From Scatophagus argus (lineage: Eukaryota > Chordata > Actinopteri > Scatophagidae): a DNA stretch of 64,000 nt. The DNA lies in NCBI RefSeq assembly GCF_020382885.2, contig NC_058494.1:27159329-27223328 (forward strand), in the 5' to 3' direction. Positions 1-64,000 of this stretch are shown in pieces. Under the pieces are notes generated by a model, which saw only the letters and a list, made by a program, of their open reading frames with translations, was not told where the DNA came from and did no database searches. Positions within the stretch are counted from its first letter, which is position 1. Every line of letters begins with the position of its first letter. The position numbers and the translations under genes were made by a program.

Positions 1-609
1 ATGTGTAAACTGGAGATCAGTTTTTTAACTTCTCTTAAAGCTTCTGAGCTTTAACGCTTTAGAGTCACAAACGATAACGACTCATCAGATTCACTACGTT
101 TATATGATTTGCAACATGGAAGAAAGCACGTCATGTTATCCCAGTATCTGAGCAGAAAATGGCTGCCATGTGCATACGGTCCACTGATCGTCTGTAAAGA
201 TGGACGACACGTCAGCTCCCCCACAGTGCAGCCCAAACATCTGCATCGCCCCCTGGTGGCTGGCTGCAGTACAGCTCACAAACTCCTCCCCCTCCATGTG
301 AGCAGATGGACCAAAATAAAAACTCAAAGTGCACATCAAATAGATTCTTCCCAAAGATGGCTTCCGTCATTTTTGATCGTTATATCACACCGTTGTTTGT
401 TCAGTTTGGTTTTAATTAGTTATTTGATGCTATGAAAAGGAGGCGAAAACATTGCAACTGACAGCTGAGCGCTGATCCTGATTGGCTCAGTCAGGTTTAT
501 GGGTTTGAACTCGACAGGAAGAAGCACTGAGATGTCCCAGCTCCACTGGATGATCCCCGAACCTCTTTGTGAGAGGAGGATGTGTGTGTGTGTGTGTTCA
601 CGTGTTCAC
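1..609. other. nup133 intron sequence with an interspersed repeat
   Basis: No nup133 exon is recognisable between the left edge and the donor after position 610. The expected next segment (the helical C-terminal tail) is absent on the minus strand here, so it lies outside the window. The stretch contains a copy of the repeat described at 225-375 and a short GT run near 581-598. Confidence 0.7.
225..375 (+). repeat. Interspersed repeat, copy 1 (CCCCCTGGTGGCTGGCTGCAG family)
   Basis: About 150 bp are closely similar to 37138-37290 in the same orientation, including the shared blocks CCCCTGGTGGCTGGCTGCAG and CTCCTCCCCCTCCATG. It is probably a short non-autonomous element. I saw no terminal inverted repeats or tail that would place it in a named superfamily. 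Confidence 0.7.
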
Positions 610-3600
610 CTGGATGAGGTTGTGAGCGCTGAGCACAGGCATCGTGTCGGGGTTCTGCTGCTTCTCCTCCAGCAGCTGTCGGGGCAGCGTCTCCTGATGC
701 AGCAGGAAGCGCTCCTGCTCCACGATGTCTGATTGGACAGATGAAGGGGACAGAGTTCAGTGCTGCGTCTTTGCCAGGCGATGGTCTTCTGCTTTTCTGA
801 AGTCACGTTTTCAGATCAAACAGGAACTGAAGTCAATCTGTCACCTCCTGGTTGGTTTAAAAACGACAGGCTCATAATTTTTACCGTCAACTTGTTTGTT
901 GAGCTCGTCCTCTGGCAGGTTGGACGCCAACACCGTCAGCTTACTGAGAGCCAGCAGAGTCTTCTTCTTCACAAAGTAACGCGTCTCCACGTTGGCCTGG
1001 TTGTAGAGCGTCCTGTGAGCCTGCAGAGACCCGAACAAACCAAAGTTACTCTAAAGTGTCCTCTGAGTGCTTAGTGGATCCGATCGGCAACCAAAGACCC
1101 TGAACGGGTTCAGAGGCAGCGAAAGCATCAACTCTTCACATTAAAAACCAACAGGTTATGAATGTGAATGGCTGCAGTTCTGTACACTGTGATGTGCTCT
1201 TAACCTTGTTTTGCTACTGTTTTGCTAAGTTACTTGACAGAGTAATAAAGTTCTCATTCATTTTCTTAATTTTGTGGGAGTTTTTTTAACATCTTGTTGC
1301 ATATTTGATCAGCATGCAGGACTCAAAACGCACATTTTGTTTCCTGATGAGTCAGACTGAGCTGACTGAAGCAGAAACCAGGAAGCTTCTTCTTTATGTG
1401 TGTGTGTGTGTAGTTTTCTCGTTTGACCGCAAGCAGGAAGGAAGTCATACAATATATGTGTGTGAGTGTGTGTGTGTGTGTGTGTGTGCTGCAGAGCTGG
1501 TAAAGTCGGTGCTGTATTTAAAATGTTAAAAGCTGTAGAAACAGGAAGGAAACTGAGCGTGTGCGCGCCCTTCACTGCAGCGGCGGCAGGCTGCAGGGAG
1601 GAAGGAGGGAACCATTACATAATCCTGGAACGAACGCATTTCATCTGTCCTTCACTGAGGCAGCAACAGGAAGGAAGGAAGGAAGGAAGGAAAACAAGGG
1701 TAAAAGATGGAAAGAACAAATGCAGGACAGAATTAAGAAAGTACAAAAATGAGAGACGCAAAGTATAAAGGACAAAAAGACAGGATGGAAGAAGGAAAGA
1801 TTAAAGATTAAAAATAAAAACAAAGACTAAAATATAGACAGGAAGGAAGGAAGGAAGGAAGTAGGGAAGGAAGCCTTGCTGGGGTGTGTGTGTGTGTGTG
1901 TGTGTGTGAGCTGTTTTTATACCAGGGGTAGTTTCAGGGAGGATGTGGCTGTGGTTTTGTACTGGTGCATGAAACAAGAGTTCAGTGTGAGTGCGAGTGT
2001 GTGTGTGTGTGTGTGTGTGTGTCGTACGCTGCCGTAGTCGTGGACGTGGATGTGGTGCAGCCAGCTCAGGTGCTGGTGGGACTGCAGGAAGCTGGCGAGC
2101 TGCTGGTGCTGAGTGGCCGGTTGGGACAGCAGCTTCCCCCTCTTCCCCTTCTCCATGTACCAGCGGAACAGGAAGTCAGCAAAGTTCTGCAGCAGAAAGT
2201 AACAAAGAGGAAGTCAGCGTGAGAAAGAAAAACCGCAACTTCACATCAGTCTGACGTTGGCTCAAGGTGTTTGTTTTGTGAGACGAAACCTTCTGAAAAG
2301 CTAAACTACGACTGCACTACATGAACTGACAAAACTTCCTGATTTTCTTGAAAAATAAAAATACAAATAATTATTATTCCATTTTTTTTGCTCTCTGCAC
2401 GTCACAGAGCTTCATCAGGCATTTGACTCAGAACACAATACAAACACTTGACATTAACGGTGAGCATCACGTCCCATCAGAGACCAGCAGAAGTCAGGTA
2501 TCAGCCTGACTCTCCAGACCCTCAGAGGTCGGCTCTGGGCAAAACCCTCAAAAGCGGCTGAGACCTGGAGCTGGTTCCCGGGTCTCAGCACTCTCAATTC
2601 AATTCAATTCAATTCAATTCAATTCAGTTTATTTATATAGCGCCAATTCACAACAAAAGTTATCTCATGACACTTGAGCAGGTCCAGACCAAACTCTTTA
2701 ATTAAACTGTAAATAGGAACTAAGAACTCGGCTGTTCTTAGTGGCTTTGTGCTGCCCGTTTGGACTGAACTCTCAGTCCCTGAAGGCATCGTGCACAGCT
2801 GTGTGTTACGGGACGTCGCCACACGTTGCTGCTGGCGCTGCTCCACCCATTTCCTGTCAGACGACCACACGCTCTGCGATGCAGCTGGCGTGTGAACCAC
2901 TGCAGGCAGGACGTTCACAGGTGTGATCACACTGACTCGCACACAACATGACGGTGGAGCGGGCTGCGGCGTCTCATGTCAACACAGTTATGTCTTCAGT
3001 CCGTGTTGATCACAAAAAGGCGTCATGTGAATCAGAAACAAAACATTTAAAAATATTTACAATAAACATGTCAGCTGGTTTCTTTGTTGGTGCATTTAAA
3101 ACGTTGGCCTTCACTTCACAGGGTGACTGTGACCTCATGTGACTCTGGACGTGAGTCTAATCTAGCTGTTAAAAAGACTTTCTGCAGGGAACATGAAACA
3201 GGAAGTGGCGCATTAAACCGTTGCACACAGACTCCACAGGGTCTGCAAGAGGCCGACACAGCAGGATCCAGGATCCTGAGAACGTGCTTCTGGCTCTCTG
3301 GGTACCTGGTCTGCGAACTTGGTCATGTAGTGCTGCAGGCGGCTCTGGTTGTCGGTCTGCTCACACATCTGAACCAGGATGTCGAAGTCGCAGTACTTCT
3401 CAGCCAGCGCTGCCACCCACTGGTACTGGCCCAGGTCCACTGCAACACAGGACAACTTAGATTGTGTTCTTCTTCTGTGCTCTCAGTGCTGTTTGTTCCT
3501 CCACTTACACAGCGGGGCCAGCAGCTCGGAGCGCCGCTGGCTGTACTCCATCTCCAGGCTGTTGTAGCGCTCCTGTTGGGCCCCCGAGGGCCTCTGCTGC

Positions 3601-6600
3601 TGCAGGGAGGTCAGCTGGGCCACATAGCCGCTCAAGTAGATGTCCAACAGCGCCACCAGCTGCTCGCAGAGGGCGCTGCGCAGCTCTGAGTCGGCGTGCG
3701 GGTACACGGAGCGCAGGATGATCTCGTGCTGGCGGGAGATGACGGTCCGAACGCCGCCGACGCCTCCCGACGCTGGAGGAGAGAGGATCGGGAGGGGGAG
3801 GAGGGGTGAATACTTTATTTTACTCCAACAAGCGCCTGTGTAGGTAATTAAACATCTGGGGGGGTCTTCAAATAGACAGAGAACAACTGGAAATTCTACA
3901 ACAAACAAACAAACAATATTTTGGTGATTAATTTCATTTGAACTGTTTACGTGGACGTATTTTGATATTAGGAAAGGAGGAAAGGAAAGTGACATATCTT
4001 GTCATTGGAGGGAACTCACTCCAATGAAATTTGTTCTCTGCATTTAACCCACCCAAGTGACGTGCACACACACACCGGTTACGGGTCCGACACCCTAACC
4101 GCTGATCCACGACTGCCCCCATTAAAGGTAATCGTGGAATTTTTGGCCACTATGGAGCCTTTTTAAAAATCATCTGGGTCCCTGCCACCAGCGGCTCCAC
4201 CTCCTCCCATTTACAGATAAACAAATAAATAAAAATCTCAGGTACTGGTGCAGCGGAGCTCGAGTTCCCGTCCCAGTCAGGAGCAGAACTCGGCTGTGGC
4301 TCAGGACGTTTCACTTCCATTTTATAGAATCAAACATAATCGATATGTAAACAGATCGATGAGTCTCTAGTGAGGCGTTTTCGGACCAAACGGTTCTGAA
4401 GCTGATGGGAGGAGAGTGAAGGTCTACCTGTCCAGGGGATGTACTCGGGCTCTGCAGCAGCGTTCTCTGACGCCCTGTACATGGAGGCTTTGGTCTCCCT
4501 GAACTGACCAGCAGCCTGAAGCATGTCCTGCACACACACACAGTCGCCACAATTATTTCACTTCACCAGACTGCCAAAGGTGTTTCAGTCAGGTAGCGTC
4601 AGAGCTGCGAACGCACCTTGATGATGTTGTTGACTGTGAGAACCACTTCGGCCCACTGCACCGAGTCGACCGGGTTCTCCTTCAGACTCCGCTCCTCCTC
4701 CTCCAGCAGACAGTCAAACACGGAGGAGATCTGAGACACCTGCAGGTGTGTCGATAACAAAGCTTTAACACACACACACACACCAGCCGTGTTCCGCCCC
4801 AGCAGCTGAACCCAGCGCGACACACACCTCTCTGAAGAAGACGTCAGCAGCGGTGAGGCTGGGCGGCACCGCGGCGTTGTTCCTCTGCAGCGCCACGTTG
4901 ATGGCCCGGTTCACCAGCTCGGGGTGTTTGCTGTGGTGGTTCTTCAGCACCATGGCCGCCTGAAGCTTCTCGGCGTGTTCGCACAGCAGCAGGCGCGTTG
5001 CCATGGGAGACGAGCGCACCGTCACCTGGCCGAGTCGATCCAGCAGACCAACCTGACGGGGGAGGGCGGAGAGGATCGATTCATACATGATTCTAGTCTT
5101 AGATCGGCTTTTACACCAACTCTCTGTGTGTGTGTGTGTGTACCTGCAGCAGGAAGTCCATGAAGCAGCCGTGAGCCTTCATCTTGTCCTCCAGCTGGTG
5201 CAGGATGATGAGGGAGGTGAGAGGAAATCCGGCGCTCTCTGGATGTAAAAACAGTTTGAACGAGACGATGAAGAACCTCCATGAAGTCCAAGTTATTTAA
5301 CATGAATGTTATCTTTTGTCTGTACTGTTCTTTAAGTTCTCTAAGTTAAGTTCTTTAAGCGCATCGATTTACATAATCCCGTTACTGCACTCTGACAAAC
5401 CACTTTCCACTCAGCTCTCCCTTTAGCTGCAGGCCTTGTGTCAGCCATGCTGAGGACAGGCGGAGGGACCTCCTCACCGTCAGGGACGGACTCCGCCCAG
5501 CGCGGGTCTGAGGCCGGGTAATCGTCCACCAGGTCCAGGTTGATTCGAGTCACCACCACATCCAGCTCGGCTCCGTCCTCGCCGTCAGCGGGGAAGAGCT
5601 CGTCCGTGACGGTCTGAGCTCCCACCAGATCGTTACTGTCAAAGCAAACACGATCAACGGGACTACAAAGACAAAATCTTTTATCAGAAAGCAGCGTCAG
5701 TCTAAACCTTCTGACGTCCACCTCCAACGCTGATCCTCTGCTGTGTGACGTCACCTCCAAACCATCAACTAAAGGCTTGGATTTTTCTTTCTGATCAGAC
5801 GTACCGACAGAACTGCAGGAAAGCCGCCTTCAGGAGTTTGGTTTTGTCCTCCTGAGCTACAGGTTCTGCTCTGGTCGGAGTCTCCATGGCTGAAACCTTT
5901 AACACACAATCAAAACCAGACGTGCACTTTAAAACTGAGCCACAGTCTCGCAGCTTGGCCCCTTTTTCTTCACTTCCTGTGAGTTTCCTCCTGACTAAAG
6001 TCCTACAGGTTGGTAAAAGTACTCATCAGCTGTTACCACATGAATTAAATTTCTTCCTTAATCTTTCCCCGTGCAGCCCGTCACTCAGTCCGAGTTTTAC
6101 CTCCGGGGCCGCGGCCAGCGAGGAGCACAGCGAGTCCTCCATGGTCTCTGGCAGGATGGAGGCGCTCTCCCGGGCCACCACCGCCACCAGGCCGCTGTTC
6201 TGGGAGAAAAACACGGGCAGGTTGGCGCAGCAGCCTCCTCCACGCACCGAATCACCTGGACGGACAGACGGGGACACGTCAGACATGTTTAGAGTTGTCA
6301 TCGAGTGTCATCGAGTGAGAGAAGGTTCAGGTTTGTTATTCAAACGTCTTCCTGTCGCAGGCTCCTTTCAGTTTTCTTTCCAATTGTTTAAATCCCAAAC
6401 TTTCATAGAAGTCACTGATTTGCTTGAAAGCATGTTAAAAAAATGTGCTACACAATGTGTTAGTTTCCTTAAATTGAATTGAATTAAAGAGGTTATAACC
6501 CACCCCCAGTTTGCACAAACAGGGGAAAAACAATTTTTGAAGGGGAAAAGAAAAAAATGCAAAGACTGTTTTTTTTTTTGTTTGTTTTTAACTGTGAAAA

Positions 6601-9600
6601 ATTTGGCAGGCAAACATTTTCTCTTCATCAGTTTTCTTGGTGTTGGGTTTTGAAATACAGATTTTGAGCCACAGGAGGCTGAAGTCCACCATAACTCCTC
6701 AAGAAGTGACAGCTAAGTTAGAAACGATGTGTGATGAGAAATTAAAAGTCACCTCAACTCACATGCAGGAAAACATGACTGCTGTCAGTGCGGCACTGCG
6801 GCCTCTAGTGGCTGAAGTGAGTACTACACACCCGCCTGGACGTTACTGGAAGAACTTTGGCATCTCACGTCTTAATGATCATTTAAGCCTCATATTCTGT
6901 CACACCTTCACTTTCCATTCTGTAAAGCATCAGCACACTGATCACACTAATCTGAGCCCGAGATGAATCCACAGACCCTTTTTTCCGTTTCTCACCGGGT
7001 GAGCTGAAACCGATCTTCTCATCAGGAAGTCCTCCTCTGCTGGTTCCCGTCGAACAAGCGAACACCAGCTCCTCGTTGTACAGGAAGGCGGTGGAGCCGG
7101 GGGAGTGTGGCAGCACCAGCCGTGTGGCCTGCAGGGCCTCCTCACTCTGAGAACATTCACGTGCAAAGTTTGTTACAGAAGAACTGAAGGGAAAGTAAAC
7201 CCGACGACATCCTCTCAAAGAAGCTGATCTTTCTATCATAAACTGGCAAGAAATACACCTTAAATGGAGGAATAAAACACTTTAAAGTGTCAGTTCACAC
7301 TAATTATATGAAATCAATATTTGATATTTTCTATATCCCAACCAGTCGAGATCATTTTGGATGCATTAGTCCAAGCCTTCGAACGACTGCCACCAACGCC
7401 ACACGGTAATCAGGATCGGGGTCTGACCTGGAATGGAGGGCTGTACTTGGTGACCTCCACAGTGAACTGGTCGGAGATGGCGGCTCCGTTGTCCTGCAGG
7501 GTGACCAGGCAGAAGTAAGCCAGGCAGGGAGTGTCTGACGGGTGCCAGGCTGCAGCCAAAACCACCAGGCCGGCTCTGAAAGCACACAGCACAGACTGAG
7601 AAATCCACCTCGGCTGCAGAGCAAACACTGACTCGCTCCTGGTCGCTCATCTTGACTCCATCATGAATAATCATCAGCAACGGAAAGACGCTGTTTAGCC
7701 AGGCGCGTTTTCTGTTTCAAATCTTAAGTTTCATCTGAGCTTACAGACAACTTAAGACCTTTAATTCTGAAGGAACAGGAAGTGACACACAGATGAACAC
7801 ACTCACTGGCCGAGCTTCATGTCCAGGTACGTCACATTCGCTCCCTCCTTCATCTCCTCGTAGTTGCTCTCTGAACCCTGATGGGAGAGAAGGATTGAGG
7901 AACATTTTTAGGTCTGACTACGACAGACGTTTGCTGCATTGACGCTTTGAATGTTCTGCAAATGTTTAAAAGAGAATCCGATCGATATGGCTGATCAGAT
8001 GGCGGTCTGATTCAATAAAAAGAGCTTCAGCTGTGTTGTCGTGTGTCTTCATACTGACCCATATGGCGTCTGCGATGCTCTCAGTCAGAGCTCTCTGGGC
8101 GTCCCAGCTGAGGACCTGGTGCTCGTAGCTGTCGTCCACCTCCCATTTACTCAGACTGGAGCTGGTCAGGGTGTACAGGCAGCTGGCCCCGCCCACCCAC
8201 AGCACGCTGTGGAGCTGCAGCACAAACGCCAAACCTTACCAATTTGTGCTAAAAACCAAACCAAAACCTAACGTGTGTGGTGAAGGTAACCACAGCAGAA
8301 TCTGTTAGCGTGACTCACCGTGTCGTTGGCTGGTGGGGACAGGATGCCGAACAGGCTGGAGACGCGGCGCCCGATGCCGGAGAGCATTCCCTGACCCTGC
8401 ATCAGGGCTCGGTACTGCAGCTTCCCCGACAAATCCGCACTCGCTCTCAAGAGCCGATTCCTCACTGAGGACAAGACGAAGCTTCCACCCTGAGGGAGGA
8501 GACAAAAGTCAGAAACAGAAGACAGAGAAAAACACCTGCTGCCGCCAGGTGAGAAGCGTCAGCCGCAGGGGCATCAAAATTCATCTCATTACTTACTCTG
8601 ACAGCAACAACAAAGTTGCAGAGATCTCCCAGGTCCACGTCGGTCTCGGTATAGTTGCCCTCCTGCGCCAGGCTGGGCCACAAGCGAGCCGTCCCCTCCG
8701 CAGCCACCGCCAGGACGGAGATGGACTGAACGCTGGCCGTCTCCAGAGGAGCGGCGGACGTCACGGCCACGAGGTCGGCCGTGTAGCTGTACTCACTGCT
8801 GGGCAGCTGCAGCTCCTTGCACACCGACAGCTGCAGGAAACACACGGACAGTCGGAGGACTTTTGCTTCTGCTCGAGCTGCAACAAACTCATCTCTGAAT
8901 TCGGCTGTTAGAAAATGCACATCGCAGTTTCCCCGAACCCAAAGTGACACCTTGAAATCGCATGTTTTGTCTGTAGCCCGTCAAAGGGCCAAATATGTCC
9001 GCTCTATGACAACATAACGAAGATAAAAGCATCCCAGCTGAAACAGTCGCAGCATTCGTGGTAAAGTCTTGCTCCGACTTTCATTGTGTGATTAAATCTC
9101 TGGACTCAAAGGCAGCTGTTGTTGCCGTCCCACTTGCAGCTTTCTGTTTCTGTACCTTAGCCACAGCAGTCTGACAGATCTTCCAGATGATCAGTCTCTC
9201 TCCACAAACCATCCAGGCCCAGCCGCTCTCGTTCACTTTCACTGAGATCTGGTCTTCAGCTAGGGGGACCGACACACACAGAACTGTTCAGTGGGACATA
9301 CGGAAACTTTCAGACAGAAAAGGTGGTGGTCCAAAGCCCCTGAAATCACACAACACCACCAGCGGTGAGGTTTCCTTTACCATCAGCCATCGTCAGGGCC
9401 TCCATCACTTTGACAGGCAGCGACGAGCCAAAGGTTTGCACGTCATAGTTGACTGTTTCTGCGGCTGCATGACTCTGCACTCTGGTTGGTGTCGACCTGA
9501 TGGAGAGAGACATTTAGAGTAAGAAGGTTTCCTCTGGACCATCAGCTGAATGTTACAACCTCTCTGCGGTGCTGTTGGTTTGTCATGCACCATACTGAGA

Positions 9601-10063
9601 GATGTTCGCAGTATGTGGCCGAAACAGGACGCTTTACAATTCAGCAACACCACAAGCTACACCGTCCAAAATGACAATACATAAGATAAGATGAACTTTA
9701 TTGATCCCGCAGTGGGGAAATTCACTAGTTGTGGCAGCTCACAAGGACAGAAGAGGAGTGCAAAAAGCAAAGATGTGGATTAACACATCTCTAAAACACT
9801 ATCTTCTTCATGGACGTACAATATACTGTAGGATTTTTGTATTTAACAAAGTTACTTTTAACCAGGTATACCTGATTAACTGGCAGCCGAGTGCGAGAGC
9901 AACGGCTAAAACGTTATGGTTCAGGTTCCACTCACCTCGCCGACAGAGGCGTCCTGCGCGGGGAGAACAGCAGGCTGGCGGCCGCACCGGAGACGCCTTT
10001 CCTCGCTGTGGTCCTGCCCTGCTGCCTGCGGCCGGAGCCCGGGGCGGCTCGGGGGCTGAACAT
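610..10063 (-). CDS. nup133: Nucleoporin Nup133 (3' end outside window)
   Basis: Structural subunit of the Y-shaped (Nup107-160) complex that scaffolds both rings of the nuclear pore and joins kinetochores in mitosis. Twenty-one coding exons on the minus strand keep phase: 10063-9936, 9496-9381, 9259-9156, 8830-8597, 8489-8319, 8214-8059, 7877-7807, 7575-7428, 7146-6996, 6255-6101, 5896-5805, 5635-5478, 5238-5144, 5052-4828, 4739-4617, 4527-4428, 3772-3509, 3439-3306, 2186-2028, 1020-885, 728-610. They give 1013 codons. The human protein has about 1156 residues, so roughly 120-140 C-terminal residues lie left of the window. Exons 2-10 encode the N-terminal beta-propeller; exon 5 holds the curvature-sensing ALPS motif ([18 protein letters not shown]). 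Later exons encode the alpha-helical stack, including [20 protein letters not shown]. The start Met opens a basic, Ser/Arg-rich leader like that of human NUP133. Confidence 0.97.
1456..2022. repeat. Microsatellite cluster in a nup133 intron
   Basis: GT runs occur at about 1456-1488, 1882-1908 and 1998-2022, with GGAA tetranucleotide runs at about 1672-1691 and 1838-1860. All lie in the intron between the exons at 2186-2028 and 1020-885. The last GT run almost touches the exon 2028 donor, so on the transcribed strand the intron begins with a CA tract. Confidence 0.9.
2594..2715 (-). repeat. LINE-type 3' tail, copy 1
   Basis: A run of AATTC pentamers precedes GTTTATTTATATAGCGCC and a conserved stretch running through ATCTCATGACACTT to CAGGTCCAGACC. 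The same module recurs at 44700-44815, and the inverse in part at 17783-17850. Read on the minus strand it ends in repeated GAATT, typical of the 3' end of fish LINEs or the SINEs they mobilise. The family name is inferred. Confidence 0.75.
3975..4125. repeat. Fish interspersed repeat within a nup133 intron
   Basis: It includes the phrase AATTTGTTCTCTGCATTTAA followed by CCCA, then CACACAC, then a ...CCTAACCGCTGATCC... block. Related wording occurs at 60451-60790. I judge it to be a LINE/SINE-derived 3' fragment lying between the exons at 4428 and 3772. No coding potential is retained. Confidence 0.55.
9688..9765 (+). repeat. Short LINE-like 3' end in nup133 intron 1
   Basis: Repeated AAGAT units lead into ACTTTATTGATCCCGCAGTG and a GGGGAAATTC block. 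A related short copy with CTTTATTTATCCCCGAGGGG lies at 25388-25432 in a capn9 intron. This phrase is a common retroelement end in fish genomes; assignment is by pattern memory only. Confidence 0.6.
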
Positions 10064-11157
10064 GCCTGCTGGGATACCGAAATCTGCCCAACAGTTCGGG
10101 GATGTGTCAAATTTACAACACCGTCAACCCTCGCTGTAAAATCTTCTCCGAACAGCGCGCGGTGCTGTCGCTTGAGATATACGTCATCGTGTGTTCGACG
10201 GAAAGTCCCGCCCATCGTCAAAACGAAAAAAAAACATACATATTTCACCATTTTAAAATTAGTTTTAAAAGACTTTTAAGCCTTGAATGCAGCCCCACCA
10301 ACAGCTCCGACTCGCACTGTACATTTAAGAAGATTACACTGTGTAGTGTTTGTTGACACTGTCACAGATATGTTAATTCAGCACCGAGTGTCGAAGCTAG
10401 TGACGTTGGACAGCAGGCGTGTGTTTCTAATAATCCCCCTCCTCCTTATTGTAAATTTGTTTAGCAAAATATTAGAAATCATTAAATGGAATCTATAAAC
10501 ATTGTATTAAGCCATTGAGCTTGAATTTTATTGTTAATCTGGGTTTTATTGTTAATCACCTGAGATGGGTTGAGACTCCAAAATGCCTTGAAAAAGGTGT
10601 CACTTAACAGTTTGATTGCTCAGCAGTGGAAATGCACCTCTATATAGTATAATAATCACAGACGTGCAAAGTGGCACATATTATGATTAAACTGGACTTT
10701 TTGTTCATTGAGGTATTATGTATTAAATCCTTTGAATCTTTTGTGCATCGACAGTCGAAGGAATCTCAAAAGCTGACATTTATTTGGGAATATGTTGGCT
10801 ATTTGGTGAATGATATTTCCAGCGTTTGTTTTCTCTAATTTTTCACTTGAGTTTGGTTTAAAATTCGCCGCGCTCGAAAAGGCCAGACATGGGTAGTAGA
10901 TCGTCGATAGATTCACCCTAACGACGATGAAGGGAAGCCAGGAGGACGAGTAGATTGACGCTAGCTGTTAGCCCGCAGAGATGAAAGCGGCGAGCTAGCT
11001 AAGTTAGCATGATTTGATGGAGGCTGGCCAGGGGGCGGAAAACCACGATGGAGCGGCAACGACAGGCAGCGGCGTAGCTTTAAGTGGATACGAAGTAGCA
11101 TTAAACCCTTATCGGCTTGCATACAGTCACTGAGGACGGCGGACGGCACGATATGCA
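10064..11157. promoter_or_regulatory. Head-to-head nup133/taf5l promoter region and taf5l 5' UTR exon
   Basis: nup133 starts leftward at 10063 and the taf5l coding region starts rightward at 11694. The sequence from about 10860 is CpG-containing and ends in a plausible donor (GTGAGT at 11158), so I place a non-coding first exon of taf5l at roughly 10870-11157. A second exon then begins at 11691, three bases before the start Met. The layout suggests a shared promoter. I found no TATA box; the exact start sites are not visible. The segment from about 10250 to 10850 is AT-rich and shows nothing else. Confidence 0.5.
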
Positions 11158-11693
11158 GTGAGTACGGGTTTTGAGCCGGTGGTGCTACGGAACTGAATCA
11201 ATCCCGCTAAAAGTTTGGAGTCGCCAGGCCCACTGCCACTAGCGTAAAGTTAGCCGGTTAGCTCATTCCTGCATCCTACTCTAAAGAGGAAAGCTGTCGG
11301 TCTGTATACTTTCTTAATACGTGGCTCCAGCTGTATCAGGCTTTCACGTTGCTTTCGGGCTAAAACACAGTTTTAGACTGTCAAAGAGGGAGTATCAACT
11401 CCAGCGTCTTTTGGGTTAACGTTACGTTAGCTCGCTTCTTTGCTAGCTAATTAGCCTTGAAGATGCTGTGCTCAAGAGTGTTAACATTGTCATGGAGACG
11501 ATGAATGTGTTGTAAAGCACTTAAACAGATATGCACCGTCCTGTGCGACCATTTGCGTACATGAAATCAGTGTTTGACGTGCTCGATCTTTAGGCTCGGC
11601 ATGAGGATGAGTAGAGAAAGTGCCGTGCAGGTGTATGCTCCCCTCTGACACGCCGCAGGTGTGTGACACTTGGTTCGTCATGGTTTTCAGGTC

Positions 11694-14130
11694 ATGAAGC
11701 GGGTTCGCACTGAGCAGATCCAGTATGCCGTGGCTCAGTACCTGAAGAGGAGGCAGTATGTGGACACTGATGGCTCCCTGAAGGGCGCCAAGCTCTTTCA
11801 GTCAGCTGAGGAGATGGCCGCCAGCCTCACAGGTGAGCCAACTGCAGCGAGCAAGATGATGGCGTTGTCTTCCACATTAGATAAAGAACACCTCTCACTT
11901 TTTCTCTGCGACATGTGTTCGATACTTTGGTTTCACCTGCAGAGCATGCTGGTGTAATATGATGCGTTCTTGTACCTGTATATCCACAGAGGTGTGTTGA
12001 GTGGCTGATTAGACCTGTTTGTCTTTGTTCAAAGCTATAATTTACACGAGGTCACCAGAGTTCATGTAGTCACAGAGTGATAGATGTCTGCCAAGCCCAA
12101 TTCATTCACTGCATAATGAATATTTAGCTTACTCTCACTCGATGGCGAATCTATTTCGTCCTGCCTTTCTGGTTCTCTGAGCAGTGCAGACGGAGTCGGG
12201 TTGTGCCAGCGTGGTCACTGCTGCTCCCTGCCAGTCTGATCCACAGCAGTATGAAACTCAGTACTCCAGGCTGCGCTCCTTTCTCTCAGGTATCACACTC
12301 GCACTCAAATCTTATTCTTCAGCATTTTTTTGGATGTTATGTGAGCTTGTTTTTCATGACAAAACCCACAGAATAATTTTTATTTCCTCTAAATCAGAAA
12401 CGGAACTCTCCTGGGCCAAGGAGGTCAGCAGCATCCTCTTCCCACTTTTTGTCTACCTCCATCTGGACATGGTGCGCTGCGGCCTGAAGGGGGCAGTAGA
12501 CAGTTTTTACAGTCGTTTCCACGGTGCCTTTCTTCAGGACAGTGAGCAGCGTGCCACCATAGAGCAGCTCCGCCATGTTCTCACAGCCCAGGACATTGCA
12601 GCCAACCCCAAACTGAGTGCTTTTCTGGAACACAAGTACGTGGTTCACCTGACAGAGCCGGCCTACAGCTACCTGCTGCGTCACCTGCAAAGCGAGGACA
12701 ACGGCGCCCTCTGCAGGGCCCTCAGCACCCACCTGCAAGTGGAGGTCACTGCCTTGCGGCGTACAGACTACCAGCTGTATGGAGCTGCCGGTGGAGCAAC
12801 CGCCGCACCAAACTCCACCTCCTCCTGGGCGGGAGTGGACGGGGCAGAGTGCGGAGAGGGGGTGGAGGTCCCCGCAGGGATCCCGCAGAGTGAGGCGGCC
12901 CTGGAGGCTCTGCAGGACAGCATCAAGAAAGTCCGTGAGGGCCCGCCCACGCTCACCACCGTGTGTTTTTATGCCTTCCACCACACGGAGCAGATGCTGA
13001 ACACCGCAGAGGTCTCAGCTGACAGCCGGCTGCTGGCCGCTGGCTTTGACAGCTCCACGGTGAAGCTGTGGAGCCTCCGAGCCAGAAAGCTGAAGGCCAA
13101 ACCGCATCAGGCTGACGTGTCGCTCATCCACTTGGCCTGTGACGTACTGGAGGAGGAAGTGAGTTGAATGAAGGGATGTAGTAAATGTAGTAAACAAATC
13201 GTGGTCTCACAGTAAAAGTAACTGCTGTTGCTATTGTTGTCCTTGTAGTACATGATAGTAGTACTTGAGTACTTCAGCAGTTTAGGATCAAGTCAGTGAC
13301 TAACGTCACATTTCTCCATTGTTTGTCCTCAGGTGGATGAAGAAGACATCTCCGGCAGCGAGATAAAGACGCTGCGAGGTCACAGCGGCCCGGTGTTTCG
13401 TACTGCCTTTCTGACAGACAGCTCCGGTCTGCTCTCCTGCTCTGAGGACACGACCATCCGCTACTGGGACCTGGGTAGCTTCACCAACACGGTGCTCTAC
13501 CAGGGACATGCCTACCCGGTGTGGGACGTGGACATCAGCCCCTGCAGCCTTTACTTTGCCAGCGCCTCCCATGACCGCACAGCCCGCCTCTGGACATTCT
13601 CACGCACTTACCCTCTGCGGGTCTATGCCGGGCACCTCGCCGACGTTGACTGCGTCAAGTTTCACCCCAACTCCAACTACCTGGCCACCGGCTCCACAGA
13701 CAAGACTGTCCGGCTGTGGAGCACCCAGCAGGGGGCGTCTGTTCGCCTCTTCACTGGCCACCGGGGCCCCGTGCTGTCACTCGCTTTCTCACCTAATGGG
13801 AAGTACTTGGCGTCCGCCGGCGAGGACCAGAGGGTGAAGCTGTGGGATTTGGCGTCAGGGACGTTGTTCAAAGACCTGCGGGGACACACAGACAGCGTCA
13901 CCAGCCTGTCTTTCAGCCCAGACAGCAGCCTGGTGGCGTCGTCGTCTATGGACAACTCGGTCCGGGTGTGGGACATCCGGAACTCCCACGGCGGGACGCC
14001 AGCCGACGGCTCGTCCAGCGAACTGGTGGGACTGTACACTGGAAACACCAGCAACGTGCTGAACGTCCAGTTCATGGCCTGCAACCTGCTGCTGGTGACT
14101 GGAACTGCACAAGAGAAAGCAGAACAGTAG
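11694..14130 (+). CDS. taf5l: TAF5-like SAGA/PCAF complex subunit TAF5L (PAF65-beta)
   Basis: Scaffold subunit of SAGA-type histone acetyltransferase co-activators, taking the place of TAF5 of TFIID. Coding exons 11694-11832, 12185-12289, 12398-13158 and 13333-14130 join in phase to 600 residues (human 589). The N terminus [20 protein letters not shown] matches the family. Exon 3 of the coding set holds the TAF5 NTD2 helical domain (around [12 protein letters not shown] and FYSRFHG). The last exon carries tandem WD40 repeats with repeated GH...WD spacing, such as [13 protein letters not shown] and HDRTARLW, ending in [15 protein letters not shown]. The Met at 11694 is chosen because it lies three bases after a splice acceptor and matches the human start. 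An Ala/Ser-rich low-complexity linker before the WD region is fish-like. Confidence 0.97.
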
Positions 14131-16425
14131 CCACGGCTGTGTGCTTTTGGGTTCGTGTTTGGAGGCGGGTCAGTCCGTGTCAGCCCACCTCGGCCCTCCC
14201 AGTTCATGTCAAGTATTTTCTTTAAAACTTCATTTGGAAATTGACATCCTCCTCCTCCTGCTTTAGCTCTGGTCTAAGTGGGTCTTCAGTTTTTGAAGTT
14301 AAGAGCTTAATTTCATAATTTTTGTTGTTTTGATGGCATCTAAACTTCATGGGCTAAACTGGGATAAGTTGTGAATGGTGGGTGAGCTGCTGTGGACTGA
14401 CCCGCATGTTATCAGCAGTCAAACTGTTGTGTTGAACCAACCACCGAGAAGATCCTCCTAAAGCTGGGTTAGATATTCATTTATAGATAAATGATCTTTG
14501 GTTGTGTTTTCTGGTTACCAAAGCACCGTCTTCACTGGATGTCAGTATTAAAGAGCTTCTCAGTATACCTGAAGATGACAAATTGTTAGCCTCAGACTTG
14601 GTGGTTGAAAATATTTAGGATCTTTCAAAGCAGAAAAGCAAAATTTAACAAAATATGGTATAAAACAAAAACAAAAACCTGTGAAAATCAGTTTGACCTG
14701 AACAGGAGATGAAAATGAGAAAATATTAAAACAGATTTATTTCCTGCTGGTTGTCTGATGCAGAGTCGTGTTAATGAGTGAACTGTTGTGTTGTTTGCTG
14801 AGTGTTCGGAGCGCACTGTGCAGTAAATGCTGCACTGTAGAAGGCAGTCGGACACTCGTTAGCCATCTTACCCAAAATCATGTGCGTCCAGGATGTGTTA
14901 GCGTAGCTTAGCACATATGCTGAAAGCAGGTGGAAATTGCTCATCCCGTTCTGTCTGAGTGTGTGTATATTCACCTTCCAACAGCTCTGAAACCTTCTGT
15001 TATCTGCTGCCTACAGAATTTAGCCCAAGCGTTGCAGTTTCATTTGGGCATTAGTGGCTGAAACATTCAGGAGAGTCAGGGACTGAGGCAGGAAGTCGGC
15101 ACACAGTGACCAAATATAAGTTTAAAACATCTCATTTCTGTCCAACTCACCTCAGATTGTCATCAGTGGTGGTTGTTTCGGTTCACCTAAAAATAAAGAC
15201 TCAGTCCCATATGGATGGAAACCCCGAGATCCCAAACTGGGACATTACTGACACCCTTTTTCAGATGAAATCTGTAACCATGAACCTGAACGCTGCCGCC
15301 ATCATGTTTTTAGAGGTTTTCATACCTCTGGGACAGAATCAAGGTCACAAAATGTGGGACTGTTCCTTTAAAGTTTGTCCTTTTTCATCTGTTTCACATT
15401 AAAGCAACAGCTTTCACTTTGCCGATCAGTTTGCTGCTTTTGGACAAACTCCCATCTACAAGCAGAAGGTTGGAGGAGTTTTGAGACGGCGTTGAGAGGT
15501 TTTGGAGGTGGACCACAACAGGAAGTGGCTCTTCGTTTCTCACAGCAGCAGTGAAGGCTGTTGATTTGGAGGAATAACGTGTAAAAAGCCTCACTGAGGA
15601 AATTTCTCAGAATTAAAGGCTGTGTTTTTCACACTGCTCCACGAGTGGCACGGACTGTGCAATGCTTAAAGTGTACATAGACTGTATTTTTGTAATATTT
15701 TGGGTACCAAGTGTCTCCATCCAGGCTGTGCTCAGTGAGGGCTAAAAGATGCTGACGCAGAAACTGATTTTCTGGATCGTCTTCGTACGTTCAAAGTGTC
15801 GTTGAGGATTGTTTTCAGTTTTGAATATTTCGTTCATAAATGCAGCCTGGAGTTTTCCCTTCATAAACTTCTCTTCCCTTCTGTAGCCCCAAACCAAGAA
15901 TAAAAACAGAATTTATTTGAGCTTTAATGGGTTCCTTTTTATTAATATAACATGCTGACTGAGCCTCATCATGATGATTAACTGCGTATAAAATGTGACC
16001 CAAACTTTACAGCTGGGTTCGCTGGCTGTGCGAGTCTTCTGATCCTTGTTTTTGTTGTTGACGACTGCCTTCATCCTGTTGAGTCCTGAGTCTGTTTCAC
16101 TGAATTCTTTGTGCTTGTGATGAGACTGATAGTTTACCTCTAAACAGTTTTGTCTCCCCGGTCGGAAAGGTGACGATAGAACAGGATGTTGAACGAGACA
16201 AACGAGATTAGAGATCACATAAACCCTGGGAAGTTATGTGCCACGCAGTCCTCAAACCAGCCGCCTTCCCGCCCTTCACCCACTCAGGCAGCTACATACA
16301 CCTCAGGGTGGGTGGGACCTCCACCTGCAGGGGGCGCCGTGTCTCTGGTGAACATGCAGTCGGATCAGCACCCGGGACTCTGTTCTGTATCACACCGGGA
16401 GTTTTAGCTGGATGTCCCTAATAAA
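14131..16425 (+). other. Probable taf5l 3' UTR and downstream sequence
   Basis: There is no coding potential that I can support after the TAG at 14130. Candidate poly(A) signals include AATAAA near 15898 and at 16420-16425; the real end could be at any of them. The ORFs in this stretch lack homology, splice sites or codon bias. Confidence 0.4.
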
Positions 16426-16597
16426 ATGGCAACGTAGACTTCCTGTTGTTGTGTGGATCAGGGTGCCTGGGGGCTCCGCTGAGCCCACTTTGACCCTCAC
16501 AAGTTACCCAGCAGTATGTGACACATAAGCAGTAAAATGAGCTTCATGTTTACCACCTGCAGCATCAAAGTGAAGAACTCGTCAGCAACTGTGGAAA

Positions 16598-16925
16598 GCA
16601 ACCAAGTGCGTTTACTCAGGGATTACACTGAAGTACCATTAGGAAGTACTTGTACTTAGTATTTCCACGTTCTGCTGCTTCGTATTTTCACTTCCCTACA
16701 ATTCAGAGTGAAAGATTATTCCACTACATGTATCCGACAACAGTAAATAAATCAACAAATACATCCTGAGAATGAAGTATAAAGGGAGTAAAGAATATAT
16801 ATACAGGGAAAGATTATTCAGAAATGGACTATTCTGCAGTGAGTACTTTTACTTTAGGTACTTAAAGTCTATGGCAGTAGTATGTCTATATTTGAGTAAA
16901 TGATCTGAGTAATGTTTCCACCACA
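16598..16925. repeat. Degenerate fish repeat rich in GTACTT/AAGTAC
   Basis: The start GTGGAAAGCAACCAAGTGCG followed by repeated short AGTACTT blocks, and the ACTACATG segment, resemble a very common teleost short repeat. A related piece (GAGGTACTTTC, then AACTCCACTACATTTTGGAT) lies at 38790-39000 in ifngr1 intron 1. The family name is not assigned. Confidence 0.55.
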
Positions 16926-17244
16926 GGTTATCTGCTTTGCACGCCGCCGTCCTTCACGATGTTCCTGTTTGTGATTTAGTTCTAATGAAGTTCACAGAGC
17001 ATCCGAGAGGCCCTGAACAGACCTGTTGGTGGATGAGGCGAACCCTCAGCGGGCCGCACTGTCAGCACACTCACCATGAGCTATGAGAGGAATCCTGTGA
17101 CGGTGCGGCAGGAATGTGGATGTTGTGGCTGACAGACTGCTGTGGGTGCAGCACAGACCACGTTGGCACACCCGCCTCGCCCAATAGAAAGTCTAGGTAC
17201 TGGTCTGACTGACCTGATGAGTGTTGTGGAGCAAATACCACAAG

Positions 17245-17900
17245 ATTTGCCTCAGAGATTTGGTGAAGCACAAAGTTGCTTCACCAAATCTCCCCCCGCT
17301 CTATGGACCTGTGTCTCAGAGTTGGGGCTCGGCCCCTGACTTCCAGTGAAGGGAAATCTTAATGCTTCAGCACACCAAGACATTTTGGACAATGCTATGC
17401 TTCCAACTTTGTGGCAACAGTTTGTTGAAGGCCCTTTTCTATTCCAGCATGACTGTGCCCCAGTGCACAAAGCAAAGCTCCATAAAGACATGGTTGGATG
17501 AGTTTGGTGTGGAAGAACTTGACTGGCCCACACAGAGCCCTGACCTCAACCCCATCCAACACCTTTGGGATGAACTGGAACGGAGATTGTGAGCCAGGCC
17601 TTTTGGTCCAACATCAGTGTGTGACCTCACAAATGCTCTACTGCATGAATGGGCACAAATTCCCACAGAAACACTCCAACATGTTGTGGAAAGCCTTCAC
17701 AGAAGAGTGGAAGCTGTTAGTTTTGTTGGGTTTCTCTAAAAATCAAATTAAAGAGTTTGGTCAACACCTGCTCTAACTGGAAAGTGTCATGAGACAACTG
17801 TTCTGTGGTTTGTCGCTTTATAAATAAATTGAATTGAATTAAATTAAAGTCCCTGGTGGTGTAAAGGTCAGGTGTCCCAGTACTTTTGTCCATACAGTGC
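17245..17900 (+). mobile_element. Tc1/mariner-type transposon remnant
   Basis: The frame at 17362-17592 encodes a decayed DDE transposase C-terminal end, recognised by KTWLDEFGVEELDWPTQSPD followed by LNPIQHLWDELERRL. The right end at about 17867-17900 reads, on the minus strand, CACTGTATGGACAAAAGTAC then TGGGACACCTGACC, a terminal repeat also found at 44202. A LINE-type tail (17783-17850) is inserted inside. The upstream coding half, the catalytic first Asp region and the left terminus are not recognisable, so the element is dead. Confidence 0.85.
17783..17850 (+). repeat. LINE-type 3' tail, copy 2, nested in the Tc1 remnant
   Basis: GTGTCATGAGACAACTGTTC is followed by TTTATAAATAAATTGAATTG, the inverse of the module at 2594-2715 and 44700-44815. 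It splits the Tc1 remnant from its right terminal repeat, so it inserted later. Confidence 0.7.
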
Positions 17901-18254
17901 AGATGGTAAAATAAGCAAAAACACTTTTGTTATCCTTCAAAGGAACAACAAAGCTTCCTTTTAGAGATGCTGAAGTGAACTTTTAGGTATTTATGTTCTA
18001 GTTAAGTCATTTAAAAATGGATTCTTCCAGTTTCCGTACAGAGAGTCAGCAGGGGCGAGGTTCACTGCCACGGGAAGATAAACCAGTTTCTGTCTGGAGG
18101 GTGTGTACCTCCCAGCTCTACCAACCTGACCGGCTCGTCCCCTGCATCAAACACACACACACCAGGTGACTCCCTCCATCACACACACCTCACACCTCAC
18201 ATCTCCTTCTCCATTCACTGAGGTTCTTCCCTGAAGAAGAAGAAGAAGAAGAAG

Positions 18255-21200
18255 ATGCCCCTGCAGTCCACTCTGTCCGGCGGGAGCTCAGGCTCCACCA
18301 AGGCCTTGGACACACAGTCAGACGGGAAGTCGTTTGAGCAGCTCAGGCAGGAGTGTCTGCAGAGGGGGGTCCTGTTTGAGGATCCAGACTTCCCCGCCAC
18401 CGACTCGTCGCTCTTCTTCAGCCAGTCTGTGCCCGTACAGATTGAATGGAAGAGGCCCACGGTAGGTGCAGAAGGGGGGCTCGGCTGATGCTCGGGTCAA
18501 AGCAGACAAGTGAGCAGGTTGTGTTAGAAGATCGAAATGTGAAAATGTCTTCGCTTCAGGGTGGAATCTGTTCAGTGAACGCAGACTGTGAGATGCTGAA
18601 TGAATGAAATGTTGAGGTTTTCAGGTGCTCAGAGCTTCTGTCTCTCATGCAGGCTGGTCTTTGATGTGTCAGCTTTGTTTGCTTTAATATTCAAACTGTT
18701 TTAGTGATTAAAAAAAACAAACTTGTCATATTTTACTATTCTAACAGACATTGAAGAACAAAACTCAGTTCAGCCTAAGCAAATAAAGCCTGTTGGCAGC
18801 ATTGATAGAGAGAGTAAGTGTTCACAGATGTTATGGGACTGAATGAATGGAGTGAGGGCTTATTTGACGTTGTTTTTGGCTTTTCATGCAGAAAAACAAT
18901 TAAGTAGTTATGGAGCCGTAGCTGCAGAACCAGTTCTGCTGAGCAGCAGTGTAAACAGAGTGGAGTGCAGGAACAGTTTCCTCACCTGAGCTCCCGACAC
19001 ACACTTGGTTTGAGCTCATCTGCTTTATTTCAGGACACCTGCTCAAACCTGCCTGGTTGTTGTCATGAAATCAGTGCGATGTTCTCGTGTCTTATGCCAC
19101 TGCGAACGCGTCTGTTAGCTCACCTGTACCTGTCAGCATGTCAGCAGACCCGAGCACAGTGGAGGAAACTCACCTGTCGTGTTCTCTACAATGACTGCAC
19201 ATTTCTCCGTTGGGCGTTGCTTCAGAGTAAATGTTTCAGCTGCCTGATTTCTGTGTGTGTGTTCCAGTGACTGGGATCTGAGGCTGATTAATATGCCTGG
19301 AATGCGAACACACCTTTCAAAGCGACATGTCGCCTCTCAACTGTCAGGCTTTGTTGTTTTTGTTTTTTTAAATAAGCCAAACTGTTCTTCTCCTGTTCGT
19401 CCTGCAGGAGCTCTGCCACAACCCGAAGTTCATCGAAGGCGGCGCAGACAGGACGGACATTTGCCAAGGACAGCTTGGTGGGTATACTCGAGTTATCCGC
19501 AGTCTCGGGTTTCGTTTGCACACATTTCACCCATTTACCCACGATGCACCTGTCTGTCATCACAGGGGACTGCTGGCTCCTGGCAGCCATTGCATCCTTG
19601 ACCCTCAAAAAAGACACCCTGACCCGAGTCGTCCCCCACGACCAGGACTTCGAAAACAAATACGCCGGCATCTTTCACTTCCAGGTACGTCACCAGCTGA
19701 CCGGTGAGGCACCCGAATCGAGTCTCATGTGGTCCTGCCGGCGCTTCAGTTTGAATCAGGAAGGACAAAATGAAACTCTGCCTGGAAAAAGACACAAATG
19801 AACCACACAGATTAATGCAGAACGGATGGGAGTAAGTACGTAGTGCTCACTGCCTCAAAACCCCTTTGATCAAATCAGGTAGTGCTGTGAGGGGTACAGC
19901 CGGCTTTCTGAATGGGTCAGAACCAGATGAGGTCAGTCCGCACATTTAATCCAAAGTGTTCACTTTAGCTCAGCTTTGGCAAAGATGGTGAAAAATTAGT
20001 TTGTGAAATGTTGATGACATTTGTAGGATTTGTGTACATGCACACAAATGAACTCCCATAAATAGACAATTTATGGCCATGTGCACAAGGCCTGCTGATT
20101 CACTGTTGTTGAGTTTCTGCTCACGAACGAGCCGAAACAGAAAATTCACAAAATACATCAGCGTCGTTTCACAGAACAGAGCGTCGTGTTTTGTTTCAGC
20201 TGTGGGCAAACTGTATGTTACGTACGAAAGACAAACGGGATGATCAGGGCTGTGAAGGCAAAGTGTTCGGTCTCACGTTTTGCATCTCTGCTTCAGTTCT
20301 GGCAGCACAACAAATGGCTGGACGTCGTGGTGGACGACAGGCTGCCGTCGGTGAGAAATCAACTCATCATGCTTCACTCCGCCTCCAACAACGAGTTCTG
20401 GAGCGCCCTGTTGGAGAAGGCCTACGCCAAGTAACTACACCTCAGCTACACGCAATAAACACACGCACCACCCGTCCTCTTTTACTTTGTTTCCTGCAGA
20501 AGCACAATCACGTCTCAGTACGCAAAAATGTGAAGCTCTGCTGGCTGTTCTGTTACTTACAGCCACCTCAGTGCCTCATCGGCGGTGGAGCTCCAACAAA
20601 AGGAACATTAAAATGACAAGGACGCACAAACATGCACATTTGTGGTTTTGTGTGAAATCGCACTGAAGCTTTCAGATGGACGTTTGTGTGCCCAGACAAG
20701 CTGTGGTCAGCCTGGTGACGTCTTGGTCCTCCATTTTGTTCCGTCTGACTAAATACCTCCAACACCAACGACAGCTGTACTTTGTGTTTAGCATTAATTA
20801 GCCCATGTTAGCATGCTAACACACTAGCAGAAAATGGTAAACATGGTTACTGTTAATTTACATTTACACTGTAAATAAATTTGTGTTGTCTCAACTTGAA
20901 GTCAATATTTTCATGATTGTGAAAACATCCATGACTCAGCATAAAACATATCGAAGACACACATCTCAGGTTTCCATCACTCAGCAGAGTTTTCGCTCAG
21001 TGCATGCTGCGAAGGCTGCTCATGTTTCTGCAGAAACTTATTTTAATGAGTTGATTGAACTCATAAAACAAAAATTAACTTGATCAGAATAAAACTTGTG
21101 TATTTACTTGTTGATGAGAAAATCTCGCTTCCTGTATGATTTTTTACAGTGTGTTAGCATTTTCATTATGTGCGTGTTAGCGAGAGCCTCTTCGCTCTGA

Positions 21201-24200
21201 AGAAGTAAACCTTTAATTTCAACTTTGTGACTTTGTTGAACCTGCATTAACCCGTGGTGATGTGTTGTCCTGTTTACCACAGACTGCACGGCAGCTACGA
21301 GTCCCTGAAGGGCGGCAGCACAATGGAGGCCATGGAGGATTTTACCGGAGGTGTGGGGGAGATATACGACACAAAGAAAGCCCCAGACAACCTGTTCACC
21401 GTCATGAAGAAGGCCCTGGACAGAGGCTCCATGATGGGATGCTCTATAGACGTAAAGACCCAAACCCCAAAGAAAATTCTCTCATCAAAGCCATTAATTA
21501 CTGTTGCTTCCAGTCCTCCGCTTCTGAAAGCGCTTGAGCCCAGCTCTCCTGTTTAAAACCTCTCTGGGTGTTTTTCTCCAGATCACCAGCTCTGCAGAGT
21601 CTGAGGCCAAGACCACCACGGGCCTGGTGAAGGGACATGCGTACTCCATCACAGGCCTGGAAGAGGTGAGACCCCATCCTGGAGTCAGAACCAGCAATGC
21701 TAACCTTTTCACAGTGATGACGTTATTGCTGCTTGGAAATCAGTAAAGCTTAAAGTGGCACACAAAAGCAACACACTATAATCTTTTGATTTAAAAAAAC
21801 GCACTGCTAGAGAGATTATTTGTCTTTGTGTTTTTTAACAGGAAAATACATAAATCGCCAATGGAAATACACCTAAGTCACATACTGAGGCAGTCCAACA
21901 TAGTCCGAGTTTAAAGGAACATTTCATCCTCAAATCAAAACTCTTCCCTGTAGTTCTGCTCTTCTCCATGTGAATAGTTTTGGTGTGAGCTGCAAACAAA
22001 GGATGACGAATTGTCCCTTTAAACAAAACACAAGCCAGTTCTTTGACCCGAAAAGCTGAGGATTGTGTTTTTAACAGTAAAGTAAGTGAACAGTTTGTCT
22101 TATTCTCAGGTGAATTCTGGAGGAAGGAAGGTCCAGCTGATCCGCATCAGAAACCCCTGGGGTCAGGTCGAGTGGAACGGCCCCTGGAGTGACAAGTAAG
22201 CATGAAGGACCTGCTGCTTTGTCCTGACGCTCAAAATACACAATACATGCAAAAAAAACCCCAGAAAAAACAAAGTATATTCATGGACAAATCATGAGAC
22301 CATGGACTCAAATAAATGAATAAAATCACAACACCAACAAAATGTCTTTTCCCTCATCAAGATGTTTATGTACAGCATGCCAACTTACCACACACATGAA
22401 ATGTCAAAAACAGGGCCTCAAATGAGAAAGTAAGGCTGTTGGTGTGTTTTGGTCAGTTCGTCCTGCGTCTCTCTGAGGCTGTTCTGTGTGTTTCAGCTCC
22501 AGGGAGTGGAATTACATCGACAGGGCGGAGAAAAATCGCGTCTTGCAGAACTCGTCAGACGACGGAGAATTCTGGTGAGTCCACAGGATGAAGGTGGTCC
22601 AAACCAAAGATCGAGAAACACTCAGTTTTCGGACTGTTCTTATGTTGTGCGTATGCAGGAATGTAGTGGAGAGTAAACCACGAGCTGAATAAATCCGTGC
22701 CAAAAAGCTGTGGTAACATTAAACTCAAAACGAGACAAAGCTCTGGTGAATGACTCTGAATGTGTTTCTGACCCCAGGATGGAGTTTGAGGACTTTAAGA
22801 GGAACTACGACAAGGTGGAGATCTGCAACATGACCCCGGATGACCTGAACGACAGCACAAAGCGCCACTGGGAGGTCAACATGTTCGAGGGGAACTGGAT
22901 CCGCGGCTCCACCGCAGGAGGCTGCAGGAACTACATCGGTGAGACCAGCAGACCTGACGATGAGCTGAGACATGTTTCAGTTTAGACCTTCTGTTTAGAC
23001 CCCAATCTGACCCCTTAACCTTCTGCACCTTCAACCCACAGACACGTTTTGGACCAACCCTCAGTTCAAGCTGAAGCTGGAAGACGCTGATGATGATGAC
23101 GATGTGTGCAGCGTGGTGATCGCTCTGATGCAGAAGAACAGACGAAAGCTGAGGAAGGAAGGCCTGGACTTGGAGACCATCGGCTTCGCAGTGTACGAGG
23201 TCAGAAACCAACCTCAGACGTTTATGTAGAAAATATTTTCTTGTTTTTCATCTGATGTCCTTCAGCTGCTCTGCCTGAACCCTCTGTGATTTACGTTGTT
23301 TTGACTCTGAGAGCCTTTTCCTTCTGTCTTTGTCCATTCAGGCTCCAGAGAACGAGGACCACACCGGGAAAGATTTCTTCCGTTACCATGCGTCCAAGGC
23401 TCGCAGCAGGACCTACATCAACATGCGAGAGGTGTCCGAGCGCTTCACTCTGCCTCCGGGGAACTACCTGCTGGTTCCCACCACCTTTCAGCCCCACCAC
23501 GAGGCCGACTTCCTAGTCAGGATCTTCTCAGAGAAGAAGGCTGGAGCTCTGTGAGTGTTTGAGCTTGGGCAGGGGGGGACAAACTCAGACACCAAACAAA
23601 AAAGTCGACGTTAAAAAAGAACTGAAAGAGTCTGAAAACTGAGAAACATCAATAGCATAGCTGAGGAATAAAGTCAAAAGTAACTCTCAGACTCTTTGTT
23701 CACATTTCACGCGTGGTTCTCCTCCGCAGGGAGATGGGGAGCGAAGTTGATGCTGACCTCCCAGATGTAAGTACATCATCCAGGGTTTGAAAATCAGCCA
23801 ATCAGACTGTCCTGTCCGTTGTACTGACGCCGTCTTGTTCCCACCAGCCGCCTCCACCCAGCGCTCCAGAGGAGGAAACAGACGAGGAGAAGGGCCTGAG
23901 GAGGCTGTTTGATCAGCTGGCCGGTCCGGTGAGGAAACATCAGATCAGTTCACATTTAGTGGGCTTTAACTTCCTGTATTTTCTGTTTGATTTGGGGTAG
24001 CAAATCTCAGATGTCAGAGTGGCACGAAAGACATCTGTTTGCTAATATGTTACGTCATGAGGTGATAATATGTCAGGGATGTTTGTCTTTCAGTTTAGTG
24101 TCTTTTTCTGCCTCCAACTGTCCAAAACCTAATGCAGCTTTAATGTTGCACATTGATTTTACCTGGAACATTTTCTGAAACCCAAAGGTCAAAATATTTA

Positions 24201-26755
24201 CTTTAACGCTGAGGAAAAATGTGACTTTAAGGTTAAATGTTGTACACCTGACAGGAGTTTGTAGACATCCAGTGTTACACAATAGAATGTCTGAATTTAC
24301 AGTCTTTCCACCCTGGTGTGTCTGCAGGACAAAGCTATCTCTGTCAGAGAGCTCCAGCAGATGCTCAACGGCGTTCTCAGCAGACGTAAGTGACAGACAA
24401 AATTAAAGTTTTTTAATTTTTAGTTCTATAGTTCTCTGTTTAACACCGACGAGGCAGATAACTGTGACATACAAGTCACAGTTCAGTCCGTTGAATACGA
24501 GGCTCCAGCCAGCTGCCAGTTAGCTTAGCTTAGCACAAAGACTGGAAGCAGGAGGAGGCAGCTGGCCGGGTTCTGTCTGTGGCTTGACTCTGAACTGTAC
24601 CACCAAACCAGCATCAATCAGTGCTAAATATTGGGAGGTGATAGACCTTGGAGAGAACGAGCGTCAGGCGTCATCACGTGAGTAACGTTGTGAAACGGTT
24701 GCAGTTTGGTTAGGTTTAGGCAGCTAAGTTACCAGACACTGTCACTCTTTTGGTCCCACACTAAAAATTCTGATTTTCTTTTCATTTCATTTCTTAATGT
24801 GCTTTAATATGCTTCTTAGCAAGTTAAAATGCCACCCAACTGAATGATTCGGCTGAAGAACGTTCCACTGTGCTTCTGTCTATTTTGTCTGCAGGAAAAG
24901 AGATCAAGTTTGATGGCCTGACCCTCAGCACCTGCCACAGTATCATCAACCTGATGGACGTATCCTTCTGCTTTTACCTCACTTCACTTTATTACGACCA
25001 CACACAGTATGTACAGATCGGAGACTGTAGAGGGGGGAGGGGAGCAGCACAACTCTGAGATGGCTTATGAACTAATCCCCACAGTGCAAAGTTTTGTCCT
25101 TGACGGGAAACCAGGTGGACAACACAGGCAAGATGGAGTTCCAGGAGTTCAAGGTCTTCTGGGAGAAGATGAAGAAGTGGATCGTACGTGTTGATTTACG
25201 TGGTGAAACTGTGAATCAGTGGTTGGAGCAGCGCTCACACGTTTTATTTAAAAATAAGTAGTCACACCACAGTGTAGTTTTACCTATTTCAGAATATATG
25301 ATGTTACTGGATTATGACTACTGGTGAATTCGTGTTTGTCTGGTGAATGTGGAGCTAATCTACTGTGTACACATATCATCAGAATCAGAATCAGAATTCC
25401 TTTATTTATCCCCGAGGGGAAATTCTTTATCATCATTAACTTGATGGTTATATTCTGTATTATTCATTTGAATCTGAAAAGTAAGTTATAAATAAATGCG
25501 GTGGACTAGAAAACTATAGTATTTAACCTTAAAAATGCCTTCAAAATGTACCGTAGTACAGTGCTGGGGTAAATTCCTTTATTTACTGCAATAAATCAGG
25601 CTCTTCAAGGTGGATTTGTGTGGTTTGCAGATGCTCTTCTTGTCGTTTGACACCGACCGCTCGGGGAAGATGTCGTCCTACGAGCTCCGCAGCGCCCTCA
25701 AAGCTGCAGGTGAGTCCACTGAATCCTCTTTAAACTACTTTTTTAAATTCAGTAATTTCATTTAATTTGAATGCTTTTATATTTCTTAACAAATATTTCT
25801 TTTAGGCATTCAGACAACACGTCTCATTCCTGTATGGAGATGTTTGTTTTTGTGGTTTATGTTCGTGTCATGTGATCGTTTTAAATCTCCTGTTAATTAA
25901 TATTCACAATAGGAAAAGTGTTGTAGTAACGACTTTGTTACCCTGAAGGCATGCAGCTCAACAACAAGCTCCTGCAGCTGATCGGCCTGAGGTTTGCTGA
26001 CGAGAACTACGACATTGACTTCGACGACTACCTCACCTGCATCGTCCGTCTGGAGAACATGTTCAGTACGTAACAACGGCCCATGGTTAAAGGGTCTACA
26101 GTCTCTACATTAATGCCTCAGAGTGATCCTGGTAAAGATTTACTGATGTTAAAATGAACTGAAAGGAAGTCATTGGCTACTTTGTGCTGACTGAAGCTCT
26201 TCCTCTGAACCAGGAGTTTTCCAGGCTATGGATAAATACAAGAGGGGACGTGTGAACGTGAACATCATGCAGGTAAAAACACGTACATGTGACACCACGC
26301 CTTTTAAAGGTGCAGCTTGTAAAATAAGACCGGAATTTTAGTTGAAAATGTTAAAAGGTTAACTGACACGATCAACAGACTGAAGAAACAACAGTGTTGA
26401 CATTATGTCAAAGTCGTCTGTGTACGGTGTTTCAGGGATACGAACCAAAGTTAGCATGCTAACCAGCTAGCCCGGCTCGTCGTATCTGTAATATCACTTT
26501 GTACCTCTAGAGGTCCCTGTAGTTTTAGCTGGGAGATGAATACGAGTGACATGCTAACTTAGCATTTAATCTAACAAGGAAACAAAACAAGCAAAATGCC
26601 CAGAAATTTTCTGACAGCTTTTTTCTATGCTAAACAGAGAAATTCAACCAAATCCAGCTTTTCTGTTCTGGGCTTTAATTTAGCTGCAGTTAATTCAGAT
26701 TTAACTTGAGTTTCTGTTTGACTCACAGTTCCTGATGTTGGCGATGAATGTCTGA
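18255..26755 (+). CDS. capn9: Calpain-9 (large-subunit, EF-hand cysteine protease)
   Basis: Calcium-dependent intracellular cysteine protease, in mammals enriched in the digestive tract. Twenty exons join in phase to 688 residues (human 690): 18255-18461, 19408-19477, 19566-19684, 20297-20430, 21283-21451, 21582-21665, 22110-22195, 22497-22574, 22778-22938, 23042-23199, 23342-23550, 23730-23766, 23848-23928, 24328-24385, 24895-24959, 25115-25183, 25631-25709, 25949-26065, 26214-26272, 26729-26755. Exon sizes 70, 119, 134, 169, 84 and 86 are the classical calpain series. The catalytic triad is present: Cys95 in LGDCWLLAA, His252 in KGHAYS, Asn276 in RNPWGQVEW. Domain III follows, then a penta-EF-hand domain ([20 protein letters not shown]). 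CAPN9 rather than CAPN1/2 is inferred from the N terminus [20 protein letters not shown] and from neighbours of the human 1q42 block. Confidence 0.93.
24500..24660. repeat. Short interspersed repeat in a capn9 intron (TTAGCTTAGCTTAGCACAAAG)
   Basis: The stretch around TTAGCTTAGCTTAGCACAAA continuing as GACTGGAAGCAGG is a phrase found all over percomorph genomes, probably a short non-autonomous element. It lies between the exons ending at 24385 and starting at 24895. Confidence 0.6.
25388..25432 (+). repeat. Short LINE-like 3' end in a capn9 intron
   Basis: The block CTTTATTTATCCCCGAGGGG followed by AAATTCTTT parallels the one at 9688-9765. It is only about 45 bp long. Confidence 0.5.
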
Positions 26756-28386
26756 GGAGTCGCTGAGAGCAACCAGAAGCCACCAGAAGAACAAAACTCA
26801 ATGGCGGATGTCGGAGTGCAGTGTGTTGAAATACAATCCGAAATTATGAATATGAACACGCGTTTTATTTGTCATGTTTCACATGCTTTTGAGCAAATAA
26901 TGTAAGGTACTGCCTGCGTTGAAGTACTGACATGGGGAATCAGATGTTATATTTGTGGACTTAACACTTTTGGACAAAACTTTGTTTTATTTTCTCTGCT
27001 GTCTGCATGTATGGAAATAAATTTTGAGTAAAACCTCTTGCTTTCCTGTGCAGAAATGCTACCGAACTGGCCTGATATAAATTAACTTTGATGATTAATC
27101 AATTGCTTTTCCTTTTACTGTCATAAAATTAGAACTAAATCATCACATAATTAGAGAGTCAGTCAGGTCCTCAGTACTTTATTCTATAAAAACAGGTCAG
27201 AACTTATTAGTTAATTATTATCTTTGTCTATCAAAGTTCTGCAACCACCGCACCAAAATAATCAAGCTGGATAAACAGCACTACAGGGACGAGGAAAAAT
27301 ATGTGTTTTTGATTTTGGGGTGAACCGTCCCTTTGTTTGTCAAGTAAATGTGGAGTAAAAAGTGCAATATTTCCCCGTAGCTGTGGAAGTAGTAAGTGTA
27401 ACGCAGTTTAAAATAGAAATAATTTAAACTTTAAAGAAATAAGTAAATTACACTGAGGTTAGGACTTGTGTAAATGCACTCGGTTGCTCTCCACCTCTAG
27501 TGCGTGGCATGACATCCGTTGCTTGTGTTTTCTTAGCATAGGGGTTGTTTTGATGAGGCAGACATGAAACTGTCAAAAGTTTACATGCAGGAGGGTCAGT
27601 GTAAAAACAGGTTGGAGACTGGACGCAGGTGTGTTGACTGAGCTGGAAACACAGGATCCAAAAGATTTCACTACGCTAAGGTTTAACATGAGAAATGGAA
27701 AAACACCAGAGAGAAAAGAGGAGTTACTAATAACCCTGGCTACAGGGACACAATGAAATTCAGATTTCACTGACTCTGCTTTTCCTGGTGTGGCGAGTCA
27801 AAGCGTCCTCTAGGAATGAGGCCATCACCTCTCAGAACCTGCCAAACAGGAAGTGACACTTCAGTTATACTCCTGCTGGGACATTACTTCACTACAGATT
27901 TGCTGTGCGTCAGTTACTTTTGTGTTCAGCTGATTAAATACACTTTACTTTGACATATCTATACAGGAGGAAAACAGCTCTGGAACTAAGACTGGGACAG
28001 GATTCCCCCACTGGCTGTCCTTGATTTATAATGATACGCAATAGTGATACAAGAGCAAACCGAAAACCCTCATTTCAGTTCAGTTTATGGTAGCAAAAAC
28101 AAAATCCGAAATAAATTTACAATTAAAAGCAGTTGCTCTCCCACTTTCCGACCAGCAGGTGGCGGTAATGTACATAAAAACTGGTTGACCAAAAAGTCGG
28201 GGCAAAGAACTAAGCCATTCGGACTATACCAACAATAAATAGACTACTAAAACATAAATTAAATTATTGATGCAAATACACAGATCTATTCTAAAATCAT
28301 CCATGAATTATTTCCCACCAATTATAAATTGTTATAAGAGCTCTCAAATGAAAACATATTAATTTCGATTTCAAGCCCCCCCCCGT
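26756..28386. other. capn9 3' UTR and capn9-ltv1 intergenic region
   Basis: A poly(A) signal AATAAA near 27016 suits capn9. The rest up to the ltv1 promoter is AT-rich and has no supported gene. The C run at 28378-28384 precedes the CRE-like site of ltv1. Confidence 0.6.
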
Positions 28387-28394
28387 TGACGTCA
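28387..28394 (+). promoter_or_regulatory. CRE palindrome TGACGTCA in ltv1 proximal promoter
   Basis: An exact TGACGTCA lies about 190 bp before the ltv1 start codon, beside a pyrimidine stretch (TTCTTTCC near 28402). CREB/ATF sites of this form are typical of housekeeping promoters. The transcription start is inferred to lie between 28395 and 28450. Confidence 0.5.
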
Positions 28395-28578
28395 GGAGTG
28401 GTTCTTTCCGGTAATGGTAGCAGCAGCATGCTGAAGGAGAGACCAACGTGGATTAACAACAACAACGATACTCTCTGGATTTAACTGGTTATTTACTTTA
28501 ACAGCCTCATCTAGTTTGAGGTTTGAGGATCTTTAAAACCGACCAGTCGAAGAAAACCATCAGAGATTGCGCTACACA

Positions 28579-31500
28579 ATGGTAAGCCGACATTTTTAAA
28601 GACGGTTAACCTTGTTAGCTAGCAGCGGCTAACGTCACTGATATGTACCCACCAAGACGGTCCAAAATCACTACAGTAGCTCATTTTGAGTCGCAGTCAT
28701 ATTGTTTCCTTTCACTCTTATTATCCTAGCAAACTAAGGCTGCCTCTGCTCAGCACTGAAAGAAGTTTGGTAGAAGCGAAAATAAAGTGCAGCTTTAAAT
28801 TGTCCGGCTGAGATGTGAGGATGCGCAGAAGCAGAGGCAGGAAACTCATCACAGTGAATTTCTATGAACAACAGCAGTTTGACCAACGGTAAACTGGAGG
28901 TGGTCGGTGTCAGGATGCTCTTCGGGCTGTTGCTGACACTTTAAACTGCTCTTTGTTCTTCTGAATTGTAAATTTGGTCATTATTAAAGGAACAGTCTCC
29001 CCCAAAATGAAAACGCAATCTGTATCTACTCACCCGCACGCTGATTGAAAGTCGAGTGAAGTTCCTTAGTCTACAAAACATGATGAAACATCACTGCTGT
29101 TTGTCTCCTCCAGCCTCATCGAAAGAAGAAGGCGTTCATTGAAAAGAAGAAGGCCGTGACCTTTCACCTCGTCCACAGAAGTCAGAGGGACCCGCTGGCT
29201 GCAGATGAGAAAGCGCCGCAGCACGTCCTCCTGCCCGCCGCCAAGGTACAGTCAGAGGAAGTAAACCTGCTGGTTGTTTTGTGGCTGTTGCCTCTTCTTT
29301 CCTGCCTCGTTAACCTCGTGCTCGGATTTAATTTGCAGCCCTGAAAGTCTTTTGCCTGCTGTGATTCCACGATGTTGATGTTTCTCAGGTGGAATTGGAG
29401 AAGAGACGCGAGGAGCAGAGGAACTTTGGCGTTTTCTTTGACGACGACTACGACTACCTGCAGCACCTGAAGGAGGCGTCGGGGCAGACTGAGCTGGTGG
29501 CAGTCGGCCCCTCGCACGCCGACAGGCGACCTTTTCACCTCCGCGATGAAGACGAGGAGGACGAGCAGGAGGAGGAGGGCGACACGAGCAAAGCCCTTCC
29601 TGTAAGTACTGATTCCTCAGTGTTCAAACACAAATTCAGACATTTGTCTCAAGTTTCGGGCCTTGAATGCAGTGGTGTTGAAAAGGCTCTGAAATGATTC
29701 TCATCCTGTTTGATGAATCAGGCTGCCTCCATCAACCTGCCGTCATCAGTGTTCGCCTCGGAGTTCGAAGAAGAGGTGGGACTCCTGAACAAAGCTGCTC
29801 CCATCTCAGGTGAGCTGTTGTTTTTGTTCTTGTCGCATTTTCACTGCAGTATAAAAGTCCTGCTCCTCTGCGGAAACAATCGGGGCAAGAAGTGAGAGCA
29901 TCTCAAAATGTCTTCGGTGCAGTATGACACAGTTGTGCTGTCAAAAATAGTATAAAAGGAAAATAAATGTTAATTTGGATATGTTAAATCATATCATGAT
30001 TCAGCACACAGTCTGCTAAATTAAACTTTAAACGAGCATACGAGAAGGCCTATTTCTTACCACATTTTGAATTATATACTCTAATTATACTCAAATAAAA
30101 GTTACATTCATTTATTTGGAGAGCCTTTACATAAATGTTTACTTAAACATGTAACAAAATCTAAATTAAGATTATAACTATAATACATATAATAGTATAA
30201 ATACGAGTTTATTGTCATATGTGCAGCTTCTGCAAGCTGTGTTGTTTTTTGGAGTTCTGGTGGTTGCAGTGTCATGAAGACCTTTATCGCCCTCTTCTGG
30301 TGATGAGTGAGAACTGCAACACGTGGACGTAATGCAGAGTAAATGTAGTTTCTTTAGCTAAAGCACCTTTTTAAAGAAGAAATAATTATAGAACTAATAA
30401 TTTGAGGAACAGAGTCATTATTTCACACGTGTTGTCTATATTTAAGTTGTTGCTTTGGATTATTTTGTGTGTTTAATATGTGTTTCAATGTGTTACACTA
30501 CACTGAAGCTGAAACTCACTCAGAAGATTTTTTTATCTAAAAATCCACCTGTAGCGTCACTTTATACCCGAACTTGACTTCATGGTGTTTTTCTCTTAAG
30601 CAGAGTTAAGTGTTTCAGACGTCTTCCTCCTCATCGTCTTGTGTGTTTTTCCCTCCAGGACCACGACTGGACATGGACCCCGACATCGTGGCTGCTCTCG
30701 ATGAAGACTTCGACTACGACGACCCCAGCAACATCCTGGAGGACGACTTCATCATCAAAGCGAACAGTGCGGGCGGAGCGGGCGGAGCAGAGTAAGATGT
30801 GGATTGTGTCACGATCGCACACAAAATGAAGGGAACATTTCAACGTGTTTCATGTTCTGTGACATTTTATTGTGATGTGTAACCCGTGGCAGAGGTGACG
30901 AAGACGAAGATGATGACGATGAGTGGGAGGACACAGACGACGAAGGCGACTTCGACTCCGAGGGCGGGTTTTCGGACGACGAGGACGTGGAAGAAGGCGG
31001 CCGCGGTCGAGAGTTCCTGTTCATGGATGAGGAGACGAAGAGTCGGTTCACAGAGTACTCGCTGTCGTCGTCTGTGATGAGGAGGAACGAGCAGCTCACC
31101 CTGCTGGACGACCGCTTCGAGAAGGTGAACTCTTTCTCACAAACGCCGTGAGGCTTAGACTGAGAGGAGGTACAGGTGGAGTCATGTGACCGCTCTGTGT
31201 GTGTGTGTGTGTGTGTCGGGTTCAGTTGGGCGAATGAGCAAAGAGAGCGACTTTGTTGACTTGGCTTAATGATGTCAGTTTCAGTACTGACGTCCCTGAA
31301 AAGAGGATCTTGTGAAAAGCAAAAAGCTTGCAGTGACCAGCAGCTCTGTGTTCAAACTTTCTAACTTTATTTACAGTAACAACAGGCCAGAGCACAGCAG
31401 CGATGTGCCCGAGACCCGAACCGTCAGCAGCACTCAGGAAACTGTCCGATAGGAAGTTCAGTAGTTTCACTTTAGTGCTTTAAATGCAAACATAATGAAT

Positions 31501-33799
31501 ATGTGTGGGCTCACAAACAGTCATTCATATCCCTCGATAATGAGGGGTTGCCGTGGTTACTCCCCCTGAGGGGATAACTTGCAACAGGTGGCGGCCGTCA
31601 GGGACGAACTCGCACTGAGTTCAGAATATAAAACCCGAATAAGAGTTTCACCTAAGAGTCAGACATGGAGAAAAACACACAACAGGGACGTGTCTCCTGT
31701 CTCGTGTCTCATGTCAACACGTCCCCCACCTCCACACTTTCATCACTGCCTCCTCACTCGTCCACTTGAGGTTTTCCTCTGCAGGGCCGTCGGTCTGTTT
31801 CACGCTCTGTCTGTAAATGTGAGCCACAGACTCGGTCCAAAACGTGCAACCGTGTTGTTGTTGTTTCAGTTTTACGAGCAGTTTGATGACGACGAGATTG
31901 GCGCCCTGGACAACGCGGAGCTGGAAGGCTTCATCGAACCGGACAGCGCTCGTCTGGAGGAAATTATCAAAGACTACTTCGTCCAGAAAGAGAAGGAGTG
32001 AGTGACTCGTGGTTCTCTGCCCTCCTGATCTGGTTCAGATTCTTGTTCCTGGCTGACTAACGGGTGTCTGTCGGTGGTTTAGGTCTCTGAGGCCTGACGA
32101 CTTGGGTCCTAAAGAACTTCCTGTGGTGAAGGAGGAGGAGGAAGATGAGGAGGAAGAGGAAGAGATGGAAACTGTTGTCGTGGCTACTCCAGAAGAGAAG
32201 TGGGACTGTGAGACCATCGTCAGTGAGTTCAGCTTCCACTCTGCTGCCTCACTGTGTGTTAGCTAGCTGTTACTGCAGCCAGAAAACCCTTCAGTAACAA
32301 CATGTGTGCTAAGCTAAGCTAAGCTAAGCTAAACGCAGATCAGACTTAAAAAATAAAACTTAAACTCACGAAGACTGCAAAGAAGTTGAAAGTCTCTTAA
32401 AGTTGCTTTAGCTTCAGTTTAATTTGTCTCGGTGAACTTGGCTCTGCTTGGCCTCATGTGGGCTGTAAAGTGTTTGACTGTGAGTCCGAGGTTAAAATCT
32501 TATCTGTTCCAGTGAGGCTTATCAGGTCAATGGTCGACTGCTGCAGTAATTAAGCGCCAGTGAAACGTCTGAACATGTCTGAGGTTGTTCTGTCCGTGTT
32601 GTCTTGTCTTTTTAGGTACGTATTCCAACATTTACAACAGACCCAAAGTCATCGAAGACCCACCAAAGGTATGAAAACTGCTTCTCTCATGTTCCTGCCA
32701 CCTGCCTGTGGACATGTTTAGCTCTTTTCTTGCCACTTCCTGTGAGGCAGGCGACGTGTCATGCCCACACCTGTGACTCTGCTGAGGAGGCGAAACTGCG
32801 TTGGTGTGTGCTTTATTGTGCCGCCTTCGTGAAGGACTTTGTGGCGTGTGTTTTCAGAAGGTGTAGCACGTGACAGAACAGAAATCTGGTTTCAGGCTTA
32901 AAAACCTGCGAAACAGTTTTATTTAAGACAGCAGTTTGCTTTGCTTTGTTTGTTTGATTTGTGCAGTTTTTAAGCACAGGCAAAGCAGAAGTCAGACCGA
33001 CTTTAGAAAGAATCACATGACCAGGAGGTCATGCCAGGAGGCTGAAGAAGACGGTAACGATTGGCTCGTCTTGTGTCCTTCTGTCCCCAGCCAAAGCCGA
33101 TCCGTGTGTCCACTAAGACGGGGATCCCTCTGGACGTCCTTCCCGCCAGAGGCCTGACCACCAGGCAGGCGGAGCGCATGACGAGGATCAACGACTCGGA
33201 CCTGCCTCGCGTCTCCACCCAACCCCGCGACAAGCAGGAGAGCAAGGAGGAGAGGAGGGCGAGGAAGCAGGCCATCAAGGAAGAGCGCAAGGTGAGGAAA
33301 GACAAGAAGGCGATGTGGCGTGTCCTTGGCTCACGGCCCGTCAGATGCTTCGCTTAGATTCCCACATTAGATTTGATTGGCACTGACCTGGTAACATCAG
33401 CAAACGATTTGTGTTTGTGTTTCCAAAGCTCACAAACACAAACGTCTCACGCAGGATAATGAAAACTGTTCCAAGTGTGGGATCCGTTTTATGGGCCATT
33501 AATAGTGACCTTTTTATTCTGAAAAAATCCCTCGCATGACACCCTGCATTCAGATATTTACCAAAATAAAGGCACCGTTAGTGTGGCAGCGCTTTGAGGT
33601 CACCTTTTTAAGAGAACAAACAAAAGCCTGAAAAACTGTGGCAGCCGAGGAGGAAAACGTGTCAACTTCTGCTCGTGTGTTTGAACAGGAGAGGAGGGTG
33701 GAGAAGAAAGCCAACAAGATGGCGTTCAGGGAGGAAAAAGCCCGACAGGAGAAGCAGATGTTGAACCTGAGAACGAACATTCAGGGTCTGAAGCTTTAG
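28579..33799 (+). CDS. ltv1: LTV1 ribosome biogenesis factor
   Basis: Assembly factor of the small (40S) ribosomal subunit, acting in late pre-40S maturation and export. Eleven coding exons: 28579-28581 (only the ATG), 29114-29245, 29389-29601, 29722-29809, 30659-30791, 30893-31124, 31870-31997, 32083-32222, 32616-32668, 33091-33291, 33689-33799. They give 477 residues (human 475). Family signatures: PHRKKKAFIEKKKAVTFHLV directly after the Met, FFDDDYDYLQHLKEASG, LPSSVFASEFEEEVGLLNKA, an acidic centre, SSVMRRNEQLTLLDDRFEKF, and the basic C-terminal helix KEERRARKQAIKEERK ending in GLKL. The start codon is the last codon of exon 1, so splicing adds the rest. It converges with ifngr1; AATAAA at 34492-34497 is a likely poly(A) signal. 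Confidence 0.97.
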
Positions 33800-34873
33800 C
33801 GGCCGACCGGCAGCTCGCCGCACGCACAGACTGTAAAGACGTCAGCGGTGGACACGCTGCTCTTCACTTCAGTGGAGCTGACAGCACAGCAAACAAACCC
33901 GGGCTGACCGGACGCCAAGACGCTTCCATCACAACATCAGCTCGACGTCGAGACGCCGAGCGAGGATGATCTTTATCTGCAGTGAATCGACTCAGGCCAA
34001 CGGTGTGAAAAGCAGGAAGTCTGAAGGCTGGGAGGAGCCGAGATGTTTTCAGCGCCGCAAAAATGTTTTGGTGACGTCTGATCGTGTTGTTTACTCATCT
34101 TTTTCACAACGTTTGTGCTTAACCACATTTAAAGGAAAAATTCACCCAAAAAAAGTAGAACAGAAAAAATCAGTCAGAGCAAAACTGTTGCAGTTTTTAT
34201 GTCCTCAGCTTCTTCAGGTGTTGCAACTCGGTTTAACTGTGAAGGTCTGGTGGATGAAGACGTTTCACTGACTCTCCATCAGCAGGCGGAGTGAAGACAT
34301 TATGGCCGCGTTTATGGGTGAACTGTTCCTTTAAAGGAAGTCTTGTGGGGGAGAGTTAGATGAAAAGATTGAAGCCAGAATGCAAATGAAATGAAAAACA
34401 TTTTGCAGGAAATGGTTTACGTTTCTCATTTGGTTTTGTTGTCTGTGCTAAAACTTAGCCACCATGTCAGGATTTCCACCTGAGGTCACAAAATAAAACT
34501 CCAAGCTTGTTCTGGTGTTGATCTGATCCTGCTGTACCTGCCCACAGGTGAGCTGATGATCGCCTGTCAGGCTGGTATTCGTCTTAGCTTTCTCTGATGC
34601 CTTGAAATGTTTGGCAGAGCATCATGTTCAGCCTCTGACGCAAACAAGCATCAGGTATGTTGGGAACATTAACCTGTCATGAGAAGAGCGTTCTCACTCG
34701 GCGAACGCGGCCTGGGCGGCGAAGAAACGTTTCAGATGCAATCAGTTTTTACCCCCAAAAGACACGCAGAAAAGTGTAAAATGAGTGTTTATTGGTGTCA
34801 TTTTAGCCCTTTATTAAAGTGACAAGACAAAAGTTACTCACAACTTTTAAAACGAGCTACCCCGAAGTAGTGT

Positions 34874-34921
<48 letters not shown>

Positions 34922-35752
34922 TTGGTCACAGCAGACAAACAGCAGGTTGTACAGTCGATGAGGTGTGGCTGCTGGCGAGGCTGGAAGGCATTTACAAAAC
35001 CTGCTGTGCAGGAACAACCAGGAGGAGCGTAAAGGTTCACTTCACACCAACAAAGAAACATTTTTTAATTTACCTCTGCTGGCACTTTGTCATGAAGTCG
35101 TTCTGATTCAGCCGCAGCATCTCTTAAATAAGCCTCCATGTTTGTCCTGGACGACCTGCAGCCTCCATGTTTGCACTGGAACTACTTTGTACAAAAGAAG
35201 CCGTCTGAGCTGCATTACTGTTTCTAAAAACAGAGACAGGACCAAACTTTGTTCAGCCTCACCTCTGCGACAGAAATCAAATATCACTTGATGCAAGCGA
35301 GTGTCAAACATCCTACTAAACAATAAAACCATAAAAGCTGGCAAACACAGCAGTTCCAGCTGCAACTATGTGACAACAAAAAGCCCTCATAGCAGACGTG
35401 ATTTGCTCTTCGTTCCTTCAGATAAAAATCAACCTGACTACAGTCTGCACGGCTGCAGCTGTAAGCAGGCGGCGAACAGCTGGGAAGCTGACAGGAACAT
35501 CACCAGTTCGTTCCAGTGGTGAATCCAGCAGCGCGGCGAACTGCTGGATCTTCTAAAATGTGATTTTCTAGTGAAGGAAGTTGATAGAAACAAGTGTTTT
35601 CTGGGGGTGGAGCTGTTTGCAAGGCATTGTGGGTAGTGCTGCATCCAATCGAAGAAAGTCTGAGGGTGAATGTGGTGTACAGCAGCTCCTTGTAAGGTCT
35701 TCAGAGCAGGTGTGCTGAGGGACGCATGTGACCGAGTCCTCCGACTGCTGTC
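33800..35752. other. Convergent 3' UTRs of ltv1 and ifngr1
   Basis: ltv1 (plus) probably ends soon after AATAAA at 34492-34497. For ifngr1 (minus), AATAAA signals are at 34810-34815 and 34788-34793, which gives a 3' UTR of about 940 bases. A CA microsatellite lies at 34875-34919 inside that 3' UTR. No further gene is seen. Confidence 0.6.
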
Positions 35753-38700
35753 CTACCTGCTGGTGTAAGCTGTGGCCGTGTCTCCGTCACCCATGTCCAC
35801 TTGTATGAGGTGAGGGCGGTCGTAGGCCAACACTTCCTGTTCCTGTTGCTGCTCCTGCTCCCGTTCCTCCAAATACATCGAGAGACACTCTGTTTTCTCG
35901 GAGTCTTCAGAGTCGTCCTCTGAAATCGACCTCAGCTCCTGGCTGCTGGAGTGTGTAGGATTTGTCTTGGTGGGATGTGTCCCCTCGTCCTCGGAGCTGA
36001 CTGAAGAGCGTGAAGGGGGAATCACTACAACACGAGAGTAAACGGTGGGTTTAATCTTGTACGTCTGCCTCTCATCGCTGGGAGGGGACGGCTGTGAGGA
36101 CAGAAGTTTGACACAACGGTTAAAATCACGACTAAAGCAACACAGCTGTCAGTGTTTTGTTGGTGTCATCCATTTGGACACTTTACCAGAAATTTGGGTA
36201 GAGGCTCGGATCTCATCGTCCAGGCCTTCACCTTCCAGATGAGGACAATGGCCACGCTCACCAAGAGGGCCATGATGGACAGCAGGATGATCAGCGTCAA
36301 CCCGTGACCCCCTGCAGTCAAAAGGTGTGTTTTACTTAGTTTGATGATTTGCACCCAAGAGCCAAAGCAAAGACAACTTTTCAGACAATCTTTCAAAGCA
36401 GGTGCGTGTTGGGTAAGTTTGGTCCTGATGGTCAAAAAGTGATTTTAATAAAGTGGTTTGATTTTACTGCCTTAAAAGAAAAAGAGCCTTCTTGTGCTAA
36501 CACACAGTGATACTCTGTCTTACCAAGACACACTTCAGCAGTGAGACAGCACAAAGCGACTCCGCTGAGCACTTCGTCAATAAAAAGAAGAAAATACTTT
36601 GGTGTCTGGACGTACAAACACTCAACACACGACTTCCTGAAACTCCGCTGGCTGTAACACCTCAGAGCAGACCGACAGCTCTGGCCTACAGAGTGTGATT
36701 TCCTGCTGCAGATTACTACATCCTTTTGCTTTTCATGCTGTGAGCATATTCAGCTGATTGCATTTTTACTGGAATAAGGCTTTGAAAGCAGGACTTTTAC
36801 TCGAAGTGCAGTGAATTGGGGTCTGAATAAAGACGAACAGACACGTTCTGATGCAGGAAACTGCCAGTCAGTTCAGACCTACCAGATGACGGTTTGGGGC
36901 AGATTTTTTCAGTCTGTCTGAACAACACTTGGCCAACACCAATGCTGTCAAACAACGTTCCTCCCAGCGTGACGCAGTTCACTCCTTCAGGAAGTACGAC
37001 ATCACGCCTGCAGTTTTCTTCTGTCACTTTGCAGCAAAACTCTTTTTCTCCCTGAAAGTCAGAGCATAAATACTAAACATTGAATTTGTTTTTTATTGTA
37101 TTTGCATATGAGAACATGAGAGTTATGGGAGCAAAAAGTGAAGCCCAAATATCTGTATCACCCCCTGGTGGCTGGCTGCAGTACAGCTCATAAGCTCCTC
37201 CCCCTCCATGTTAGCAGATGGGACACGAGTCAAACTAAAGACTCAAAGTACACGTCAAATAAGATTTTTCTGTCATTTTAAGGAGTTCTTATCACGTTGA
37301 TGTTTGTTGAAGTGTTCATTTCTCTGATCATGTTTGTGGTAAGACAGAAGCAATTGGTAAGTAAACACACCCGTCCTCTTGACATCCTGGAGTTTGTACT
37401 TACGCCATCCCAAATGATGCTGAAACTAAAGCAGGCAGCACCCGACTTCTCAGCCTCCTTCAGTTCTCTGTAGAAGTAGGAGGGATTTGTGAAATTCACT
37501 GTGGCCTGCGACTCCTTCAGCTTCAGGTTCACAGGAGGGAAATCTAACCGACCTGTGAAGAGACGGTTTGGCATCATCTCCTTATTCACAGTGAAATGAG
37601 CACATTTTTCCATCCACACACGACTTACATGTCGTATCAACTGTCTTCATGTTGTTAAAGCTGAATGTTTTAGACTGGGCTGGTTCAGACTGCTTGTTTC
37701 CCTGTCTGGCCGTCACGGCGACGAAAAAGTTGTCCATGTAGTGGTCTTCAGATGACCAGACGAAGCGGCTCAGATCGAACTGACGGTCAGAGGTTTCATT
37801 CTCATGTTGCCTTAAACACAAGCAACAGATTAATCTTTCATCTTAAGAATTTAAAGCATGATAATCAAAAAATATAGTAATAATTTAATTTACATTTAAT
37901 AACCAAAGCAAAGTCAGAATTCCTTGTTTTGGTCTTACCCATTAGCACCTATGAGGAACACCTTGAAGCTGGTCTCTGGTTGCTGTGTGCTGTATTCCCA
38001 GCTGACGATGACTTTGGTATTTTGGCAGCCCACAGTCACGTTTGTTGGAGGCCGAACTGCAAGTTAAAATGAAAAAGACCCACAAACGTACATGAAACTG
38101 CACATACCCTCATCACAAATCATAAGGACATTCAGTTCAGCAGTGAAGAGAAGACAGGAGATGTGAGCGGTGCACCACAAAGTCCACGTCCAGACTCCAA
38201 CTGGGGGTTGGCATCTGGACGCCCTAGACGACAAGGGTTCCCACCAGAACAGATCTAGAGAGCGGACTGCACTGAAGTCTCCTCAGTCCTGATCCTGTCA
38301 AACGTGTTGTCAGGGTCCCACAAGACGGTTCGCTGTCATGACGTGCTAAAAGCACGTCGACCACATCAGACACCACGTCTGAGCAGCATGAGGTGTGGTA
38401 CATACTTTCAACCAACCAACTCCCACAACACGCCTTTGGTGCCTCATCTTTCGCTCTTGATCGTAACAGTGGATGAACAACAACTGGTCCGTCGCGTACC
38501 GTTCTGGTTGTTGCTCTCCAGCATTCCTCCAGAGTCGGTTTCAGCCTACCGACATGCCAGACATCGCTGGAGGTCAAAGTAGGCCATAAGACAGGAAATC
38601 AAAGCTGTCTCACTGCGTCTTCGTCGGGTCAAAGACAGAGTCAAAGTATGGATCAGTCCTGGGTCCTTATCAGGACTGGCTGACTTTTACCGACCGTAAG

Positions 38701-40391
38701 AAAACCAGGAGCCCAGTAACTGCTACTCGGAAATTTAAATCTTGGTGTCAAAATTCAGAATAAGCAGTGATGCTTTATGTAACCGAGTGTAACTTTGAGG
38801 TACTTTCAGATCTCCGATACTTCATGTTTTAACTCCACTACATTTTGGATGCACACATTGTACATTTTACTGCACTAATAACTTTTTAGTTACTTTGTAG
38901 ATTCAGGTTGTTCACTGTTGACTGGCTGTTACTGGTGACACAAGCACCTCAGAACTGTACTACAGTGCAGTACTACTGCAGTTACTTTCCTCCACTGCCA
39001 ATGTGTGAATATTGTGGAGAAAAAATCACTAAAAGTTCACAGATCTTTGAAAAGGGTGGATAATATTGTTTATCACAACCACTTTGGGTAAAATGTACCA
39101 TTCAACCAAAACCAAAGGAGTTATGGTGTCTTTAAGATGAAGATTTAAGGCTGAGAACCAACCAGGAAAAAAAAAATTCACGCAAATGTCTGTCCACATA
39201 CTTTTGTCCATTTGATGAACCCGATTCGTTTTCAGTCTTATCTCTAATCAGTGTGTCGTCCACGTATCTGATCAGACACACCCCAGCAGCAAGCGCTTTG
39301 ACCTTTGTGTTACAGCGTCAAGAACGTCCACATGACAACACAGTCTGGAAAGTTTCAGGCCCAGTCTGTCATGTTGCTCAGAATACCAAGACGACAAACC
39401 CCCGAGTTCACCTGTGCAGGAGGAGCAGGAAGTGTGACCATATTTGGACGCGTAGTTCAGGGAAAACATCACATGCTAAAAAAGCCCAAAACCCAACACG
39501 ATAACATTCAGGGGAAAGCAACCACAGCCGTGACTCACAGTCAGAACTGTTTCACCTGTGCTGGTGTGTCCGCTGACCAGCTGTAATCACATGACTTATT
39601 TCAAAATGTAGCTCATTAATCTTTAAATCACAAGGGGGATTTTGCTCGTTTAAATCAGCAGCACTTTCAGTGTGGAAAAAAAGGAATAAAAACTCCCATC
39701 ATTAAAAACAAATATTAACCAAACTGGCAACCTGAGTGGAGTAAAGTTTTATGTCGTGGTATTTTAATGACACATAATCCCGCCCCTGTAAACACATTTC
39801 TGCCTGTTATCTGAATTTCAGTCTGTGTTATTTCAGTGCCACAGGAAACATCGACAAAGTCTGATTTTGAGCAAAACGACAATAAAACATCCAGCGCGTT
39901 TGGATTTGACTTCATATTCTCACATGCATTTATGATCTTTATCGAATCAGGCAGCAGCTCAGGCAGATTATAACCTCCATTTCAAAAGAGTGAAGTCAAT
40001 CACAGGAAGGACTCAGCAAACACGTCGAGGAGTTCATTAAAACACGACAAACATTACAAACACCAGCTGGCACAGGCAGTGAGAACCTTGTGGCCTGAGT
40101 CAAATCTTCAGCCGGTGTTCATGGTTCAGCAGCTGAAGTGAATTCAGAACAAAAAGCCAAGTTTGACTTCTAACTTCGGTGTCAGTTGTTGAATGTGAAG
40201 TTTGAATGGCAGATTTCGGACTGTTGTTGCCCGCTTTGTGGTCTCACAGTAAGTAACAAACCTGAAGCGTTTGAGAAAGAAAACTGGGACGACCTCCAGC
40301 AGGACCTGCTCGCTCACTCACCTGCCAAAGCTGAAGCTCCGCTGACCAGAAGCAGCAGGGCCGTGAACGCACCGTCCCGCAGCAGCCGCAT
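35753..40391 (-). CDS. ifngr1: Interferon-gamma receptor 1-like class II cytokine receptor
   Basis: Ligand-binding chain for type II interferon. Seven exons in phase on the minus strand: 40391-40322, 38056-37939, 37810-37629, 37552-37404, 37051-36883, 36311-36187, 36091-35753, giving 383 residues. Exon 1 is a signal peptide (MRLLRDGAFTALLLLVSGAS). Exons 2-5 encode the two fibronectin-III domains (RPPTNVTVGCQNTKVIVSWE; paired cysteines in EFCCKVTEENC). Exon 6 holds the transmembrane helix (about 234-255) and LPKFL (267-271), matching the JAK1-binding LPKS-type box. The last exon is an acidic, Ser/Gln/Glu-rich tail with YDRPH at 361-365, matching the STAT1-docking YDKPH of IFNGR1. Teleosts have two such genes (crfb13, crfb17); I cannot tell which this is. 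It sits beside ltv1. Confidence 0.92.
37138..37290 (+). repeat. Interspersed repeat, copy 2 (CCCCCTGGTGGCTGGCTGCAG family)
   Basis: Similar to 225-375 over about 150 bp in the same orientation. It lies in the ifngr1 intron between the exons at 37404 and 37051. Confidence 0.7.
38790..39000. repeat. Degenerate fish repeat in ifngr1 intron 1
   Basis: The block GAGGTACTTTC through AACTCCACTACATTTTGGAT to AGTTACTTTGTAGATTCAGG is related to the element at 16598-16925. The rest of this 2.3 kb intron (38057-40321) shows no exon or clear regulatory signal. Confidence 0.55.
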
Positions 40392-41525
40392 GTTCAGGTC
40401 TCCGGAGTGTCCGACAGCCCTTAAAAGTCCCGCGGTTCTTCTCAGCACCGAGCAGCCCAAAGGAAACGGACACAAAGCCAACGAGCCTTCGTCAGAAACA
40501 CTTCAGAAACGTTAGAAAGTCAACGCGTGAAGTTTCCACGGGTTTCCTTTGTCATTTCGACGGGGGGGAAACGTCTGTGAGAGAAGATTCACGTCAGGAG
40601 ACAAGTGTGTGTGTGTGTGTGTGTGCGCTCAAACAAATCAGTCATAGTAACTTGCTCAACCTGGAAAAGCACCTTGATGACGCGACCGGAAATAGTAAAA
40701 CCCGCGGGTCACCTCTCCTCCCCCAAAATGAAATTCAGAAGAAAACAATTAACTAACTAACTAACTAACTTTCTTTGCACTAACGTGACAAAGAAAGTTT
40801 GATGTCTGAGCATCAGTGAGGCGGGAAACTCGTGTGTTCTCAGGGAGGCCCGCGTACACCTCATCTGTACGATTTAATAGTTTTAGTAAATGTACTCAAA
40901 ATTAAGCTAATAAATTATCCAAGAATAGCAGTGTAATCAGAAAACAGCAAGCGACGCCTAAAAACCATAACGAAGTTTATGAAAATAATCAAATGTAGAT
41001 TAAAATAAGTAGGAACTTCGTAGATGTAAATATATTTGACAACTTTATTGATCTGTGTGATGTTTTTGATGAGCTTCTTTCTCTCCTGCACCATAAAAAA
41101 CCCCCAAATTATTAAATTATTTCACAACTCACGAGTGAAAATCAGCTTGTGTTGTGAACCATTTTATTTTCCGGTTGTGTTGATTGCGCAGGTGAATGAG
41201 CTCACGATGAAAGCTGGTGTCTGTCGCCCCCTACAGGTCACCAATGAGAGCGCAGCCCGCGCGCTTTTCTGATCTGTTTTTCCCTCCTGTTTAAATTCAC
41301 GTGATAAATCCTGTTTGTATTTGTGTGTATCTTTAAAAATCTGATCTTGGTGACTCTTTAGTTCTTATATTAAACAAATGAACTCGTCTTTCCTTTCATC
41401 ACGTAAACACAAAGTTGGCTTCATTCCAATGCATGGAAATAATTTGTGTATTGATTAAACCTGATTAAATCGTGTGTGACACATTAATGTCCCTCCAGCT
41501 TATTTGAAAGCACAGCTTCTCTCTC

Positions 41526-41564
<39 letters not shown>

Positions 41565-43374
41565 ATCACACTGTGCCAACAGCGTCCGACTTCAGCAGAG
41601 TGAAAAGCAAAGCCTCTTATGGGATTACAGCTGCAGTCTTTTACTGAGGAGAGGAAAATATTCTCCCAGGAAAATCATCTCAGCACAGAAATATTACAAA
41701 AGATCAAGTACAAAGCACTGCAGGACGTTACGCTGAGACTACTGCAAGTAGTCAGAGCAAAAAGCTTAAACGTTTGTGGCTCGTAACAAAAATGAGCAGC
41801 ATCTGGACGTCATGTTTCTAAACTTCTCACGAGGTTGAACTTCAGGAGGAGTTCACCTGAAGGGGCCAAACTGCCATATAAAATACTTCAGTCGAGCTGC
41901 TGCGGCTGAGCAGTAAAACCTGTAACAGTCCAGTAATGTCAGACGCTGGAGGAAAACTCCTCTGACTTTTGATTCTGTAAGTACATTTTACTGACGACGC
42001 TTCTGAATGCAAGGCTTCACCTCGTAATGGAGTATTTTTACTTTACGTAAAGGAACAGCCACCCAAAAAATGAAAGTTCACTCATTACCTCCTCAATCCC
42101 CAGTTGATGGGGGCTACAGGGAAGATTCAAATCAGTTTGGGGTGTCTGTTCTTCTTGGATTTGGATTACGCCCTGCGAGCTGTGTGGATTCATTTCATTT
42201 ATTTATTTAGGTTATTTTATTCCATTTAAAAACAAGCTCCCGGTTTCTTCTTGGGGTGAACTGCTCCTTTAAGTAAAGCTGCTGCGCTTCTTCCAGCAAC
42301 AGTTGGTCAACATCAGGAATACAAATGAAATGTCACGTCAGGGCGGCGGGATTACTCAGGCCGCCATCAGTGGTGTCACGACAGGTCTGACTCCTACCCA
42401 TGATCCTCCTCTGCACGCTCGGACCCGCTCCTCGCATTTCTGCCCACTCAGCTCGCCACGTGAGGAATAATTACAGCCGTGCGCCTGGACGGTAATCCTG
42501 CAGGGACAAATCAACCCGCTGCCCCCCCTGCTGGGTCGCCTCCAGACAGATGTTGAAGCCCACAGCTGGAGAGGAGACATCTTTGCATCGTGAGGAACAA
42601 CATGTGGACGCTGAGGACAGGGAGGACGCTGGACGCTCTCTGATGACCCGACCTCGACGTGTGGGAGGAACAAAGTGGTGCTTCGGTTCCCTTTCACTGC
42701 AGTCAGTGCAGGTCCTGAATAAAGTCCATGGATGAAATGCTGAGAAGAAACTCATCAGGTGTTGCTCTCCAGGTTGTTACGTGTGGACGTGGACAGTCGA
42801 GTCCTCTCAGGCCGAACTGAGAAAAACGTTTCTTTGCGGAGCTGAAACACAAAATGTCCGGCCTGAGTCTGTTTGTCTGTCTGTACGATCACACACTCAT
42901 CCTCATCATCTTTAAATCCCCCGACTGAAGCGTGTTGACTTGAGGATTTAAAGCCACTGAGGGAAGCTTCTGCTGGTTTGGGGGGAAGCGAAGCGTCGGC
43001 TTCATCAGGCCTCGTAAGCTTCTGTGTGAAGTCGGACGGAGGTTTAAATCATCTGATGCTGCTGGCGTCGGCCACAAAGTGCAAACGAATGAAGCCATCA
43101 GAGAAAGGAGGGTCGCTTTTGGTGAAGCAGACGTGAAAGATCGAGAAGATCAAAGCTTTGGATTCAGCTGAGCTTTTTATTTGTCCTCTGCAGGAAGATG
43201 TTGAGGTGACTGTAAAGATTCAGCCTGAACTTGGAAATGCTTTGATAAAACATTTGGACTCGCGGTGAGGAGCTCAGGCAGAACTTTGCTTTGTGCATAT
43301 CACAGCACAACACGCGTCACATGTTCACACGAGCTGAATTTACCCTCAGGAGCTGCAGGCCAGTGAAACCGCCA

Positions 43375-43650
43375 CCAAACAGCCACCAAACAGTCTTCAA
43401 ACAGCCACCAAACAGCCACCAAACAGCCTTCAAACAGCCACCAAACAGCCACCAAACAGCCACCAAACAGTCTTCAAACAGCCTTCAAACAGCCTTCAAT
43501 CAGCCACCAAACAGCCTTCAAACAGCCACCAAACAGCCTTCAATCAGCCACCAAACAGCCACCAAACAGCCACCAAACAGCCTTCAATCAGCCACCAAAC
43601 AGCCACCAAACAGCCTTCAAACAGTCTTCAAACAGCCACCAAACTGCAGC
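43375..43650 (+). repeat. Minisatellite of CCACCAAACAG / CTTCAAACAG units
   Basis: About 25 tandem 11-12 bp units alternate between CAGCCACCAAA and CAGCCTTCAAA with a few CAGTCTTCAAA and CAGCCTTCAAT variants. Units are not separated by unique spacers, so it is not a CRISPR array. It stays open in one frame only because the unit lacks stop codons. Confidence 0.95.
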
Positions 43651-44201
43651 ATTTTAAAGGACACGTTGGGAGATTTTCCAGCCTGTTGGTGGCCACTAAA
43701 AGACGGTCATTTCAACAAGAAGAGAAGATGCTTACAGACCACATGCTTTAAAAGCAAACCTGATCCTGAGTGTGTTTGTGGTCGAACCTGAGCAGACCTG
43801 AAGACGACACAACAGAAAACTGAGGCGTAAAGTTTGAACTGAATCTCAGCGCCAACATCACTGCGTTATTTTGTTTTGTTTGTTCTGAGCGGTGGGAACG
43901 CGGCGACCTTCCATACGGCGAAACGTGCGCATAAAGCTCGTGTCTAATCCATCCTATAGATATTTAATCAGAAAATGTTTTCAGGTATTTTCTCTCTCAG
44001 GCAAAATTTCAATCAGGATTAATGCAAGGAGGCTGCACGCTAACAGCTGAGGCTGACACACACACACACACACACACACACTCAGCAGATGTTTGACACC
44101 CTCAGCTGTGCACACCTCACTGACCTGCAGGCTGCACAGAGAACAAACACTCGTGTGGAAGGCCAGAGGTCGAATGTAAAGGAGTCCTGCATCTGAAGGG
44201 C

Positions 44202-44512
44202 ACTATACGGACAAAAGTATTGAGACACCTGCCCATCACACCAACAGGGACTTTAATGACGTCTCATTGTAAACACACAGACAGCTTTGCAGCTCTAACA
44301 GCTTCCACTCTTCTGTGAAGGCTTTCCACAACATGTTGGAGTGTTTCTGTGGGAATTTGTGCCCATTCATGCAGTAGAGCATTTGTGAGGTCACACACTG
44401 ATGTTGGACCAAAAGGCCTGGCTCACAATCTCCGTTCCAGTTCATCCCAAAGGTGTTGGATGGGGTTGAGGTCAGGGCTCTGTGTGGGCCAGTCAAGTTC
44501 TTCCACACCAAA
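44202..44512 (-). mobile_element. Second Tc1/mariner-type remnant, truncated
   Basis: It starts with the terminal repeat CACTATACGGACAAAAGTAT then TGAGACACCTG at 44202, and carries the inverted transposase 3' coding part related to 17498-17700 (for example FPQKHSNMLWKAFTEEWKLL on the minus strand). It breaks off at about 44512, just inside the DWPTQSPD region. Same family as the 17 kb copy, and inactive. Confidence 0.85.
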
Positions 44513-44699
44513 CTTTTATATTAGAGTGAATATTTGTGACTTTTGCATGAAGAAAAGAAGACGATTTTGCATATTTTCATGCATTTACTTTACTAACATC
44601 TCTAGCTGGTAGATCAGAAAGACGCCTTTAAAAGGACCAAATCCACAAGACTTACTGACATGGCAACAAAAACCCAAATGCAAACAATCAAGAAACTAA

Positions 44700-44815
44700 A
44701 TTAATTCAGTTCAGTTCAGTTTATTTATATGGTGCCAATTCACAACAAGAGTTATCTCATGACACTTTCCAATCAGAGCAGGTCCAGACCAAACTCTGTA
44801 ATTAAACTGTAATAC
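44700..44815 (-). repeat. LINE-type 3' tail, copy 3
   Basis: Repeated TTCAG units, then TTTATTTATATGGTGCCAAT and the ATCTCATGACACTTTCC and GCAGGTCCAGACC blocks, as at 2594-2715. Confidence 0.75.
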
Positions 44816-44920
44816 AGAGAGCCCAACATTCAGCACTTCAACAGTGATGAGGAAAAACTGCCCTTTAGAAGGCAGAAACCTCAGAGCAGACCCCGGCTTT
44901 ACAGCACAGCCCTATGTAAT

Positions 44921-44965
<45 letters not shown>

Positions 44966-45109
44966 GATGTATAACAGATGTGTTATTTTACAATCAGTGT
45001 GTTTCTTCCTCAAGTTTGTTCCACGTGCCCTGAGATTGGATCTGACGTTGAGTCCCACCTTTTTCTGTCACCCAGCTTTACTGGCACACAAACTGGATCC
45101 ACACGCACG

Positions 45110-45148
<39 letters not shown>

Positions 45149-45399
45149 TGATACAGGGCGGCTGTAAATCCCATCATTGGCCTGAATCCTGTTGCTCTGC
45201 TGCATGTGTTGGCATGTGAGCAGCTGCTTAGCTCCCAGCCCCTCCCATCAGGCCCCCCCACCTCACCCACCTCCCCTCCCCTCCCTCCCCCCCTCTGCTC
45301 TGCTGGACAACAATAACAACTGGATGCTTCAGTCGATCATCACCATCGATTTACTCCACAAACACACATCTCTCCCGCCGCCAGCATCCCCTGTGCGTC

Positions 45400-47868
45400 A
45401 TGCGCGTGCTCCTGGAGAGCAGCTGGATGAGGTTCGGACCGGCCGGCCGAGGCTCCTACGACTGGGTGACGGGCTCACCTTCGACGCAGGAGAAGCAGGT
45501 GAGCGCGTGGAAAGCGTGTGGATTTAAAGTGAATCCCACTGACACGCTGCGTGTTTCTGCTGCTTTCAGGGCTTAGCTGTAGCTGCTGACACATTTCCAC
45601 ACACTTTCAAGTCAAACCAAAACATCTTAAAAAGCCCGTGGACATTTGAAAAACACGCGCGAAAGATGAAGCAGCCAGGTGCGCTCACCGGACTCGAACC
45701 TTCGAACCTCAGGTGGATCGTGACCTTCCTGAAGTCCTGACCCTGTTTCTGTGTCCGGGGTGTTTGGGCTCCGTGTTGTGTGCGTGGATCATGTGATATA
45801 CAAAGTCCCATCACGGGGTGTCAGTGGTGGACGTTGACTGAAGTTCAACTCGGCCTTTCTGACTTAAACTCACCTGAAAACGCGTTTCCTGTTTGACCTC
45901 GTCAGCTTCACTGACTTCTGTAAATATGAGCTTGTTCTGACGCCAGCAACAGGTTGGGACAGGTGCCGCGACAGGTGAGCAGCTTGCCAGGTGACAGGTG
46001 AGGATGTCACGAGCGAGTCAAGGATGTTTGTGAAACCGTCGTAGGTGAACGCGGTTTGTTTACAAATGATTTCATCACCTGTGCTTGAATGTTTTCATTT
46101 TCAAGTCTCTGAGGGGGTTTTTGGACCTTTTCCTGCACTGACAGCTTTAGTTAAATCAGAGATGATGACCTGAAAGACGTCTGATGACGTCATACAACAC
46201 GAAACCCCCGCCAAAAGCAGCGTCCACTCGGGTCCTTCTGCCACAGGGTTCAAAACCGTTTGTTGTTCGTTTATCAGAACTTTGTTTTTCCCTTGTGATG
46301 TCAACTAAAGATCAGGTTTATTGACAGCTGATTTGCAGCAGCACACCTGTATCCTGCCGTGTGACGTCTGCTTTCTGAGCGTCAGGTTTTGTTGGATCTG
46401 CTTCATGCTGGTGCTGAATTATGATTTTTGACACTAAACAAGATGAAATGAAAGCTGAAAGAGGAGAAGCAGTCAGGTGTTGTGCTCAGCACTGGAGACC
46501 TGCCTGTTTCTTCGTGCTTTTTCCAGACTCTGAGGACATCAGCACTTGGTACTGAGGGCAGCTGAACCACACTCAGACGGATTGAGAATTAAAACGGTCC
46601 CCTCCTGCTGAGAGTCTGCAGGGTGCTGGGTCATCCGGGCAGCATTAACTAATTGCTAGAAAAAGGGAGGCAGGGGGAATTTGGGACACCGAGCGGCGTA
46701 AACAGCAGCGCCACATGTTGTCCTCTCACAGCTGGAGGGGTGCAGGATCAGCCTTCATGTCTGGATCAAACACTCACTTGTAAGCACTGCAGACTTACAG
46801 CTGTTCCTTCTCAGAGGAGCTCTCTGAATCTGGAGCACATTCATTCATTCTGCTGTGAAGCTCTGACTGATCTCTTACTCTGGCAGGGTAAACCCCTTTC
46901 AAAAGAAATCTCCCTCCGTCCTGGTTTGTGACGGAGCAGACACAGTTTGTCTGAGACGCTTCACTCTGGTTTGATATGATGTGGGGTTTGAGTGGCAGAT
47001 CAGCTCTGCTGTATGCAAGCGTTGCTTTGTTTCACCGTAGGAGTTTCTGAACAAATCTGAAGGTGTGAAATAAACAACCCACAGATTTAAACTGAACAGT
47101 TTGATCTGGTTTTCTTAAGAGAAGCGTTTCGGCTCAAAGAGTGACAGTCCTAACTGCTGACCTTCAGCTGACTGTGTCTGAAGTCAGCTCCATGGTAGGT
47201 CATCTGATGGTATTATAACATCACCAATACAAACAAAGGCTGTGATTCCTGCTGCTCTTCCCGTCAGCGTCAGCAGTGGCCAGCTAGCTTCACTATGATT
47301 TGGCTGGAGCTAACAAGCTAGCATTTCAGCTTTGTAGGTTAGCTAGCTCGACGCTACATCACGCTTCTTTGCTCTGATTAGTTGTCCCATCGCCTAAATA
47401 CTGACAAATATTTCCTGAAATCAAGTCCTTCTTTTTGATCTCCAGGGCTACAACTGGAATGGGTTGGACCTGGGAGAGGACAGAAAGTCTGAGCTGGTGG
47501 TCTACGTTGTCCTCCCGGTCGTCTCCGTCCTTCTGCTGGCTCTCCTGGTCGGTTTGATCTACCGCCGGTGCTCCCGCAGCAAGCTGAGCCTGGCCGACAT
47601 CATCACTCTGGACCTCCAGGACACGGAGAGCAGTGCAGAGTTTCTCTCCTCCCTGACCAGGAACGCAGAGCGCCACACCAGCACCAGCTCCGACGGATCA
47701 GACGGGGTCTTCGTCATGGTCTACCTGCCCCCACCCTACGAGGAAACGCTGACTAAGATCACCCGTGCCGCCAGCCTCTCCAGCTCCAAAGACGTGGAGT
47801 CGATAAAGATAGAAGACCTGGAGGCCAAGCTGTGTCCCGAGCTCAAGTCCAGCGGCCGATTTGTGTGA
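45400..47868 (+). CDS. smim28: Small single-pass membrane protein with PPPY motif, SMIM28-like
   Basis: Two exons, 45400-45498 and 47446-47868, join at a GT-AG intron in phase 0 and give 173 residues. Exon 1 encodes MRVLLESSWMRFGPAGRGSY, which resembles the start of human SMIM28 as I remember it. Exon 2 gives a transmembrane helix (about 50-72, LVVYVVLPVVSVLLLALLVG), then a basic stop-transfer YRRC and a cytosolic tail with LPPPYEETL at 127-135. PPPY is a WW-domain ligand, so the protein may recruit a NEDD4-type ubiquitin ligase. There is no signal peptide; the N terminus is probably outside the cytosol. Function is not known to me. AATAAA at 48234-48239 is a likely poly(A) signal. Confidence 0.7.
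45499..47445 (+). other. smim28 intron
   Basis: A 1.95 kb intron between the two coding exons. It has no further exon I can support. Confidence 0.6.
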
Positions 47869-48399
47869 AAAGACATTGTAACTCCAACATCTGGTGTTTT
47901 TATAACTTTGTTGTCTGTAAATTATACTTATGTAATTATCAATCAACTCTGCTGCAGCTATCCAGATCTTTTTAGTCTCTTTTAGCTCTTTTTAGTTTTG
48001 GTTTTGCAGTAAGCTCCACCGACACCCACATCAGCCTCGTTTCCAGCATTAACAAACCAACTATACACCCCCTGCACAGCAGCAAACAGCTCACATCATG
48101 GATCATCTGGCAGCTAAAGAGCCAGACCTGACCCGAAGGAGACCGAGTGGACACCACCAGGACCGGTGAAGTTGCTCTGGATGTGTGTGTTAGCTTGTGT
48201 TGGAGTTGTTCTGCCCTTTACTGTCCAAACATCAATAAATAAAAACAGTTTTAAAGGAGTCACATGTAGTGTTTTACCATCATTTAATAAAGTTTTGAGA
48301 CATGAGTAACATTACTGAAACGTTTGACCTCATCAGCCGTGTTTGGTTTGAGTACAGCTGAGGCTGATGGGAAAGTCTTAACAGTATTGAAAAGATATC

Positions 48400-49110
48400 C
48401 ATTTTGGCCTCATGGTGGTGCTATATGACAAGTCATCCTGGTTGGGACGTGCATGTCTCAGCCAAATTTGATGGTAATCCACGGTCGTGGAGACATTTCA
48501 CTGACGCAGAGGTTTTCAGAGTGTTCGGTGGGCGTCCACCAGGGGGCTCCAAACAGCATCAGGGGAGGCTCAATGAATGGAAGAATTTCACTGTTTTTCC
48601 GACTTTCCAAGGGTCAGAAACTAATGTATGCCTGACAGACATGTCTGAAGTCAGGATGTCTTGGCTCACTTCTTCAGTGTCTCTGGCAACTGATTCAGTT
48701 ATCTTTCTTCAGATCAAACAGATGGGATTTGCTCCATTTGGCGGTGAGCTAAACACACCCACTCACTGCTGAACTGCTGGCTTTCAACGTTTACTTGTTG
48801 TTTTTCGTGAGGGTCGCTGAGAGGGTCGTATGGCCTTTGGTACAACGCTAGATGAGTCGCTGGTGTTGTAATGAAGAAGCCCACAGATGCGAGCTCTGCG
48901 TGGCTGTGTCAGCAGGGACGTTGGCGAACAGAAATAATCAAAGGCCCGGGTTAAGGGGCTGTTCTTGGCCACCTGACCACGACTGATCTATGGGATCAAA
49001 TCGCATAAGTCAAAGTCAGTAGAATTCGATCCACGGGAATCACGAACATCTCGACAAACTTTCATGTAAATCTGTCAATTAGTGGGGGTCCTGCAGACAG
49101 ACAGACAGAC
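48400..49110. repeat. Degenerate copies of a common fish repeat (CTCATGGTGGTGCTA family)
   Basis: Blocks at 48405-48500 (GGCCTCATGGTGGTGCTATA, CCAAATTTGATGGTAATCCA, GGAGACATTTCACTGACGC) and 48990-49110 (GTCAGTAGAATTCGATCCAC) resemble the familiar teleost repeat with those phrases in a conserved order. The 500 bp between is unassigned. It lies between smim28 and the lysozyme-like genes. Confidence 0.5.
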
Positions 49111-49762
49111 CTTGAGATTCTGCCAGCTGAAAAACATCCAAGGAGACAAAACGGACACCAAACATCACGTGGCTTGTCCTGATGTGGGACGTCAGTGTGA
49201 TTTGTACGTACAGCCATGTATAAACTGCGTGGGTCGGACTGGGACCAAAGCAGGAGTCTGAGGGAATCATCGTCTGAATGAGGAAGGTAAGTCTGACCTC
49301 TAGTGGTGACAAGGCGAAACAACACCGTCTCCGGCAGTATTATGATTTTTGACACATTTAATAATGTATACATGTGGGCTGTGTAGTTTTCAAAACTGGA
49401 AATCAGTATACTGTGTATTTAATGGTGATATTTGTAGAAATGTTCATTGTGGAGCCACTAAATTATCTTGAAACTCGTAAAATCAACCCTACTTTTGAAA
49501 ATAAAAATAAAGATAGTACATGTTTAGGCAGGTGATCATATTGACACTTTTAATAAAGGTTGTAGCTAATTAAAGGTCCTCATGCTGAACATCCATTGTG
49601 TCAGCGAGGAGAGATGTCGCTCTTCTTCTTCTTTGAGTTCAAGCTCATTAGGAAACTGCATCGTTAGTCCGTACTTTAGTCACTTTTTTTAAATGTTGTC
49701 GGACAAATTTAATTTTGGAATTATACACACAAAAACCAAACAACAAGTGCAACATGCTTCAA

Positions 49763-49768
49763 TTTATT
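49763..49768 (-). terminator. Poly(A) signal AATAAA of LysL-A
   Basis: AATAAA on the minus strand, about 75 bases after the TAA of LysL-A at 49842, giving a short compact 3' UTR. Confidence 0.6.
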
Positions 49769-49841
49769 ATTGTCATAAGTCACTGGCCTCTCATTTGGGA
49801 GAAGATTAATCCCTCCAGCTATGGCAGGAAGTGAATTTAGA

Positions 49842-51907
49842 TTACAAGCATTCAGCGAAGTACTCAGAGGCATTTTTGTCTCTGCAGCCTCTCTGGTAGA
49901 TGAGCCTGATCCTGCAAATAAGAACAAGAGAGCAGCACACATGTTGTTTCCTGTTAAGCAAAGTGACTGTTTTCATTTCAAAATTAAATGGACAAAAGCA
50001 GCACATAATGACCGTACTTTCAAAAACGTGAAGATATTAACTCACATTTTCTTTAACTCCTCCCAGTGTGCTGCTCCAAAACCGTTGTCACTGTGAAAAT
50101 ATTCAGAGTAGAAACACACGAGAGTTTAGTTCCTAACCGAATCACAGACTCTGAATCTTTTTCTTCACGTTTTTCAATTTGACCCTTTAGATGCCACAGA
50201 GTCTTCTGTCTCAGGGTTCTTTTCAAAGATCGAGAATCTTTATCAGTTCAGTTAACAATAAGCAGAGTGAGTTAATCCGATCAAATACGTGAGAAAAACA
50301 TAAAACAGGCGAAACTGTTGTTCAATAAAGTGAACAAACATCAACATACAAAACATTCTGAGTGAACTTACACAAGATTGGTGAAGATCTGCAACAGGCA
50401 GTTCATGTCGTCATGTATGTCGTCATCAAGCAAGTCTGAAATGAACAGTTTGGCAGTTTGGCAAAGTTAAAACGCAGAAAACTTGAAACGTTTACACCAG
50501 AAGAGAACACACTCCAACTGTGACTTAAAATTTATACTCAAAAATAAAATTTGCCATTGAAATCAAAATTTTGGTTGAAAAAAGAAAAAACCGAAACACT
50601 TGAACTGAAAAAAGTTGTATTGCAGTTGAGATCAAATATGACTTTTTATTTGAATCATTTGTTTACTGTATCTCGATGTGTTTTCATTGAGAATCTTCTG
50701 ATTGGAGTTTCTTTGCTTCAGGCTACAGCTAACACCTGTAGGACCGACACACTGGACTCGAAGCGAACTCGGACCGAGACTCACCGTTGCAGTCCATGTC
50801 ACAGATGTTGGGCGACGGATTTGTGCCGTCGCTGCAGACCAGATGATTGCTGAGCTGGAAAAGCCCATAGAGGGTCCAGACCGCATCGTCGTCATGTGGA
50901 GTCCCGGTGTTGGACTGAGTCCGCCTGGCGTGCCGTTTGTCCCGGATGTTCCTCTCCCTACTGTTCTCCCCGCTGTGATGTTCTCCCGACTCGGAGGTCA
51001 GCTGGTTGACCGCGCTGGTGTTAAAACCCGATGCCACCTCAGCGTGACAGACGACTGAAGGCAAAGGAGAGAAACAGAAGTGACAGATCTCATTATCACC
51101 CCAGACTCTCAAGTGGAGGATAAATGAAAAGTTTAACCTGCTGGTGGTGTTAAATGAAAAGTTAAGAGATCTTCAAAGTGTTCACAGTCCGTCCTGCAGG
51201 GAGCCTGAACATTTGTGGTCCTTTAGTTGTAGACAAACTGTGCAGAAAAGCACAACCACGACCAGAGAAGGTCCTAAATGACACCTTTTCAGATCAGTTC
51301 ATGATCCCTGATCCTCCTGAGACTTGGGTTACGCTGAGCTGAACGGCTGAGACATTTCATGCTTTTCTTCCTGTTGTTTTTACACATTTTAAAACAAGTC
51401 CCCAGCTATTCTGTAGACTAACTTCACCCAGCTTTCCATCAGCTCGGGGGTGAGGAGATAATGACTGAATTTTCCTTTTTTGAGTGAACTGTTTCTTTAA
51501 TTTAACTGCTGTTATCCAACACATGATTGTAGAATGAAGCTCAGACTTATTCACTCAAACTGATGAATAAATAATCAATATGTTTTCTGTACCGCGACAG
51601 CAGCAGGTACCTCTGGGCTGCGGCTGGGAAATCAGCCAAATCTGTTATCCCCTGAAATTTTTCTTCCAGTTAGTGAAATATTAGACACTTATTTTTCTAA
51701 ACCATAATATTATGTTTGTAACAGTTACAGCTGGTACTCACTCTTGGCCACTAAGTTCTCCACCGTCAGCCCCTTCCGCTTCGCCTGCTCCGGCAGGTCA
51801 CCAATCACACTTGTCAGTTCATCCCTCAGTTCACATTTGGACACAAGTCTTCCTTCAGTCAGACTGCAGCCCAGCGCTGCCAAAAGAAACAGCAGAAGTG
51901 CTCTCAT
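49842..51907 (-). CDS. LysL-A: catalytically dead C-type lysozyme-fold protein with beta-domain insertion
   Basis: Four exons in phase, as in lysozyme genes: 51907-51742, 51054-50785, 50435-50372, 49911-49842; 189 residues. Signal peptide 1-19 (MRALLLFLLAALGCSLTEG). Eight fold cysteines are all present: 25, 58, 129, 140, 144, 158, 176 and 188 (KCELRDEL, IVCHAEVASGFNT, YGLFQLSNHLVCSDG, NICDMDC, RGCRDKNA, AECL). The calcium loop LLDDDIHDD is intact. The catalytic Glu35 position is Ala63 and the Asp53 position is Leu117, so no muramidase activity is expected. About 35-40 extra residues (about 73-112) replace the active-site loop and contain RDKR-H (93-97). An alpha-lactalbumin-like, secreted, calcium-binding role is inferred. 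The Met at 51907 is chosen over an upstream one because it starts the signal peptide, 37 bases after a TATA box. Confidence 0.88.
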
Positions 51908-51943
51908 CTCGACTCTTTTCTCTGAAAACTCGTGTGGCATGAG

Positions 51944-51952
51944 ATATATATA
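51944..51952 (-). promoter_or_regulatory. TATA box of LysL-A
   Basis: TATATATAT on the minus strand about 40 bases before the start codon, implying a 5' UTR of only about 10-15 bases. Confidence 0.65.
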
Positions 51953-53712
51953 AAGTGTCTGCAGAGCCAAAGGTGGCCAACATCTTTTATTGTCCTCACA
52001 AAAGGGCCACTCCCTTCAGCCTTGTTGTGTCAAATCTCACGCCTCACTTTGGGTTTCTGAGCACCAAAGAGGTCGGAGGAGGAAAAATGACCCGTCTACG
52101 TGAAAACATCTTTTCTCATTTACAGGTTACGCCTTTGTCCCGATGAAAAGGCCCGGGCGTTAGGCTAAAGACCAGATAAGGTGAAGCAGTGTGTGTTCTC
52201 ACGTCACCATAAGACACTTAAAACTCCAGAAGATCGCATGTCAGCACCGACAGAGTGTGTGTGTGTGTGTGTGTGTTTTAAATATCAGGCCATTGGTTTC
52301 CTGAGCACAGCTATCATGTTCCAACAAAGTCCAACAATGGAGGAAGCAATATGAAAGAGAAGCAATACAGCAACATGGAAGATGAGCAGAACACAGTGAA
52401 TAAGTGAATAAGTTTTCCATGAAAAACCCCCACTCGTCTCATCTCATCTCGTCTCGTCTCATCTCATCTCATCTCGCATTAAAGATGCATTAATCAAACA
52501 ACAAGACCTTTCATGCTGTGAAAGGAAGAGAACGTTGTGTGAGAAGCCAATGAAAAGTCTACTAAAACTGCTGAAAGGTTATGTGAATTAACCACAATTC
52601 AAGTACTGCACATTATTAATGTATTTAATTTACAACTATTTAATTTGTGAGTCTTTTATCTGCCCTCTTGGATGCCTTTGTGGTAGGTGAAACTTGATGA
52701 AGGCCTTTCAGTGAACAAAGCTTTCTGTCCTCTGGTGTCCCTCAGATGGCCTGAGTCCTCCTCTGGGAGGCTGGACTCAGGCTGGGACCATCAGTCTGTG
52801 TCCACTTTGGTTCAAACACTGACGTTAACTTTAACCAAAATCATCCAATTTGTTTATAACCAAATACCTGGAGAATTAATGATTAAACTAAACTACAACA
52901 TGCTTTGTGTTCAGTCCTGGTATTGTAGTATTTTAGCATTTTTAGCATGCTAGCAAAAATGAACTGAAATGAATTGAGACTTGTTAATCCCACCACTGTT
53001 TCTGCCTTCTTTCTACTCAATGAGAAAATTAAGGAATTATGGACTTTAAGTTTGAGATTTATGTTTATTAAAGGAGTCATGGCTTCCTTTGAAATGCTCA
53101 CAGATTTTACACCACAGTTTCAGAAGTTCCCACTTTTCTTCAGCCTGTTACTACATGTGAAATAAAATCCAGGTGTTAACCGGCTTGGCTTTGTGCTGTC
53201 ATGTCCAAGAAACAATGTTAAGTTGATTTAATCAGTTTTTATCTCATGTCTGTGTTGTCTTGTGATTTCCTGTTTTATTTTTTCACTACTTCCTGTTTGT
53301 GTCTATTTGTCCCTTTGTCTGTTTTCCCTCCTTTGGGATTACCTGTCTCCGCCCTGATTGTTTCCACCTGTGCCCTTACCTTGTGTGTATAGTCCTCGTC
53401 TCCCTTTGTCCTGTGCCAGTTTGTCTTGTCCCTTGTGTCAGACATCCGGCGTCATCTCCGTTGCCAGGTCTTGTTGTTTTGTTACTTTGTTCTGGTGATT
53501 TTCCATTTGTTTTCTTAGCCAAGCTTCAGCCTAGTGAGTGAGTTTTTCTTCCTTGGTTCAGTTTAGGTTTTTTTCCCGTGTGTAGAGTGATTTTACACTT
53601 TATTTTGAAACGTTGAGAGTCGTGCATTTGGGTTCAGGTCCGTCGTGACGTGCAGTTATTGTTACTATGAATAAAAGCTTCCCATGTAACACATTAGTTA
53701 AAGCAAGAGATG
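51953..53712. other. Region between LysL-A and LysL-B
   Basis: No gene supported. It holds a GT run at about 52255-52275 and a pentameric TCTCA/TCTCG run at 52435-52475. The stretch at 53270-53660 is pyrimidine-rich (TTTGTCC and CTTGTCCC phrases) and looks like repeat debris. Confidence 0.5.
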
Positions 53713-53753
53713 TTTATTGAAAGATTTCAGCACAAGATACAAGAATCATTCTC

Positions 53754-53759
53754 TTTATT
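53754..53759 (-). terminator. Poly(A) signal AATAAA of LysL-B
   Basis: AATAAA on the minus strand about 260 bases after the LysL-B stop at 54019; a second lies at 53713-53718. Confidence 0.5.
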
Positions 53760-54018
53760 TTTCTCAGTAGGAAATAATCACTGATCAAGAAATTATTCAA
53801 ATCATTGCGATACATTGTCGTCTTAAGTCCAGGTTCTGGTGATTTTGGGTGTGGATTCACCACAGACAGACTAAAATGACTTCAGTCAAGTCATGTCACT
53901 GATTCATTAATGAAAAAACAAAATGTTTCACAGAGTGTGTGAGATAGGGAAGCGTTTCAGAGCAGACGGGTCTTCGCTGTAGGCGTCCAGCAGGTGGAAA
54001 CCGTCTTCTGGTAGAAGC

Positions 54019-56832
54019 TCATTTGCAACCTCTGAACAAGTTTTGGACGTGATGACACACAGGAGGAGCCGTCTTGAAGAGCAACCTGTTTTTAATGAAG
54101 AAAAGTACAACAAATTGCTAAGTCAGCAGTTGCTGGTTTAATTTCTCTTGGCCTTTTATTACTCTTTGCCATTCAATGCCTGCACTTCTGTTTTGCTTGT
54201 TCTTGATCTTTGCTAGCTGGAAGACTTCCTGTACATGAATATACACTTGAGTCTTCTTGATATGTATATGAATGCAGTATTCAGCAGGGGTACAAAGCTA
54301 ACTAAAATCTTCTGGCTTTTACTTGTCCAGGAAAGCAAGGCACAGGACGTCCACATAAAAGTTTAAGAAAGTTATAATATTTTTTTAAAGTCTCTTGGAT
54401 GTAAATGTCAAACTTTCTGGAAACCTCTGGCCATTTAAACAACTTTAAAAGCAAGAATATAACCCTGTATGCTAACCTACGTCTGTAACTCAAGGTCCAC
54501 TTCTTTTTTTAAAAAAAACAAAAAGGTTTGTGACAGGATTTCATGGTATTCAACACACTGTGCTTTTGGCTCAGCATCACTGGCTGACATTACAAATCCA
54601 AATTTAATATATTCAAGGTTGTATTTCCTCTTTTCTCTTTCAGAAATGATCCATTTTGTGTCATAAGGGAAAGTTAGCAAGCTAACGGTGGAAAAGCACG
54701 TTTGTCTCTCCTTGATGATGCGTCTTTATTGGTGGTGATATTCAACTGTAACAGACTTTTGAAATTTTAATTTGCCTTTTTTTATTTATGTGAATTCTTG
54801 AGCGCATTTAGAGATAAAAAAATGGCTGGCTTTGTTGCTTTGTCACGGCTCACTGGTTGAGATTAGCTGTACTAACTCACCACCAGCAGCTAGGCTAACT
54901 GTGATGCTAATCATGCTAGACATGGCTGACATACCAGTCATTAACCCATCTGAGTAGCACATATGCACAATTGCATTGCTCATCTGCCAGACAGCCAGAC
55001 AGGGAAAACCACAGCTTCAGTAAGAAATATTCATTTAAGTTTTATAATGACTATGATTACATTATACTAATAATTATTTTGTAGTAACGTAGCATTGGTT
55101 TCAATATCCATATTACTGTTCGCAAATATCTGTAAAATTGTATTTTAATGATTTGGCCAATAAAGGCCCTCTGAAGTGAAAGCAGAACTGTACTACGACA
55201 GGCACCCACACATCACAGGTCAGTCACTGGCAAATGAAATGATAATCATTACATTATTAAACATGAATCAACAGTTTAACCGAAGTTCTGCACTTTGTTT
55301 AAATCGTATTGCTGTACTTAGCTGTCCAAGATGGTAATCAAATCACAGACAAGAATACGGTGACAGTATCTAAGCAGGCTGTACGGTGCTGTACATGTAC
55401 AGGTGAGTGTATGCATGTGTGCTGATACGAAGTATTACTTTACTGTACAGAAACTTACCACCAGTAACCAGAGTTCACAAAGCATGCAACGTCGTCCGTG
55501 ATGTCGTCGTCGGTGAAGGCTTGAGGAGACAAAGGGGACAGTTATTAATGTGCAAACCATCAGTGAATTCTCTTTAATCTGTACATCTCCAGGTTCAAAC
55601 TCTCACCTTGGCAGGATGTACGGCACACGTTTCTGGACGGGCGATAACCAGAATTGCAGAAGTATTTGTCAGACAGCTGGAAGACCCCGTAAAAGCCGAG
55701 GGATGTATGCCTCCTCTTGGGCTTCCTGCGAGGCACGTGTCGCTTCTCACGTTCCCCACCTTCCTCTTGGCTCTCTTCGTCCTCGTCGTCCATCCCGCTG
55801 TCTTCCTGCTCCAGCTCCTCCTCGCCAAACTCGTCCTTTCCCTCACTCAACAGTTCCTCCAGGCTTCTCTCCATCTCTGTCATGTCCGACTCCTCGCTGG
55901 ACGTATCAGCCTCTCGCTTTCGTCTGGCCAGAGTTGTACGGGTGGTTGTTGGTGTCGTGGTTGTTGGTGTCGTAGTTCTTGGTGTAGTGGTTGTTGGTGT
56001 CGTGGTTGTTGTAGTGGTTGTTGGTGTCGTGGTTGTTGTAGTTGTTGTTGGTGTCGTGGTTGTTGGTGTCGTGGTAGTTGGTGTAGTGGTTGTTGGTGTC
56101 GTAGTTGTTGTTGGTGTAGTGGTTGTTGGTGTAGTGGTTGTTGGTGTCGTGGTAGTTGGTGTAGTGGTTGTTGGTGTCGTAGTTGTTGTTGGTGTCGTGG
56201 TTGTTGGTGTCGTAGTTGTTGTTGTAGTGGTTGTTGGTGTAGTGGTTGTTGGTGTCGTAGTTGTTGGTGTCGTAGTTGTTGTTGTAGTTGTTGTTGGTGT
56301 CGTGGTTGTTGGTGTCGTAGTTGTTGTTGTAGTTGTTGGTGTCGTGGTTGTTGGTGTCGTAGTTGTTGTAGTTGTTGTAGTTGTAGTAGTTGTAGTAGTC
56401 GTAGTTCTGCGTTTGCCAAACACCCTGACCAGCTCAGTGTTCAGACGGGACTTCAAGAACACTTGACAGGTAACTGCAGCAAAACCAATCATGCAAGCAG
56501 GACGCAAACAAGGAAGAAGAAGAGAAGAGAAGAAGAAAGGGAGATGAATTCAGTGCATTGAATAGACGAGAGAAGAACTCTCACTCTTCTCTGTGGTCCA
56601 CTGACAGCTAAATGGTTTTGTGACTTTCTAACACTCAGGACGCCCAAATCTCAAAATGTTTTTTAGCCTCACCTATCTCAATGATCCTTTGCTTGAATTT
56701 TTGCAGCCGTTCGGGCAGAATGATCATCTCCTCAAACTTTTCTTTAAGCTCGCATTTAGAGACGATCCGGGCCTCAGACAGGCTGGGCACCAGAACCGCC
56801 ACAGCCAACACCACCAGCAGCCCCAGCTTCAT
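54019..56832 (-). CDS. LysL-B: lysozyme-fold protein with mucin-like, acidic and polybasic insertion
   Basis: Coding exons 56832-56673, 56473-55607, 55519-55459, 54085-54019 keep phase; 384 residues. Signal peptide 1-21. Cysteines of the lysozyme fold: 27, 56, 326, 337, 341, 355, 373 and 383 ([50 protein letters not shown]). The calcium loop FTDDDITDD matches that of alpha-lactalbumin. The catalytic Glu and Asp positions are Lys and Phe. Exon 2 is 867 bases, against 270 in LysL-A and about 160 in ordinary lysozymes. It holds residues 77-231, almost only Thr and Pro, then RRKR (237-240), an acidic segment (241-294), REKR-H (295-299) and PRRKPKRRH. The last exon is read in the frame ending [11 protein letters not shown], which restores the terminal cysteines. 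Tandem with LysL-A; function unknown, secreted and heavily O-glycosylated by inference. Confidence 0.85.
55941..56405 (-). repeat. Coding minisatellite for the Thr/Pro tract of LysL-B
   Basis: Imperfect repeats of about 12-15 bases, seen on the plus strand as GTTGTTGGTGTCGTG and GTTGTTGGTGTAGTG, encode runs such as TTTTPTTTT on the minus strand. All 155 codons stay open, and one Arg interrupts near the C-terminal end of the tract. On the plus strand it also opens two long frames of Gly/Cys and Val type, which are shadows. Confidence 0.95.
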
Positions 56833-56842
56833 GTCAGCAGCT

Positions 56843-57714
56843 TCTGCGGGGAAAAGGAACAAATTACAGTGGATTGAAAAGGATGGGATAGAGTGACACG
56901 CTCTGTGTGCCTCATCCAGTGCAAACTGATTTCACTTGGAACCAATTTCCACTGGAAGATAACAGGACTTTTTAAAGGCCTGAACAGGTGATCAGTGTGC
57001 AGTGAACAGCGCCCTCTGGTGGCGAGAACAGCTTCTGTTAATGAAAAGTCAAATGGGGTGAAAGAGCAAAAGAACTGCAGAACTGAGAAACATTTCGTAA
57101 ACAGGACCATTAATCAATAATGAAAACATCTCCTCTACCAAGACGCATTATTGCCAGACAGTCAGTGATTCCATCAGGAAGGAAGTCCGAGTGAACAATA
57201 GGTCTTATCTGATTGCATTTTTAAAACATTTTTCTTAACCAAATCTGTCTCCAATTCAAGTGGAAATAATTTGTGAGGGTTTTTGCAGCTTAAAAGTGTA
57301 TTTACAAAAAGCATGTTTTTACAGAAGAGCTTTTTATTTCTTTTCTCTACAAAGTCAGATTAACTGATTTTCATCAGTTATGTGCAGATACAGTGAGCAG
57401 AGGCAAATCACTTGTTTATGGACACGTTTTGACTAGTTTTTTTGTTAATTGATTTGATTTATTTTATTATCTCTGTTTGTCCAGCATTAAACAAATGATA
57501 AATAAAAACATCAATCAATTAATTGCCATAATTGGTAAGGTATATATATAATTAAAATAGATCTGACAATATGGAATTAGAAATCACAGCAAAAGAAAGG
57601 CGAAGAAAAGACGTTTCCTACCACTCGCGGTGTCTCTGTCCTGATCGATGCTCGTCCGTGTGTGTGGGTGTTCGTGTGTTCGTGTGCACACACACATGTA
57701 TGTGAGTTTATATA
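56843..57714 (-). promoter_or_regulatory. 5' UTR intron, leader exon and TATA box of LysL-B
   Basis: The exon with the start Met begins at 56843 after an acceptor CCCCGCAG. A donor (GTAGGA) at 57621 and a TATATAAA at 57707-57714 on the minus strand fit a leader exon of about 57622-57680. The intron between is about 780 bases. The leader exon is inferred from signals only. Confidence 0.55.
57009..57022 (-). promoter_or_regulatory. CTCF-like motif CCACCAGAGGGCGC
   Basis: The minus strand reads CCACCAGAGGGCGC, agreeing with the CTCF core consensus at every position as I remember it. It lies in the 5' UTR intron of LysL-B. A related motif is at 62025-62038. Confidence 0.45.
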
Positions 57715-58359
57715 CCACAGCTTCACTCTGGACAGACCTGTTTTACTGGTTGTCATGGTTTCTGACCTGACTTCCTTGAAGGAAGTGGGAAGTGGGAACT
57801 TGTCAAAGTCATGACTAAGCAACCCACAAAGAGTGCTGTGATCATTGTGATCATTATGAAAACATGGATTCATTTTTTTGATTGATCAACGACGCCTGTT
57901 CATCATGTTTACAGTTTGTTTTCCTCATCGAACGACAGCAGCAACGAGCCAAAGCAGCTGCAGTTCAGAGCTTTGAACTGACTGAAGCTTGTGGAGTCGG
58001 AGTACGAGCTGCTCGGGACCGGGACGCTTTAATTTAACATTCATTTTAATTTTAATGTGACATTCTCCATCATATGACACGGCACTTTTCCACAGTAAAG
58101 GAACAGTTCACCCAGAAATGACAATTCAGTCTTTATCTCCTCACCCCCACCACCCCTGATGGAAAGTTTCTCCTCCCACAAAGTGTTTTTGCAGCTTTAC
58201 AGACAAAAAACAAACAAACAAACAAAACTATTATGTTCTGTTACTTTTGGATTACCTTAATACCAAATGTGCAAATAAAGACAAATTTGTACTGTGATTT
58301 TACTTCTGAACTGAAAGTTTGTATCCCCACAGACCTTCTCAGCTGGCCTGGTCAGATAC

Positions 58360-58715
58360 AAGTGGTGGTGATGGTGGTGGTGGTGATGATGGCTGTAGTG
58401 GTAGTGGTGGTAGTAGTAGTGATGGTGGTGGTGATGGTGATGGAGGCGGTGGTGATGGTGGTGGTGGCTGTAGTGGTATTGGTGGTGGTGATGGTGGTGG
58501 TGGTGATGATGGTGGTGGCTGTAGAGGTGGTGGTGGTAGTGGTAGTGATGGAGGTGGTGGTGATGATGGCTGTAGTGATGGTGGTGGTGATGGTGATGGA
58601 GGCGGTGGTGATGGTGGTGGTGGCTGTAGTGGTATTGGTGGTGATGGTGGTGGTAGTAGTGGTGGAAGTGATGGAGGTGGTGGTGATGGTGATGGAGGCG
58701 GTGGTGATGGTGTGG
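58360..58715 (+). repeat. GGTGGTGAT/GGTGATGGT minisatellite
   Basis: About 350 bases of 3-bp-phased GGT, GAT, AGT and GGC units, with two larger copies sharing GGCGGTGGTGATGG and GGTGGTGGCTGTAGTGG phrases. It reads as Val/Met or Gly/Asp in all three plus frames, so the open frames are compositional. Confidence 0.95.
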
Positions 58716-60450
58716 AGAGTTTACTACAACCGGGTGTTTTGTTGCATTTCTGACCTCTTTCTAACCAAGTGATTTTAGCTAAACCAGCTCAGCCACAACA
58801 CGACATGAAGAGCGAGCAACATGAAGACATGGCAGCGAGTTAGCAGTCAGCCGAGTTCGTGTTGATTGTGTCGTCCGTATTTTAGAAAGTAACACGGACA
58901 AAATAACATCTTTTCTGCTCTCAGGTGCACACGGAGCCAAATCTGCTGCTCTGCTTTCTGTTTCAGCATGAAAACATGCGGACTGACCGGGTCAGAGTGA
59001 CACCCGCGCTAAGCTAACGAGTTAGTCCGGCTTATGCAATCCAAACACCCTCACGTGCACGCGAGCAGGAAGTCTGACGGGTCTCAGAGAAAATCAGTCC
59101 CGATGACGTAAATTTCACTTAAAGAAAAACACTTTTTATTGATGCATCTTGACTTGTACTTTGACATGAAGCGAAGTCACGTCTCAGACTTTAAGTGTTG
59201 TTACACAGCACGAGACCACACCGTGAGAGTGGCGTTTAGGTTTGTTGTCTTTGAGTGTCCTCTGGGCCGTGCACGCGCCTGATACTCCGTACGCGCCACC
59301 CGCCACCCACCACCCAGTGATGCTCTGGGTGGCTGTAACGACCCGCTGCGGGGACTTCCTGTCAGCGTTTCCCCCCGCAGCTTTCAGCTTCCAGGATGCT
59401 TTTTATTTCCCCATCTGAGAAAATTAAATTCGCACAGGAATTTGGCCTCCGTAAGCTTCCTTGGCGAGGACGGTCGTTAGTGAGCTTTCCTCACCACAGC
59501 GGAGCCGTGTGACGTCCACTCCAGGTTGTCCGTGGACCTGAAGCTCCACATCAGCTCCACATCAGCTCCAGTCTTTTCGTCACTGTGATGAAATCAGCCC
59601 TCAGCAGCTTGTTATGACTGTGAGAGCTGATGTGCTGATATGAGCTCTCATTGTTGGCGGGGTCGTCGCCACGTTTGGGTGAGCAGGAGGGGCCGAGCAC
59701 GAAGCCCTGAGGGACTCGGCTGAGCCGTGACTGTCAGTCCAAAGTGCGTTGCGGAGTGACGTCACCGTGCCGGTGCCAGGTCTTACAAACTTCCTCCGGC
59801 CTGTCACACTGTAGCTTATTGTTCAGGTATAATCGGTCTTTGTGGTCATGATGATCCGGTTCTTGTCATCATAAATCAAAAGGCTGACTGCTGAACTATG
59901 AACGCAGCAGATTTTCAGTCCAGAACAGAGACGGGCTTCAGGTGAACGTTGGTGTGCGGGAGTATCGGATGTTTTTCCTTTTGTCAGGTGACCTTTGGAG
60001 GAAAGTATGTCTCAGCCTCTGTGCTGCAAAAAGTCACAATATTTTTACTTTGTAGGATGGCGAAGGACTGGCCCAGCCGCCTCTGCGTCTGTCGGCCTGG
60101 TGAAGGGTGAGCTTGGTGAGGTAAATTCACAGCATGTAAGTGAAAGGTACGTTAAAACAGCGCAGTTTGCGCAGTTTGCCTGCACTGTTTGCAGTAACGC
60201 CCCTCTCGGTGGATTTCCCTCCCGCCGGACCGGTTGGCCGTGTGGTTTGCAGACTCATGCCGGTCATCACTTTCAGTCCCACACAGTGCGGCTCTTTGTT
60301 CGTCGTCTCTGTGACCCGCTGACCTCAGGCCTCGCAGGCTGACACACACCTGTACGGCAGCTCGAGCACACCTGCTCAGGTCTGAAGACAGAAATCAGCT
60401 TCACCTCAGGGCCCTCAGGAGCCGAGTCCACCTGCTGCTTCAGAAGAAGA

Positions 60451-60790
60451 AGAATCACTTTATTGGCAGTATATATATTTCTACACACACACACTGAATT
60501 CATCTTCTGCATCCTTAGTTGAACACACACATGCAACACCTGGCAAATTACACACAGTGAAACACACACAGGAGCAGTGGGCAGCATCAAGCACCCGGGG
60601 GGCATATTGGGGGTTAAGTGCCTTGCTCAAGGGCACATCAGCCGGCTAAAGGAGGGGGGGGGCGCATTTTTTCGCATTAATCACTCCACCACACCCAAAT
60701 TTTTCCTGTCCATCCAGTGGGGGAATCAAACTGGTGACCCTCCGATCACAAGCCGCTTCTCCAACCTCCAGGCCACGGCTGACCCCAACT
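60451..60790. repeat. Fish interspersed repeat with CTTTATTGGCAG and TTAAGTGCCTTGCTCAAGGG
   Basis: The phrases AATCACTTTATTGGCAGTAT, then ACACACAC, then GAGCAGTGGGCAGC and GTTAAGTGCCTTGCTCAAGG form the known order of an abundant teleost LINE/SINE-type repeat. A partial relative lies at 3975-4125. Confidence 0.65.
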
Positions 60791-60928
60791 GACTCACCTG
60801 TCAGGTGCAAACTGGGTCGCCAACTGACGGTCGGTCGTTCGGCTGATTGCTTTCATCAGTTAGTCATCACTGACCTGAGAAAGAGTTTTAATCTTTAAGC
60901 AGATTCCTCTCGGTGTGTGTGTGCTGTT

Positions 60929-60962
<34 letters not shown>

Positions 60963-62024
60963 TTAAGTTATAAATATGAAATAAGATATGCTCACTGTTC
61001 AGATCAGTTGAACACAATATTTATTTAAACATCCTTGATTTCATTTTACAGCTCTAAATCTTATCCACACACACGCAAATTGAATTTTTAAAAAAGTTTT
61101 CAGTTTAACAAAGACTTCGAAAGCTTTAAAGTTACTGTGATATAATTTAACAAACTCAAAATCACGTGGAGTCACAGCAAATAAACGACAAATTGGCCAA
61201 TGAAAGACATAAAAGAATAAGCATGAGGATTTTTGTTTGTTTTCACATTTATTTGCTCATTTCTGTTGATAATTGTCTGTATAATTGCCTTTCATATCTG
61301 TTGTCTTTACGTGTTAAAGACACTTCATGTGTCCGCAGCAGCACGTCGTAACATCAGACGTTTAATCTGCAGACAGAATCAACTTTAAAAACCTGAGATC
61401 AGCGGGGAGCCGCTCAGGTGAGATGACGTCACCGATGACGTCAGCGTGGTGTGTCTCCACTCTGACTGAACAAAATGTTGTTCAATCAGTGATGAGCTCA
61501 TGTATTCCCGAACAGAGACCAGAGCTGTGTGTGTGTGTGTGTGAGAACATACCATGACGCTTTGTTTCCTCATATCCACAGCTGCCAACAAGCATCCAAG
61601 GACAATGAGAACAAATCGCCTTTGTTTGAACTCACCTGCCTGATTTACCTGAAGCAGGTTCTGTGGCTGTTACACAATGCAGAGTTCAGAGCTGGCATTA
61701 CTTCCTGCTGTGAGAATGAAATGAAAATGTCGCTGACCACAAGTAACCACAACACATGAGCACGTGGCAGCTCGTAAACTAATCTTCAGCACTGAAAGAG
61801 GCTGCTTAAAGTCTTTAATGGAGAACATCAGGTGGTGATTTAGTGCTGCAGTGACATTGTTTAACCACAGGGGGGCTCTGCTGTGCAGATAAAAATAAAT
61901 GGAAAGATTATTATAAATAAAGATAAAGAGATATTACTTGAATAAAGTATTAATGCTAAAGTGATGGGAAAATGACTAGGCAGTTAAAATACAATTAAAA
62001 CTGAAAAAAATCATTTGTATATTA

Positions 62025-62038
62025 GCCCCCTCTGGTGG
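62025..62038 (-). promoter_or_regulatory. CTCF-like motif CCACCAGAGGGGGC
   Basis: The minus strand reads TGGCCACCAGAGGGGGCTA around this site, one base from the CTCF core. It could instead be part of a repeat carrying the same CCCCCTGGTGG wording. Confidence 0.35.
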
Positions 62039-63108
62039 CCACCTGATGCTACTGTGGATGTAAAAATAATCACAAATAATAACTCAGTTATTACAGCACA
62101 CTCCGTCCAAAAATATTTAAACCATCTTCTCTCAAAAGTATACGTGCAGTGGACAGTTTAGTGTTATGCCCAGCAGACCTGCTAATAACTGAGATGATTT
62201 GAGATCATCAAACACACACACACACATAATCATTCTGTTCCAGTTTTATTCCGATCAAACCGTGTCAGGAGCCCCACCGCTCAGCGCTGGGTGTGCTGTG
62301 GATGCCAGCAGTTTGCAAAAGGCTCTGATCGATAATGTCGAGCCTCTCACGTGACTTTAAAACGGAGGAGAAGGAAGAGACTGGAGACCAAAGTGCTCCT
62401 GATAGGCCGTCAGCGGGGGGCGCTGTTCCGGGACAGCAGGGCTGTGATGGAGGGCGGTCAGGGCTCTCAGGGTGTGGACGTCAAAGCTCTGCTGGAAGTC
62501 TTCACACGGCGGGTTCGGAGCCCGAGGAGACTCGCGCAGGGACCGAGACCCTCTGCTGTGAGGACGCCACAGGAAACAGAACATGGAGCGTTTCATTTGG
62601 GGATGTTGTGGACTCACATGCAGGCTTTTTGTTGGTCTCTGGTCCAGAACCAGACACAGTGTTTGCTCTACCGGCCAGACTACCATACAGGTGCTCTGGT
62701 TCGTCCCTGGGGGCCGGAGGGGTTGGCGGTGCTGCTCGGACCACCTCGACCAACCAACAATCACATCACCACTTCACACACTCAGTAGCCATAAACTTAC
62801 CCACAATCCTTTGAGTGGACAGTATGGACTCTGCCCAGCTGTCCCGGGTAGAGTCCACGTACGTCTGTCCCCTGACGTGAGGGTCTGCAGTAGAACGAAT
62901 AAAGCTTTTACATAAAGTTCTACCTTATTTTTGTCCGGTAGTGACATACGTACATTACAGGAAGACATCACGGTGTGAATATTTCTTTAAGTTTAGACTG
63001 ATGATGCTGCTGACTCACTTCGGCCTTAATGCTGCTGCTCTCGAGTCCTGAGCCTCTCTGAACTCATGTAGCCTCAGAGCAACACCAGATCCTGCCATCA
63101 CTGAGCTC

Positions 63109-63205
63109 GAGTCCAGACTGAAGACCGGGTCTAAAGACGGCTGAGGGCGAGTCCAGACTGAAGACCGGGTCTAAAGACGGCTGAGGGCGAGTCCAGACTG
63201 AGACC
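63109..63205 (+). repeat. Tandem 40-bp direct repeat, about 2.3 copies
   Basis: The unit starts GAGTCCAGACTGAAGACCGG and ends in ACGGCTGAGGGC; the second copy is identical over 40 bases and the third breaks off after GAGTCCAGACTG. The exactness suggests a recent duplication. Confidence 0.95.
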
Positions 63206-63561
63206 ACAGCGGCTCCTGTATGACTGTTTCCTGTGGAAGAACAAAGATGCGTTCATCTCAAATCAAATGAAATGATCATCAAAATAATTCACATTTAATT
63301 TAAATTAAATTCAGTTGATGACTCGACGAATTATTGCAGCTGCACGTGGACATAGTAAGTACCTGAAGCTTTAGTGGAGGAAGAAGGACAAAGTGTCATG
63401 AGGAGAAAATACTCACGTGAGGACAAATAAATAACCAGCGTGTGTTTGTTGTCCCACCTGTCGCCTGTAGAGGGCGCTGGTCACACAGCGGGAGGAAGAA
63501 ACACGTCAAAACGAGCTTCAAGCTGAGTTCAGCGCGTCTCACACCGACTTTAAGACACAGC

Positions 63562-63663
63562 ATGCAACGTCCAAAGTCCCCCAGCAGCTGTCCTCCCCTT
63601 GAGATGAGAGACACGTCCCAGCGGCTGCTGACCTGGAGTCAGCCGGAGTCTGACTTACAGAAG
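63562..63663 (+). CDS. Weak candidate first exon of an unknown plus-strand gene
   Basis: An ATG followed by 34 open codons (MQRPKSPSSCPPLEMRDTSQ...) ends at a good donor, AAG then GTAACG at 63664. The segment is GC-richer than its surroundings. No homologue is recognised and the next exon would lie outside the window, so this may be chance. Confidence 0.15.
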
Positions 63664-63798
63664 GTAACGTGACAGACAGGCTGCTTCTGAATCTGCTCCA
63701 CTTTACTCCTCACCAGTGAGCCTTCGTCTCCTATCGACGGCTCTGCAGGAGATCCAGAACAGAGAAACCTGATCCCAGCAGAGGAAACTGACACCAGC

Positions 63799-63871
<73 letters not shown>
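63799..63871 (+). repeat. CA dinucleotide microsatellite
   Basis: About 36 uninterrupted CA units, the longest perfect microsatellite in the window. It makes a false Val/Cys frame on the minus strand. Confidence 0.98.
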
Positions 63872-63873
<2 letters not shown>

Positions 63874-64000
63874 TCATGTCCTCATATTTTTATTTTTACA
63901 AAACTCGACTAAACAAGTGACATCAAGGAAACAATTGAAACAAACAAACAAACCCAAAACAATGCAATATAAATAAAAAATAATCAAGATTAAGGTTTGA

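Follow-up and report, generated by a model that had tools for sequence, protein, structure and literature searches.

How does a lysozyme-family protein come to carry a long threonine- and proline-rich tract within its fold, and is such a protein still an enzyme? We asked this of a gene, here called B, in the fish Scatophagus argus. The window, by which we mean the whole stretch of DNA that was analysed, is 64,000 nucleotides long and belongs to contig C2 of a genome of 570.7 Mb in 48 contigs. Gene B was modelled as four exons that together encode 384 amino acids and are free of stops and frameshifts. All six splice sites follow the GT-AG rule, the intron phases are 1, 1 and 2, the protein begins like a signal peptide (by eye), and its eight cysteines match the eight conserved cysteines of lysozymes. 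The Pfam family Lys (PF00062) matched the whole protein with 49.4 bits (E 6.6e-13; curated cut-off 27). Exon 2 is 867 bases long, with AG before it and GT after it, and a preliminary description of this DNA, made from its letters, had given the limits of this exon, which lies on the minus strand, exactly. In this model gene B is an intact lysozyme-family gene that holds mucin-like, acidic and basic segments in one exon (Table 1). We infer a start site and a non-coding first exon upstream of the coding exons.

The inserted sequence has a definite order: a remnant of family sequence is followed by the Thr/Pro tract, the residues LARRKR, the acidic block with REKR and the basic segment, after which the lysozyme sequence resumes. 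The tract contains 133 Thr, 23 Pro and 2 Arg (Thr/Pro 156/158), and since we call Thr/Pro-rich tandem repeats mucin-like, the term applies to it; Extensin_1 (Pfam) gave a weak match to B, far below its cut-off, that comes from composition. In the acidic block 28 of the 58 residues are Asp or Glu, and the basic segment has a net charge of +6. The whole insert lies between Cys56 and Cys326 of B, the equivalents of Cys30 and Cys64/65. Between the Cys30 and Cys64 equivalents there are 269 residues in B, 70 in its tandem sister, gene A, and 33 in the ordinary lysozyme of this genome (the last counted by eye), an excess of 236 residues in B and 37 in A. The preliminary description had placed a Thr/Pro tract, an acidic block and a polybasic block between the Cys30 and Cys65 equivalents, inside the fold and not at a terminus, and in this it was right. 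Its count of 155 Thr/Pro residues has to be corrected to 156, and the internal insertion, although real, is not peculiar to B, as A bears a shorter insert in much the same position. The furin-type motifs and the calcium loop described below were absent from it.

Table 1. Parts of genes B and A and of the insert in B: feature, position in the window, strand, remarks
Gene B, exon 1	56673..56832	(-)	splice model; signal-peptide-like start, Cys6 equivalent; GT donor, ends in phase 1
Gene B, exon 2	55607..56473	(-)	Cys30 equivalent, inserted domain, second beta strand, Cys64/76/80 equivalents
Thr/Pro tract	55932..56405	(-)	158 codons; 15-base repeat that chiefly gives TTTTP units
Furin-type motif RRKR	55914..55925	(-)	residues 237-240, before the acidic block; motif search
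Acidic block	55740..55913	(-)	58 residues, net charge -23, ends in REKR
Furin-type motif REKR	55740..55751	(-)	residues 295-298; motif search
Basic segment	55710..55739	(-)	before the second lysozyme half
Gene B, exon 3	55459..55519	(-)	calcium-loop-like DDDITDD at 55491-55511, Cys94 equivalent
Gene B, exon 4	54019..54085	(-)	joins in phase 2; Cys115 and Cys127 equivalents, stop
TATA-like site	57709..57714	(-)	upstream of gene B
AATAAA	53754..53759	(-)	downstream of the gene B stop
Gene A, exon 1	51742..51907	(-)	tandem sister; splice model
Gene A, exon 2	50785..51054	(-)	holds the linker with RDKR
Gene A, linker	50873-51004	(-)	44 residues, a few of which belong to the core; about the same site as the insert in B
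Gene A, RDKR	50933-50944	(-)	motif search; sole RxKR of A, within its insert
Gene A, exon 3	50372..50435	(-)	calcium-loop-like DDDIHDD at 50407-50427
Gene A, exon 4	50046..50090	(-)	small additional exon with no counterpart in B or the ordinary lysozyme
Gene A, exon 5 and stop	49842..49911	(-)	splice model

By comparison with ordinary lysozyme, the insert in B probably lies near residues 46-52, in the turn of the first beta hairpin (hen numbering). An alignment of the exon-2 proteins of A and B with MAFFT set the gap elsewhere and paired the helix of A with the acidic block of B, so the insertion point rests on the match of the C-x8-NT pattern between B and ordinary lysozyme (SRLNT against SRYNT, by eye). 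The fold predicted by AlphaFold2 for the two exon-2 proteins, each modelled singly with no alignment, was uninformative (mean pLDDT 48.4 and 44.7).

Gene A (49842-51907) lies about 2 kb downstream of B on the same strand and has five exons, which encode 204 residues. It shares the intron phases 1, 1 and 2 with B and has one further intron. The Lys profile matched A with 59.1 bits (cut-off 27), the best stretch covering only profile positions 48-111 of 123 in A and 52-94 in B. The protein has the eight cysteines and one more in its signal-peptide-like start, and it is without a Thr/Pro tract.

Does the fold of either gene still belong to an enzyme? In an alignment with lysozymes, from which the inserts had been trimmed by hand beforehand, the places of Glu35 and Asp52 are taken by Lys and Phe in B, and by Ala and Leu in A. 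An active glycosidase was rejected for both proteins, as the catalytic residues are missing. The preliminary description spoke of an insertion into the active-site loop, a wording that is not borne out: with the Glu35 and Asp52 equivalents lost, the fold no longer has an active site for an insert to enter. The calcium loop reads DDDITDD in B and DDDIHDD in A, compared to TDDITVA in ordinary fish lysozyme, and A and B have predicted acidic ligands that match those of alpha-lactalbumin. Catalytic residues lost and calcium loop kept is the reverse of what is found in ordinary lysozyme.

What, then, might B do? We propose, with a probability of about one half, that B is a secreted, non-enzymatic lysozyme fold that is cut in its inserted loop to give two disulfide-linked chains, one of them with a mucin-like arm. 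The motif R-x-K/R-R occurs twice in B, once at either edge of the acidic block, and once in A, and both REKR in B and RDKR in A (RDKR-HARR) are followed by His and a basic stretch. The B chain would fold with the disulfides of the family, and on its way through the secretory pathway it would be cut by a furin-type convertase at both RRKR and REKR. In the precursor the charge of the basic segment would be offset by the acidic block, which would then be released and could keep the basic tail quiet until then; pro-pieces in some host-defence peptides keep the basic part quiet in this way. The product would be two chains joined by the Cys6-Cys127 and Cys30-Cys115 bridges, the pairing of the lysozyme family. 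The Thr/Pro arm, densely O-glycosylated, would form the end of the first chain, and the second would start with the basic segment, next to the former substrate cleft. Mature B would bind a polyanion, a glycan or a partner protein, with no cutting of peptidoglycan, and the mucin arm would serve as a spacer or as a tail that retains the protein in mucus. Anchoring of B in mucus or on the egg or skin by the putative mucin arm is possible. With its catalytic residues lost, its arm inside the fold and an insert in its sister as well, B looks less like an enzyme than like a new binding protein. If the proposal is true, the pair would show how a fold, here one of the best studied of all, can be cut open during maturation so that it bears a glycan arm.

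Could the insert simply be a flexible loop that stays uncut, a glycosylated spacer in which the RxKR sites are incidental basic clusters? The inserts of A and B are not significantly alike beyond composition, as 407 of 5000 shuffles reached their score, which fits such a loop; REKR and RDKR could therefore be convergent or have arisen by chance in Arg-rich sequence, and with many Arg and Lys residues near the motifs a chance RxKR is not rare. However, the acidic block of B has a motif at each of its borders, and the only RxKR of A likewise precedes His and basic residues. We regard an uncut loop as somewhat unlikely, and we prefer processing of the loop into two chains.

Is the tract translated, and is it more than a repeat? 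An open frame is in itself no evidence, because the 15-base repeat lacks stop codons in other reading frames as well. We therefore counted the codons of the tract that depart from the commonest letter: there were 67 of 158 at the third position, 2 of 158 at the second and 24 of 158 at the first, the last being the 23 Pro codons and one Arg. The difference between the second and third positions has a Fisher p of 2e-21, a value that overstates the case as repeat copies are not independent. The five-codon units (15 of the 24 units) show 11 minor variants, 10 of which are silent third-position changes; by columns, 3/5 third positions vary compared to 1/10 of the others (p only 0.08). Upstream of B, at 58362-58712, lies a triplet array of the GTG type (351 bases), which looks non-coding and varies at all three positions (24, 15 and 21 of 117). 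The Pfam match and the silent variation rule out a chance open frame for the whole of exon 2.

The tract could also be an expansion without function, a 15-base minisatellite that lengthened in a loop where growth was tolerated, the gene being duplicated and relaxed. A pattern of 32 bases from this repeat matched the genome twice, both times in exon 2 of B (exact matches; a lower bound), and A is without the tract, which looks like local, paralogue-specific growth. Against this, the variation is nearly all silent and the frame is intact over 384 codons. Moreover, A bears an insert without the tract, which shows that there is more to the loop insert than the repeat. We consider a functionless expansion quite unlikely.

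Part of the tract could also be spliced out, so that the usual protein would have a short loop like that of A. With crude weight matrices, the best in-frame internal intron of exon 2 (56429 to 55677) scored 9.1 as a pair, and single internal sites were fair (donor 55759, 8.6; acceptor before 55632, 7.1), so B may have other transcripts. In contrast, the exon's own sites scored 7.1 and 10.7 (together 17.8), and the internal intron would also delete the core residues YGVFQ. Splicing that removes the tract from the usual protein is very improbable, and we keep to a protein that contains it.

How firm is the rest of the gene model? We searched the window in six frames (segments of at least 15 residues) with a profile built without A and B, and above the inclusion threshold it found only the second exons, that of A with an E of 2.3e-10 and that of B with an E of 6.7e-6. 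Exon 3 was recognised weakly (0.033 in A, 0.38 in B). For exon 1 of B the E-value was 0.011 with a model that includes B and 180 with the model without A and B, and for exon 4 it was 8.6 and 770, respectively. Exons 1 and 4 of B, being unrecognised by the profile, rest on cysteines, phase, splice sites and position. Exon 4 is the weakest part of the gene B model (acceptor score 4.9), and its call rests on two cysteines, the W-to-C spacing, the phase and the stop. A decaying pseudogene or an assembly artefact would account for the long branch of B in the tree described below (2.8 changes per column) and for two exons that lack support from the profile free of A and B, but is scarcely credible for a gene with no stop or frameshift, GT-AG at every splice site, consistent phases and TATA-like and AATAAA sites.

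We also looked for further copies and relatives. A genome search with PF00062 at E<=0.001 found the lysozyme on contig C20 only and missed A and B, which means that further diverged copies are possible. Protein searches with segments of A and B returned each other (E about 0.002) and weak matches; two of the latter, L009 and L005, showed no lysozyme-like frame by eye. Phage records gave no match to B, and viral contigs no relative of exon 2 of A. No fish lysozyme with a mucin insert was found in the open-licence literature searched, judged by titles and the beginnings of abstracts. The threonine-rich linkers mentioned in passages of PMC4122206 belong to chitinases.

Where do A and B belong within the family? 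Among solved structures, the best match of A was the calcium lysozyme of horse milk (E 1.3e-10), and that of B was alpha-lactalbumin (E 6.8e-10). In a tree of ten rows, A and B came together with a support of 99/100. They stood beside alpha-lactalbumin and the calcium lysozymes with 78/87, and beside alpha-lactalbumin alone with 91/88; neither placement is firm, both end branches are long, and a tree that groups A and B with two fish lysozymes instead was not rejected (p-AU 0.208). A 2011 survey by Irwin and others (PMC3141428) considers that birds and mammals may have acquired calcium binding separately, so the calcium loop alone is no proof of descent. The survey also reports a single lysozyme-like gene in each bony fish genome, and it found no good candidate for alpha-lactalbumin outside mammals. 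It is an unlikely though conceivable extension of our proposal that A and B are a fish tandem pair of the alpha-lactalbumin/calcium-lysozyme branch, older than mammals, matured by furin in the beta hairpin to two-chain, disulfide-linked binding proteins, in one of which the freed end of the loop has become a mucin arm. A non-catalytic tandem pair with a calcium loop in a fish bears on the origin of alpha-lactalbumin.

Synteny with LALBA was judged by one marker, PF13891, which we take to be the family of its neighbour C12orf41/KANSL2: three genome matches lay on C8 and C11 (two), and none on C2, the contig of A and B. On the plus strand of the window, the neighbouring genes include a TAF5-like gene (TFIID NTD2 plus WD40, 12181-14127), a calpain gene (19376-19798) and an LTV gene (29365-29694). 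An open frame of 149 residues at 47419-47865 (+) resembles a small single-pass membrane protein in its hydrophobic stretch and PPPYEE motif (both by eye) and had no Pfam match at E 0.01; of the eight window frames compared to Pfam, four had no match. At 43366-43644 there is an 11-base minisatellite of about 25 copies (unit AAACAGCCACC), which lies in two overlapping plus-strand open frames.

Finally, we asked how B compares with known proteins. One close likeness is to alpha-lactalbumin (LALBA), a non-catalytic c-lysozyme fold with the calcium loop DDDITDD and a YG-FQ-S core as in B; it modifies a galactosyltransferase. The human protein has no insert, and alpha-lactalbumin is described in passages of the survey as occurring in mammals only (PMC3141428). 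Calcium-binding milk lysozymes (horse 2eql, dog 1el1) share the calcium loop and the SKCEL start with this pair of genes, but they keep Glu35 and Asp52 and have no insert; the survey passages describe these milk lysozymes as bacteriolytic (PMC3141428). The sperm lysozyme-like proteins (LYZL, SPACA3) are likewise lysozyme folds turned to other roles, and the SPACA3 structure 4yf2 matches A with an E of 5.7e-8. LYZL4 has one inserted residue in the beta turn, whose length is conserved in other LYZL proteins according to passages of PMC5104373, compared to the 37 (A) and 236 (B) extra residues here. A large insert in the lysozyme beta hairpin was not met in the literature searched or among the solved relatives aligned. 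The ordinary c-type lysozyme of the same genome (L001, on C20), whose closest solved relative is rainbow trout lysozyme, shares the cysteines and the intron phases 1, 1 and 2 (phases by eye) with B, whereas its catalytic Glu and Asp are present, its calcium ligands are absent and it has no insert. Mucins and other Thr/Pro-repeat proteins have Thr/Pro tandem repeats as B does, but in B the tract lies inside a globular domain, and not between domains or at an end.
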